From: Bryum argenteum | Lineage: Eukaryota; Streptophyta; Bryopsida; Bryales; Bryaceae | DNA: 64,000 bases | Direction: 5' to 3' | Assembly: GCA_037043015.1 (NCBI GenBank) | Contig: CM073322.1 | Coordinates: 8,257,601 to 8,321,600, forward strand | Part shown: one piece after another, positions 1 through 64,000 of the stretch | Layout: each line of letters opens with the position of its first letter | Position numbering within the stretch: the stretch's first letter is position 1 | Translations under genes and position numbers: made by a program | The notes under the pieces: model-generated | What the model was told of the DNA's origin: nothing | Database searches by the model: none | Seen by the model: the letters and a program-made list of their open reading frames with translations, nothing else

Positions 1-1
1 C

Positions 2-952
2 TTCGTGGCTATGCTGCAGCCAGCTCCAATGAGCACTGAGATGCTCGCTGAGAAAGCTTGCAGCTTCATGTGCGCTTCCTTCGATCCTGTTTACGGAGTT
101 ACTCTGCTTGATGCGAAAACTGGCGCTTGGGAGCGTTTGCCGGCCATTCCTGGCTTGCCGCGAGGGTTACCCACGTTCTGTAAGCTTGTTGTCGTTGCTG
201 GGAAGCTTGTGGCGATGGGAGGGTGGTGGCAGAGCACCTGGGAGCCATCGAGATCTGTGTTTGTGTATGACTTCTCGTCGCAGCGATGGTGTCAAGGAGC
301 TGACATGCTGGGAGTTCGGAACTTCTTCGCGGTCGGGGCGGTTGGGAGCAAGGTTTTTGTGGCCGGTGGTCACGATGCCGAGAAGAAAGCTTTGGCTTCA
401 GTCGAGGCGTTCGATGTCACGACGTTGCAATGGGAGACGATGCCCGCGATGCACGAGGAGCGCGATGAATGCGCGGGCGTGGTGATGGACGGGAGATTCT
501 TTGTGGTTTCGGGGTACGGTACTGAGTCGCAAGGAGTGTTTCGGAAGAGTGCGGAGGTTTGGGATCCTGTGGCGCGAGAGTGGAGGCTGATTGCTAACAT
601 GTGGCCGCTGGTTTCCCGTGACGCTGATGTCGCGAACCCGAGCTCGCTCGCGGCTATGGCGGGGCGCCTGTACGCGGTTCACGGAAGGGAGGTTGTGGTG
701 TACTCGCCGGAGCGAAATACATGGACGGTCGTGGAGAAGCTACCTGAGGAGGGAGATATGACGCCGTCGTCCATCGCGGCCACAGAGAGCGCCCTCTTCA
801 TTACGGGGCTCACTCGTACCGTTGATTCCGCTACTTTGATCACTTTGAGCTTGACGCCTGGCAATGGCGCTACCAAACCTCAATGGCGCACCGTTCCCGC
901 CAACGACCAGTTCTTGAACCTGACGCAAGCTACTTGCTCGTTCGAAATGTAA
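2..952 (+). CDS. F-box/kelch-repeat protein (KMD/SKIP20-like), 5' end cut by window
   Basis: The reading frame is open from the first bases to a TAA at 950-952, about 316 codons with no intron. The protein has kelch repeats: segments with GG followed by spaced aromatic residues (AMGGWWQST, VAGGHDAEK, VVSGYGTES) and W-containing turns such as WETMP and WDPVAREW. Spacing and wording fit the plant F-box/kelch group of KISS ME DEADLY/SKIP20 proteins, SCF-type E3 ligase adaptors known to target type-B ARRs and PAL. The F-box itself (about 40-60 N-terminal residues) is not in the window, so the true start lies upstream; the GTG at 5 and ATG at 11 are internal codons. Family assignment is strong; the exact substrate is not inferable. 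Confidence 0.85.
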   Translation, partial: FVAMLQPAPMSTEMLAEKACSFMCASFDPVYGVTLLDAKTGAWERLPAIPGLPRGLPTFCKLVVVAGKLVAMGGWWQSTWEPSRSVFVYDFSSQRWCQGADMLGVRNFFAVGAVGSKVFVAGGHDAEKKALASVEAFDVTTLQWETMPAMHEERDECAGVVMDGRFFVVSGYGTESQGVFRKSAEVWDPVAREWRLIANMWPLVSRDADVANPSSLAAMAGRLYAVHGREVVVYSPERNTWTVVEKLPEEGDMTPSSIAATESALFITGLTRTVDSATLITLSLTPGNGATKPQWRTVPANDQFLNLTQATCSFEM

Positions 953-2100
953 CGGGATTTCGCTTTTGTCTCTCTCCACGTCAGGGCGAAGTTTTTGATG
1001 CTCTTTCAGGAGATACGATTAACAACCAGAGCTACACTTGCCTGTCGATGATGGGAAACAGATCCTCGAGAAGACTCTAGCTATGGCTTGAGCGAAGCTC
1101 ACGCATAATGCTTCTTCTGTGAAGGATGCTTAGATTGTCTAGTAGCGAAGCCCCTCCGTCATGAATGAGGAGATAAATCCCCGAGAATTGCTCCCTGTGA
1201 GGAGGGCTTGTGTACACTACATAGGTAATAGGATTTTGGGACGATCAGGAGCTTCCAATCGGCGAGACTACTTAGTAACATGTACAGAGACCAAGTAATC
1301 AAAACAAAAAAAAAGCTGTAAGATAGTAGCGAGAGAGTTTTGTACACTACCGATGCGAGAAGTAATGCTTTTACGAGCTGCTGATCGTCTTTTTTGAATG
1401 CGATATCATGGGTTAGATCGATCACTGCGAAGTGCATCGATCGCCTTTTCTCGCTACAATTGTTCCAATCTGCCCTCTGCTGGTTTGTGTCCTGTTCTGT
1501 CACTACCAATTTGGCGTCTGAGTGTCATTTTCACGAGCTTGCTTTTTGACCCCGCCCCCGCCCCATTTTGAAATGACTCCTTTGTGGTGCCATTTTTTTT
1601 TGAATCAGCATTTTACTGCCGCCTTTCGGAGCTTTCGTTCGTACACCAGAGTGAGCATCACTACCCGTCGACCCTGGGCATCGTTTCCATCGTTGTATGT
1701 TGAATTAGAAGATCAAGGTGAACGGAGATGTTCATTGAAACGATGTGATTCAATTGAGCTTCTCTGGCAATCAGTTGATCTGGTTTCAGTAGCTACGATT
1801 GCGATGACAGTGCTTGCAGGATTTGAGGTAAAGTGCGCCATAATCTATCCACAACGGCCTGTGGTGGAAAAGTAATCACCTCCCTCATCAAGATATGTTA
1901 CTCCTATTTCCTCTTACATGTTCATCGATCATTTTAAAGTGAACACATTCGTGTTCGGTGTTGATCTTCCGATTTAAAGTGTGGGCGTGATGATGATCAT
2001 TTTTTATTCTTAATTTTTTTTCTTTCGTTGAACCGATCAAAGCGTGATCATACTCGGTTTGATCTTCGATTTCAGAGTCCAGGGGTGAGCAGAGAATTCA
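953..2100. other. Intergenic, 3' flank of the kelch gene
   Basis: I see no recognisable gene. An open frame at 1522-1875 (+) ends near a plausible donor (GAG followed by GTAAAG at about 1829), but its translation resembles nothing I know and its composition is ordinary. It may be the leader of whatever lies at 2.4-3.3 kb, or chance. Confidence 0.4.
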
Positions 2101-2110
2101 TATCGGACTT

Positions 2111-2157
2111 ATCCCATATGTTTAGTCGGTTCTGAGGAGACGGTTGAGCTATATAAC
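2111..2157 (+). promoter_or_regulatory. Plant snRNA promoter: USE plus TATA box
   Basis: ATCCCATATG at 2111-2120 matches most of the plant upstream sequence element (RTCCCACATCG). CTATATAAC at 2150-2158 is the TATA box. The USE-TATA gap is about 30 bp and the TATA lies 29 bp before the U1 5' end, the spacing of RNA polymerase II-transcribed plant snRNA genes. Confidence 0.8.
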
Positions 2158-2178
2158 CTTGAAACGAAGGCTCACCCT

Positions 2179-2335
2179 TCACTTACCTGGGCGGGGTCTA
2201 TCCATGATCATCAAGGTGGATGGCCTAGGGCAACCGTCTCCATTGCACTGCGGTCATGGGCGCTCTAGTATCTTCCTACGGGAGGCATACACGTCATAAT
2301 TTGTGGCAGTGGGGGCTCGCGTTCGCGCGGCCCCT
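2179..2335 (+). ncRNA. U1: U1 spliceosomal snRNA
   Basis: The 5' end contains ACTTACCTG (2181-2189), which pairs with 5' splice sites. It is followed by GGCGGGGTC, stem-loop I with GATCATCAAGG (U1-70K site, one change from the usual loop), the stem-loop II loop ATTGCACTGC (U1A site) at about 2244-2253, the Sm site AATTTGTGG at 2298-2306, and a final GC-rich hairpin with the TTCG loop (2311-2335). Length is about 157 nt, normal for U1. The plant USE/TATA promoter is correctly placed upstream. Nucleotides 1-2 are TC rather than the usual AT, so the exact 5' end could shift by a base or two. The gene looks intact. Confidence 0.93.
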
Positions 2336-2339
2336 CCCA

Positions 2340-3260
2340 AATTTCAAATCCTAAACTGGACTCTGAACTCAATTCTCCGGTACCTCAACGAATTCTAACT
2401 CTGACTCTCAAATCTAAGTGCTTACTGATGAATGCGTAGTTATCGGAGACGTCGACCATCTCCAGGACTTCGATCTCGTCTTGCAAGATGTTGCACATCA
2501 TCGCAAAATCGAAGACCTCCTGATACCAAATCGTGTACTGAATCAATTGTTGAACAGGTTTACAGATTGGTCAGTGCACATTCTATCAACGATCAGACTC
2601 TTCGGAAACCCTAACCACCTTAACAGGTGCTTCTTCGTCTCCAACGGAACTGTGAATTGATGCTCTGTTCCATCATTGTTGTTACTGCACCATGACAAAT
2701 TGATTCAACTCATTATTCTGGTGAATTCCGCAGATTGGTAGTATGATGTTATTTTTTTGGATATCATGTTCTGCTCCATGTCAAACTGATGTGAAATTTC
2801 ATTACCGACACCAAATCTCGAACTGCATTAATACATGATTACAGATTATGTACCTCAACGGGTGCTTCTTTATCTCCAACGGAACAGCGGGAAACGATGC
2901 ACTCCACAAGGTCAGTTCATCATTGTTGTTATTGCTCCGTGGCATCTTCAATCAACCCAATTGCTGCCGATCTATTATAGTCTATGTGCATTCTCTTTTG
3001 TGTGCAAGATGCTCGAATTTTATTGTAAAAGCGTTGTAATAATCAATGTGTTAATCAGTTTAACAATTCTCGTCTAAAATCAAAGCACGTTCCTGCTTGG
3101 CCGAAATTCCATCACTTGGCAAAAGTGCTTCGAAAGAGGCAGGTAGGAATTGAAACGAAAATGATGTGATCTTGCACTCTGTTCAATGTCGTGTTTTCAT
3201 TGCAGGAACTGAAGAGCTGCTTCTCCCCTGATACTTGCCGCATACTCTGAGAGCTTCTAG
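2340..3260 (+). other. Possible exons of an unrecognised gene, with a local duplication
   Basis: Two short stretches are similar to each other: 2620-2655 and 2850-2890, both encoding a CFF-SNGT-like peptide. Further on, codons at about 3080-3143 read through to a donor (CAG|GTAGG). They continue after an acceptor at about 3206 (TTGCAG|GAACTG) in the same phase to a TGA at about 3249. The two pieces together give a short basic C-terminus ending near SPDTCRIL. I do not recognise the protein and cannot find a convincing start. It could be the end of a small gene downstream of U1 or a relic. Confidence 0.3.
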
Positions 3261-3588
3261 AACTGGGGCATCAATCCGTGGGATTGCTTTTCAATTCTTG
3301 CTCTAGAGGCTTTTAAACTAAGATTTTGTGGAATGTTAGCCCCTCAAGGTCAAACTGGAGTTTCAAATCTGTGGAAAAGAAGAGCGAGGAAGGGTGTCGG
3401 TAAAGCTTTACTGATGATGGATCATTTTTCAATGAGTAATCATGAGTTTGTGCATTTCAATTCATTTCTAGTGGGAGGAATTTAGTGACATCTGCTTTGC
3501 TTTATTGTTGATGCAAAGGATGCTAGGGGTGGGGATTTGACTTGATGATCTTGTGGCTTTCCAGGGAATATTCTTTGTGTTGAAACTT

Positions 3589-3795
3589 TTGTGATGCACT
3601 CAAAAAGTGAAATTTTGGAATATTTGACATCAAAATATTTGACATTTGAATGTGATTTAAATTCTAAAATTTCACTTTTTGAGTGCATCACAAGAAGGTG
3701 ACCAGTTTGACATCAAAATATAAGTGAAAATTTTAGTACATTGAGAGCTACAGAGGAGATTCTGTTGGAATATGACCCCTCGGGTCACCTTCGAC
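3589..3795 (-). repeat. Partial copy of the 360-bp TTAA MITE family with a 28-bp-arm hairpin
   Basis: 3694-3795 matches, in reverse, the left part of the MITEs at 23538, 30046 and 37665. At its edge, 3589-3616 and 3666-3693 are perfect 28-bp inverted repeats around a 49-bp loop. That suggests the relic ended in a fold-back rearrangement. No coding potential. Confidence 0.7.
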
Positions 3796-3839
3796 TCTGG
3801 TGGTTTTGACATGCTCTTTTCACAAATACTGGAACTTTG

Positions 3840-4027
3840 ACTCAATATATCTCAAAATCCACATGGTGAAATATGACTTTTTTTCTATGGGGGAGACTAA
3901 TTAGACAATTGTGAAAAAGATCCTACAGTTGGATTTTTGAAAATTAAATTAAAAAATAATAATTTGTCCACATATTTTAGATATGGCCATCTTGGGGTCA
4001 CTGTAGAGATGGACCATTAGGGGTTAA
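3840..4027. repeat. Degenerate TTAA-ended repeat, related to 49278-49532
   Basis: The stretch from ACTTTGACT to the terminal TTAGGGGTTAA (ends about 4026) aligns with 49330-49532, including a shared TAGATATGGCC/CAGATATGGCC block. Only the right end keeps the GGGG-TTAA terminus; the left end is not recognisable. Confidence 0.5.
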
Positions 4028-4269
4028 AGGAGAAGAAACCCAAAATGGTTCTGAACAAATTAGATGAAGGGTCTAATCTTGGTACTTTGGGCTATAATTT
4101 GGTGTAGGTGTGATAATACATACATACTATATGTGGAAAAATTTGGAAAGCCAACTTCTAATTCTAGATTATTTTTTAATTTCAAAATTCTGGTTTTCAA
4201 GTCCATATAGGGCAACAAAGAATTAAGAAGATCAAAGGAAAAACTTAAAAATAAAATCAATATTTCATG

Positions 4270-4895
4270 AATTCTTTTTACATGATCATAAACCTAAGAT
4301 GAAGTTTCAACAACTCTATAGTTGGAATTTTTTTGATCCAAATACTTTTGGTATTGGATTTTCAATGATGTTTTTATGATGAAAAAGTAAAAACATGGAT
4401 GATTTCTGAGGAGCTCTATTTACTTCATTCACCGTTGGAATTCAACTTTGTTTTCTAGGACAAGTTCCAAATAGAGTCTCGTTTAAGTAGTAAACCTTGA
4501 CCCCATCGAAGATGTTTTGAAGATAAGACAAGAAATTAAGTGCTAGGAGTGTAGATGTCAACCCTTTTTCCTTTGTAAATATTTTGGCAATTTTCACCCT
4601 TGCAAGGCTATTATTTGAGCCAAGAATTTTTTTTGATGAATCTTTTCTGCACAAGAGTGTTGTTGAGACGACTTCGTAGTTGGTGAATTTTTCACTTCCA
4701 AGTGCAAATGCTGAAACTATGAAATTTTTTGAGTACCAATATGTTATGATCTTGCAATCTATGAGGCCTCATAACTCCAAATTTGATCCACATCACCTAA
4801 AACAAGCACATTACATGATTGTATGGTTGAGATCTAGATAGCTTACCTTCATTTTCATTTATAACACTTAGCAAAACATTGTGTTTCTAGACTCT
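4270..4895 (+). repeat. Dispersed repeat, second copy at 34800-35460
   Basis: About 620 bp resembles 34800-35460 along its length: shared segments include TTTTGGTATTGGATT, CCAAATAGAGTCT, GATGTTTTGAAGATAAG, ATTATTTGAGCC and TATGGTTGAGATCT. There is no open frame of note. The 34.8 kb copy is followed by a GGG-TTAA end at 35500-35507, so both may be interior pieces of one long non-autonomous element. Confidence 0.6.
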
Positions 4896-5285
4896 ATACC
4901 CCTCTTTAGACATAATTCAGCGTCCGAAAGTTTCTATTTCAATAAAATTGACAAACCTAGATCTAGTATAATTTTCACCAAATTAGCCTATCCCATCCTA
5001 TACTCAATTACTCCCCTCCCAAATAATCATTTCTTTTGGAACAACCCTCCAAATATGAAGATCACCAAGATGCACCCACACACCTTGACAAACTAATTTC
5101 CAAACCTTGACAAATTGATCTACAAACCTCCATCGCTTGCAATCAAACAAACACAACAATTGTAGGACAATGAGAGTAAAATTACTGTGAAAAGAATTTA
5201 ATGGAAACCCACAAGGGTCACAATACAATATGAAAGCATTGGAAACAACAAACCGTAAATCTAAAAAAATGAGAGAAACAAAAAG
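4896..5285. other. Intergenic, 3' flank of the SEC12-like gene
   Basis: AT-rich sequence with no supported gene. The part next to 5286 should hold the 3' UTR of the minus-strand gene. Confidence 0.4.
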
Positions 5286-7727
5286 CTAAAGCTCTTGGTG
5301 GTGGTGGCTTGATTGCTGACCCCAAACAGCTTGCGGAGGAGGGCGAGCAGGTTGATTCCGTCCCATGGGAAACTGCCAGAACTTATCTGACAAGCTGGAC
5401 TCCGAGAATGCAAAAAACAGGATCGCTGACACGATGATCATGCCGATCAGCATCGCATACAACTGCCACTCTGCAATCAAACAAAACATACCATCAGTAA
5501 AATGCCATAGCTCCAACAAAATTGCTTGAAAGCCAAGTCTATTCATTCTATTCAAAGAGAATGTGAACTTGCCTCTCCATTCTGATTTCTGCAGCCGAGT
5601 GATTCGAGCAGTTGTATCGGATCCCACCGAGAGGAGTGACCTGAAAACAAACTCAATCCAATGAACCGCGTTACTTCTCTCTCTCTCAAACTCTCGATCA
5701 TTACATGGGAGTGGCAACCCCAGAATTCATAGCAGAATGGTCGCACGAAGAAAACCGAGAGGAACACTTTGGTTAACGAGTTAAAGCTTCGGTGCCCGAT
5801 TGCTAAACCCTACTGGTGAACTTCACATGATGGAATCTGCTCTCGTTTCTATGCTCTGGGCAAGCGGGTAACCTTAGTTTCTTATTCGAATTAGATCTAA
5901 AACAGTGCTGGTTGTCTATGATGCTGTATAAATGTCATCCTCCACAACTTTGAAGGTAATTACACAAGAAGGGGTTATTTTACGACATCGGAGTCGGAAA
6001 TTGAGCCCACAACCATCGCATTACTGGAGAAATGATATACTTGGATGTTGAGGTTTTTTCAGAACCTAGATTGGCGCAAGAGTTTACCTTCCGTGTTTTG
6101 AAAACGCAATGTCGGTGACAGGTGATGTGTGAGCGCTTCGGGATATCTGAATTGCGTCCATCTTCTTCACTACAACTACTATCAAATCGCCTTCGCTGGT
6201 TCCCCTGCACATCACGTCCAAGCTTTCAGTTCCATGCAGTCTGTGAAATTTGTAACAAAGTAGGATAGATGACTTACAAGCCCATCCATTTTCCATTTCT
6301 AGACACAGCGAGCGACGTAATTGGGTCATCAGATAGCTTCTTCGCCCCGATGCGGCTCCAATCTACCATATTCCAAACGCCTACGTAACCCCTCTTGCCT
6401 GCATTCGAACGAATCAAGATTAGACACACACCAGTAAACAAAAGCACTTTTTTATCAAACCAGTAGAGGCTACTCTCACCCTTCGTGATTGAGACGAACA
6501 AGAAAGCCTGTGAACCATCTTGTGAGAATCTGCAGCAACTGAATTTCTCATCCTGCAGCACACACAACATTCGTTTCAGTAAGAAACTGAATCGCGATAC
6601 AGTCTCGAAGATGTGTTCGTTTAAGATGGTCGGAGATCTAACCTTGTCTTTTTGCAATTGGGCTATGGATTTTCCTGTGGCGAGGTCCCAAACACGCACT
6701 GATGCATGATCGTCAGCCATCGACGCCACATACGCAGAATCATAACTGCAACAACAATCATCGAAGCTCAATCATCGAACCACATTCTGTGATCGATAGA
6801 CTACTGAAAAAAAGCAGATTTCGATGTGAAGAGTTGTTTTACCTGATATCGAAATCATGAATTGATTTATGCGCCTTTGGTTCATTCAGTGCAATTTCGC
6901 ACGTAGGCCACGCGAATACTCGAAGGTGACCATCCTGCCCACAATATTCACAAATGCAAAACATCAAACAAAAGAATGCTCTCTGCTAACACATGTCAAG
7001 ACGATCAGAACAGGATTGATTACAAAATGCTGGAAAAAGAGAGGATGCAATGTACCTTGCCACCAGTGACTAACACCGAACCATCGATATTGAAACGGAC
7101 GCCAGTCTGAAGTCCAAGGCCCTGAAGCTTCGAAAGATCGAGCTCCGAAGCTTTCAGCTGCACCGGACCACCCTTAGGGTTTATTATATCGTAATACCTG
7201 CAGGAAATAAAAGAAGCAATTCCTTTCCTGTCAGATTCGCAAATTCAGATCGAAATCCACCGACATTGATGCATAAATCTTTCAAAACGAAAGTACTAGT
7301 GAAAGGAAGACTCACTTGCAAGTATTGGCAAAGACACACAAGACTCCTGATCCAGTTGGATGCACTACAAGCTGCAAAGGCCGACCATCCTCTGTCCCGA
7401 TTGCATGTACCTGCAAAAACCACAATTGCTAAAGAATCTAGCAACCCTAATCGAGGATGCACACCGATCACATTCATGTACAAAAAAAAGAATATGGGTA
7501 TTGTTGCCAATACTTACAGTGTCAGAAAGAGTATCGGTATCGAAATTGTACTCTCGGACGGCGACTCCGTTCTGGTCGTTCTCACGACCATAAAGGACTA
7601 AAGCGGAGGGCGCATCGGTGACACTTCCGGCACGCTGCGGCACCCACGCGCCACAGACAGCCTCGGAGTCTTCATTTCTGGAGGTCGGGCGAGTGAACTT
7701 CACCCTTGGCTTCTTACTCCCACTCAT
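5286..7727 (-). CDS. PHF1: SEC12-like WD40 protein (PHF1/STL1 type), 10 exons
   Basis: Exons: 7518-7727, 7316-7410, 7056-7197, 6843-6934, 6643-6745, 6480-6552, 6278-6398, 6088-6204, 5573-5640, 5286-5470 (1206 nt, 401 aa, phases close). WD40-like blades fill residues 20-335, with PKAHKSI, VRVWDLATG and CRFSQDG blocks. A single transmembrane helix at 342-362 starts WQLYAMLIGM, followed by a short lumenal tail with FWQFPMG. This layout and wording match PHF1/SEC12-like 1, the ER protein related to the SAR1 exchange factor SEC12 that lets phosphate transporters leave the ER in Arabidopsis. The typical glycine-rich SEC12 K-loop is not obvious, as in PHF1, so it may not be an exchange factor. The intron between exons 9 and 10 starts GC (AGAG|GCAAGT), a regular GC-AG intron. 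Confidence 0.88.
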
Positions 7728-10175
7728 GGCAGCAACGAGTCGTACAAATTGCGAACAAACAAACTACAGCTCAGTCAGAGGAAAGGGAAGGACAGGGAGT
7801 GGAGCATTGTGTGTTAATGGCGTGATCGTGCGCAGGGGATTGTTTGCAAGCTGGCTGGGTTGGTGGGTGGGTGAGCAAAGAGACATGCGGAGTTGCTTTC
7901 GATCAAGGTAAGCTAACTTTTGGGTGACGAATCTGGATTGCTAGTTGGGGACGGAGGGATTGTTGTTGATGCTGGGCTGGTCTTTCAGTTGAGAGGGGGT
8001 ACTATGACAATGGCTCCGCCTGTCGGGGCTGTCTCGGCGGCCGCGAAGCGGATATTCCAAGCATGTTCTTCCGCCACTTCCGTAAATTCGGAAACTGAAA
8101 TATACCCTCCCTTTTACGTATTCTCACTGCCTTGAGAGGGCGACTTCCAAGAAATGAGTCCACGAAGGGTAAATTTGAATTAGGGCCCGCTTTACATAAG
8201 GGGTCAAGTCATTTGATGGGGTGAAATCCTCTCTTGTGATTGGTCTATGCTCAAACTGTACAATGATTAGAAAATGATAACATGGTCATCAAGGGTTAAA
8301 TCTCTCTTAGTTTTGCTTTTCCTAAAATTATATTATGAAATAGGTGAAAAATATATTAAACACTTGAAACGCATTCTTTTTTATGTATATATATCTTCAT
8401 ATACAAAATTAAGAACCAATGAATGTTGTTTCTTGTAACTTAAATATCATAAATTTGTGATAATTTTCCCTCTTGCTTTGTGAGATGTTCTGTAGAATCC
8501 CGCATTGTATCAAAATGTGTATGAAATTATAGAGTAGAACTCATGTATCATCATTTTACTAATTCTCATTGTCATGGTGATTTGTGAAGGGACACTACAA
8601 GATGGAATAGATTAGGCTCTCCTAAGAGAGTATCCGTGCAATAAGTTGATGAATTCACCCTTGCAGAAGAGCATAACAATTGTGCTTTTAAAAAGATGCT
8701 TTGTGACTTTTAGGCAACCTATTTGATCTAAAAGTAGTCAAAAACGTTCAATTATTTTACTGTGGGTTAATGATGGAGAAAAATTCTATGGTCAAAAAAT
8801 GTGGGCCTCAATATTTGTATAAAATAAATCTTTCCAAATTTTGTACTTATGAATAAAGCTTTGAACACTTGTGACAAGACTAAATGCAATTAACAAGTTA
8901 TGTAAGAAGAGGGGCAATTTAAGGTTGTCAAGGAAAATTGGTAAGAGCCCAAACTCTTAACCCTTCAATTTTTTGTAAAGATTGTCAATTCTAATGTTAT
9001 AAGACTTGTTGTGAACTAATAAATATTTTCAATGACTATATTATAATATGGTTATGAACATGTATATTATAAATTAATCTCTCTTATAATTTTGAGGCTT
9101 AATGAATTTATTTTTTTTAGTTCCATCATTAGTAGATTCAGTACTATGGAAATTTTGTATGTGATATAAAATAAAATCATTCCTCAAACAAATCACACTT
9201 GATAAAGAATAGTTTCTTTTCTCTTAATACCTAAATTTTCTTTGTTTTTGGAAGCTTGAAACGTTAAAATTGTAAGTTTTTACCTCTATACATTCCCAAG
9301 GGTGTAAACCAATTTCTCTTCAGCTTTTTAGTAAAATCTTGTACCTTCAACCATAAAATTTCGTACCTAAGTATATTGATAAAAATTGTTCCATAAATTG
9401 TCAGTTAGATGTTTATCGTTTGCAAGATCGTAACATCCAAAGTTTGTGCAAAATATTTTTTGGGCATTTCTTGGGAGGCATTATCTCCCATGGTGCAAAG
9501 GGAGAGTCAAAGATTGTTACCCTAAATATTCTACCCATATTATTTTCCATGTAGATAATCAAGTTGGACACCTAGTTGTCATGCTTCAAAGATGATGAAG
9601 AATATCGATTTTGCTATTTAAATCTCACTAAATCAAAGTTAACATGGGAAACAAAACCTGTATTTGAAGCAACATTCATTATAAAACTAGAGTCATCAAC
9701 ATACTGAATAATAAAAAATTAACATTACATTAATTCCTGGGTTATTAGTTTGGCCACGTAAAAGAGATAATGTACATGCAATTTAAATTTATGAAAAATT
9801 CTTAAAACTATATTAATAATGAAAAACTACCAAATAATCACTCTCACAATGGAAACTATATACTATATACTAACATCCAATTTGCTGAGATGCCAATCTT
9901 CTTCATACTAACTTCAATTTGTTCATTGTTATGGTACTATTTGTAAACTTTTGAGAACGCATGGGGCGATGAAATGAACACTTTCAACACAAATCAACGA
10001 CCCTGTTATGACATACAATTGCTCGATACCTCAATGTTAAGACTTATCCATGCTAAACACAAAGTAATCAAGAATTACCAATGGAAGAAGTGCTAATATT
10101 TCCAACAATATTTATCACATTTAGTGGACTGAGCCATTCTTAGTGATAATGCCTGATGGAATTACCACACTTTTC
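7728..10175. other. AT-rich intergenic region
   Basis: 7728-8150 is GC-richer and should include the promoter of the minus-strand SEC12-like gene. From 8160 on the DNA is AT-rich with no supported gene, RNA or complete element. Confidence 0.5.
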
Positions 10176-10574
10176 CACTATGGTTGAAGTACCCATAACC
10201 ACCAGCACCCCCACTATCAACATGTAGGTCTCCCAATAACCGCACCTAGCCTGAACTAGCATTGTTAGAACACTCAATTCAAACTGACCAATCAAAACAA
10301 TAAAAAAGCTGGTGGTTTTGGGTCGAATCATGAATGGAAATTTGTACCAGCTAAGGTGGTTTTTGCATACCCTATAGGTTGATTACGGGTCCTGCAGTAC
10401 TTTATTGTTTGAAAATTTGTATTAATTCATGTGTTTTACAAAAAAGTATAAAAAAATTACAAACCTTCCTAAAAACTATCTTGCCACCCAAAAAAAATTA
10501 CCCACTATAAATAGACCATTTACAAATGGGCGAATTTTCTTATGTTGGTGGTTATGGGTACTTCAACCTTAGTG
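10176..10574. mobile_element. CACTA-type miniature element, 399 bp
   Basis: A 29-bp terminal inverted repeat begins CACTA at 10176-10180 and ends TAGTG at 10570-10574; the arms differ only at position 6 (T versus A). They share GGTTGAAGTACCCATAACC and the bases after it. Three-base flanks are TTC and TAC, one mismatch from a CACTA 3-bp target duplication. There is no transposase, so it is non-autonomous. Confidence 0.75.
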
Positions 10575-10687
10575 TACAATACAACTTCCTTAAAATATTG
10601 GAAGTGTAACTTACATGGCTGTGGTTTTCAAGGAAGAAACTGACCAAGATCCAGTATTCTTCTTTCATTTGGTGTTTTCTTTCAAAC

Positions 10688-10826
10688 CTGCGCGTAAGAG
10701 AGAGCCGCTATGAGCATGTAGATGGATGTGAGAGTGGTGGTGGCAACGCCAATGAAGGCCCCCGTGCGAAAGTGACCAAAATCTGGCACCAACACTGCCA
10801 GAAAAGCCACACCGCCCATAATGTGT
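10688..10826 (-). pseudogene. AUX/LAX exon-4 fragment
   Basis: Minus-strand translation reads GGVAFLAVLVPDFGHF and on to LIAALSYAQV, nearly identical to exon 4 of the LAX gene at 44840-45023, and stops at the same donor (CAG|GTTTGA). The 5' third of the exon is missing and diverges into unrelated sequence at about 10827. It overlaps in content with the exon-4 piece at 14009-14147, so it comes from a second copy or a duplication around an insertion. Confidence 0.85.
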
Positions 10827-10879
10827 GCTATAAAGCAAGCAATCATCAACGAGAGAACCGGAGAGGAGGTAGTTCTTGA

Positions 10880-11540
10880 AGAGCACCAAATAAAGAGCTC
10901 ACCCATGGGGATTAGGGGGACCTTACTTACAAATTAATCAAACACATGCATAGTCATGGTCATGGACACCATCATTTGATCATGTATACACGGCATAAAG
11001 AGTTTTAAAGATTTTGATGAGTTTTCGTAAGAGGTATTTGATTGTTATTGAGAGTTTATTAGATCTCAATAAGCTTACAAGGAGTAAAGAGACAAGGAAT
11101 GTGGAACATGAGAATGAGAGCAAAGAAGGAGTGAACGGGAGATATAAAAATTCCAAAAAATAATACAAAGTTGGCAGATTTCCAATGGGGTATAAATTTG
11201 TTTAATACTTATGTTTGGATTTTTTACATGTTTTTAAAATTTTGATCTGACCTTTTTGATGTTCGTATCCGGAGGACATAGATAAGAGGTTGTCTATATA
11301 TATAAAAACATAGTTTGTTTGTTTGTCCTTCGTGATCTGTATATGCATGGTCATGGTCATTTCTATTTAGTCATGTATACACAACAGGAAGACTTTTAAA
11401 GATTTTAAAGAGTTTCTGTAAGTGATATTTGTTTGTCATTCAAAGCTTTTTAGATCCAGTAATATAACAAAGAGTAAAAGGGATAGGAAATATAGAACAT
11501 GAAAATGGGAGGAAAGAAGGAGTGAACTGGAGATTAAGGA
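10880..11540. repeat. Tandem duplication of a 160-bp segment
   Basis: 10978-11145 and 11370-11540 are similar: both start ATGTATACAC and end near GGAGTGAAC-GGAGAT. A separate motif at 10884-10930 (AATAAAGAGCTCACC, GGGGGACCTTAC) recurs at 12046-12095. No coding potential seen. Confidence 0.65.
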
Positions 11541-11544
11541 ATTA

Positions 11545-11905
11545 TCGAAGGGGAGCTAGGAACCGGGAACACATAGGAACAAGGAACGAAGCATGGGAAC
11601 GATAAACACATGAGAACCAAGAACGAATGATGGGAACTAGAAATAAATGATGGGAACAATGAACGAATGATGGGAACCAGGAACGGATGATTGAAACTAA
11701 CACGGGGAGTTGGGAGATAGGGAACCGGGAACAGGGTACAAAAGATGAGAACCAAGAACGGATGATGGAAACTAAGACGAGGAGTTACGAGATAGGGAAC
11801 CGGGAACAAATGATGGGAATGAAAGTTTGGAGATAGGGAACTATCAACAAAAAATGGAGAATAAGAAATTAAAACAGAGGATGGGAAACCAGGAATAAGG
11901 GAACG
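11545..11905 (+). repeat. Degenerate purine-rich minisatellite, unit about 20 bp
   Basis: Variants of GATGGGAACCAGGAACGAA recur many times, with a higher-order unit of about 90 bp containing GGGAGATAGGGAACCGGGAA (near 11713 and 11790). The long open frame on the minus strand is a by-product of this periodicity. Confidence 0.8.
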
Positions 11906-12112
11906 AGGGAACGGAGGACATACTATAACTCTTAAAAATCACGGGGAATCCAAAAGAAGGGAACAAAGGACATCCTATTAATTTCAAAAAGCAAGGGGAC
12001 CATCAACGAGGGAATCGGGAATAGGCGGTATGTTTTGAAGGATATTAAATAAAGAGCTCACCTATTGGGACGAGGGGGACCTTACGTACAAATCAATCAA
12101 GTACTTCTTCTT

Positions 12113-12128
12113 TCTTTTCTTTTCTTTC

Positions 12129-12182
<54 letters not shown>
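12113..12182 (+). repeat. Polypyrimidine tract (CTTT)n then poly-T
   Basis: CTTTCTTTTCTTTT-type repeats run into more than 30 consecutive T. The boundary at 12183 may mark the end of a retroposed element on the minus strand, but no body was recognised. Confidence 0.8.
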
Positions 12183-13870
12183 CCAAAGGATAGGTTTATA
12201 TACTAGTTCAAAGAATAGCTCAAAGATATACCAAGTTTCACTAAATATTCATGAAATATCGAATGTTTGAATGAACCCCAAAGTGGCAAAGTCTACAAAA
12301 GTACCTGGGAGCTCTTTCCATTTACGTGCATTTTCATGCATGGTGCATTGTGTACATGATGAATCAATAATTAATGTTATTCTTTTGTAAAATGGGTCCA
12401 TATTACAATTCTCTACAAGATTAAACAGTTGAATAAAAAATTAAAAAAATTAAAAAAAATTAAAAAATCTAAAAAATTAAAAAATTAAAAAAAATATATA
12501 TCATAAAATTCTACAAGTAGCGTCTCTCACTTGGAGGATAAGATTTGTCAGACACTTCTACAGTGGAAAGAATCAATTTACCAAAAAATCTTACATTCTC
12601 ACCCTAATCTACCAAGACTCTACCATGCCTTGAATTCAGTCTCCAATTTTCAAGTCACCAAGTCTCTTCCAAAGTATTGCAGACGATACAAATGAATGTG
12701 ACTCACTACAAGGTCAACGACTCTCAAAAGAGTGGCCACGGCGGTTTTGCCTCCTGACAATCTACAAGAAGAACACCTCAATTATATAATGAACATAAAA
12801 TAAAAGAAGGTTTCGCTGCAGTTGATCACATTTTATGAAGGATATACTTGCCAACTTCATAAAATGAGACTACAATTCTAGTGGAAGGCGCAGCACCAGC
12901 GATTCGATGCCCAACACCCATATATAATCCACGCATTCCTCCTCGCGGTTTAATATATGCTCGACATGTATACAATATCCATGCAAACAAGCATGTGAAT
13001 ATATAAAAATTGCATAAACTATGATTTGAATATGATTTAAATAACATCAAAGTCACCTTTTATTTAATATGCTGGATATATTTAAATAGGACTTATATTT
13101 CTTGATAACAACTTCAATAAATCTTTGACTCAAAAGTATTTTAAAAATGTAAAACAAGCTGCACATCATGTACTTTAATCATCCACATATTTCAACAAAA
13201 TCACCATTAAATCACATGATAATTTTTTTGAATTTACATATCAACAAAAATATTCAATTAGCAATATTCAAACTTCAAATTTTCACAATAAATAGTTTAA
13301 CTAGAGATTGTCAATATAAAAACAATTAAACCTTAATTGATATATCAAATTGGATATAAAACTCAAATAACCAAAAGAGAGTCAATTACATACTAGAGCA
13401 AATGTAATATAGTAAGGTGTTCAATAATGACTCAATTTCAAGCGCGGAAAATCTACCAGTACAAGCAATTTTCGTGAATGGAGAAAATCAACGGAAAGAT
13501 AGAGCAAGCTGTAATAACATGGACTCTTCTATAGTAAATTATCTATTTTTGAAGTTGAAAATACAGGTTTTCTTATAATCGTGCACTATGAAGTAAGACC
13601 CCATAATATTTGCAATGAGTACATAAAACCATTGTCTAGAGGAACTTGTTATGTACCTCCGAGTGAAGATTAGTAAAGCTCCATTATGAGACGTGCTCCA
13701 TTTCAGACCCTCGCTTGACTATTTAAACCCCAGTAAGGTACCTGTCGTCTCAACGGGGAAGCTCTTTATATGGATACTTTCAACAGTATTATTGTTATTC
13801 TTTTTATGTATGCTCGATTTTTATTTTTTTATTTTTATTTAAATTTTTTTTATACATAATCTAAAAAACA
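12183..13870. other. AT-rich intergenic region
   Basis: No gene is supported. 12420-12500 is an A-rich low-complexity run. 13410-13700 resembles 33940-34200 and 39580-39830 (shared AAGCAATTTT and TATGTAC...GTGAAGA-type blocks), a diffuse dispersed repeat whose ends I could not define. Confidence 0.4.
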
Positions 13871-13879
13871 TTAAAAAAG

Positions 13880-13970
13880 GTTGGTAGGTACGTTGGTAAT
13901 TTCGTAGGTTAGTAATCTCGTAGGTTGGTAGGTTTGTATGTTGGTAGGTTGATAAGTTGGTGGGTAGGAA
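13880..13970 (+). repeat. Simple TTGGTAGG-type repeat
   Basis: Degenerate copies of GGTTGGTAGGT fill this stretch, next to the 3' end of the LAX pseudogene. Confidence 0.75.
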
Positions 13971-14008
13971 GGATCACCGGATCGATAACCCTATTCTGTT
14001 ATATTACA

Positions 14009-15050
14009 AGATGTGAGACTAGTGGTGGTGGCAACGCCAATGCGGAAGTGACCAAAATCTGGTACCAACACTGCGAGAAAAGCCACACCGCCCACTATGT
14101 ACTGCCACTGCCGCTTGCCCAGACTTGAATTTGCATAGTACAGGTTACTGCAATCCAACCATTTTTAGCATTAATCAATCAACCTTTCCAGAAAGAGATA
14201 GTCATAGACTTGTGGTGTATTCTCACCTGGAGCTCGCAACGAGCTGAATAATACAAACCATGATAAGTGTCACAGTATTGGAGAAATACGTGAATCCACC
14301 ACCGAATTTGCCTGTTAAACCCCCTATCACTTCATAATACATTAATACTGCACATCCAAAAAAATTGCACCATGAAAACAAACAACAGTGGAAGCGAAAC
14401 AGATGATTCCTAGTTGCAGTGGTGGTGTGTGAACAAGTTGTGTTATTGGCATGTGATGTTGTAAGTACTAGTTTAGAGATAAGTTAAAATCAGAAATATA
14501 TTGCGGTTTCTCCAAAGTAAGACGAGCAAGGATTGAATGTCGAGCTTTTTGTGAGGAGGGAGATTGTATATACACATGCCTGCAGAATGTATCGCTCTTG
14601 GGGAACTTTGCCTTGCAAGACTAGTCGAGATTTGTATTCCAAGTAGAGCCACACTATGAGGTACACAGTCCAGGCGCCCAACAATCCATACACGAACGTG
14701 GCCGCAACTCATCATGCTAATCCCATTTGCGACAGAGTAGGGCATCGTAATCAGCCCGAATCCAATCTGCAACTCATTTCAATAGCGGGAGTTTTTTCTG
14801 CAATCCTAAAGCATTGAAGCGAGACTGCGGAAACCGCTCAGTAACCAAGTTTAGGACGTGAAGACCTGAGCTTTTTATTGTAAATGAATGTCTTGGATGA
14901 GGAGATGAGTACCTGGCCAGCGGCAGCGACAAGCCAGGCATGCATCGAAGACTGTGGAATGTTTCTCCCACAACTTCCTCTTGCTCGTCGTTCCGTTGAC
15001 AACATTAGCAGCAGCAGCTCCATCGGGGGGCTCAGTGAGTCTCGTGCCAT
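14009..15050 (-). pseudogene. AUX/LAX auxin carrier pseudogene, exons 1-4 only
   Basis: Exon remnants match the LAX gene at 43980-47986: exon 1 14913-15050, exon 2 14580-14766, exon 3 14227-14347, exon 4 14009-14147. Splice sites are kept, including the GC donor after exon 2 (CTGCAG|GCATGT). Exon 1 has an extra ATGC near the GATGC codons and other length changes. Exon 2 is 187 rather than 189 nt. Exon 3 carries an inserted partial repeat of its first bases. Exon 4 lacks an internal piece. Exons 5-8 are absent. The gene is dead and is part of the inverted duplication of 39.9-45.0 kb. Confidence 0.9.
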
Positions 15051-16180
15051 CTAGAAACAGGCAAAGACCGTAAGATCGAAGTTTTGGTGAAGTGTTAACA
15101 CGACTATCCAGTTTGAAGCTCCGTAAATCGAAGAGTGCTCAGTGTTGAAGCCCACCGGAAGAATGAGTCTGTGTTGGAAGCGTACCTGAGTGATTAGGTT
15201 TGCATGTTCCGGTGAATGGTTCGAGCTGAGCATGCAGTTGTCTTTTACCTGAGATGCCAGTCGTTTCGATTGGATTTTCTTTCCACTTTTCTTTCTAAAA
15301 GGATTTGCTAACGTGAAGATTGTTCAACGGTACTGTTGATTGACAGCGAATACAGTCTCGATCGAAGACTGTTTAGTGCCAGTCGATGCGTGTTCCTTGG
15401 CTTGTGTTGTCGATTGCGTGGTTATCACTGCTACATCCAAAACTACAAATAGTGAGGATTCTGCAGCTTGATACATTGTGTCCTCTAGAATGCTTTGACC
15501 ATGTGCTCGAAACACAATACCTTGTCGTGACCTGGAGCTTTGATGTTACAAAACGCTCACTTAGACTTTTGACAGAGTACAGTACTATACAGTATGAACC
15601 TGAATGTTGATGCTTGAGGATGTACACATAATATCTCCCATCTTGGCTTGTGGAGAGCAGATGAGTATCGGGTACTTTGCCAAAGCTGAAGTAATGCTTT
15701 GGACTACATTGTTGGACACATTTATGATCATTCCTGTTTAATTACAAGACTTCTTTCATTTCTGTTGGTTTTAACGAGAGGAAATTTTCCTTTTCTTTCT
15801 TGATTCGGTAGTTTCAGGAATAAGGGTCCCCTTAAACTCTGAATGATTTGTGACACATTTGAATGCAACTTTTGTAAACGGATCCACTTTCTCCATCTCC
15901 AAATATCATCAGAACAGTCTATGGAAGCATTTGTCACATTTCAGTTGCCAACAAGAAAATTTTGAAATTTGGCAAGCTTCTGAGCATAATGCTGAGTGAA
16001 CAAAATTTACTTTGATTCAAACCACTCGGTTCGGTTGTGACTTCTTCTCTAAAACTCACTGCCAGAAGCCAGAAGTCAGACTTACATGCCTACACGACAC
16101 TCAAACCCAAACTGAATTCTTAGACTTCTAAAAAGTGGAAAGATAACAGACACAATGCCAAGTGATGACTTCTAACATAG
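15051..16180. other. Duplicated LAX upstream flank
   Basis: In reverse complement, 15370-15620 and 15855-15950 match 43480-43610 and 42660-42800 (for example CAAGGAACA-GCA and TTGCATTCAA-TGTGTCAC). The match is interrupted and weaker than over the exons. No gene of its own is supported. Confidence 0.6.
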
Positions 16181-16435
16181 ATTGATAGAAAGATAGAAAC
16201 TCCGATCCGTTCCTTTCTAAGGAGCCGGTATGAATGAAGTGTCCGTTCATGATGCTAATAACCCGATGCCCACCACACAAGGGGAAATTGGGACAACACT
16301 ACTTCTCCTTTCGAGGGTGGACACTATAACTACGCTAGTTTCTAAATAGTTACTAGTGCCTTGAAAATACTTGACATAGTATCCCGAAAGAGCTTTGAGG
16401 TACCCATACAACAAGGTCCAACTACCCCCACCAAC
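16181..16435 (-). mobile_element. SINE, tRNA-type family, 5'-truncated
   Basis: On the minus strand the element reads: middle part GTTGGACCTTGTTG...GGTACCTCAAAG (16390-16435, shared with 20215-20310), ACTAG boundary, 3' body with GAACGGACACTTCATTCA, and a tail of TTTCTATC repeats at 16181-16200. The tRNA-like head seen at 20.4 kb is not present here. Confidence 0.65.
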
Positions 16436-16439
16436 CATG

Positions 16440-18440
16440 GTTGTGACGTCATTGCAAGTGTGTTATCAAATAATTGCAGTCGTGATGATGAAATATACTC
16501 TTTGAGAGCTCACCATTTTTTGCATGTGCATTGTTACGGTTCTGTCTGCAGTATGCGAACTTCCTCAAGATTAAACTCTAATAGCTATTGGTAATTAAAA
16601 ATCTCTTAATCGATGCATAAACAGTTTTGTCGGATTTTAACCCCTCTCGGAGAAGCTCAACAGAGATGTCCAGAAACCATTTGTGAAATCCATGAACAAA
16701 CTTTTTTTGGATTTGTTTTCGGAAAATTCAACCGTAGGATCTCGTTTAAAGCTGTCTTATTAGCCTACACACCAATCTTTATCAAATTTCAACGTTGAGT
16801 AAAAAGTTTCAGTTTTTGAAGAAAAAAAAGAACATGTTTACTAAGCATATTTGGAAAACTTCCCTCTCTGTTAGGGGTTAAATTACAGAAATATACAAAT
16901 GATTCAACATGTAAGTATTTACTGGGCTAATACCACTTAATAAAATTATCCTCCTTGAATTGATACTTGATTTTGTTCAGTCATAACCAACAAAAGCTTC
17001 TCAAACCAGCTCTGTGGTTCGACCTTTACTTTCATGTAATATGAGAAAAGATTCGGAAAACTAATACTGTAGCCTACTTTTTGACACTCTTCACAATGAC
17101 CCGTTTTGATTCAATACCACACAAATTTTCCTCGTAAATTGGACAAAGATTTGAAAATTGCTAAGGAACAATGCCTGTAGGAAGACTGGACCGTCACATG
17201 TGCTTAAGAAATATTCTGTAAGTAAGAGCCACTCTGATTACAGGGGGCTAGGCTGTCATGATGCTTCAGAAATAGAATGTCATGTAATTAAGATGCTTAA
17301 GAAATACGGATGTCATGTAAGTAAGAGCCTCTTTGATAAAAGTGACATGGGCTGTTGTTTAATGGTTACTTCGAGGTTGCTTATGCAGGGCCACTCTTTC
17401 TAAATATCCCCCACCGAGCAAGCAATTGAACTGTTCTGATTCATGATGTAATAAACAAATGTTTAGTACACAGTAGGATTCATTGTTTAGAGGAAGATGT
17501 ATGTTTTCCCAATAAAGAATCGAATGCACATTAAATAAATTTTGGAAGCAGGTGAAGGTGACTTTCATTGCAAAAGCAATGGAAGGGGCAGATGTACCAG
17601 CAGCTTGAGTCCTCGGCTGAACATGTTACTTTTGGTATGTCAGGTTGAGAATTTGTGCTTAACTTGCTCCGTGTCCAGAACCGAAAGCTGGAATCCTGTC
17701 CGAATACCTTCCAACCACAAGTCAAATTCTCCTCTGTACAAAGAATTACAAGAGCTTTAAGTACATATGCAAAGCGCATCTACAATGATGAGTTTCTTAC
17801 AAGTCCAGTCAAAAAGTGTTGAGATCATCGAGCTTGCATGCACAGGAAGTAGAGCCTAATTGATGGATTCACATTCGGGAATGTTCTTGACGACATTCAA
17901 CTGTTTCTCTTCGCCTGATTTATCGAAAGCGAAATCAATTTCCTCTGAGAAGTAGAGTAGTAGCATTGGAACACATGATTCAATATCATCCAGAATCTTA
18001 CTTCTCAGGAGCTCTTTCGAGCGCCAAGATAACTGAACAAGTCTGAGGTATTACCATGCTATAGTCTCAGCAGCATCATGATTGACTTGGGTGTTGAGAG
18101 TTTAGGGTTTAGAACCGCCGCGTTTCTACGATCAGAGCCGCTCCACCGGCAGAACCGTATTCTGAGATTTGTTATGCGCTGAATACTGTGCCGTTTCGTC
18201 CGTTAGATGTATGCATTTTGTCTGTTACTATGTGAGATGTTAATATGCTTGAAAAGCAATAGATATCTTGGGCACAACTTAGGTTGCATGATCGTTCCGG
18301 GTAGGACCATGTCGGGGAAATCGGTTGTTTTCCTTATCGCCAGTACGCAAAACTGCTCGGATTGGAGGAACAATCAACATTGGCAGACCGAACTATCCAT
18401 TAAAGAACTTCTAAAGAACTGATTGAAAGACGTCCAAGAC
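16440..18440. other. Eroded duplicate of 40.5-43 kb
   Basis: Reverse complement of 17620-17775 aligns with 41690-41860 (shared GAATTTGAC, GCAAGTTAAGC and CATTC-AC blocks). The counterpart of the small gene at 41022 is not found; roughly 0.5 kb is missing here. 17190-17345 has a short tandem repeat around CTTAAGAAATA. No active gene is supported. Confidence 0.45.
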
Positions 18441-18451
18441 TAAAAACCAAG

Positions 18452-18537
18452 TTGCCATCAGTTACCAGTTATCAGATATGGCATTGAGCTCATCTGTCCG
18501 CATCGTGGTCGACCTTCAAGGTCTAATCACTTGGCAA
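18452..18537 (-). ncRNA. Box C/D snoRNA-like RNA, copy A2
   Basis: Minus strand: terminal stem TTGCCA (18537-18532) pairs with TGGCAA (18457-18452). Just inside the stem are a box C-like GTGATTA (consensus RTGATGA) and box D CTGA. Between them is the conserved core GACCTTGAAGGTC (a self-complementary hairpin) and ACCACGATGCGGACAGAT, then CTGATAACTGGT before box D. The same design occurs at 18764-18846, 40077-40158, 40384-40469 and, weaker, 32282-32363. It is read from the telo-box region at 18.96-19.02 kb. I could not assign a target; the box C mismatch keeps this a candidate. Confidence 0.55.
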
Positions 18538-18763
18538 AAGACCTAATCTCTAAGCACGGCTATGAACCTTGAAACACGAAACCAGCTGCCACGAACGAAA
18601 GATGTACCCCCCAATTTGAAAAAAGCACAAACGAAGACGTGCAATTTGTACCAATGGTGGGAACTTCCTGTAGCACCATCTCATACTAAACTGGCAGTGA
18701 TAATCCAGGTTGTAATCAGTTTGTTAAGTGCACAAACAAGCAACAGACAACATAGAAATCGAG

Positions 18764-18846
18764 AGCCATCAGCAACCAGTTATCAGATAAGGCGAAAGCC
18801 AATCTGTCCGCATCGTGGTCGACCTTGAAGGTCACATCAATTGGCT
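18764..18846 (-). ncRNA. Box C/D snoRNA-like RNA, copy A1
   Basis: Minus strand: AGCCA (18846-18842) pairs with TGGCT (18768-18764). Box C-like TTGATGTGA follows, then the conserved hairpin GACCTTCAAGGTC, ACCACGATGCGGACAGAT, CTGATAACTGGT, and box D CTGA at 18772-18769. It lies 226 bp upstream of copy A2 on the same strand, as in plant polycistronic snoRNA clusters. Confidence 0.55.
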
Positions 18847-18962
18847 TAGAAAAGACACCGCACTCCAACTCAAATCTCCAACTCGCAAAAGGCTCGGATC
18901 AATCGTGATACATGTGGTGATAGCAGCAAGAGGCTATAAGCAATGCGGGACATCTATGAGTG

Positions 18963-19020
18963 GAACCCTAAGCTGGAAACCCTAAAAGCTTGAAAGAACC
19001 GGTTGTCGGCTTTAGGGTTT
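18963..19020 (-). promoter_or_regulatory. Telo-box cluster ahead of the snoRNA-like pair
   Basis: AACCCTA at 18964-18970, AAACCCTA at 18977-18984 and TAGGGTTT at 19013-19020. Telo boxes are typical of plant ribosomal-protein and snoRNA promoters. They sit 120-170 bp before copy A1, matching the arrangement at 39904-39945. Confidence 0.5.
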
Positions 19021-19255
19021 CGGGCATTGGATGAACACGTGGATGAGTTGGATGGATGAAGTAAAGAGTGTGATGATAAATTGTGGATGAATCGAATGGA
19101 TGAAGGATAGAGTGGTGGCACTTTTTGTGCTTACCTGGACCGGCTTACTGCACCTTTCCAAGCAATTTCCACAATTTCTGGGGTACCTTGTGGATTGACG
19201 CAATTGTTTCTTGGCTTTGTCGCTTTGGCCAAAGTTTCACGACTTTCAAGTGCTT

Positions 19256-19430
19256 GAGGTAGATAGATAGAAATTCCAGTCCTTTTCTAAGGGACCGGTG
19301 TGAATGAAGTGTCCGTTTGTAATGCAAATATCCCGATGGACACCAGACAAGGGGAAATTGGAACAATACTACTTCCCCTCTCGAGGGTGAACACCATGAC
19401 TACGCTAGTTTCTAGTTAATTACTAGTGGG
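19256..19430 (-). mobile_element. SINE 3' body
   Basis: Minus strand carries the shared 3' body (GTGTTCACCCTCGAGAGG ... AAACGGACACTTCATTCA) and a TTTCTATCTATCTACC tail at 19256-19275. The 5' part beyond the ACTAG boundary is missing. Confidence 0.65.
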
Positions 19431-19554
19431 TGATGGTATGCTTGGCGTACCCAAAAAGGTTGTCTCATGAACAATTGCACTCTACATTGGTGTGTCAAAC
19501 ATATCCATTTTTAAACTGTAATAAAGTAAGACTTCATTAGATGTGGTTTTAGTC

Positions 19555-19555
<1 letters not shown>

Positions 19556-19597
<42 letters not shown>

Positions 19598-19690
19598 AAC
19601 TCCAACCTTCGTTTGAAGATTGGCGTGACTACAGTGTCTGTTCGTAATGTTATTACCTCGATGGCCACAGGACAAAGAGGTAAAGGAAAA
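19556..19690 (-). mobile_element. SINE 3' end with (AT)n tail
   Basis: 19556-19594 is an (AT)n run; 19597-19690 reads in reverse as the 3' body found at 22640-22770 (GACACTGTA/GTCACGCCAATC, TTGAAGATTGG). It is 5'-truncated. Confidence 0.6.
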
Positions 19691-19719
19691 GTCGTCTATA
19701 CTTATAATGAATGAAGAAA

Positions 19720-20130
19720 AAAAAAAAAAAATTAAAAAAAAAAAATTTAAAAAAAAAAAAAAATGAAGTAATTTTATTTGATTTTTTAGTTGAAAAAGTA
19801 AGTTGTGTCTCACTAACCTAAAATCCATAGAATCAAGCAAATGGAATATCAACCATTTTTATTTTAATATAATTTTTGAATATGACCTACGTCTTCTTGT
19901 ATAGAATACAAAATAATTTTCATAATTTTAAAAAAAAAAGTTTATTTTGCACTATAATGCCTGCAAATCCCAAAATTCAGCATTTTTTCTCACATTTATG
20001 AATGGATAAAAAATTTAAAAAAAAAAAAAAATAAATAAAAAAAAAAAATCGAAGAGAAACTCTATAGGTATATATACTTTGATTTCATTGAGGTGCATGA
20101 TATTTTATTTTCCATTTTAGGGTCTTTTTA
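19720..20130. other. A/T-rich low-complexity stretch
   Basis: Repeated poly-A runs (19720-19765, 20010-20050) and no gene. Confidence 0.5.
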
Positions 20131-20214
20131 CTTGATTAAAATGGACAAATTAGACAAACTTTGGAGGCTTTCAATAAAAATAACCTAATTAGTGTGTCCA
20201 AAAAGTGATACCCC

Positions 20215-20395
20215 AAGCTTACCATTGCCTTGGAGATACTTGACATAGTATCCTCCAAAGGGCTTTGAGGTACCCATACAACAAGGTCCAACGACCCTCC
20301 ACAATAGTTGGGTGGACTATAGTGGTAAGCACCACGCTGGTATGGGGAATAGAACCCACAACCCCCTAACCACCAAGCCAAAGCATGCGGTGCTT
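20215..20395 (-). mobile_element. tRNA-derived SINE, 5' part
   Basis: Minus strand begins near 20395 with GGCTTGGTGGTTAGGGGG (box A-like) followed by GTGGGTTCTATTCCCC (box B-like, consensus GGTTCRANNCC), the internal RNA polymerase III promoter of tRNA-derived SINEs. It continues into GTTGGACCTTGTTG and GGTACCTCAAAG, the part shared with 16390-16435. The 3' body is lost beyond about 20215. Confidence 0.7.
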
Positions 20396-20399
20396 ATGC

Positions 20400-21088
20400 T
20401 TGAGGTACAATGAAGTGTTTGCAACATATCGTAGTAACACCAATTGCCTTGAACGCCACTTATCTCTTCTCTTGTAAATTTTCTTGTGTAAAATAGAAGT
20501 ATCCAAATAAATTACTATCGTATAATCATGTAGTTGGTTTGATTTCACATGATAAGCTTAGAAATGGTAATACATGCACCATGTTCAAAAACCCCAAACC
20601 AAAGTTGCCTTCACTAAAATGCATGCCAATGATTCAAACCTCAATATATGGGTTCTGCAATTTTTACTAAACAAACTAGACTTGGTTTATGATCAAACCC
20701 AAGTGATTTTGTCAAAAACAAATTGAACTCCATAAGAAGAAGTTATAGCTCTTCAAAAGTTCATGCCTTTCACCAAAAATGTAGGCAGGTGGAAGTGTAT
20801 AGAAGTAGAAAATTGCACTTTTGAGGTTCCAAACTCTCAAAAAACACATTGATCATTAGGGATTAAAACACTACTATTTTTTCCACAGGGGGAATACTTA
20901 TTTTTGGGCGCTATGAGCTTACAAAAGGGTGAGAAATTAAAGTGTGTTTTTTGAAGTACATACACATATACAAGTTAGGTAAATGATCTTCTAGTTGAAT
21001 TCGTCATAATACATAAAATGACAATCCTCACTTCGCATTGAAAAATGGTAGAGTGGAGAATAAAGTATAGACATCATGCCTTGAAACT
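20400..21088. other. Intergenic
   Basis: No gene, RNA or complete element recognised. Confidence 0.4.
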
Positions 21089-21092
21089 TTAA

Positions 21093-21352
21093 CCCCTAAA
21101 GATCCTTTATGCAAAATTGCCTAAATTGACCATAATGACTTTCTTTTACCTCAAGGCCAATAAAGCTCAATCGAAGCACTATTTAGAAGGTGTGACCGTA
21201 GGATCATGAAGTTAACTTAACCTTCTACTTGCACACCAAATTTGAACCGTTGATTGTTTTTCATTTGTGATAGTATAATATTCAAAGTTTTTGGATTCTT
21301 CTCTTGCAAGAACGGTCGAAACCCAATTTTGGATTTAAGAATCGTTAGGAAT
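21093..21352 (+). mobile_element. TTAA-flanked MITE, CCCCTAAAGATCC family
   Basis: Left flank TTAA (21089-21092), then CCCCTAAAGATCCTTTATGC. The interior matches 45683-45943 (GCAAAATTGC, AACCGTTGATT, TTTTTCATTTGTGA). The right end (AGAATCGTTAGGAATCAA) is a decayed form of AGAATCTTTAGGGG-TTAA. Confidence 0.7.
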
Positions 21353-21359
21353 CAACCCA

Positions 21360-22030
21360 TAACATATTGTGTTTTTTTGCGTATTTGCATGCCTTCCGGT
21401 CCATACCGTTAAGTCTACTCTAAAAAGAAGTTTGTATTTAAACAAATAGCTTTTTATTAATGGATTGCTCTCTCCATTCTATGACATACCTCATGATCTA
21501 CAAAAATTTAGTGTGGAATAGATACGACATATGGAAATACGTACAAGAAGCTAGACCCAAATTACAATCAATCGCTTCAGAGATTTGCTCCACATTTTTT
21601 TCAAGGCATGCACATCATATATACACTAATAAATATCGTTGCAATTGAGTCTGGTGTCACCAACATTTATCTAAAAATGTAAAGAGCGTAGAACTAATGT
21701 AAACTCATTTTCTTGTGGTCTCTTTTCATGCAATCTCACCAAAACCCTCATGTTGATCACTCCCAAAAAAAATTCTAGATATAGGGTACATTAACTCACA
21801 CATCCATACGGTTAAATTCTTAAAACATGCCTTTAATTATCTTGATAAATTTTAAAAGCGGAACGTATGCTTGGTCTACAGCCACTAATCTACACCTCCC
21901 ATGGGACGTTCAAGGGTTAAGATTTAAAACAATTCTCACGTAAAAGTGAGGTACATTATAAGGTGGTACAAGACACAAAATAGGCAGTAATTTATCCAAT
22001 ATGGAAAGGATGCTCAAATAAATAAAGAAC
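21360..22030. other. Intergenic
   Basis: AT-rich, nothing recognised. Confidence 0.4.
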
Positions 22031-22035
22031 ATCAG

Positions 22036-22105
22036 ACCCTTGTGGGGTTGGCGTGAATAAAATGCCCATTCAACCTACCCTTGATGATATGCCCAGGAAG
22101 GATGC
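22036..22105 (-). mobile_element. SINE 3' end fragment
   Basis: Reverse complement of the SINE end at 50070-50135: shared GGTTGGCGTGAATAAA and CTACCCTTGATGATATGCCC. Confidence 0.65.
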
Positions 22106-22116
22106 TCACTCCCTAA

Positions 22117-22511
22117 GAGCATCTCCAACGGAGACTCTGGGAAATGGCTCCGGCAGAGGCTCCTTCCGAGCTCACGGAATGTGGCAGAGGCTTGACTTGT
22201 CGGGCCAGTGGCACCACACCCACTGGTGGCTCTCGTGGAGGCGCGACACCAAACGTGAGCGGTGCAGCCTACGACTGCTGTCTCCCACTTCCCGCGAAAA
22301 GGTGCAAAACACACGAACATTCGCTTTGACCAGCTCTGGCCGGCTCTGTACAGAGCTTTCTATATCCTGCGATTTGGCTGTGCCCTGGGCCTCCTTGGCC
22401 GAGCCCGACTTCCACGCTACCGTTGCAGAGTTAACGGTGCGAGTCTATTTTCCGAGTTTGTCAGCAGGTTACCGTTTTCTTGGCTTCCCAGAGTCTCCGC
22501 TGGAGAAGCTT
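22117..22511. mobile_element. PIF/Harbinger-type MITE, 395 bp, TAA target duplication
   Basis: Left terminus GAGCATCTCCAACGGAGACT at 22117, with the rest of the arm GGGA-ended. The right arm (22486-22511) is its inverted repeat with a few changes. TAA flanks both sides (22114-22116 and 22512-22514), the target duplication of PIF/Harbinger elements. The GC-rich interior gives several meaningless open frames. Confidence 0.85.
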
Positions 22512-22514
22512 TAA

Positions 22515-22790
22515 TGGTTCTACCTCACGTGATGCGGTCATACCAAGGCTACTACACCAGATCCCATCAGAACTCTGAAGTTAAGTTGTAGGTTACCCTA
22601 GACTTAGTCTAGCCTCTGCCACGTGTGTCGTTAGTGTCTATTCCGGAGAGGGGTGAGTAGTTTTGTTCTTTTACCTCTTTGTACTGTGGCCATCGAGGTA
22701 ATGACATTACGAACAGACACTGTATTCACGCTAATCTTCAATTGAAGATTGGAGTTCTTATCTATCTTCTACCTCACTGTTCCACTGGAA
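22515..22790 (+). mobile_element. SINE with 5S rRNA-like head
   Basis: 22531-22586 resembles the 5' half of 5S rRNA: GATGCGGTCATACCA, ACCAGATCCCATCAGAAC, TCTGAAGTTAAG. After about 22590 it leaves 5S and joins the same 3' body as the tRNA-type SINEs (GAGAGGGGTGAGTAG, CTGTGGCCATCGAGG, GAACAGACACTGTATTCACG). It ends in TTATCTATCTTCT. It is not a 5S gene, because the 3' half (box C region) is absent. The PIF MITE lies directly at its 5' edge. Confidence 0.7.
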
Positions 22791-22799
22791 AATAGATTC

Positions 22800-23533
22800 G
22801 TACTAAAACCCAGCATCCGGACGCCCACTACTTTCACCCATCCATAGAATGTTGCATGGCCGTAAAAACTTCTTCACCAGTCACTGGCTGGTGCATCTGC
22901 ATCTGGAACTTTTGAGCAAAATGACATGCACCTGCACCTACTCATCCGTTGAATCATTCATACTTCACATGCTATAAACTACCCTCATTTATGAGCCAAC
23001 GTTAGATTATTATAGCATAGTGAATTCATGATTTCACATGCTATAAACATGGCAACCACAACACAACTGACCTAAGATGTCACTACAATTGGTTCCTTCC
23101 CTTATTTTCAGGCTCCCATGCCAGTAATAACTCAGAATTTTGATGAGTCTAGTTGGCATGTTCAGTGTCCATGTGACTATGTTTGACTATAATTCTCATG
23201 TTTGACACTATACTCATAAAGTGTTGCCACACTATACGATAAGGGTTTGTAAATAACATTTAGGGTTTGTCTACAATGACACCTACAACTTACATGCGGG
23301 CATTCATGTAAACATTGTAGGTAAATAAAGTTTTGAAGAGTAATGAGGTGTAGCATTCATAAGTTAATTAGTGTGGTTAACACTATATATATATATTATT
23401 ATTATTATTATAGTGGTTTGTGCAAAGATTGACAACGAGATGCAAGAAGAGTAATTGATTTACGTTCACACTTCCATCTAATGTTCAAAGCAAGTATATT
23501 GGCAATGCAGTAATACGATATAGATAAGTATTG
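22800..23533. other. Intergenic with short AT/ATT microsatellite
   Basis: 23383-23412 is TATATA then ATT repeats. Nothing else recognised. Confidence 0.5.
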
Positions 23534-23537
23534 TTAA

Positions 23538-24264
23538 CCCTTAAATGCCCAAGCAAGCCCGAGGGGCATGATTCCAACAAAATCTTCCATGTAGCTCTTA
23601 CAGTACTCAACTTCTCACTTATATTTTGATGTCAAACTGGTCACCGTCTTGTGATGCATTCAAAAAGTGAAATTTTACAATTCAAATCACAATTTGTATG
23701 TATGATTATATGGTTTGAAAGGATTGTGGTAGGTAGGTTGGGGTTGTACATAACCTTGTAGGAGGTTGCAAGCGCATCATTGATTGGTTCATTCATGGTG
23801 CCCAAGTTCGAAAAGTGCACTATTTATGATGCCCAAGTCCAAAAGATGTTGTGATCCAATTTTGGGCTGCCCGTTTTAGACCCCATGGACGTTTAACCCT
23901 TAAACGCCGAAGGTGACTCGAGGGGTCGTGTTCCAAGAGAATCTTCTCTGTAGCTCTCAATATACTCAACTTTTTACTTATATTTTGATGTCAAACTGGT
24001 CAGCTTCTTCTGATGCATTCAAAAAGTAAAATTTTAGAATTCAAATCACAATTTGTATGAGTGATTTTGTGCATTGAAAGAATTGTGGTAGGTAGGTTGG
24101 GGTTGTACAATACTTGTAGGAGGTTGCAAGCTCATCATTGATTGGATCATTCATGATGCCCAAGTTCAAAAAGTGCACTATTCATGATGCCCAAGTGCAA
24201 AAGATGCCGTGATCCAATATTGGGCTGCCCAAATCCGTATAGCTAGGCGTTTAAGGGTTAAGGG
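23538..24264 (+). mobile_element. TTAA-flanked MITE copy 1 (360-bp family), interrupted by copy 2
   Basis: Left flank TTAA 23534-23537, then CCCTTAAATGCCCAAGC. It runs to 23896, is interrupted by copy 2, and resumes as GGG at 24262-24264 before its right flank TTAA at 24265-24268. The interior matches copies at 30046 and 37665 (GATGCATTCAAAAAGTGAA, GATTGTGGTAGGTAGGTTGG). No open frame, so non-autonomous. Confidence 0.85.
23897..24257 (+). mobile_element. TTAA-flanked MITE copy 2, inserted in copy 1
   Basis: 361 bp from CCCTTAAACGCC to GGCGTTTAAGGG, with TTAA on both sides (23893-23896 and 24258-24261). The left TTAA belongs to the GACGTTTAA of copy 1's right terminal repeat, and GGGTTAA of that repeat follows the right TTAA. 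This places the insertion exactly at an internal TTAA of copy 1. Confidence 0.88.
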
Positions 24265-24269
24265 TTAAG

Positions 24270-25350
24270 GCAATGCTAATTGTATGCATCCTTGATACAA
24301 TGGTGAAAAGAGGAGCAGTACCAATAATGACTTATTCACTTACAGGTACACAACAACTTCGGAATCCAACTTTCCAGAAAAGAACAAGGAGTGACTGTGT
24401 GTCACACTTTCTCGTAAAATTTTCATGATCATTCATAGAATATTTTTGTCTACTTCACTTCCGTGATGTGACAAGGGTACCTAAAAAAATAGGAATAACA
24501 ATAAAAATTTGATGACGTGTTGAGGTGTTCCGAGCACTCGATATATCTGTAACCGAATTGTGTATATTTACCACTGTTTTTAGACTATATTGTGTATCAA
24601 CTCCTTCAACCAACACATTATAATCATATTACTTACAAAAAAATCAAAAAAGTTACTTCTTAAGTTGTCGCAACTCCACCCTAGGCCATGAGACATGGCA
24701 GAGGAAAAGGTTACACACCCATCACAATTGCTAACAAGCCGGTTACAATTGAAATGATCTTCTGCCAATAAAGTCTCTGCACTCTTTCATTAGTTAATGG
24801 GGACAATAGAATGTGAATGAAGGCACAGAATAACTTGGAGTTATGGTGTCCTAGAGACCTCAACCCTCTTGGCCAGGTTACAAGGATAGGGATAGTGTGT
24901 GGGTTGGGGTTCCTCCAAACACTCCAAACAAGGCTCCACTCATGCTCTTAGGGGATATATGATGATACAAGGGCAACATGAAGTAGTGCCACATGCCAAG
25001 TTGAAAAATCATGTCAGAAGGTTCATCTACAAACGAGTGAGAAACGCATATAATCTGGGGCCAACTTGGAACACTGGTCAGACCCCACTAGGTACTAAGA
25101 ATTTGGTCAGACCCCAGAAAGCGGACCCGAATCAAATACAGATTGGATGAATAGTGAGTCACCGCCTCACATTCATCCATTCGGACGGAACTCCCCTCCC
25201 TAGCATGAAGCCGCTTGCTCTACAACATGCCAAAGTGCACGCCACAGGACGCATTCGTCTGTAGAGCATTTCGTGTTTTCGATCAATTGCCGGAAAGTGT
25301 TTTAGGTCTCTGGATCTGAAGCTTTTGTTCATGAACGAGTGGAAGAAGCG
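24270..25350. other. Intergenic upstream of the RTE1-like gene
   Basis: An 83-codon frame at 24899-25150 is not recognised and is probably chance. From about 25160 the sequence is GC-richer. A possible leader exon ends near 25421 (TTGCAC|GTAAGTTC), so the RTE1-like gene may start transcription here. Confidence 0.4.
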
Positions 25351-25639
25351 GCTGAAGCGGTCATTTCGTTAAGAAGTTGTGCAGAAATGGAATCTTGAAC
25401 GTTCGCCGCTGTTGCAACTTGCACGTAAGTTCAAATGTTCCTTTCTCTTCGCAAATCCGTGCTGCTATCCTTCCTATGTTGCTAACTTGCATCTTATCGA
25501 CTAACTTACAACAAGTAGTCACACTAAATTTCATCGCGAAAGGGTTAAGAATCGTAAGAGGTGTTTTTCTATCGTATCTTTGTAGACTATGGTTGCTGGT
25601 TTCATTATGCAGGAACGTTGAGAGAGAGGTGTTGTGTAT

Positions 25640-26170
25640 AGTGTCTATTTGAGCGATGATTCTTCAGGAACATACTTTCTTGAAGATTGAGTAGATGCAA
25701 TAATCGTGTCTTTGTACGAGATGAACGCTCAAGGAACGTAATATCTTGAAGTAGAGAGAGGTGCTGTAGGCGAGGATTATTGATTAGAACTAGTTTTCAG
25801 GAACATTCTATCTCGAATAGCTTGAATAGATGCTATAATCGTGCCTTCGTACGCGATGGACGGTGATTCAGGGAACATCACACTTTAAAGTAGGGAGAGG
25901 TGATAGTATAACGTGTTCTGTAGGCGAAAGACATTGATAGATTTCGTTCGGCAGGAACAGTGTATCTTAAAGTATCTCTAGAGAGGTACTGTAGGCTGAT
26001 TCATTCTTCAGGAAGTCTGAGTAGATGCTGTAATCTTGTCTTTGTACGCGATGAATGGTGAAGTGACATGATTTCTTGAAGTAGGGAGAGGTGTTAGTAT
26101 GTTTCGTCTTAGTAGGCAACAACACAGATTTTCGTGCGGCGGGAATAGTATGTCTTGAAGTACTAGGAAG
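25640..26170 (+). repeat. Degenerate tandem repeat, period about 170 bp, in the RTE1-like leader
   Basis: Modules recur three to four times: CAGGAACA-, TATCTTGAAGTA, GGGAGAGGTG, GTAGATGCTGTAATC, TTTGTACGCGATGAA (near 25665-25760, 25795-25900, 25950-26060 and 26060-26160). The array lies between the probable leader donor and the start codon at 26347. Confidence 0.7.
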
Positions 26171-26346
26171 AATTGTTTGGTATTGTGCTATCGGTTGTGT
26201 TCGGTAATTTGAAGCTTTAGTACCAGCTCACTGGAGGGAGACCTATGCATGGATCTTTGAGTGATATCTGTATAGATTTTTGAGTGTTTATTCGTTGATC
26301 TGCAGTTTACGGTTTAAGCTTCCAAGATTGTGTTCGAGAGGCAGTT

Positions 26347-28280
26347 ATGTCTTCGGCTGCCGCTTTGGATTTTGGCGGTGTGAGGATCAGATCGTTTCAG
26401 CAAGATCGAACCATGCATGCACCAATTTATCCTGTTGAAAGGAACTGTAAGTCTTTCTTCTGCCGTCTACACATGCTATTCTATAATAGATGGTGAGATA
26501 TTTTTGAGTTGATGTATTTCTGTTTCTGATTCCTTTTTCATTTGATAATAATGTTGCGTGGATCTAGTCTTGAATTATGAGTTCCCATGCAGAATTTTTT
26601 ATATCTTGAGATCGATATATTTGCTTTGACTTCGTTTATTTGTGGAATCATCGATTTAGTTAAGGCATGGGAAAGGAACTCGAGAATGATACATAACTCG
26701 AACTGAAAATTTCTCAGTCGTGTTTTGTGAGCTTATGTCTAGATTTAATTTCCAAGTGGGTGCACTTAACTGCGAATGTATGCGTATACGAATGCCGTAC
26801 TCATGTATCTGGTTATCGTTATGCAGTTATTTCTGTCGTTGAAGAACATAGAGAAGAGGAAGAAATCGAGAAGTATTTCCAGATCGAGAAGCCTGCTCCT
26901 CTTGTCAAAGAACGGCGAAAAAGGCGTTCGCAGGCACAAGTGGTAAGAGAACATCGGTTTTGTTTATTCTCCGGCCATTCATTTTCGAATGGATACCGTG
27001 TCTTGGAGAGTGGTGTGCAATCCTACCAAGAACTGCATACACTGAAACTCCTAAGCTTTATACCGCAGAGTATTTTTCAGTTTAGCTTGATGAGATAAGA
27101 GTTATATTTTGACATACGTAACTGACAATAACCTTCACAGGTCGTAGAGCCTGTAGAGCCAGAGCGACCCGTCGATGTAAAGAATGGCAAGTTCCCGTTC
27201 TGCTTGGTATGGGTACCGCTCCCAATCGTTGCTTGGCTTGTACCCTTCGTGGGCCATGTCGGGATCTGCCGAGAGGATGGTGTAATTCTCGACTTCGCTG
27301 GTGCAATTAACATCGACAATCTCGCGTTTGGATCCACGGCGAAGTACGTGTCCCTCAGACGCGATAAGGTAATTATTTCAAACATACGCCTCCTGCAATC
27401 GTTTATACTATTAGTTTTCGTGTAAAATCAACTCTCGTAAAATGTTGCGGCGACAATCACCTCCTGAACTTTTTAAATTCCAAACTGAAATCAATGAATT
27501 TTTCAACTTGCATATTAATCTGCAAGATTCGATTTTGAATCTAAATATAGAAGATATTATTTATTTCCTTCTTTTGATACGTTTTGGGATTCTGTTATAT
27601 GATCCATTTAAAATCCGAACATCATGGAATTCGGCCACTTTGCATGGTTCAATGCCTGTAATGCATCTAATCGCACAAAACATAGTCTAGCGTGAAACAT
27701 GGACGAGGAAATCGTATCACTTGTGAGTGGAGGGTAGTCATGAATATTCTTTTCACATTTTTATACAACAGTAGGGTGTGAGGCTTCGTATGATTGGTAT
27801 GGTGAGGTAGCAGAGATTAGGTTTTAGAGTAATTGGACTGACGGAAAGTTGATGGTGAATCAGTGCTGTTTCCCACGGTACGGCCATTCGTGCGGGATAC
27901 CGGAGAAGCATGCGATGACAGGAATGGCCTATTCTTGGGACGATGCAGTGTCGAGAACCGTGCAGGTGTTTGGGAAAAAGGAGTACAATTTCTTCACCTG
28001 CAACTGTCACTCCTTCGTGGCTAACTGCATGAACCGGATGGCATATGGAGGTCATACCAACTGGAACCTCATCGACGTACTTATGCTGGCCTTAGTGCAA
28101 GGCGAGTTTGTCGACTACTATGGATTCCTCCGGGCCTACGTGCCTTTCATTGCAGTCATGAGTTTCGGACTGTACATGGCAGGCTCGGCTTTTTTCTTCT
28201 TCTGGGCTGGGTTCTCGTGCCTCCTGCTTGGGTGGTTCACGTATGGCACCTACGCATTTGGAGGCTACATAGACTGCTGA
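26347..28280 (+). CDS. RTH: RTE1-like/TMEM222 (DUF778) membrane protein, 4 exons
   Basis: Exons 26347-26446, 26827-26942, 27141-27368, 27864-28280 (861 nt, 286 aa, phases close). The N-terminal 75 residues are charged and acidic/basic, with EEHREEEEIEKYF. The conserved DUF778 core starts at 89 (KFPFCLVWVPLPIVAWLVP, then GHVGIC), continues with TWDDA-type YSWDDAV at about 172, and holds the CNCHSFVAN signature at 194-202. Two hydrophobic helices follow at about 240-282. In Arabidopsis, RTE1 acts at Golgi/ER membranes and stabilises the ETR1 ethylene receptor; RTH paralogues are related. The motif fits both RTE1 and RTH, so which one this is remains open. Confidence 0.9.
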
Positions 28281-30045
28281 GTTTTCTATGACGCAGACGG
28301 AGGTAAATGCCTCTCATAATGACAAAAGGACCATAGTCTTTGTCGAGGACTGCGGTGCAGAATGTGTATATATGTAGGGATTCGTAGAGTTCGGGAGAAT
28401 TTTGAATGATAGCACCGATTATTGACATGGTTGAGTGGAGCCTCGGGAGCGTTTGCTCCGAACCCACCCTTAATGAGCGATCGCAGCATTCTTACGGCAA
28501 ATAATGTGTAGGTTTATATGGAGCCATAAGCATGGTGATTCAATTGAATAGTTCAGTAGGAGGGTTCTTTGCAGGGAAATGTACAACTTGACTTTCCAGT
28601 CAGACCGCTTGAGGTTTACAAAGATCGGCCCTGACATAGTTCGAATATGTGACGCTTGTGCTTCGGCAGCACTAGTGTAGTAGAAGGCCGTGGAGGACGG
28701 AATGTCATTGATGGATGGCTCCTTGAGCTTATTTTTCATGAATTTATTTCTCATTTCTATTTCATCGACTCCTTTTAACCCCTATGTTTTTTGGAGCTCC
28801 GAAAACAACTGCGATTTTCTGTGGATCAGATTTTTGAGTACTTTAACTGTCGGATCCCGAAGCCAATTACTCGAAAAAATACGATGGTAAACTTCTTGAG
28901 GTCCTCCGCAGGAAACGGAAGGCTCAAAATTAGAAGGTAATATGTGGAGGAGTAAGGAGAGTATTTCTCGGGGAGTGCAGTCAGTGCACGCAGCTTGCGA
29001 GAGTCTAGGAGACCCATGATGGTGGGATCATATTTCTTGAAATTTTCTCGAAACAGTTAAAAGTTTGTTGAAGAAAAAATAAAAGGTATTTCTCGAACAG
29101 TCCAACATAGAATCTAGATTTGATGTTTACAGGAGATAATACGGTCAGTCCATCCTCGGCATCTTTGCTAGCTTCAAACAACACTGTGTCATGGTCGGCC
29201 GCCGATACCTTAATGCTTGCATACAAATGATCCAGATCCCCCAACAATTTGTCTTTCCCCCGATGTCCACCATGTGTTCCGATCAAGTCGGCCACTACGG
29301 TAGACATTGCAATCTCATGATCGCATCCACCTGTTCAAATAAAAGCGAAAGCATCTCAACACTCCAGCGTTGCACATGCAAGTGTGCACAGCCAGATGCA
29401 GCTGCATGGGTACTTTCCGTTCGAGATTATTCGAGAGCTGATTGCATCGCCCACTCCACAGATTTCATCCGCAAGTGGGAACACAACAGGCTGTCGTCGG
29501 TTGCGAAGCCCAATGTGCGAGCGCCTAATCTCTGCTCACATCAACTTGCTCATCGTCCCCCTTAAAGTAATCTACAGTGAGCTATATGTAGCTTGCCTCT
29601 GTGCTGGGATCCAAGACCTGCCATGACCCTTGCTATGGATTCAAGAAACTTAGAGTATCGCCTGTGCAACTCTGGAAGCACCCCGCCCCGCAAACGGCAC
29701 TTGCAGGGAGCACTTCAGTCTTCTCGCCCCAATCTAACCGGCAACCGGCAAGACTCACGTGATTTTCCCATCTCACGCAATCGAGCTCCCGGTCTTGTCA
29801 AATTCACCTCATTTGTTGTGAGTTCTCACTCTTCTAGTAACAACAACATAACAAATCCTTGTTTATCATGTGTGTGAAATTCGTGGCTTTCGTGGACAAC
29901 TTCCTCGCTATTCGAAGAGAAGTTCAAAAATATGCTTGGAGAGAGCCGTTCACGGGCGGCAATGAGAATTAGCTCACGCAAATTCTTGTACACCTCGAGG
30001 CTCACAGGAAGGCTCATGCCATCTGCCTCTTTAGAGGCAATTATA
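28281..30045. other. Intergenic, possible relic of a minus-strand gene
   Basis: Minus-strand open stretches at 28826-29017 (MGLLDSRKLRALTALPEKY), 29135-29307 (STVVADLIGTHGGHRG and on) and 29826-30056 read like protein. I could not identify them or join them with convincing splice sites. They may be exons of an unfamiliar gene, or a decayed one. Confidence 0.25.
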
Positions 30046-30400
30046 CCCTTAAGCATCCATGGAATCTCGAGGGGCTTTTTCCCAACAGAATCTCCCCCGT
30101 AGCTCTCACTATGCTCAACTTTTCACTTTTATTTTGATGTCAAACCCGGTCACCTTCTTATGATGCATTCGAAAAGTGCAGTTTTACAATTCAAATCACA
30201 ATTTGTATGAGTGATTTTGTGCTTTGAAAGGATTGTGGTAGGTAGGTTGGGGTTGTACATAACCTTGTAGGAGGTTGCAAGCTCATCATTGATTGGTTCA
30301 TCCATGATGCCTAAGATTAAAAAGTGCACTATTCATGATGCCCAAAAATGTTCTGATCCAATTTGGGACTGCCCGTCTTGGACCCATGGGCGTTTCAGGG
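30046..30400 (+). mobile_element. TTAA-ended MITE, 360-bp family
   Basis: Interior matches the copies at 23538/23897/37665. The right end GGGCGTTTCAGGG is followed by TTAA (30401-30404). The left flank is decayed (TTATA before CCCTTAAGC). It is followed by a tandem pair of about 58-bp units (30405-30500) with GATGCTCTTAGA/AATGCTCTTAGA. Confidence 0.75.
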
Positions 30401-30574
30401 TTAAGGGGAGTCAATAAGCGATGCTCTTAGACGCGATATGTTGGATCGCAATTCAAGGGGAGACCATAAGCAATGCTCTTAGAGGCGATATGCTGGATCC
30501 ATGGCCTATCATGACGACAAAGGTTCAAGGGTGCCAATGTGAGATTTCCGCCTCCCCAGCATTTGTATACTCTA

Positions 30575-31452
30575 CAGTCACACCTCGATAAGTGTTAACG
30601 ATTGGGAGCATACTTTTTGTTAACACTTAAGGAATAGTAACACTTAACAGTTATCGAGGGTGATGCCGATGATTTGTGACACTTATAAAAAATAACACCT
30701 AGAGTAATTTTAATGATAAGTACATAACATTTATAGAAAAAATAAATGAAATTACAAAACATTGATTGATTATATATCTAAGTCCGTTGAAAGAATGAAT
30801 CAATAGTAGTTTGGCGAGATTCTGCTACACGCCAAGATTCCACTTTTTTTTTCTAATGCTTCAATATTCTAATGGATAACATGCTTTCATTAGGTCTTTG
30901 CTCCAAAAACTTTCTGCACAATTTGAAAAGCACTACTTACATTTTTTAAGCCCACAACCTCTTCTACTATGTTGCGAGGATTAGCTTCATCCAGATCTTC
31001 ACTATCTTTGTGCTCAGTGGGCTGATAAGGATTATTCAAATCAAACTCAAGCTCATAATTTAAATACTCTTGAACATCTATATTAGGAGTCTCAATCTTG
31101 GAGGGTATCAAATGTATTTGTTCCAAATCAACAACAACCTCCTCTACATCTTTCCTTTGTTGCTCTTGAATGACTTCATTTTTCACAAGAACTCATTTCT
31201 TTCTAAAGTGAACTTCTAGAGTTACTTTGCATGTAGAAACTAGTACTTGATCTCATACTTATCTCCCTCCAAAGTATGGTTCTAACAAAAAATCCTTTTT
31301 TAGAAAATTTATCACTTATTGCGGTTAAATTAACAAAGTCGGGAGCACAACATCACATAACACGTAACACATAACAGTCCCTAGTGTTAATTTCAAGGGC
31401 ACGGAAATCTCCATACCACATATAGAGTTTCACACTTATCAAGGTGCGACCC
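30575..31452 (-). mobile_element. pogo/Tigger-like Tc1-mariner relic
   Basis: Left terminus CAGTCACACCTCGATAAGTG preceded by TA (30573-30574). The right end near 31426-31452 contains CACTTATCAAGGTGCGACC, its inverted repeat with changes. The CAGT start and CACCTCG-type arm match pogo/Tigger ends. A minus-strand frame at 30890-31186 (98 aa, acidic, with YELEFDLNNPYQP) may be the C-terminus of its transposase, but I cannot see DDE motifs. The element is too short (0.88 kb) to be autonomous. Confidence 0.6.
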
Positions 31453-32280
31453 CATTCAATCTAGACATCGCATCATTATATCGCTATTTCGATTGGAATT
31501 TGACCCTGTAAGTTTTTACGTTCAAAAAACATCTACCGATATTAAAATTTCCCTAAAACCATAGTTGTCAAACAACAACCGCATTCATCCTTAACGCTGA
31601 AACTTCGCTGTGCCACTTAGAGTAGCCACAGATGACACAAAAAGTAGCAGGTGTTGAAGATGAGAAGTTGGATATGTGGTCATGTTGAGATGATGAACAT
31701 ATAAAAAAAAATAACTGTCATCAATTTTCTTCGATGTCACCAATGACGGGCCTACATGCAAGACGCTGTGGCGTTAACTGCCTTGAGAGATATACTGGAC
31801 AACGATGAATTTGAAAAGGATGCAGCTACGTCGGCATTGTAGTGACCGGTACGCAGAAATCTGCAACAATGAAAAGGAGAACTGGTACGCTCTAGCGGCC
31901 GCTTGTAGAGGCAAACACTGGATCCAAACGAAGTCTTACGGAATATCCAGGTCATAACTCCGAAGACATTAGATATGACAATGAAAATGTGAATGCATAA
32001 CCAATCGAGTACTACAAAAGACAGAACTAGTTTAATCCCTGGAACGAGAAACCCTGCATTGCTTCCCCTGACAATCCCGGAACATGAAGAGCGTTGAGTG
32101 GACATTATTGCTCACTCTCATATTCCGAGAAGAGCTATGAATATCCCATCCTCGACACGAATGCAGGTTGGGTACAGATGAACCCTCCACTATCACACGA
32201 GGCCCAATTTCTGGAAACTGCAATTAGCCCATACGCACAACATTCACTACAATAAACGTCAGTGCATCAATACCCTTGCA
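31453..32280. other. Intergenic downstream of RPL26
   Basis: A 117-codon minus-strand frame (31752-32105) is not recognised. Nothing else supported. The right part may be 3' UTR of the RPL26 transcript. Confidence 0.35.
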
Positions 32281-32281
32281 C

Positions 32282-32363
32282 AGGCATCAGAAACCAGTTG
32301 TCAGTTAAGGTAGAGCCAATCTGTCCGCATCGTGGTTGACCTTTAGGTCGCATTACTTGGTCG
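32282..32363 (-). ncRNA. Box C/D snoRNA-like sequence, third locus
   Basis: Minus strand shares the core with the 18.5 and 40.1 kb copies: GACCTAAAGGTC, ACCACGATGCGGACAGAT, CTGACAACTGGT and box D CTGA. Box C (GTAATGC) and the terminal stem are weak. It lies 206 bp past the RPL26 stop codon on the same strand, so it could be read with RPL26, a common site for plant snoRNAs. It may be degenerate. Confidence 0.4.
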
Positions 32364-32568
32364 AGCACAGCAAGAGCAATAAACGTCATGCAATCCAAAT
32401 CCCATAACATTCACAAAAGAACTCCATTGCAAGCAAATGAGGCTCTCTACCAGTCCCTGTAGACTCATTCTCACACATTTCAGTACTCGCATGAGTACGG
32501 TCTGGCTCAGAACTAGTAGGACGACCAGAGACGTCATCTGATTTCATTGTTAAATTTACACAAAATCC

Positions 32569-33672
32569 TTAGTCTACCTCCTGTAGAGGGGGAGCGGCAA
32601 CATCCTCGTTCGTGAACTTGCCCTTTCCTTTCTCTGCAGACCGACCCTTGCCCTTTCGCTCTAGGAGAGCCTTGCGGTCCTTGTCTAACTTCAGCTTCGT
32701 GATCACCACCTTCGACGTGTCAATGCCCACGTTCACAGTGGCTCCTGAATGCACAAATCACAGCCTATAAGTTCCTCGAAATTCTCACACAGACATTCTC
32801 TTCCAAACAGAAACGATAGAATGAATCATTGCTCCCTCATTGCAGAAAGGTTCAAGGTCTTACCGTTCACTTTCTCACGAGTGATGCGCTCGACATGGAT
32901 GACCCACTTGCGACGGTACACCTGCGTAACCTTGCCTTCCCGGCCCTTGAAGGTGCCGCGGACCACCATCACCTCATCATCCTTTCGCACCGGAACCGAC
33001 CGAACCTGAAATGCATTGAACTCCATAACTGAGAACATTCCATGTCGTAATTCGAAAAAGTAGCTAAACCTTCCGTGTGCGATCAAAAAGAAGAAAGAGA
33101 AGTAGCTAGACTTAATTAGGTCATGAACATACGTTGTACTTGTTCTTCAGGTCAGAGGAGAGGGCAGCACTCATAAGAATGCGCCTCTCGCTGGAGGGGG
33201 CGCTGAAGTGCGCCTTCCGCGACTTGCGCCGGGAGCTGCTCACACCTGCATTCACACAAAACTGTTATCTCCTACTCCACAGATTTAACATGCTGATGAA
33301 GAGCGACCACAGTTCAACAATTGTGACATCGACGGGTTCACAACCGAGCACAGATTTCACGCTAATACAAAGTACGATCTCGAACTGCTGTGCTCCTAGA
33401 GAAACGACGTTAACCGAAACAAGCAAACCTATCTACTGACCTAACTTTGATAAAACCCTACGAAGGGAGCGGGACGTTCAAGAGGCGAGAAAGCGTTGAT
33501 GAACTCGACATCAAAGCGTGAGCATAGAAAGAGGAAGGGTGTGAGAAAAAACGGGTTTCGATAAATTATTCGAAAGAGGACGATGTAGGCAATGCGCGGC
33601 CTTAAAATTTTGACTGGACGCAGAAAAGAAACAGGCGGAAGGAGGTGTGAACTTACGGGGAGAGAACTTCAT
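32569..33672 (-). CDS. RPL26: 60S ribosomal protein L26 (uL24), 4 exons
   Basis: Exons 33657-33672, 33133-33245, 32864-33005, 32569-32744 (447 nt, 148 aa, phases close). The first coding exon is only 16 nt (MKFSP plus one base), as often in plant L26 genes. The product has [24 protein letters not shown], the KOW region at about 50-80 ([20 protein letters not shown], then [14 protein letters not shown]) and [19 protein letters not shown]. It binds 5.8S/25S rRNA near the peptide exit tunnel of the large subunit. Length matches the family. The C-terminal 20 residues ([20 protein letters not shown]) are variable, as usual. TAGGGTTT telo boxes lie upstream at 33783-33810. Confidence 0.97.
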
Positions 33673-33782
33673 GGCTGCTGGTGGTAGCTCCCGATGCGCG
33701 ACGATGTCGAAAGAGGGCGACCCTGCGGTCCCGTGGCGTGGCTATGACGCTGAAAGAGAAGATCGTTTCTCTTCGGAGGTGC

Positions 33783-33810
33783 TTTAGGGTTTTTGGTTTT
33801 AGGGTTTATT
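33783..33810 (-). promoter_or_regulatory. Telo boxes in the RPL26 promoter
   Basis: Two close TTTAGGGTTT copies, 110-140 bp upstream of the RPL26 start codon, the usual position in plant ribosomal-protein genes. Confidence 0.65.
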
Positions 33811-33939
33811 GGATGAACGTGGACTGCCGTCCAGCACTTTCGTTGTTCGACGATCGTGGTCGTTCATCCATTCGCATTGTTTCAACAATTGCACTAAGGG
33901 AAACCTTGAGGAGTTGGAAAAAGTATACTCAAGATGGAT

Positions 33940-34790
33940 GGCTCAATTCTCAGCACAGGAAATCTATATAGAAATAGTGCAAGCAATTTTAGTGCACGGG
34001 TAAAATTAGTAGAATGATAATGCAAGTGGAATCATCATTTTCAGACTCTTTTACAGTTAGTTATGAATTTTTGAAGTTGGATATATACGCATTCCTAAAG
34101 TGACACTCTTGTAAATTTTGTGGTGAGTACATGGTATTGATGTATGGGGAAGCTATTATGTATCTTTCAGTGAATATTACTTAAGGAATTATATGGAGTG
34201 TACACTTACACAATTTATTTGTCACAACACTTGTAGATTGCCATGTGAAAGATTACTAGAGTAATTATATGTATTGTACACTTGCACATTTATTTATTTG
34301 TCACAACTCTTGTAGATTGCCATTTGAAACGTGTATTGTGTAGAAAGTGTAAATTGTGGCGTGGAATTTGTAAACTGCAACATGGAACGTGTAAAGCTAT
34401 GTATGAATAATCTAAGTTGTCATATAAACTTGTAAATTGTTGCGTGAAACTTGCCAGTTGTTGTGTGAAACTTCTAACTTCTAACATGATCACTTTCAAA
34501 TCAATTAAACTCTGAATGCGTAGAATATTGAAAATGGACATTTTGGATAGGAGGCAACAACTTTGAAGCGCCCTATCTTCTTCATCCAAGGTCCAATTTG
34601 GATGAAACTACTTGGGTCGCGTCTCAATTCAAGTATGGTTTGTGTTGTAAAATTTCTAAACCCATGCAATGAGATTAGTGAAAACAGCTCTTGTTTTTGA
34701 GTTCCTAGCATGGGTCACGTTTTATGATTGCAAGCCAAATATGTGAGATCAAATAGTTTTTCATGGTTTTTTTTCTGGGTCACGATCATG
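33940..34790. other. Intergenic, diffuse repeat
   Basis: 33940-34200 resembles 13410-13700 and 39580-39830. 34200-34460 has short recurring TGTAAATTG/TGAAACTTG units. No gene supported. Confidence 0.4.
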
Positions 34791-34799
34791 ACCGTAAGC

Positions 34800-35460
34800 T
34801 TAAGCTTAATCTTAACAACTTTCTAGTTGAATTTCTTTGTTCCAGATAACTTTGGTATTGGATTGGCAATGTTGTTTTTGAAATGAAAAAGGAGAATAAA
34901 TGGATATCTCCTTCATCCACTGTTGGATTTTAACATTATGTTTTGGGATGGCTTCCAAATAGAGTCTAGTTTTAGTTGTAGAAACCTTAATAAGATCAAA
35001 GATGTTTTGAAGATAAGCAATGAATTTGAGTGCAAATTCATTGCTTAGTTTAGAAGGTCTAGTTTTAGCCTATTTTTCCTTTGTAATCTTTTTGGCAGTT
35101 AACAGAAATGCAAGATTATTATTTGAGCCATAAAATTTTTTTGATGATTTTTTTTGTATAAGTACTATTAAGAAAAAGGTGAACAATTTTGTAGTCTATG
35201 ACTTATTTTTTTACATATTTGATAGTTAAAAAATATTAAGTGATTTTTTAATTGCGATTGGTTTGTTGGTAGAATTTTCACTCTAAAGTAAAAATGATGA
35301 AATCTTGCACTTTGTCTTGAATACCAATAAATTGTAATCCCCCAATCTATGAGCCCCCATGACTCAGCTTTTGGTCCACATGATCTCAAACAAGTCTTTT
35401 ACAAGTTTGTATGGTTGAGATCTTAATAGCTCATTTTCATTTTCATCAATGACTTCTTTT
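34800..35460 (+). repeat. Dispersed repeat, second copy of 4270-4895
   Basis: Aligns with 4270-4895 over its length, with insertions. It is followed by GTTTAAGGG-TTAA (35490-35507), a right end like that of the TTAA MITEs; the matching left end was not found. Confidence 0.6.
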
Positions 35461-35509
35461 TGGAAATTTGTATTTTGGCTAGAAATAGGTTGGGATGTTT
35501 AAGGGTTAA

Positions 35510-36061
35510 GTGCGTATTTGATAATCTTAATTAGCCCACTTGTTCAATTTTGCCCAAATATACAACATGTCAAGATGCTATATGAAATCTACAATGTATA
35601 TGACATCTATCTACCTTGACATATTTAAAGAGAACCTAATAAATTTTGACAACCATGGTGAATAAAAAATGACAGTTACCCACCACGCAATGGCACGATA
35701 CCTTGGTGGGTATCTTAGTTCTCATATTTTTGTAAATACATGGAATACATATATTATATGGGAATGCTTACTTCTGCATTGTCAGGCAACTTGTGCCCAA
35801 ATTTAGTGATACCCTAGTAGGTTTTGTACATTATCACTATTGTGGGGACTAGTGCTTGATATTGATTTGCACCAAGAATATTTTATGTATTTTGCTCAAA
35901 ATAAAGAGGATCTGTACAATTTTTTTTTTCCTTAACCAAATATAGTACTCAAGATTAATTAAATATCAATGATGTTTATGTAATATATTGATGACTCTAT
36001 TTTGCTATAAATATGCTTCAAAGTAACCATAAATACCTTAACCATTTCTTTTTGTGCACCG

Positions 36062-36105
<44 letters not shown>

Positions 36106-36183
36106 ATAATCTAGAGTCAAACTTGAAACGAATAGCTTTGACGTTTTCAATTGTAAATGTTATAACCGTATACGTGGAACTTG
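35510..36183. other. Intergenic with (TA)n microsatellite
   Basis: (TA)n occupies about 36066-36103. Otherwise AT-rich and without recognised content. Confidence 0.5.
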
Positions 36184-36187
36184 TTAA

Positions 36188-36412
36188 CCCTTAAAGGTCT
36201 GAACAACCATATTTTGGTTGCCAGAATACAACGTATTTTGTTTGTATTGGAATGAGTGCACACCTTTAATAGATTTGAGTTCAAAGAACAAGTTGACATA
36301 TAAATCCATGCGGTTCTACTAAGCTTTTAAGATCTCAATATAGAGTTTCTTGTTGGTAGCAAATCTCAATTATACGCCACCGTACATACTATCCCCAAGG
36401 GACCTTTAAGGG
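36188..36412. mobile_element. TTAA-flanked MITE, CCCTTAAAGGTC ends, 225 bp
   Basis: TTAA (36184-36187) then CCCTTAAAGGTC; right end GACCTTTAAGGG then TTAA (36413-36416). The interior is unrelated to the 360-bp family. Bases beyond the two TTAA do not repeat, so TTAA is the only target duplication visible. Confidence 0.8.
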
Positions 36413-36416
36413 TTAA

Positions 36417-37020
36417 GGCACGCATATTGATGAAGAAGAGAGAGCCAAATGACGCTAGAGTTCAAAATATTTAGGCGGGGGAAGTGCAATGAATGCATGA
36501 TAGTTAGTGCGCCGCCAAACTACAAATGTACAACAACCCCATGGCGTGGGTGATGATTAATGCTAACACTCCGCTCCGACAACCCTTAATGGCGAGCTAC
36601 ATGCTCACATCCTCCAATTTTGTTCTATGCCCCAATTATGCCGGCTCCAAAGCGTGTGCCGCAAATGAAACGACCTCATGCACAAGCTAGGATTGGCACT
36701 CAAATTTCAACTACAACACACGTTTATTTCCAAAGTGCCACAAATTGTTCATATTTTTCAATCTTTCATAGAGATATTGGAGATACTATGGGCGTCATGT
36801 CACATATCTAGGAAGAGGAGGATCGCAATGACGAGATCATGGACCTTCTCCGCTTGGATCTTTTTGATACTACCGGTGTTTTTGTATGATGGCATAAGGA
36901 GCCAATATGCCCTTGTTGCCCGGTTTCAAATTATGGCAATAGACAAGGATTTTGTGTGGGTGTTATGGTCGAAGTATGTCGGGCTTTTGCAAGTAGCCAA
37001 CCTTGTTATGAGATGGGTGG
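36417..37020. other. Intergenic
   Basis: Open frames at 36620-37031 are not recognised as protein. Nothing supported. Confidence 0.35.
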
Positions 37021-37024
37021 TTAA

Positions 37025-37283
37025 CCCCTGAGCGCCCCCTCCATATCAAGCAAAATTAGGCTGTGGTGAACCTTGATCTGTTTAAAATGACGTGGCGCAA
37101 AGAAACATGGGATCAAGTAGATCCAACCGTTGAATTTGGAATATGATTAGGGTATGAATGTGTGCTGAAAATTTGAGTCAAAATGACCGTATGGATTTAT
37201 TTATTATACTAGTCAAAGTTGGGTTGACTTCTGATCGGACAAATTCTTGGCGGACAGATTTAGTCCGTTGGGGCGCTCAGGGG
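37025..37283. mobile_element. TTAA-flanked MITE, CCCCTGAGCGCCCC ends, 259 bp
   Basis: TTAA (37021-37024), perfect 14-bp arms CCCCTGAGCGCCCC / GGGGCGCTCAGGGG, TTAA (37284-37287). The interior is unrelated to the other families here. No longer target duplication is visible. Confidence 0.85.
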
Positions 37284-37660
37284 TTAAGATTCTACATGTT
37301 TGTACACAATATACTTGCTATAGATATGTCACATAGGCGATGACTTTCGCAGATGATTACTCTTCCTTTACATTGTATGTTGTATTTGGAATCGGAATCA
37401 ATATACTCCATGCTTTGCTCGATTTCACTCGCATGTTGGCAAGTGACAAGAGTTTTCCTAGCTACAAAATGGACTCCATCTATCGAATGAGATGCAATTA
37501 TTGAATGACATATTGTACAAGAGGTTTTGGAATTACAACATATGTAGGTACAACCACATGTTTGATTTGGAGACCATGCGTGATGCATGGACTGAAATGA
37601 GCTTAGGGCAACACAACAATGCACATGTGCCAAAGCTAGTAACTGCGCTCGGGTGGTTGT
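37284..37660. other. Intergenic between two MITEs
   Basis: No supported feature. Confidence 0.4.
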
Positions 37661-37664
37661 TTAA

Positions 37665-38028
37665 CCTTTAAACGCCTAAGCAAGCCCGCGGGGCTTGATT
37701 CCAACAGAATCTTCCCTGTAGCTCTCACTGTACTCAACTTCTCACTTATATTTTGATGTCAAAATGGTCACCTTCTTCTGATGCATTGAAAAAGTGAGAT
37801 TTGACAAATCGAATCACAATTTGTATGAGTGATTTTGTGCTTTGAAAGGATTATGGTAGGTAGGTTGGGGTGGTACATAATCTTGTAGGAGGTTGCAAGC
37901 TCATCATTGATTGGTTCATTCACAAGTTGCCCAAGTTCAAAAAGTGCACTATTCATGATGCCCAAGTCCAAAAGATGCTGTGATCCAATTTTGGGGTACC
38001 CGTTTTAAACCCCATGGGCGTTTAAGGG
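37665..38028 (+). mobile_element. TTAA-flanked MITE, 360-bp family
   Basis: TTAA (37661-37664), CCTTTAAACGCC to GGCGTTTAAGGG, TTAA (38029-38032). 364 bp; the interior is close to the 23.5 and 30.0 kb copies. Confidence 0.85.
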
Positions 38029-38032
38029 TTAA

Positions 38033-38310
38033 TGTGCACTTAATATTTGACAACAAATGTAAAGGTAGCGTTTATAGAACCGACCTGGTTGATGAAAGTA
38101 GCGTTCATGAAATGACCTCATTGTGTTTGATGTACACTTATTTGACAACAACTGTAAAGGTAGCGTTCATAGAACCCACCTGGTTGATGAAAGTAGCGTT
38201 TTATGAAATGACCTCATTGTGTTTAATGTACACTTATTTGACAACAAAGGTAGTGTTTATAAAACCGACTTGGTTGATGAAAGTAGCGTTCATGAAATGA
38301 CCTCATTGAA
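38033..38310 (+). repeat. Tandem repeat, about 97 bp x 3
   Basis: Units start near 38033, 38131 and 38227 (TGTACACTTATTTGACAACA ... GAAATGACCTCATTG). The array begins right at the TTAA flank of the preceding MITE. Confidence 0.85.
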
Positions 38311-38359
38311 GACAATATTATTGTAGAGATTGAAGAAATCGACATTTCATCCGAAAAGA

Positions 38360-39235
38360 GCTTGACAATTGCCACAATGGATACGACATCACAAAGAGCT
38401 GCTGTTACCCGCCACAGCACGCGGGTATCATTACCGAAGACCAAGCCACGGGAAGACCAAGGACTAAAAGCAGCCACGGGGCTCAAGGCCGAGGGTGCAG
38501 AAACAGAACCACGGGGATCGAAACCGAGGACGCAGAGCAGTTAAAGCAAGGCCAGCGCAAGAGATTAGGTTTTATTATAAATAGTGATAGAATTACACAA
38601 TAGCCAGTTCTTAGTATCGCACGAATAGTGATAGCCGCGAGTACATTACCGCAAATCCCTTGTAGCCCTTGGCATTCCACTGATTCAATGCAATACGGAC
38701 TCGGTCCAATTCTATTATATCCTATCTAAATCGCTAACACTCCGTCCTTTGGTCTTCCGCTCTAACTCCTGTGTAGACCGAGGTCCCACGGAAATCCTCG
38801 GATCGACTGTGTCTCAGGCTGAAGAACGTGCCGTGTTCGCAAGTTAACCAGTACCACAGTCACGGCGCGCCACGGAGTTGCTGCACCCAGGGACCAGGAC
38901 ACTGTCCGTGGAAGTAAGCCAGAGAAGCCCCGCCGCGAGGTTGTAACCGTGGGCCTTCGTGTGCTCGGACAACCCCTCGGCCCCGCAGCTTGACACGCAC
39001 CGATCGACGCTAATCACGAAGTGATTACGAAACCACAGTCAACAGCCACTGTAGCCTGCCCGGACCCGGGGATAACCATGCTCTGATACCCACGAAACTC
39101 CCTGTCCTGACCTCCTCGTCGTACCTCGGCATTTCAATACCCGTACCCTGGCTAACAGCTGCTGAAATTCCTTTCGTGCTTTTTGGTATATCCATCCATT
39201 GGTGGTGCCAACACGTCGGTAATTGGGTGCGGTGA
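38360..39235. mobile_element. GC-rich LTR-retrotransposon-like fossil
   Basis: Base composition jumps well above the surroundings. On the minus strand near 39075-39092 there is GGTATCAGAGCATGG, resembling the initiator-Met primer-binding site used by many plant LTR elements. A TATA-like TTATAAATAG lies at about 38575-38584. I could not define two LTRs or any intact protein domain. It is a broken, incomplete fragment and the family call is tentative. Confidence 0.3.
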
Positions 39236-39239
39236 GTCA

Positions 39240-39880
39240 AGAAGCTTGTCTAAAGCATTGCGATAGCTATATTATGGCTAGAAGTCTTCAAATTTGAAGT
39301 AGACCTACTCAACATTTTCAGTTTAGTTGTTTCGATTCAAATAGAGTTGGAGCACCTTTGGTGAATGATAGTAAAGTAGACATCCTAGTATGTACTCGTG
39401 TCCTCCACACACATGAAAAAGAATGGGAGTTGAAATAATCGTGAATCTATTATTTCAATATTTTACATGCAAATTTTACATCTCACAATTTTGGCTTTGC
39501 ATGGTGCTCTCAAAGAAAGATTTAATAACATATTTTTTTAATACCCTGATGCCTTTTTAGAAAAATTCAAGAAAAATATCATGTCTAGTGAAGATACTAA
39601 TAATGAAAGCAATTTTTGTGCATGAACACAATAAGTAGAAGCATAGTCCAATTGGAACTATTGATTTTAGACACTTTTACAATTCCCTAAATTCCTTTGA
39701 ATTTGGACTTATAAGTGTTTTTAAGATGGTGCCCTGAACGAGCACCTTAAAATGTTCATTTTTATCAATTCATGGCAGTGATGGGTTGCAAAGCTATTAT
39801 GTACATGTGAGTGAAGAAGCGTGAAGCTCCACTAAGTTATTGGAGTACTCTATTTTATTACAGAAGCCCTTCGTCCAATA
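39240..39880. other. Intergenic, diffuse repeat
   Basis: 39580-39830 is the third copy of the repeat at 13410 and 33940. Nothing else recognised. Confidence 0.4.
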
Positions 39881-39886
39881 CCCATC

Positions 39887-39945
39887 TTTTAGGGCGAGGC
39901 TCGAACCCTAAAGCCAACTCCTTCTTTCTCTCGAGATTTTAGGGT
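39887..39945 (+). promoter_or_regulatory. Telo-box cluster ahead of the second snoRNA-like pair
   Basis: TTTTAGGGCG near 39887, AACCCTAA at 39904-39911 and TTTTAGGGTAG at about 39937-39947, 130-190 bp before copy B1. The layout mirrors 18963-19020 on the other strand. Confidence 0.45.
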
Positions 39946-40076
39946 AGCTTTCCACCCACAAATCTCCCGCATCCTCTTCTTGCCCGCGCTGGATGTTACA
40001 CTACGATTGTTTACTTTCACGGGATCTTTCACAGGTATGGCGATCATAACAGAGGTGCGGTGCGATCGTTCTTCTT

Positions 40077-40158
40077 TGCCAATTGATGTGACCTGAAGGT
40101 CGACCACGATGCGGACAGATTGGCTTTCGCCTTATCTGACAACCGGTTGCTGATGGCT
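40077..40158 (+). ncRNA. Box C/D snoRNA-like RNA, copy B1
   Basis: GCCA (40078-40081) pairs with TGGC (40154-40157). Box C-like TTGATGTGA, hairpin GACCTGAAGGTC, ACCACGATGCGGACAGAT, CTGACAACCGG, and box D CTGA follow. It is nearly identical to copy A1 in inverted orientation. It appears to lie in an intron: CACAG|GTATGG at 40035 is a plausible donor and ATGTGCAG at about 41010 the acceptor before the small gene at 41022. Confidence 0.55.
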
Positions 40159-40383
40159 CTCGATTTCTATGCTGTCTGTTGCTTGTTTGTGCACTTAACA
40201 AACTGATTACAACCTGGATTATCACTGCCAGTTTAGTATGAGATGGTGCTACAGGAAGTTCCCACCATTGGTACAAATTGCACGTCCTGGTTTGTGCTTT
40301 TTTCAAATTGGGGGGTACATCTTCATTCGTGGAAGCTGTTTTCGTGTTTCAAGGTTCATAGCCGTGCTTAGAGATTAGGTCTT

Positions 40384-40469
40384 TTGCCAAGTGATTAGAC
40401 CTTGAAGGTCGACCACGATGCGGACAGATGAGCTTAATGCCATATCTGACAACTGGTAGCTGATGGCAA
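40384..40469 (+). ncRNA. Box C/D snoRNA-like RNA, copy B2
   Basis: TTGCCA (40384-40389) pairs with TGGCAA (40464-40469). Box C-like GTGATTA, GACCTTGAAGGTC, ACCACGATGCGGACAGAT, CTGACAACTGGT and box D CTGA are present. It is nearly identical to copy A2, and the 225-bp spacer between B1 and B2 is almost as conserved as the units themselves. Confidence 0.55.
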
Positions 40470-41021
40470 TCTAACGTCTATTTCTTAGTCCTGTTTCGAA
40501 GAATCGACCCTGGAACAGATAGAGCGGTCTGGGAATGTGAGGGATTTGCGCTCTTGCGATAAGGATTTTAACTGGTTTTCCCGACATGCGTGCTATGGCT
40601 CACCCAGAATGACCTTAGATTGTGCCTTAAACCTGAAACCCGATCGTATCAATACCCTACACAGTAACTAACGAAGTAATTCTTGCATCTTCCGCCCCAA
40701 ACGTCTGTTCAGCGGTCAGCACATGACGAGTTTCAATTTCGGAACTACCGAGAATGTGGCACCGATTAGCGGAATGTTAACGTCTCGGATGCAAGCTGTG
40801 AAAAACTGACAGTATCGTAGCGGATTTGAACGTTTTACATTCTCTTTTTTTCTGTGAAGTGGATCATCTTGGTTCACCACTTGCCTTCGTTGCTTCTTCT
40901 TCTTATGTTCTCTTATATTGCTTATTATCTTGGTTTTTTATGAGTTCCCACGAAGTGGTTTATCCATGAACATTAGAATGGTGTATTTATTATTTCAGTT
41001 ACATGTGCAGAAACAAACGAG

Positions 41022-41216
41022 ATGGTGAGGACTTACACATTCGCCGCGATGGTGGCAGTGACGTATGCCGTAATTACGAGTGGTGATCACGTCTTTCGTT
41101 GGATGGCAGAACGTCAAGAAAGCAAGATAGAGCAGATAAAACTTGACAGGCAAGCCATGAAGATGAGACGGGATCTGCTTCAAGAGCTTGAGGAAAAGAA
41201 AGTTGCTACATCTTAA
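41022..41216 (+). CDS. Small single-pass membrane protein, 64 aa
   Basis: One open exon with ATG at 41022 and TAA at 41214-41216, preceded by a clean acceptor (TTACATGTGCAG, about 41010). The product has a short hydrophobic helix at about 5-21 (YTFAAMVAVTYAVITSG), then a strongly charged helix rich in K, R, E and Q (residues 30-60). I do not recognise the family. The leader would be spliced over the intron with the two snoRNA-like units, making this a possible snoRNA host gene. The inverted duplicate at 17-18 kb lacks it. Confidence 0.5.
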   Translation: MVRTYTFAAMVAVTYAVITSGDHVFRWMAERQESKIEQIKLDRQAMKMRRDLLQELEEKKVATS

Positions 41217-43975
41217 TACAGTACCTGATTCATTTCAGCAGGATTTCAGCAGGGCCAGATGAGTTGACGAGCAACTTAGTGGATGCAGTCAGGTTGGAAT
41301 GTTAAGATACAGCTGATTGTAAGGTGGCAATGATGTGGTTGATCCGTGAATTCAATAAATCGTTTGTGTATTCAGTTCTGTAAAGAAGGCGTGATGAGCC
41401 CCTCTGACGAGTGCTGCATGTGACCGATTGGTAGTATACAAAGACTCGAGAAGTCTCTTGAGAAATGAGCTCTCGGGAAACGATATAGCTAATCATGTGA
41501 TCTAACTTATTCGGTACTCACTTGTCGGATGAGTTTGTTTTCGCTCTGGTTAAATCAGGTGAAGATCGAGAAGTGGTTGAATGCCCCAACAATGATAATC
41601 TATTCGAACGCATCAAATTGGCTCTAATTCTTGTGCACGCAAGTTGGACACCCAACAATACTCTTCGGCAGGACCTGTAAGGAAATCATCTGTTGCGGAC
41701 ACACTTTGCATATAATTGTATTTGCAGCTCTTGTGAGTCCACGCAGAGGGGAATTTGACCTCTAGGTGAAAGTTGTTCGAACAGGCCTGCTTCCCCGACA
41801 TCTCAGAATTCCGGTGCAAGTTAAGCGCACCATTCTCGACCTGGCATTCCAGATGTAATGAGGTAAGCCGAGAAATCACATTCCAAGAAATCAGCCTCTT
41901 AATTTCATTGTTTTGGCACCTTCATCTGCCGTGCTCAAGAAAGAAATGAATGTGCATATGATTCTTCGTTGAGAAATCAAACGTCTTCCTCGAAAAAAGT
42001 TTTCTACTTTCCAGCAATGTGACAATCTTCCAGTACTCATGATTGCTGCTATAATTTATTTTCCTGGTACGTGCAGCATCGTGGAGCTGATGAATCACGG
42101 GAGATCTCAATTCTGAATTTCTGATACAAGTAATACTATGCTACATCTGAAATCTGAAGTTGGCCTTGTCAGTCTAAGAGAGGCCTTGCACAACCAACCA
42201 ACCCTAAAAGTAAACCTAAGTCACTTAATCAAAGAAGCTCTTACATGACATTCTTATTTTTTAAGCAGCCTAGTCTTTCTTCAGTACTTTACATGCGTTA
42301 ATCTTCTTCAAAGACATTCAGTTGGCATTACTAGATCTTCGTGCAATGTACTCGAGAAGGGTTTGGGTGCTTTCAAAACAAAACGGGTCATTGATTGTGC
42401 TAGAAAGCAGGCTTCATTATTGGTTCTCCAAATATTTTCTTTTACTACATGAAAGCAGAGGGCAAATCACATGCGACTCATGCACTAAGCCATAAACAAT
42501 TTCACATGAGATTCATGCACACACATGAAAAGGTGAGCCCTCAAAGCGTATATATCGTCACCACTACTCGAATTATTCGATAACAAGCTTGCAATAATGT
42601 ATGCTTGAAGTCATCTCCTGGCACCGTGTCTGTATTCTTTCCACTTTTTTGAAGTCTAAGAATTCAATTCGGGTCTGAAGGTCCTGGAGGTTCTGGACAA
42701 ATGTGACAAATGCTTCTGAAGACTGTTGGACGTGATATTTCTGAGTGAAAATTTGGAGAGGGAGAAAGTGAAATCGTTTTTGCATTCAAGTGTGTCACAA
42801 ATCATTCAGGGTTGAAGAAGAAGATTCTCATCTTGAGTTATTAAATCACTACCAAATCATAAAGAAAAGAAAAAGGTTTCTTTCCTCGAAACTCACTGAA
42901 AAGAAAGAAAAGGAATCTTCAGGATGTGTCCAACAAGACAGTCCAAACATACTGTAGCTTTGGCAGACTATCCAATACTTGTCTCTTCTCCACAAAGTCA
43001 AGATGGGAAATATCACATCGTACACTCTTAAAACAAAGAGAGTATGTAGATATTCATCAGTTCTCCACAAATATCATGCCCCTCACCACGTGATGCCAAA
43101 ACTGCCATGAACTTCACACCCTTGTGCGAGAAATTATATAAAAAGGAACTCAAGTTTCACGTGTACACTCTCAAAGTGCACCGTAAGACAAAAAGAGTTC
43201 GAGAAGATGTTAGCGTACATTCGGCATGGCGAGACAAACATGGAAGTTAGGGTGTCAATACGTCGTGAAACACACTCACGAATCTAAACCTGGACGTGGA
43301 CCTGGCACTCGCGGCCTACTTTGTCTTTACCATATAACACCGAGAAGGATCAGAAGACAAATTCTGCGACATTGATTCATAGGAAGTCAGGCTCTTAATT
43401 GCACTGGCTCTTGATGTTTTCATTGTTTGGGAAGAAAAGAACAAGAATTGGGTACAGAAATGTTATGGCTACCTGAATCATCAAACTCTGCTTGTGTACT
43501 ATACTGTGGTAAAAGCCTCTGTGAGCGTTTTGCAGTGATAAAGCTTCCTGAAGATGATGGCATAGGTGACGAGTATTTTAACAAAGGTCAAGGAACATGC
43601 ATTGACTAACAGACTTCAACAGTGGCGTTGAATCATCTTGAAGGTAGGAAAGCCAATCGAACTGTCTATAAGAACATGGGTAGAATTAAAGAGAAGTGGG
43701 AACAAAAATCCAATCGAAACGACTGACATTCCAGGTAAAAAGACAAGTGCATGCTCAGACACCTTCGATTGCTTCAGCTCGAACCATTCACCGTAACAAA
43801 CCCAATCACTCAGGTACGCTAGCTTGCAGCACTCACTTACGTACTCCTCCGGCGGAACTTGCAACACTGAGCACTCTTCGATTCATCGGAGATAGTCATG
43901 TTTGCAACTCTGTCACCAAACCCTCTTACGGTCTTTGCTTGTTTCTCGATGGCAGCAGGAGACTGGTCGATAAGT
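41217..43975. other. Intergenic upstream of LAX copy 1
   Basis: 41690-41860, 42660-42800 and 43480-43610 are conserved in inverted form at 17.6, 15.9 and 15.4-15.6 kb. These may include promoter sequence of the LAX gene. No other gene supported. Confidence 0.45.
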
Positions 43976-43979
43976 AGTA

Positions 43980-46900
43980 ATGGGAGACGCCGGGGTTGCT
44001 GCTGGAGCCCCGGACGGAGCCCCGGCGAATGTTGTCAATGGAACCACGAGCACAGCAAAGTTTCGGGGTTTGTGGGAGAAGCACTCCACAGTTTTCGATG
44101 CCTGGCTTGTGGCTGCCGCTGGTCAGGTACTCATCTCCTCATTGTCGACTTGATTAAGATTTCTAATGAGCCCCAGTGATGAGCGGATTCGCAGTAGCAT
44201 TGCAGGAATGGCTTCCGATTGAAGGTTCCGTATGTGAGTGAGTTTGCAGATTGGATTCGGGCTGATTACGATGCCCTACTCGTTGTCGCAAATGGGATTA
44301 GCATGGGGAATTGCGGCCACGTTTGTGTATGGATTGTTGGGCGCTTGGACTGTGTACCTCATAGTGTGGCTCTACTTGGAGTACAAATCTCGACTAGACC
44401 TGCAAGGCAAAGTTCCCCAAGAGCGATACATTCTCCAGGCATGTACAACTCCCTTACAAAACGCTCCGATTGGATGTCGACATTCATTTACACTAACTCG
44501 TCTTTTTGTAAAGAAACTGAGAAAGTCCTAAATTTCTTTGTGACACAACTTGTTCACCACCAGTGCTGCACATTAGAATCATCAGTTTTGCTTCCACTGT
44601 TGGTTGTTTTCATGGTGCAAATTTTTCGGATGTGCAGTATTATGAAGTGATAGGGGGTTTAACAGGCAAATTCGGTCGTGGATTCACGTATTTCTCCAAC
44701 ACTGTGACACTTATCATGGTTTGTATTATTCAACTCGTTGCGAGCTCCAGGTGAGAATGCATTACACAGTCTATGACTACCGCTTTCTGAAAAGGTTGAT
44801 TCTTTTCATGCATGAATGCTAAAAATGGTTGGATTGCAGTAACCTGTACTATGCAAATTCAAGTCTGGACAAGCGGCAATGGCAGTACATAGTGGGCGGT
44901 GTGGCTTTTCTGGCAGTGTTGGTGCCGGATTTCGGTCACTTCCGCACGGGGGCCTTCATTGGCGTTGCCACCACCACTCTCACATCCATCTACATGCTCA
45001 TAGCCGCTCTCTCTTATGGCCAGGTTTGAACCCTAAAAAATTTATAAAGTAAAATGATATGATAACTAGATCTTCGGCAAATTCTTGCTTAACGACCATA
45101 ACATTAGTTTGAGAAAGTTGGGTTTCTAACCTTTTTTTTTTTTTTTTATGTTTAATTAGATTTAGCATTGAAGGATCGAAGCAATCGTGTCATAACCAAA
45201 TTGTAAATCTTTGTTCAAAGTGTTTGTATCATCACGAGTGTTGTCTTATCAGACAAAGTTCCTATTCATTTGTGAGTCACAATTTAGATACATTGAAAAC
45301 ATCTTAGAAGTACATTTCATCTAAATTGTGTCTGACAAATGAAAAGGAATTTTGACAACCCTGATTAAAAACAATGACCACTTGCAGCAATGAATATTAT
45401 TGGATTCTAATAATTAGGGTTTTTGACTTTTTGTTTTGTGTCATGTAGCGAGATGGGGTGAAGCATACTGGCGCAAGTGACAAGGTGGAGTTTTTCACCG
45501 GAGTAGCTAATATTCTAAGTGGATTTGGAGGCCATGGAATCACCGTGTAAGCAATCCTACCAAAAAGAATGTCAACTCCATGACAAGAAAACTTTCCATG
45601 TTTCCTTCAGGAATTCCAAGGTTAATTATCTACTAGTTACATAAGTAAACGAAGAATAGCCAATGAAGTAGTGATACCTTAACCCTAAAGATCCTTCATG
45701 CAAAATTGCGTAAATTACAGAAAATGACCTTTGTCTACTTCAGGTCAAATAAAGCTTGATCTATGTATGAATTAGAAGATCCAACCGTAGGATCTCAAAC
45801 TTAACTTGCCTTTCCATTCTCACGCAAAATTTGAACCGTTGATTCTTTTTCATTTGTGAGATTATAATGGTCAAAGTTTGTTGATATTTTTTTTCCTGCG
45901 GCAACCCCAAGAAGCCATTTCGACTTTCTTGAATCTTTAGGGGTTAAGACTGTTCTCATATAATGATCGAAAGTGTTCAAATGTACGAGTGATTGATTTG
46001 TTGTTGTTGACGTGATAATTATTTTAGAGAGATATTGGAGTCGATGAGGAGGCCGTCCGCATACAAGTATGTGTGCATAGCGGTGATGGTGTATGCATGG
46101 GTTGTTACGCTGCCGAGCTCCATTACAGTCTATTGGTCAGCTGGTGATTATCTACTCCGACATTCCAACGCCTTTGCGGTCCTTCCAAAAAGTGGATTTC
46201 AAACTTTCGCTATTGCCTCGTTGGTTGCGCACCAAGTAAGCCCCATCTTAATGCCTTCCCTTTTTCTTGGGTGTTAGAAACATACATGTTTGTTTTCTTG
46301 AGCGTAGACCACTGCCGCTAGGATTTCCGTTCTTTGGACGGAGCACTTATTCCTCGCTAGTATGGAAAAATTGTGGAACAAGAATTTCGTGTCCGTCTTG
46401 TGGATGTGTGTCGTCGGTTTTTGGTGGTTTATACCCTCTTGTGAAAGGAATTTGAGAATGAAAGGGTCCTCCCATCTTGCTCCGATGGGATTGTTCTTGA
46501 TACAATAGCACCCTTAAGCGCACAAAGATAAAATATATGGACGGGTAAGGGCATGATATGGGCATCCCCTCAAAAATAGTGTTATTTTTTTGGAATTAAA
46601 TTTTTGAAATTAAAAAATTATTTTAAATTGATGGTATTATAGGTGACATGACTATAGTTGTATACATGAGGGTTAAAAAAGGAATTTCTAGCACATATAT
46701 GATGAATTACACATAATGAGACGCATCTTAGTCGTACCCATATCATGCCCTTGCCCCGACGCAAATTATAAATAATACTCTACCTAGGGTATGAGGCATA
46801 CGTCAAGGAAGTTCTGTAAAAGATTGCTAGATGAATCATAAGGGTGTACATATTTATAAATGAGAATTTGAAGAAAATTGGATCTGTCATTTTTTTTTTC

Positions 46901-47986
46901 TTATAATTTTGTTTGTGTGTTCTTTTTTAACATTTTATTTGTGTATTTACAGGGCATGGCATTTGTTATATTTATGCACCCCATATTCCTTGTATTTGAA
47001 AAGGCATTGAAAGTACATACAAGGAGTTTCTACCTAAGGGTGTTGGTTCGCATCCCCGTGGTGGCATTTATGTTCTTCCTTGCACTAGCAGTACCCTTCT
47101 TTGGACCTATCAATGGAATATTGGGATCTTTGGGAGTTGCAATAGCTATGTATATGATCCCTCCAATTACCTTTCTTATCACTTACCGCACCAAATCCAC
47201 TCGTGAGGTAATTTCTTTCTTACCATTTTGTATGAAAATTGCTTAAACTAAATGGTACTCCCCTTGTCCCATTATAATTGTCTACCTCAAAAATTAGATT
47301 TGAGAAAACCTAGTGGACAATAATAATGAGACAAAGGGAGTATTGTCTAAGGTTGTTACAAAGATCACTTGCTCAAAAGTGTCGAGGACCACTACGTATA
47401 GTGTCATTGTAAGTCCTAAGAAAGTATGTTGCTATACGAGGTTGTGATATCATGTACATGGTAAGGGCATGATATGGGTACCCCTCCAAAAAGAATGTGA
47501 TTTTTTTGAAACTACTTTTTTGATAAAAAAAAAAATAAATGTTGAAAATGATTCTAACCAGATGGTATTATAGGTGACATGGCTATAGTTGTATACATGG
47601 GGTTAAAAAAGGAATTTCTGGCACATATATAATGAATTACACATACGTCAAACGCGTCTTAGTGGTACCTATATCATGTAGAAGGTTCTAATAGTTTCAG
47701 ATATTGGAACATGCTTATCGTCGTTATTTTCTTTTCAACATTCGCCTTGTAGGCGATTTATATATGACGCGAAATTTTAATGCTTTTGTTCTTTGTGCAG
47801 ATGTCACCCGTAAAACCGCCTCCGTTTCTGCCAACATGGTGGCTAGTGATTGGGGTAAATGTCCTTGTTATACTTTTCACGCTTGTTGTTGGAGTGGGTT
47901 TTGGGACGTGGGCTTCCGTTCGAAACGTATTACGACAAGTTGATACTTTTGGATTCTTTGATAGTTGTTTCCAATGTCCACCTTAA
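43980..47986 (+). CDS. LAX: AUX1/LAX-type auxin influx carrier, copy 1, 8 exons
   Basis: Exons 43980-44126, 44250-44438, 44638-44750, 44840-45023, 45449-45546, 46028-46235, 46953-47207, 47801-47986 (1380 nt, 459 aa, phases close). This plasma-membrane AAAP-family permease brings auxin into cells with protons. Signature segments are seen: STVFDAWLVAAAGQ at 36-49, ITMPYSLSQMG, QYIVGGVAFLAVLVPDFGHF, VYWSAGDYLL, PFFGPINGILGSLGV and the C-terminal VDTFGFFDSCFQCPP. Eleven or so membrane helices are expected. Length is slightly below Arabidopsis AUX1 (485). Intron 2 begins GC (CTCCAG|GCATGT). Introns 5-7 carry MITEs. Its paralogue lies 7 kb downstream and a dead copy lies at 14-15 kb. Confidence 0.95.
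45683..45943 (+). mobile_element. TTAA-flanked MITE in LAX intron 5
   Basis: TTAA (45679-45682), CCCTAAAGATCCTTCATGC ... GAATCTTTAGGGG, TTAA (45944-45947). Same family as 21093-21352. Flanks beyond TTAA differ. Confidence 0.8.
46543..46757. mobile_element. MITE in LAX intron 6, GGGCATGATATGGG ends
   Basis: Arms GGGTAAGGGCATGATATGGG and its reverse at 46737-46757. GAC flanks both sides (46540-46542, 46758-46760), a possible 3-bp target duplication. Confidence 0.65.
47460..47680. mobile_element. Second copy of the intron MITE, in LAX intron 7
   Basis: Same interior as 46543-46757 (GGTATTATAGGTGACATG, AAAAAAGGAATTTCT) in the same orientation; the right end has decayed. Confidence 0.65.
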
Positions 47987-49277
47987 CAAAAATATCTAAG
48001 TTCTTATACTTCCACTTCCAAATAATTTGATTCCATAACCATGCAATCATATGATATTTTACAACAATCATGTGAAAATAGAGTGAAATTTTATCTTATA
48101 TGGTAGTTTATTCAAGTGCACAAGAAGTATCAATTTTGGTGTACAAACAAGCACATGTACAATGAGAGAAATTTTCCTTACTCGTACAATTTGTAACCAT
48201 CGTGGAAATCATTGCTCCCGGCGGAGTCACTTAGATTTTTTTACTATACAATGTGCAACATAATGTAGGAAGGTATTAAATCATGGTGTCTAAAAATTAG
48301 GAAAAAATTTGAGATAACGCAGGGTGTACAAATCATTGGACACTCAATTATAAGTAAAATACGTTGGTAAATAATGTGTCATAGTTTTTTTTGTCTAAGA
48401 TACCCTAAAAGTTAAGAATATAACCATAAAATATGTTTACGGTTAGTTATCGTACGGACGTGTGTGGATGGATGAAAGATTGCATGTTATGATCAATCAT
48501 TGAATATGAATATGAAGATGAAAATGCTTGCATGAGGCCAAATTTTCTCTTGTAACAAAATAAGGGACTCAAAGCTTGCCTTGCCTTTGGGATTGTAAGT
48601 AATTGTACGGGGCAAAAAAATACCATGAATTGGAAAATCTAGTAAAGATGGGAATTATTCAATTCATCGAGGTTATCAAAATACCCCTTACAATAATACC
48701 CCTTTGCCGCACATATATTGTTGTCTCTATTATATGATCAATGCTTTTAAAGTAATATTGCACCCTTCAACTTATTCTTTTTTGTACGATGATTTTGTAA
48801 CACATACTTAAAGTGTTTAGAGTCACATGACTTCGATCTATTGAAGTGTTGGTATTGTAAAAAACTTCTTGGAATCAAGATATATATTCATTGTCATGAT
48901 GAATTGAGTCATAATGCACATGAAAATAAAGCATTGATTTTTTTCACTAAGGGTAAAAAGGAATATCAGAAGTCAATCTAAAAACTCTTTAATACCTTTC
49001 TCTACAACCTCATTCATTGTTTGAATCTTTACTTCCAAGTGCCGTGGAGGGTAGAGCTTTCCTTTTTCTTTCACATGTACATCAAATAATAATAATAGAA
49101 CATATCAAAGAAGAGTAATCATGGGCAAAAATTGGTCAAATTCAATTCAAGTCTTAGGTAAATGCATCTTTGAGTAATTTACCATTTAATGGCCTTTTTA
49201 AGAATTAACATTTCAAGTATGTTTGAGTGTAAAAAGGAATGTCCAAATATTCACCTCATTCTTAGCCTGTTAAATTG
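47987..49277. other. Intergenic downstream of LAX copy 1
   Basis: AT-rich, no supported gene or element. Confidence 0.45.
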
Positions 49278-49528
49278 AAATGGGCCACAATTAACCATAA
49301 TAGATATGTTGTTTTTGCAAAAATTGAAACTTTGACTAGATGTAACTTAATATTCATACGGTGAAATTTGATAAAACTTAGCGGGTAGACCAATTAGATG
49401 TCGAGTTATAAACAAGATCCTATAAATGGATTTTTTGAAAATCAAATTAAAAAAAAACAAAACAACTTCGGTCATGGATTTCAGATATGGCCTTCTGAGA
49501 GGTCACTGCAGAGCTTCTCCTTTAGGGG
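49278..49528. mobile_element. Probable TTAA-ended MITE, related to 3840-4027
   Basis: TTAA (49274-49277) then CCATAATAG; right end CCTTTAGGGG then TTAA (49529-49532). The terminal repeats are weak; the interior matches 3840-4027. Confidence 0.45.
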
Positions 49529-49779
49529 TTAACTTCAAATGTCACCACATGATATTCCAACAATAAGTACTACTTAGTGCTATAATTAATTCGTTATATT
49601 GATATACAAAACCTCATATATTTAATAAATTGATAACGAAATTTTGAACAACAATATCTTGCCATAGTCATGAGATGTTTTCATTTGTCATGTAAAGTTC
49701 AAGTTACCATCCAATTTGAATTTTAAAAAAACCCTTTCAATGAGTAGTTTTCCACTCCGATCATGTAGGTATATTTCTC

Positions 49780-49900
49780 AATTGATTTTTTTTTTAAAAA
49801 TAAAAATAAAAATAAAAAATTAAAAAAATTAAAAAATTAAAAAAAAATAAAAAAAACTTTAAAAAAACTTTTAAAAAACCCATAAAATCTCAAAAAAGCA
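49780..49900. repeat. A-rich low-complexity run
   Basis: Long AAAAATT and AAAAAT stretches; no body recognised. Confidence 0.6.
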
Positions 49901-50020
49901 TCATCGGGTATTCTCCTTCATCTTCGAGGCACTGCTACCATATGACAACAATACTAATGACACGAAGACCATGAGGCCTAGGGTGGTTCATAAGTTGTAA
50001 CAATTTCTCTTTTTTCATGT

Positions 50021-50145
50021 AGTGTTCACCCTGAGAGGGGTTAGTAGTCCTATACCACTGTTGTTAAGTCCTGTGGGCATATCATCAAGGGTAGGTCGAA
50101 CGGACACTTTATTCACGCCAACCCTCACGGGTCTGGTGTTGTTCT
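50021..50145 (+). mobile_element. SINE 3' body
   Basis: GTGTTCACCCTGAGAGGGG, GGGCATATCATCAAGGGTAG and GAACGGACACTTTATTCACG with a TTCTTCTTCTT tail. Shares the 3' body with 16.2, 19.3 and 22.6 kb. Confidence 0.65.
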
Positions 50146-50196
50146 TCTTCTTCTTTGTAACAATTTCACATGATTGTGTTTCACACACTCACAGCC

Positions 50197-50283
50197 AAAA
50201 AGGAGGTTCCAAAAAGGAGGTTCCCAAAAAGGAGGTTTCAAAAAGGAGGTTCCCAAAAAGGAGGTTTCAAAAAGGAGGTTTCA
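50197..50283 (+). repeat. Minisatellite, AAAAAGGAGGTTYC x 6
   Basis: Six near-perfect units of 14-15 bp. It explains the lysine-rich open frames here. Confidence 0.9.
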
Positions 50284-50734
50284 ACGTGCAATGCTAAAAC
50301 ACTCCAACGAATGGGTCCCGGTTTCATGAGTATACATCACGATATAATGGATAGTACATGTTTCGAAAGTCAGATTGACGACGTCATTCTTTGATCTCCG
50401 TGTACGTACCCCCAAAGTCTAAGCAACCACATCATTCCTCATCGTACATGATGATATTTTCCGCGTTGGTTTGCATGTGTACCTTCAAAGCTGCAAACGA
50501 GAAGCAATGGATACAATCTTGGATTTTATTTTTTAATTTATCTTTGAACAATTTATGTAACTATTAATTATTTGAAATCAATACATCTTTAACGAATGTA
50601 GCATTCCTGCTCGGCGACAGTTTTTCAATGTTCAATGTGGAGTCAAGTTTTTATTAAGCGGATAGTAGATGTATGTGCGATCATGTGAGTCAAGTAAGTC
50701 AAATTGTACGAGAAGCTACGTGGATAGGGAATCC

Positions 50735-50822
50735 TTTACCATTGTTGTTATGTCTTGTAGGCATATCATTAATAAAAGGGTAGTTCATACAGATATTTCA
50801 TTCACACCAATTCTTACGAGTC
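50735..50822 (+). mobile_element. SINE 3' end fragment
   Basis: TGTTGTTATGTCTTGTAGGC ... ATATTTCATTCACACCAATT, a diverged SINE body ending at the edge of the CACTA element. Confidence 0.5.
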
Positions 50823-50824
50823 TA

Positions 50825-53712
50825 CACTAGTAGAAAATCGCCAATAAATGACTGGGCTAAATGACTCTGTTTACAGTCATATGTACCAAAATCAATCGTA
50901 CGGTGACTAGGGACGCTCGATGAAGCCTGTGTCATAGAAAGTGAGTAATATCGACCATTTGGTCGAAATGACTTGGGCTTCATCCGTCCGCTGTCATCCG
51001 CCTTCGTAGCCGACGTGGCTTCTGACATGGCCGATTTTTCGAAGGAGTTGTCCACCTCAGCCAAAATGGCAGGACCTACGTTCTGACATGGACGTTGACT
51101 AGATTTCGGGCAGGGAGGTAGGTTGACCGGAAATCCTACGTGGAAGCGCGGGATCTGACGTGGCAAAATTTGTGCACCCTTACTGTGTGACTTAAAAATG
51201 ACTGGATGGTTTTTTTGGTAGTCGACGTGTTTAACTGTCGTTGGTCCACGTGTCTAGGCTATTTTTAGAGATATAACTCGTGGCAAAGTTATTGTCATGC
51301 CAGAGTCATAACAGAGACATTTCTTAGTCATTTATTAATATAAAGTAGACAATGTGTCTAAGTTTGGTTAGTCCACGTGTCTAGGCTAGTTTTACGGTGT
51401 AATTCATGTCATGGGGGGGGCGATATTTGTTGTCATATCACTGTCATATCGGTGTCATTTTGAAGTCGTTGATTGCGCTAAATGACTACTCATTTGCAAG
51501 TCATATAATGATTGTGTTAAAGTCATTGATGAGTAATATTATTATTTTATTACTGGCTATAATACATAAGTCATAACATCGTCAAAGATGTGTCATTATG
51601 TACATGTGATTGAACTATGGCTACAAAATGACTAACAAGGCTACACTATAACTATTAGCTATTTGCCAACAATATTTTTGAAATAAAACTCCTGCTTGCT
51701 GCTGAAAATGCGACTCATGTGGCATGGTACTACCTTGGACCTTGTCATATTTAGAATAAAACAAAACACCTCCTGCACAACTGTAAATTACACCAAACAA
51801 TTTAGAAATATAACACAATCAAGTAGGAAATGTGCATCATGGATTTATACTAGTCATGCTTTGGTTCCCTACGAGTCATTCTTTAGTCATATTTTGGTAC
51901 TTCCAAGTCATTTCTAAGTCATTTTGATGTCATTTCTAAGTCGTACTATAGTATTAAGATCAAAACCCTAAAATTTCAGCCCTAGTATGGCGGCGCTGAC
52001 AATATTAGGGTTTTCAAGACTGTCGAGGTACGTGAAGATTGAGTGCTGAAAAAATTTGGTAGGCTTCATTATTGGCATGTGTGTATTCTCTCATCTTTGT
52101 TTAAGTGTTAGGCTGCTAAAAACATTACTTCAGGGTTTCTAATCACCATCTGCTTGAACTTCCTACCGCTCTTACAAACAGAAAAAGAAGAAAGGAAAGG
52201 AAGGAAATAGACATACCTTCACAACCATGCTTCTCGACACTCCTTACTCAGAGATGGCATCATAACTCCTGAACTCACGAAAAAAACAAAAATAAATGCA
52301 TGTCTAATGAGTAATGTTTGTGTTTTTCTCTAACTACTAAAAATCAACTACTCTAAATCTAAGGCAATAAGTGCAAGGTAATCTAGAGAAGAGAGGAACT
52401 TTAATAAAAAAACTCAAAAAAAAGAGAGCTGTAGATTAAGACGAGAGAGAGTGATCTAAACTTCAGAAAATGGTACAAGAAAAAGAGAGTCTGAGAGATG
52501 GTGCAGACCATAATATGTGGTGCAGTTAGGGTTAGGGTTTGATAAGGTTGACCACACTAATTTATGACCATTCTGCCTACACTAATTGTTGTAAATTTCA
52601 ATTTCACATGAATTAATGAGTCTTACCTTAACCTTACGGTCATGTTGAAAGACTGATGAAATTTGTCACAAGGCCTAAATTTGTCATTTGTTAGCCCTAT
52701 TGGATAAGAATAATGATATTTTGAAGAATTGTATTGCCATGTCAACAATTCTATTGCCTTAAATGAAAATATTGCTATTTAGTTATTTTATAGTAATAAA
52801 TAATGACATGTTGGATTTCACGCTGGCAAAATATAATATTTAGAGTTTCACGGAAATTGTACTGCTAAACGTGGAGAACAACACAAAAAAAAATCTTGAT
52901 AACACAATGACCACAAAATGATACCAAGTCATCCACGTCAGATAATAATTTCTAAATATATGAAATATAGAATAAAATAGAAGAGCCACATAGGGAAAAA
53001 ATATAAAGGTAACTACGGTTCTCGTCAAGAAATGACTATAGCATGACTCCAACTTATCTACGTCGCAAAAAACAAACCCATTTACTCATTCTACATTTCT
53101 ACACTCATATAGGAAGACTCATTTGAGTCCACGCTGGCAGAGTATACTAATTAGATAAGAATGAACTCGAAGTTCTTGCCAACTCAGCCGAATAAAAAAT
53201 TTCCCCTATCGAAATGAGTGCAGAATGACTAAGAAATATCCACGTCAGAAAATGATTAAAACACAGAAAAACTAAATATTAAAAGCTAGAAGCCACGTAT
53301 AATACCAAAAAACAATCCCATTTTCCACATCTTTATGACTGCGAAATGACTTCCACTTATCCAAGTCAGCATATAGTTATCCTCCCAAAATTATGCATAC
53401 AAAGTATACAAGCCACGTCAGATTCCATAAACTTGCTGTAAAAATAGAGCACAGTCAGATCGATGGTGAGACGTATCCATGACTGCGAAATCACTAGCGT
53501 CTGGCCACGTCGGCAAGCAAAATGAGAAGCTGTGGATGGAAATGAAATTCCGCCACTTTCATCTCTCAAGCTATTTATAAATGACATGCAAATGACTGGG
53601 ACCATTTTTTGAAAAATCTTCAATCGTATGAGCGGATTTAGTCAATCTTTAGTCATTTGGGCCACACAGTCATTTATTTCCCGGTCACCAAAACACGTTT
53701 TTTCTACTAGTG
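50825..53712. mobile_element. Non-autonomous CACTA (EnSpm) element, 2.9 kb
   Basis: CACTAGTAGAAAA at 50825 and its inverted copy TTTTCTACTAGTG ending at 53712. Subterminal regions on both sides are dense in AAATGACT/AGTCATTT, typical for CACTA transposase-binding arrays (for example 50847-50870 and 53640-53680). Flanking triplets CTA and CAA differ by one base. No transposase-like frame is present inside. Motifs such as AATGACTA recur well into the interior. Confidence 0.85.
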
Positions 53713-54490
53713 CAAAGCACGAAACGATCTCACTTGTTCACCAAATGCATGGAATTGACATAGCTTGCTCAAAATTGGAGTAAGACCTGTATATAATGGC
53801 TCATTAGAAATTTTAAATCTAGAGTTACATCCTAGATTTGAAGTCTAATACTCCATGTATGGAGAATAAACACTTTAGGGTGTTATTTTAAGACACCATT
53901 TTAGAAACATCCACCAACAAGTCTAACCTAAAATGTTCATAACAAAAATATAGGAAAGTCTATTATTGATGTATCTACTCGGTCTAATGTTCCACATGCA
54001 CAAAAGAAGTTCACACAATTATCTCTATAACAGATTTCCTTGACTGAAATTTCCACCATTATTGAGCATTCCACATTTAGTTATCAAAGTCCTCACCAAA
54101 GTAAAGAAGTCTAAGAATACAAGTCGCATTTCTAGTTTGCTCATAGTGAGCTAGATTTTTAAAAATTCCCTTTCCCGTAATATTAGAACAATAGAAACCA
54201 ATAAGAACTTACAAAGCCCACGACAACAAGTTTTCAAGAGAAGGAGATCTGCTAGGACTCGCAAAACTTCAGCTACAAAAATATAATTCATTGAGATACA
54301 TACATGGTTTATGAGTTGTAAATACATACAGGAATATGAATTTGAGATTTGATATACATACAAGTCAAGTACTAGATCCTACGATTACATACCCAAAAAT
54401 ACATAAAAACTTCCACCTTACATAAAGAGAGGGTAATTTCTTGATAATTTTGAGACGATTTGGCGGTTTTGATGCAAGTCAACTTTAAGG
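53713..54490. other. Intergenic
   Basis: AT-rich, nothing recognised. Confidence 0.45.
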
Positions 54491-54495
54491 ATTAA

Positions 54496-54550
54496 CCCTT
54501 AACCGCCCAGCCCCTCTGAAAATACAGGGGCATGCTTGGTCGTTTAAGGG
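54496..54550. mobile_element. 55-bp TTAA-flanked mini-element
   Basis: TTAA (54492-54495), CCCTTAACCGCCCAG ... CTTGGTCGTTTAAGGG, TTAA (54551-54554). Almost the whole unit is a hairpin, with CCCCT and AGGGG pairing around a short loop. It looks like a MITE reduced to its two ends. Confidence 0.7.
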
Positions 54551-54554
54551 TTAA

Positions 54555-55102
54555 GATCCAAATAGCCTATCTTCCTGTCCAACTACGACAATTTTTTTGA
54601 AAATGGGTTTTTCGACTAAAAATACCCCAAGGACGTATACGGGTTAAAAGACCAAGAAACGCAAGCATGGGTTGCAGCCTAGCTAGCTGTAGTTTACTAA
54701 TTCTGGCCTTTCACAATTCAATAATCTGATTCACGAATAGACAAAGCAAGACAAGCACGCGTTTGACTAGCACTGTACAGTCAACAGAACTGGTGACTGG
54801 TCGGTCTCCTCAGTCAACATGCAGGTCCACTGGCCATGCTTGCTTCGAAACTAACAAATCTAGCTTTGATCTAACGATGGTCTAGCAATATTCAGAGCTC
54901 TGAAAATTGAAACAAAAACGAAACGATTGGCAGTCGAAGTCCAATCGAAGACTCTGCTCCGAGCCCAAGAAATCTCAACAGCAAGAGCTTCTCCCTGCTC
55001 ACAAACTGCATATAAGCTCATGCAGGCTCCCCAATTAGTTTCTCAGTCGATCACGAGTTCTTCAATCGGATTCCGAAGCTTGCTTACTATTCAATTGCGT
55101 AA
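54555..55102. promoter_or_regulatory. Upstream region of LAX copy 2
   Basis: GC-richer DNA directly before the start codon, probably promoter and leader. No specific element could be assigned. Confidence 0.35.
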
Positions 55103-57415
55103 ATGGGCACAGTGGGGGACTCTGCAGGTGCTCTAAATGGAGCGGCAAATGGCGGGTCGATGAGGTTTCGAGGTTTTTGGGACAAACATTCCACGGTCTT
55201 CGATGCATGGCTCGTTGCTGCCGCTGGTCAGGTACTTAATCTGAGACTCAGCTCAGTTTCTACGATCCCTGGTTGTCTGTATGAAGGGGTAATCTCCTTG
55301 CTCATTCATGGATTCGTTAAGACGCCGTTCGATCAGTTCCATGATTCCTCGTTGCGTGAATGGAGGGCTTTGATCAGATGCTCATCCATGGGATCAATAA
55401 ATACTCCGTTCGATTCCATGGTCCCTGCTTGTGTGTGTGTGAAGGAATAATCTCCTCACTCATCCATGGCCGGGAATCGATTGAGACTTTGGTCAGTTCC
55501 ATGATGATTGTATGTATGGAGGGGTTTCAAGTAACCTCCTTGCTCAATCGATTGAGGCTTTGCGAATTCAGTTCCCATGATGATTGATTGTTCCAAGGTT
55601 GTGTGCTTTTCAGATCGGATTCGTGCTGATTACAATGCCCTACTCGTTGTCGCAAATGGGATTGGCATGGGGAATTGCGGCTACGTTTGTGTACGCTTTG
55701 CTGGGCGGCTGGACTGTGTACCTCATACTGTGGCTCTACTTGGAGTACAAGTCTCGTCTCGACCTGCAAGGCAAACCTCCCCAAGAGCGATACATTGTCC
55801 AGGTAACAACTCCTGTTTTTTCTAAAGAGATTGATTCTAGTCTTAGTATTCCCGAGTTTAGCTCTTTTGGAACATGCTGATGTTTATGAAACAAGCAAGT
55901 TCTTAAATGGCTGTCACTTAGTAAGGATACTGTGTCTGTCATGCTTTTTGATGTTTGTAGTGTAATTGTTTAGTTATGAGGGTTTGAATGTGTTGCAGTA
56001 TTACGAAGTGATTGGGGATCTGACAGGCAACTTTGGTCGATACTTTACGTATTTCTCCAATACTGTCACACTTATCATGGTGTGTATCATTCAACTGGTT
56101 GCAGCTGCCAGGTAAACAAATTCTTACTTGTAAGTTGCTTAAACACCATATTTGTTAATGGGAGGGTTTCAAGACTTTAGGAGTTATAACCCTGGCTAGA
56201 CTTGACATGAAGATAATTGCCTTGTTTTTGTAGTTGTATAGTAAGTTTCCTGATAGTAAATGAGTCACAATAGCCAAAAGTTACTAAACTTACACTATAA
56301 CAATGTCTGAGATGTACACTTTAACTTGATTAGAGTGAAATCGACGCATTATAGTTCCAAAATTATCTTGGGAGGTTCTCAATCTCCCACTATAACAAAT
56401 ATGGTGTTCGTAGAGTCAGTAGTTGCAAAATCTATACCAAATGTTGCTTTTTGATAAAGAGGAAATTCTAGCCTTTGAGAAAAATTTGCATGTTGAGAGT
56501 GGTTGACGATTTTACATGAAAATAGAGTTTGTGGCAAGGAAGAGCATCTATGTGAGATACTTAATATACATATCTCATATTTAACTCAATGTTCGAGCAA
56601 GATTTTAAATTAATTGAATAAGTAGATGTTTCTAAATTTATGTATTCTAAAATACTAGATAAATAATATGATCACTTGGATTTAGAACATGTGGGTATCT
56701 CAATGACTTTTGTTTAGAATTTTGTATCTTAGGAAGATTTACATCTAGGAATGTTTCCCCTTGGGTATTCCCCAACCCTTAAAAGTTTAGAAAAAGATGA
56801 AGGCAAAGGGTAGCTATAGCAATTGTATTTTCTTGCTTAAGCAACTAACAACTTACTTTGGTAACCTATCCTTGGTCCGGACTTTATGTCCATGAAGGAG
56901 TATTGCCATTGTAACCTTATTCTTGACAACCAAAAATTTAGAAAATTAATAATTCTAGGATATATATAATGTGGCATTTGTACTCCAGAAAAAAAATTGT
57001 ATTTGAAAGAAAAATAATTTTTGCTTACAATATTGATCATCATTTGGTTCTAGAATGTTCATAAATGTGTCTTCTGAATTGGTTGTTTTGCAGTAATTTG
57101 TACTATGCAAATTCAAGTATGGATAAGAGGCATTGGCAGTACATTGTAGGAGGGGCGGCATTCTTGGCGGTGATAGTGCCAGATTTCGGTCACTTCCGGA
57201 CCGGGTCTTTCATCGGCGTTGCCACCACCACGCTCACGTCCATTTATTTGTTTATTTCCGCCCTCTCTTACGGACAGGTTTGCAAGAATTTTCCATCTAA
57301 TGACTCTCGTATTGTCCTTTTTTCTGTCGGCAAGGCCGTCCAGAGGCGTTCAAATGTTGAGGCCTTAGACATTTCTCAACCTTATCACGCCCTTCCCGGC
57401 GGTAGAGGGTTAAAA

Positions 57416-57493
<78 letters not shown>

Positions 57494-59109
57494 AAAGGTC
57501 TTTGTGCAAATGATATGATGTAAATTCTTTGTCATGTACATAGCGAGATGAGGTGGTATACTCCGGCGCAAAGGACAAGGTGGAGTTTTTTACGGGAGTT
57601 GCTAATATTCTAAGCACATATGGAGGTCATGGAATCACCATGTAAGTATATGCACTAGTAGAACTCTTGTCCAAAATTGTTGTTAGGAATAGCAATAAAA
57701 CCATGTCATCAAGGACATGATTTTATGTTGTTATGGACGTAATCACATAAATCTCTTTTGTTATATCGAACACAAGTTCTAGTATTAGCGAATAGGTGAA
57801 AGAGTTTATTGATTTAGGATTTTTTAAAAATTATTTCGGACATATAAATCATATTCGTGTGTCTCTTATCATCAAGTTTTGTTTTCCATGGTTTACCACT
57901 AGTGATTTTTTTGTGATGGTTTGGGGTTTTTTTTTTGAATGCAGAGAGATTTTGGAGTTTATGAAGAGGCCATCTGCATACAACTTTGTGTGCGTAGCAG
58001 TCATCACATATGCAATACTTGTCACTCTTCCCACTGCGGTTACAGTATATTGGTCGGCGGGTGATTATTTACTCACACATTCCAATGCCTTCGCTGTTCT
58101 TCCAAAAAGTGGATGGCAAGTTTTTGCTATTGCGTCCATGGTCGTGCACCAAGTAAGCCGTTTAAGACTTTAAGCCGTCATGCAAACTTGTCTAAACTAC
58201 AATATATGATCTCCAGAACCCATTTCAAGTTTTAAGGAAAGTTAGAGCTTAAATCTTTCATTTTACCTTCTTTCTTGAACCAGGATACTACATATATCTA
58301 CAAAAAAGAAAGAAATGTATAATGCAATTTAGTTGGTTATAATAAAGGTTAGCATCTAGTTGAGTGTAGGACCTAATCTTGTTCTTTGAATGTATGTATG
58401 CAAGGGTACAGCATTTGTCCTTTTCACACATCCAATATTCGTGGTATGTGAGAAGGCCGTAGGTGTGCACACAAGAAACATGTGTCTACGCATCATCGTT
58501 CGGATACCAATAGTTGGATTTATGTTCTTTTGTGCATTGGCGATACCTTTTTTTGGGCCCATCAATGGTGTTTTGGGCTCGTTGGGAGTTGCCATAGGTG
58601 GGTACATTATCCCTCCAGCTGCCTTCCTAGTCACTTACCGCACCAAATTTGCACGTGAGGTAAGGGATTTATGATCTTGAAGTTTCATTTTGCAAGTAGT
58701 AGTAACTCAAATTTGACTCTAATCATTTCATTTACTTTGATTTTCATAATGATTTCAGTAGCAAGTGTTGTACTTGTTCTTTATGACTTTTAAGACTCAA
58801 AAACAAATAATCTACTTGTTCTTTTTGACTTTGAAGACTCAAAAACAAGTACTGTACTTGTTCTTTGTGACTTTGAAGACTCAAAAACAAGTGTTGTACT
58901 TGTTCTTTGTGCAGAATTCCCCAGTGAGGCCACCCCCATTCTTACCCACATGGTGGCTTGTGATTGCTGTGAATATTCTCATCCTAATTTTTATACTCAT
59001 AGTGGGAGTAGGCTTTGGTACATGGGGTGCCGTTAAAAACATACAACGACAAGTTCATACCTTCGGATTCTTTGATACATGCTTCCAGTGTCCCCCAAAA
59101 ACTAGATGA
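55103..59109 (+). CDS. LAX: AUX1/LAX-type auxin influx carrier, copy 2, 8 exons
   Basis: Exons 55103-55231, 55614-55802, 55999-56111, 57094-57277, 57544-57641, 57945-58152, 58405-58659, 58915-59109 (1371 nt, 456 aa, phases close). Exons 2-7 have exactly the lengths of copy 1, so the two are tandem duplicates; start codons are 11.1 kb apart. The same family segments are present: STVFDAWLVAAAGQ, ITMPYSLSQMG, VGGAAFLAVIVPDFGHF, VYWSAGDYLL, PFFGPINGVLGSLGV, FGFFDTCFQCPP. Differences are at the N-terminus, in the exon 5-6 loop (STYGGHG versus SGFGGHG) and in the tail (CPPKTR). Intron 2 uses a normal GT donor. Intron 4 ends and exon 5 starts after a (TA)n run. Confidence 0.95.
57421..57491 (+). repeat. 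(TA)n microsatellite in LAX copy 2 intron 4
   Basis: About 36 uninterrupted TA units, 52 bp before exon 5. Confidence 0.95.
58767..58914 (+). repeat. 42-bp tandem repeat at the 3' end of LAX copy 2 intron 7
   Basis: Units TACTTGTTCTTT..GACTTTGAAGACTC plus AAAAACAAGTRYTG occur three times, then the start of a fourth that ends TTTGTGCAG at the exon 8 acceptor. Only the last unit has CAG; the others have TGAC or TATGAC there. The unit is 42 bp, a multiple of three, and carries no stop in the exon 8 frame. Confidence 0.9.
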
Positions 59110-59909
59110 TACAGGTCATATTACTTAGGACAATAATTGCATGTATGATACAGGTCACATTACATAGGACAATAGTTGTATGTACCATACTTCTAGGAAA
59201 ATATTTCATAGATTTTTTTACTACATATGATGTATACTACGATGTATACTATCCATCTTATTTGTCACAAAAAGTGGCATATTTTTAAATTACAACGTTC
59301 TTCAATTTATGAACATTCATGGTCAATGTAACCACTTCTTATGCGGTGATGGCAAATTTGTTTAAGCCCTCCAGAGGATCAAGAGATGAGGAGGTCCATC
59401 TTCATCTACTGTACACTGCGGTATGAAAATTTGGTCAATGCACAATTTAAACAACTGTTGCTATCCTACAAAAGTAATCGATTGGTACGTAAAAGTCTAA
59501 AGACCTTATTTCACAGCTTTTTTAGTGTTGGTACATTGACGAGAACAACCTCGCCTTGCTCAAGAGTGTTATTCTGCCACAAAAAGGTACACTTATAGCA
59601 TGGAACAAATACGAAAAGCACTCTAGAAAAAGTAGACCCCAACCAAGCTGAATGCTCCATGGATACAATACTAATGTGATTCACACTACTGCATTTACAA
59701 TCCTCCCGTTTCCCATCACAAATGTAACTGGGACGAGAGGTTGATAAGAGGAGAAAAAAAAAACAACCCCGCAGCAGGATGGAGTAAATTAATGGAGTAA
59801 AATGGTGTGTATCTGCTCTCCTCACAGGATCCTGCACATTTTAGGGCAAACTGCATATGAGTTGACTGTTCATAGAATAATTGATGGCAGTGAAAGTTTG
59901 AAAGTTACC
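59110..59909. other. Convergent 3' flanks of LAX copy 2 and TSA
   Basis: No gene supported. 59106-59190 has a short tandem duplication (ACAGGTCAYATTAC-TAGGACAATA). Confidence 0.5.
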
Positions 59910-62540
59910 TCAAGGAAGAGAGTTTTTCAATTCTTCTGTGAACTTTTTCAATGCAGCGAGACCCTCCTCGGGAGTTGCAGCCTCTCCTAAAACCTTAACC
60001 ATAGCACTGCCTACTATCACACCGTCGGCTCCCCATTTGACTACCTGCCAATGCCAACAATGAGCAAACTCGAAGAGCAATTCTCCAATCCGACATGGAT
60101 GTTCAAATATGGGGAAGAGTACAGACCTGAGCAGCGTGTTCCGGGAGCGAAATTCCAAAACCAACGGCAATTGGTTTGTCGGTCACCTGCCGAGTGCACA
60201 TTTGTCATAATCTGATAGCTGGATAGAAAGATGCTCATGATAGCAGTCTAAAAAGCGAGATGCTCACCTCTTTAATCTCTTTCAAAAGACCCTCCACGCG
60301 ACTTTCAACTGAAGCCCGTGCTCCTGTAACTCCGGTTAGACTTACCTGAAAAAATGCCACTCAAGGTCATTCATACATTCTTCGACGTAATAGTGCTCAT
60401 GAAGTAATACAAACATGACTAACTAACAAAATGTCCCCTTGCAATATGAAAACAATACCAAGTATACGAAGCCTTGCGACGCGTCGGCAATTGTATGCAT
60501 CCGGTCTTTGGGAGTTGTTGGAGTTGTCAATAAGACCTATTCGAAAACCATTCACGTTTTAGTGTCTGATACTTGTGCTATAAACAGCCAAAGCAACTGG
60601 TATAAGGGCATATACATGACTATCCATGCACAGAAATCATGAGAGTACCAGATAGAGTTCTACTCCACTCTATTGAAGAAATAGTGTGAATACCAGTTCA
60701 AGACCGTGCGCAGTACAGCCCTCTCGCAGTTTATCTGTCTCTTCAAGTGGAATATCTGGCACCACCAGGCCTATATACGATTCCAAATATGATGAGTAAG
60801 TAGACACATTTACTACACCCGTCGAACTTATAATCGACTTCTAAACTAGAACTATTCATTAGGTAAAATTCGTGATTCGTCTCTGTTTTTCTACAGAAAG
60901 GAGTAGGCATACGGTCTTGATACGTATAATGTTTAGTGAGAAATCACTACCTGAGCCTCCAGCCGCTTTGACAGCCTTCAAAAAAGTATCCATTCCGCGC
61001 TTCAGAATGGGGTTGTAGTATGTGAATAGCACAACTGGAGCCGACAAGCTTGGGCTCACCTGCAAATAAGGTGCCATTGGTATTGCTTCGTCACAAACGA
61101 TGCAGTAAGTCAAACATGACCAAACTTAAGCAGAACTTAGCCCAAGTTTTCTTCCTGTTCCAACCATATTTTTATAATGAAAAGTTGGTCACTAATCCGT
61201 GAAAGTGAACACATGCAGCATCAATTTGAATTTGGGCCATTTACAATGGGAGTCGTCCAGTACAGAGTTGACTCCACTTGAGCAAGATTCATCAAAAACT
61301 CAGGTACTTCTTTGCACCTTCGTAATCTTTTGACCCAAACTAGAAAAGCACGTACATAGCATCTTCAGTGTATTCGTTTTGTTGTTGAAAAGCTTGAACA
61401 TTCTATTTTGATTCCTTTCTAATATATTTCTAATCATTCTAATGTAGTCAAGCGCCACTTCACTCCAGCTTATGCACAAACCTCCCTGCTTCTCGTGAAT
61501 CATAAGCACGGCCAATGGAGGACTGGTCTGTGTTATGCCATTTACACCATACCATGTGCAAGGGTGGCAATTCCATACAGAAATAAACTTTGTTGATCAA
61601 TGATGTTCTAAATGTTTGATTACAGAACACATCACAATTGCAATGGTGGTTAAATTTCCCACTTTCTTATTTCTGATTCAACACTTATCCGATTTCGTTA
61701 GCTTTCATTGTTGAATCAGGAGCAATTGCTGTACCTCTTTCAACATCGCCAAAACTTTATCAAGAGTAGTCCCATTCGATAGCGACCTAGTTGCAGCAGC
61801 CTGAAAGGAAGAAGTCAGCCATTTTATGTCCAAAAGGAAATGCATAGTCAAGTCAGAAGTTCACAAAATCAGCAGCAATTCCCACACCTGAATGACAGGA
61901 CCATCAGCAAGAGGATCCGAATATGGAACTCCGAGCTCAATAACGTCGCATCCACAAGCATTCAGTAATCGCAATGCCTCCGCAGTTGTATTCAAATCAG
62001 GATCTCCAGCAGTAAGGTACGGAATGAGCGCCACCTGAAATACAACATCAAAAGAAAAGCAAGAATTTCAAATTCCAAATGTATACATACTGATATAATC
62101 CTGACTACAAAACATACACCGAACGTTAGGGTTTAAGCAATTTCAACAAGTACATTAATAACAATGTTAAAACTATGCAATCTATGAGCAATCGAAACTG
62201 ACTATGGTTGCGGAGTTAGGGTTTAGGGGTTAAGGAAGAATTGTACCTTCCCTTGCTGCTTCAACTTAGCGAAAGTGTCAGAAATTCGTGTCGGACTCGG
62301 AGCTGCTGTGGCGGAGGCGGAGGCAGCGGCCGCGGCAGAAGCAGCAGCAGCAGAAGCTCGCGGCAGAATGCGGAGTCGTTGTTGCTGGCTCGACCTTTGT
62401 GAGGAAGAAGAAGAAGCACAGAATTGCGACGGGAAAAGGTTCAGTGAGGTGCTGCGCGCAGCAGGTTTCGATGTAAGAGCCTCCTGCAGCCCGGAGACCG
62501 CCACTGTGGCCAGCGCTGTACGTCCGCACGCGAGCGCCAT
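59910..62540 (-). CDS. TSA1: Tryptophan synthase alpha chain, plastid-targeted, 9 exons
   Basis: Exons 62247-62540, 61888-62034, 61735-61800, 60951-61059, 60694-60770, 60459-60536, 60268-60345, 60127-60186, 59910-60044 (1044 nt, 347 aa, phases close). It cleaves indole-3-glycerol phosphate to indole and glyceraldehyde 3-phosphate, passing indole to the beta subunit. Residues 1-75 are rich in Ser, Ala and Arg, as in a chloroplast transit peptide, with an Ala run at about 65-80. Catalytic Glu131 ([11 protein letters not shown]) and Asp142 (PLADGP) have the spacing of E49/D60 in the bacterial enzyme. [23 protein letters not shown] and [12 protein letters not shown] are all present. The ATG at 62540 is chosen over an upstream in-frame ATG at 62780 because the transit-like region starts here. 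The gene looks functional. Confidence 0.96.
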
Positions 62541-64000
62541 TGGTACTCCTCCAAATGCCTGAACAAAATCCTCACAATACGTTACACTCCGCGAACAAAG
62601 AGGAAAGCGAGGCTTGCGCCATCCCACGAATTCTCCAAACCTCGAAAAATGCCTGAAATGAGAGATTGGGAGCGAAAAATGAGGTGAAATTATGATTGAT
62701 AGAATGAGGAAAATGTAAGATTGTGCGAGCAACCTGTGCAATCCGACGGAGATGTTCTGAATGAGATGGATCGCGACCACGATCCTCTTCTACTACTGCG
62801 ACGAAGAGGAAGTGGATGGCGAGTTCCGTCACTAAGTGATGACTACTGACGGCGAGACGAGCTACACTCATATATATTAGTGTACTTTAGAGTTAGTGTT
62901 GACGAGGGGCTGCTATGGACGCTGTACATGGGGAGTCAAACCGTACATGGGGCTGAAGGACGGGCAAGATTCTTCTCAACGTGATTGGTTCATTTTTTGA
63001 ATTACAAGACATGAACTAATCAGGTCGAGAATATTTTGGCTTTCCTTGAGGTGTAGTACGCCTTTATTCCTCATGTAAAGAGTCCCTTATACGTTTTCAT
63101 TTCTTCACATGTTGGTTTTGAGATCGTGGTACATGGTGCGCAAGGACGGACAAGATTCCTCGAAATGTGATTGGTTCATTTTGTGAACTAGAAGAAATGA
63201 ATCAATCACGTCAAGAATATTTTGGTTGACTTTCGACCTCATGTACGGCTTGACTCCACTTGTAAAGAATCCCTTATTCCAAATTGTTTTTCACATGTTG
63301 TTTTTAACATGGTAGTGACGAGAGGTGGCAAGATAAGTTTCACTCTTATACGCCGTTATAGCTTTTTCAAGTGTTGTTTCTTGAGTTGGTAGTGACTCGG
63401 AGCGGCAGAACGAGCTTCACGCTTATTCTTTTTGGTCTTTTGAAACGTGATTTTTGAGTTGGTAGTGACAAGGGGCGGCTTGATAAGTTTCACTTCTCCT
63501 TCTTTGTTTTTGTGTTGTTTTTGAGTTCTTTTTTTTGTGTTCTTCTTTTAGCAAAAATATTGATTTAAACCCCTTCATACGGGCGACCCGAAATAGCAAG
63601 AATCCATTTCGGCTTTCTTGGTTCTTCAATTGCTCTCAATTGAAAGTAGGAAAGAAAGAATTTTGCATCGCGTCAAGCTTAAGCAATCATGAAAAATATC
63701 GCCCTTCGAGATACATGTAAGGGTTGCATTGGTACATTTGAGTGCATTGGAGGCTTTTACTAATCTACGTCGTGGTTCATTTTAAGGTGCAACAATCGAT
63801 AAAGCTTTGAGAGAGATGGTCGAGCAGTTTGCATGGAACTTTTTGCAGAGAATCAACGAGTTGCGGGAGTAGATGATCCTTCCATTTGGAGTGCCATAAG
63901 ACAACGACTATGGGGATGATTTAGAGCTCTTTGGTAGACAAATTACAGGAAATTTTTTTGATGCGCACATAGAAAGGCGCACATTCATTTCCTTTTAGAA
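62541..64000. other. Upstream of TSA; degenerate repeats
   Basis: 62541-62880 should hold the TSA leader and promoter. 62945-63125 and 63135-63310 are a tandem duplication (TGTGATTGGTTCATTTT..GAA, GTCAAGAATATTTTGG). The unit GGTAGTGACNNGGGGCGGC recurs near 62895, 63313, 63390 and 63458. No gene supported beyond 62900. Confidence 0.5.

Follow-up and report, generated by a model that had tools for sequence, protein, structure and literature searches.

The DNA analysed here, a stretch of 64,000 nucleotides referred to as the window, contains at positions 23534 to 24268 two MITEs, one of which lies inside the other. The locus raises the question of how the inner copy came to its position, and of which transposon superfamily moved the two.

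Nested MITEs and the flanks of their relatives

The following features were distinguished at the locus, together with a relative of the outer element elsewhere in the window.

23534..23537, + strand: TTAA, left target-site duplication of copy 1 (read from the bases)
23538..23896, + strand: main part of copy 1, the host MITE, CCCTTAAATGCC...GACGTTTAA (from the bases, alignment, and inverted and direct repeats)
23893..23896, + strand: internal TTAA of the right terminal repeat of copy 1, target of copy 2 and left duplicate
23897..24257, + strand: copy 2, the inserted MITE, 361 bp, with ends CCCTTAAACGCC / GGCGTTTAAGGG
24258..24261, + strand: TTAA, right duplicate from the insertion of copy 2
24262..24264, + strand: GGG, remnant end of the right terminal repeat of copy 1
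24265..24268, + strand: TTAA, right target-site duplication of copy 1
37661..38032, + strand: relative of copy 1 (both TTAA included), its uninterrupted right end serving as a proxy for the empty site

The right terminal repeat of copy 1 is broken after GACGTTTAA at position 23896, where copy 2 starts. Copy 2 is followed by TTAA and then by GGG and a further TTAA, which complete the right end of copy 1. The initial annotation had placed copy 2 inside this terminal repeat, and the bases match that reading exactly. The two copies can be aligned over their whole length, with 84% and 92% identity in the direct-repeat blocks. The inverted repeat of copy 2 together with its TTAA comprises 16 nt and is 100% complementary. 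For the empty site, which had been proposed as a check, the uninterrupted sister end at 37661 to 38032 stands in: it has the same CCCCATGG just inside the right end and carries GGGCGTTTAAGGGTTAA unbroken. Judged by this comparison, the intact end is the state expected before copy 2 entered.

It had further been claimed that exactly one TTAA was duplicated. The doubling of TTAA was confirmed, but because TTAA is symmetric, the geometry by itself would equally fit a duplication of TA or TTA, the element then being longer by one or two bases. TTAA is taken as the duplication on account of the invariant flanks and the piggyBac transposase described below, and not of the geometry alone.

The genome assembly comprises 258.8 Mb in 25 contigs, among them C1 with 44.1 Mb and C11 with 7.0 Mb. 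In a genome-wide search, TTAACCCTTAAACG was found at 5945 sites, compared with 4 for the reversed pattern, and exact CCCTTAAACGCC ends numbered 4219, compared with 26 for the reversed pattern of the 12-mer. In the window, CCCTTAAACG with at most one mismatch occurred 16 times, where 2.5 occurrences were expected. The figures for TTAACCCTTAAACG and for the window exclude a chance origin of the ends. TTAA precedes 3775 of the 4219 exact CCCTTAAACGCC sites (89.5%), a count made with no selection on the flank; the other 444 ends have no preceding TTAA. One such end, at L005, shows a TTTT flank beside an otherwise normal end; the target there may have mutated or may have been a different one. It is also the exception among the retrieved loci, where TTAA was present at 82 of 83 distinct end contexts, a figure biased by the choice of some loci with patterns that contain TTAA.

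A similarity search with the body of copy 2 returned 2328 first-look candidates, and scoring of the best 40 gave 40 full-length matches (copy 2 included) plus 3 partial ones. A table of flanks, suggested in the initial annotation, was drawn up for the 30 full-length copies retrieved, which include copy 2 and were chosen by body similarity, hence not by flank. TTAA stood directly on both sides in all 30, as the claimed target would have it; this count excludes 12 partial matches. Two more full-length relatives within the retrieved loci likewise had TTAA on both sides. Among 22 copies of 361 bp (L016 to L038 except L030, which holds several nested copies), there were 14 identical copies and 8 distinct sequences, and copy 2 differed from the 22 at 16 positions on average. 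These copies rank among the most query-like and describe one subfamily, L009 to L015, which are nearer to the query, lying outside the set. On the evidence of their sequences, this subfamily of near-identical 361-bp copies must have spread recently.

Transposase-carrying elements with the same ends

A search of the assembly for PF13843, the domain of the piggyBac transposase, yielded 775 first-look candidates. All 116 matches that were scored lay over the cut-off, the best with an E value of 7.4e-82, and 93 of them contained no internal stop (counted from the rows). In 14 control genomes (identities not stated), the domain was found in none. The 30 best-scoring loci were grouped by single linkage at 75% identity, which gave 11 groups in all: nine loci formed lineage A, and the other 21 fell into ten more groups. 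These 21 loci lie among L039 to L068, and most of the ten groups have long open frames.

With up to two mismatches allowed, 7 of the 9 lineage-A loci have an CGTTTAAGGGTTAA-type end in the 1.5 kb that follow the domain, compared with 1 of the 21 loci of the remaining groups (Fisher p = 1.3e-4). The two lineage-A loci lacking it over this distance are L060 and L066, and a similar end is present at L065, a locus outside lineage A. For the non-A lineages, similarity boundaries in the 1.5-kb flanks gave no clear ends.

The locus L040 contains a stop-to-stop frame of 897 residues, with the first Met at residue 12, between exact TTAACCCTTAAACG ends at C1:23339974-23339987 (+) and C1:23345159-23345172 (−). 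These ends are 5,199 bp apart edge to edge and were found again with the 16-base end; we infer that they form a pair, from a sequence read that excludes the far 1.3 kb. L069 and L070, two further members of the lineage of L040, each show both ends around the transposase frames within a single 7-kb stretch, at lengths of 4,950 and 5,412 bp with TTAA counted in. Two mismatches are present in the L070 left end, and the L069 frame is shifted upstream of the domain. At L071 and L072, the right end alone was found within 7 kb and the left end was not.

The L040 frame matched 6x67 with an E value of 2e-29 and piggyBat 9c0f with 7.7e-24; 6x67 and 6x68 we take to be the piggyBac transposase from Trichoplusia ni. 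By alignment and hand count, the L040 residues facing 6x67 positions 268, 346, 447, and 450, presumably the catalytic positions, are all aspartate. Across the 30 loci, aspartate occupies these columns 30, 29, 30, and 29 times, respectively. Position 268 is mentioned in a figure legend as well. Behind the domain, 21 of the 30 loci, L040 included, have the full C-terminal Cys/His pattern. The nine loci without it are L039, L041, L043, L052, L055, L061, L063, L065, and L067, some of them being cut short or deviating by one residue. The initial annotation had proposed a search for a longer element with the same ends, coding for a DDD transposase with a cysteine-rich C terminus, and such elements are thus present. 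The moss elements resemble those of 6x67 and 9c0f in the TTAA target, the CCC ends, the PF13843 DDD domain, and the Cys-rich C terminus. They differ in the length of the frame, which in L040 has a long N-terminal extension (chains of 594 and 578 for 6x67 and 9c0f), and from the reference of the piggyBac superfamily in the moss host and in CCCTTAAACGCC ends that hold an internal TTAA. In a search for viral relatives of the transposases, a 12-sequence alignment led to 18 pattern-matching stretches, of which 0 were confirmed.

The CCCTTAAACGCC ends are common to the MITEs and the transposase-carrying elements. Beyond the 12-bp repeat, the adjoining 100 bases were compared in 42 comparisons, each assessed against 200 dinucleotide shuffles, and three scores exceeded every shuffle. 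The left end of copy 1 scored 19.5 with the left end of L069 (shuffles ≤14.0) and 17.0 with that of L070 (≤13.0), and the left end of copy 2 scored 16.0 with that of L069 (≤13.0). The left end of copy 2 with that of L070 reached 13.0, which did not exceed the shuffles (up to 14.0). The relative at 37661 gave 14.0 with the left end of L069 (shuffles to 15.0) and 13.0 with that of L070 (to 13.0). Right-end comparisons never exceeded the shuffles, their similarity beyond the repeat consisting of the GGGCAGCCC motif alone, and the left ends of the MITEs showed no match to the right ends of the partners.

Because transposase frames lie between the same ends, and because left-end sequence is shared, the MITEs are assigned to piggyBac. 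TTAA duplication, short inverted repeats starting with CCC, a DDD transposase of the DDE_Tnp_1_7 type, and a Cys-rich C terminus are all found here, so that the superfamily named in the initial annotation is borne out. Copies 1 and 2 are almost certainly miniature, non-coding piggyBac MITEs mobilised in trans, with the lineage-A transposase as the probable mover.

Nesting, mechanism, and alternative explanations

The nested junction GGCGTTTAACCCTTAAACG occurred 70 times genome-wide and 0 times as the reversed pattern. The junction of the window itself reads GACGT and hence lies outside the 70. Inspection covered six nested loci, that of the window and five of the 70, and the matching right junction was present in all six, with one mismatch in L076 and L030; the inserts measured 233 to 372 bp. 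Under uniform targeting, roughly 6 nested junctions would be expected, on the assumption of about 2970 elements and some 1.42 million TTAA sites, the latter extrapolated from 351 in the window. The excess may stem from target preference, local hopping, selection against genic insertions, or tandem duplication. At C4:13696185-13696918, three nested-type junctions run in one direction at spacings of 359 and 356 bp, possibly as a tandem MITE array.

In the mechanism that we propose, lineage-A piggyBac elements of about 5 kb with CCCTTAAACGCC ends would supply the transposase in trans. Copy 1 would have been the earlier insertion, into a TTAA site, after which copy 2 could have entered the TTAA in the right end of copy 1, doubling it, because the repeat CCCTTAAACGCC itself holds a TTAA. 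In known piggyBac elements, strand transfer proceeds via a 4-base TTAA stagger, and the same would presumably apply here.

Alternatively, recombination between MITEs or tandem duplication might have produced the nesting, and the array-like junctions on C4 (13696185, 13696544, and 13696900) suggest that such processes may act at some loci. At the present locus, however, copy 2 is complete and has both its ends, the end of the host element resumes exactly behind it, and TTAA is doubled; the matching right junctions of all inspected loci point in the same direction. We therefore regard an origin of the nest without insertion as highly improbable. If insertion is accepted, the superfamily has to be considered. 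Kolobok and Sola3 also duplicate TTAA, and this duplication by itself cannot separate MITEs of these superfamilies from piggyBac MITEs. The long same-end elements that were read, however, carry piggyBac transposase frames, and the left-end sequence beyond the repeat is common to the MITEs and two of these piggyBac elements, which makes an assignment to another TTAA-duplicating superfamily scarcely credible.

A third possibility is that the MITEs belong to Tc1/mariner or PIF/Harbinger and duplicate TA or TTA within a preferred TTAA context. Given the symmetry of TTAA, the nesting geometry alone would allow such a shorter duplication if the element were correspondingly longer. This reading is opposed by the four bases that are invariant on both sides of 30 of 30 copies and by the transposase between the ends, which is that of piggyBac. 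Published moss Tc1-like elements, moreover, are described in the available text as having CAGT ends and TA duplications (PMC4054914). We consider this assignment extremely unlikely and retain that to piggyBac.

The distribution over the contigs is uneven. C1 (44.09 Mb) holds 94 of the 5945 TTAACCCTTAAACG ends by hand count, compared with about 1013 expected from its length, and 5 of the 116 scored transposase matches and 0 of the 70 nested junctions lie on it. The density of TTAA was 6.87 per kb in ten C1 loci and 5.94 in 29 others. As this density is not low, the low load of C1 does not look like a shortage of targets.

Host, known systems, and further elements of the window

The host is marked as a moss by LEAFY, for which one clear match was found on C5. 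Over 107 aligned residues, its DNA-binding domain shows 5 differences from 4bhk, which we take to be Physcomitrella LEAFY. Four weaker SAM_LFY matches lie on C9, C10, and C3, the two on C9 being 5 kb apart.

The initial annotation regarded piggyBac as unusual in land plants. It is correct that the host is a land plant, but the superfamily has already been listed for this group. In the portions of the literature available, PiggyBac appears among the superfamilies found in all groups studied, including land plants (PMC4438587), and among the MITE superfamilies of angiosperms (PMC10004981); plants are named among the organisms yielding piggyBac (PMC10813416), and one PiggyBac copy is given for a grass (PMC8319324). 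The repeat table of the fern Ceratopteris contains 1230 PiggyBac copies with 122,417 bases (PMC6890710). Animal piggyBac, treated there as a tool and not as a native element, was described in 2017 as excising cleanly in rice and as then untried in the moss Physcomitrella (PMC5505980). A survey of 207 plant genomes places MITEs in five superfamilies plus Micron, and the available main text contains neither piggyBac nor TTAA (PMC12550479). Niphotrichum japonicum (PMC10619864) was rejected as a source of piggyBac, both occurrences in the text at hand being the word "piggybacking". Among the matches listed for piggyBac with moss, bryophyte, or land plant, a search without Repbase and with few subscription papers, no paper was recognised by title or abstract as dealing with a native moss piggyBac; an earlier description of such elements may exist.

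Like the angiosperm PiggyBac MITEs, as far as these are described in the text available (PMC10004981), the MITEs of the window show the terminal repeats and target duplication on which that assignment was based. They differ in being accompanied, within one moss genome, by coding elements that share their ends. Ceratopteris, like the moss, is a land plant outside the seed plants; its repeat-table entry (PMC6890710) counts copies, whereas the present figures are 116 scored transposase matches, 93 of them stop-free. PpTc1 and PpTc2 of Physcomitrella, as characterised in the available part of PMC4054914, are DNA transposons that likewise amplified recently in a moss, but have CAGT ends, TA duplication, and a DD34E transposase. 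A Tc1-like identity, known from a moss, was rejected in view of the CCCTTAAACG ends and TTAA flanks.

The superfamily is thus a known one, and the case is notable for its host, copy number, diversity, and apparent youth. PiggyBac is better known from animals, and reports from land plants are sparse. With its open transposase frames, thousands of matching ends, and near-identical MITEs, the moss would represent a native plant piggyBac system and could serve to test the route of piggyBac into land plants. The TTAA within the terminal repeat makes the element a target for its own kind. With somewhat less than even confidence, we suggest a wider reading: a recently and perhaps still active piggyBac population of several lineages, which nests in its own ends about 10-fold above uniform expectation and largely spares a 44-Mb contig, and which is of a kind new to the plant literature searched.

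Two further elements of the window have TTAA flanks.

36184..36416, + strand: 233-bp element including TTAA flanks, with ends CCCTTAAAGGTC
54492..54554, + strand: 63-bp element including TTAA flanks, approximately two ends back to back

The element at 36184, whose ends showed no homology to those of the transposase elements compared, may derive from another source. The 63-bp element has one mismatch in its left end. Within the retrieved locus L001, positions 1501 to 2481 are occupied by an element of 981 bp with CCCTTAAACGCCC ends, the right one with one mismatch, and TTAA flanks.
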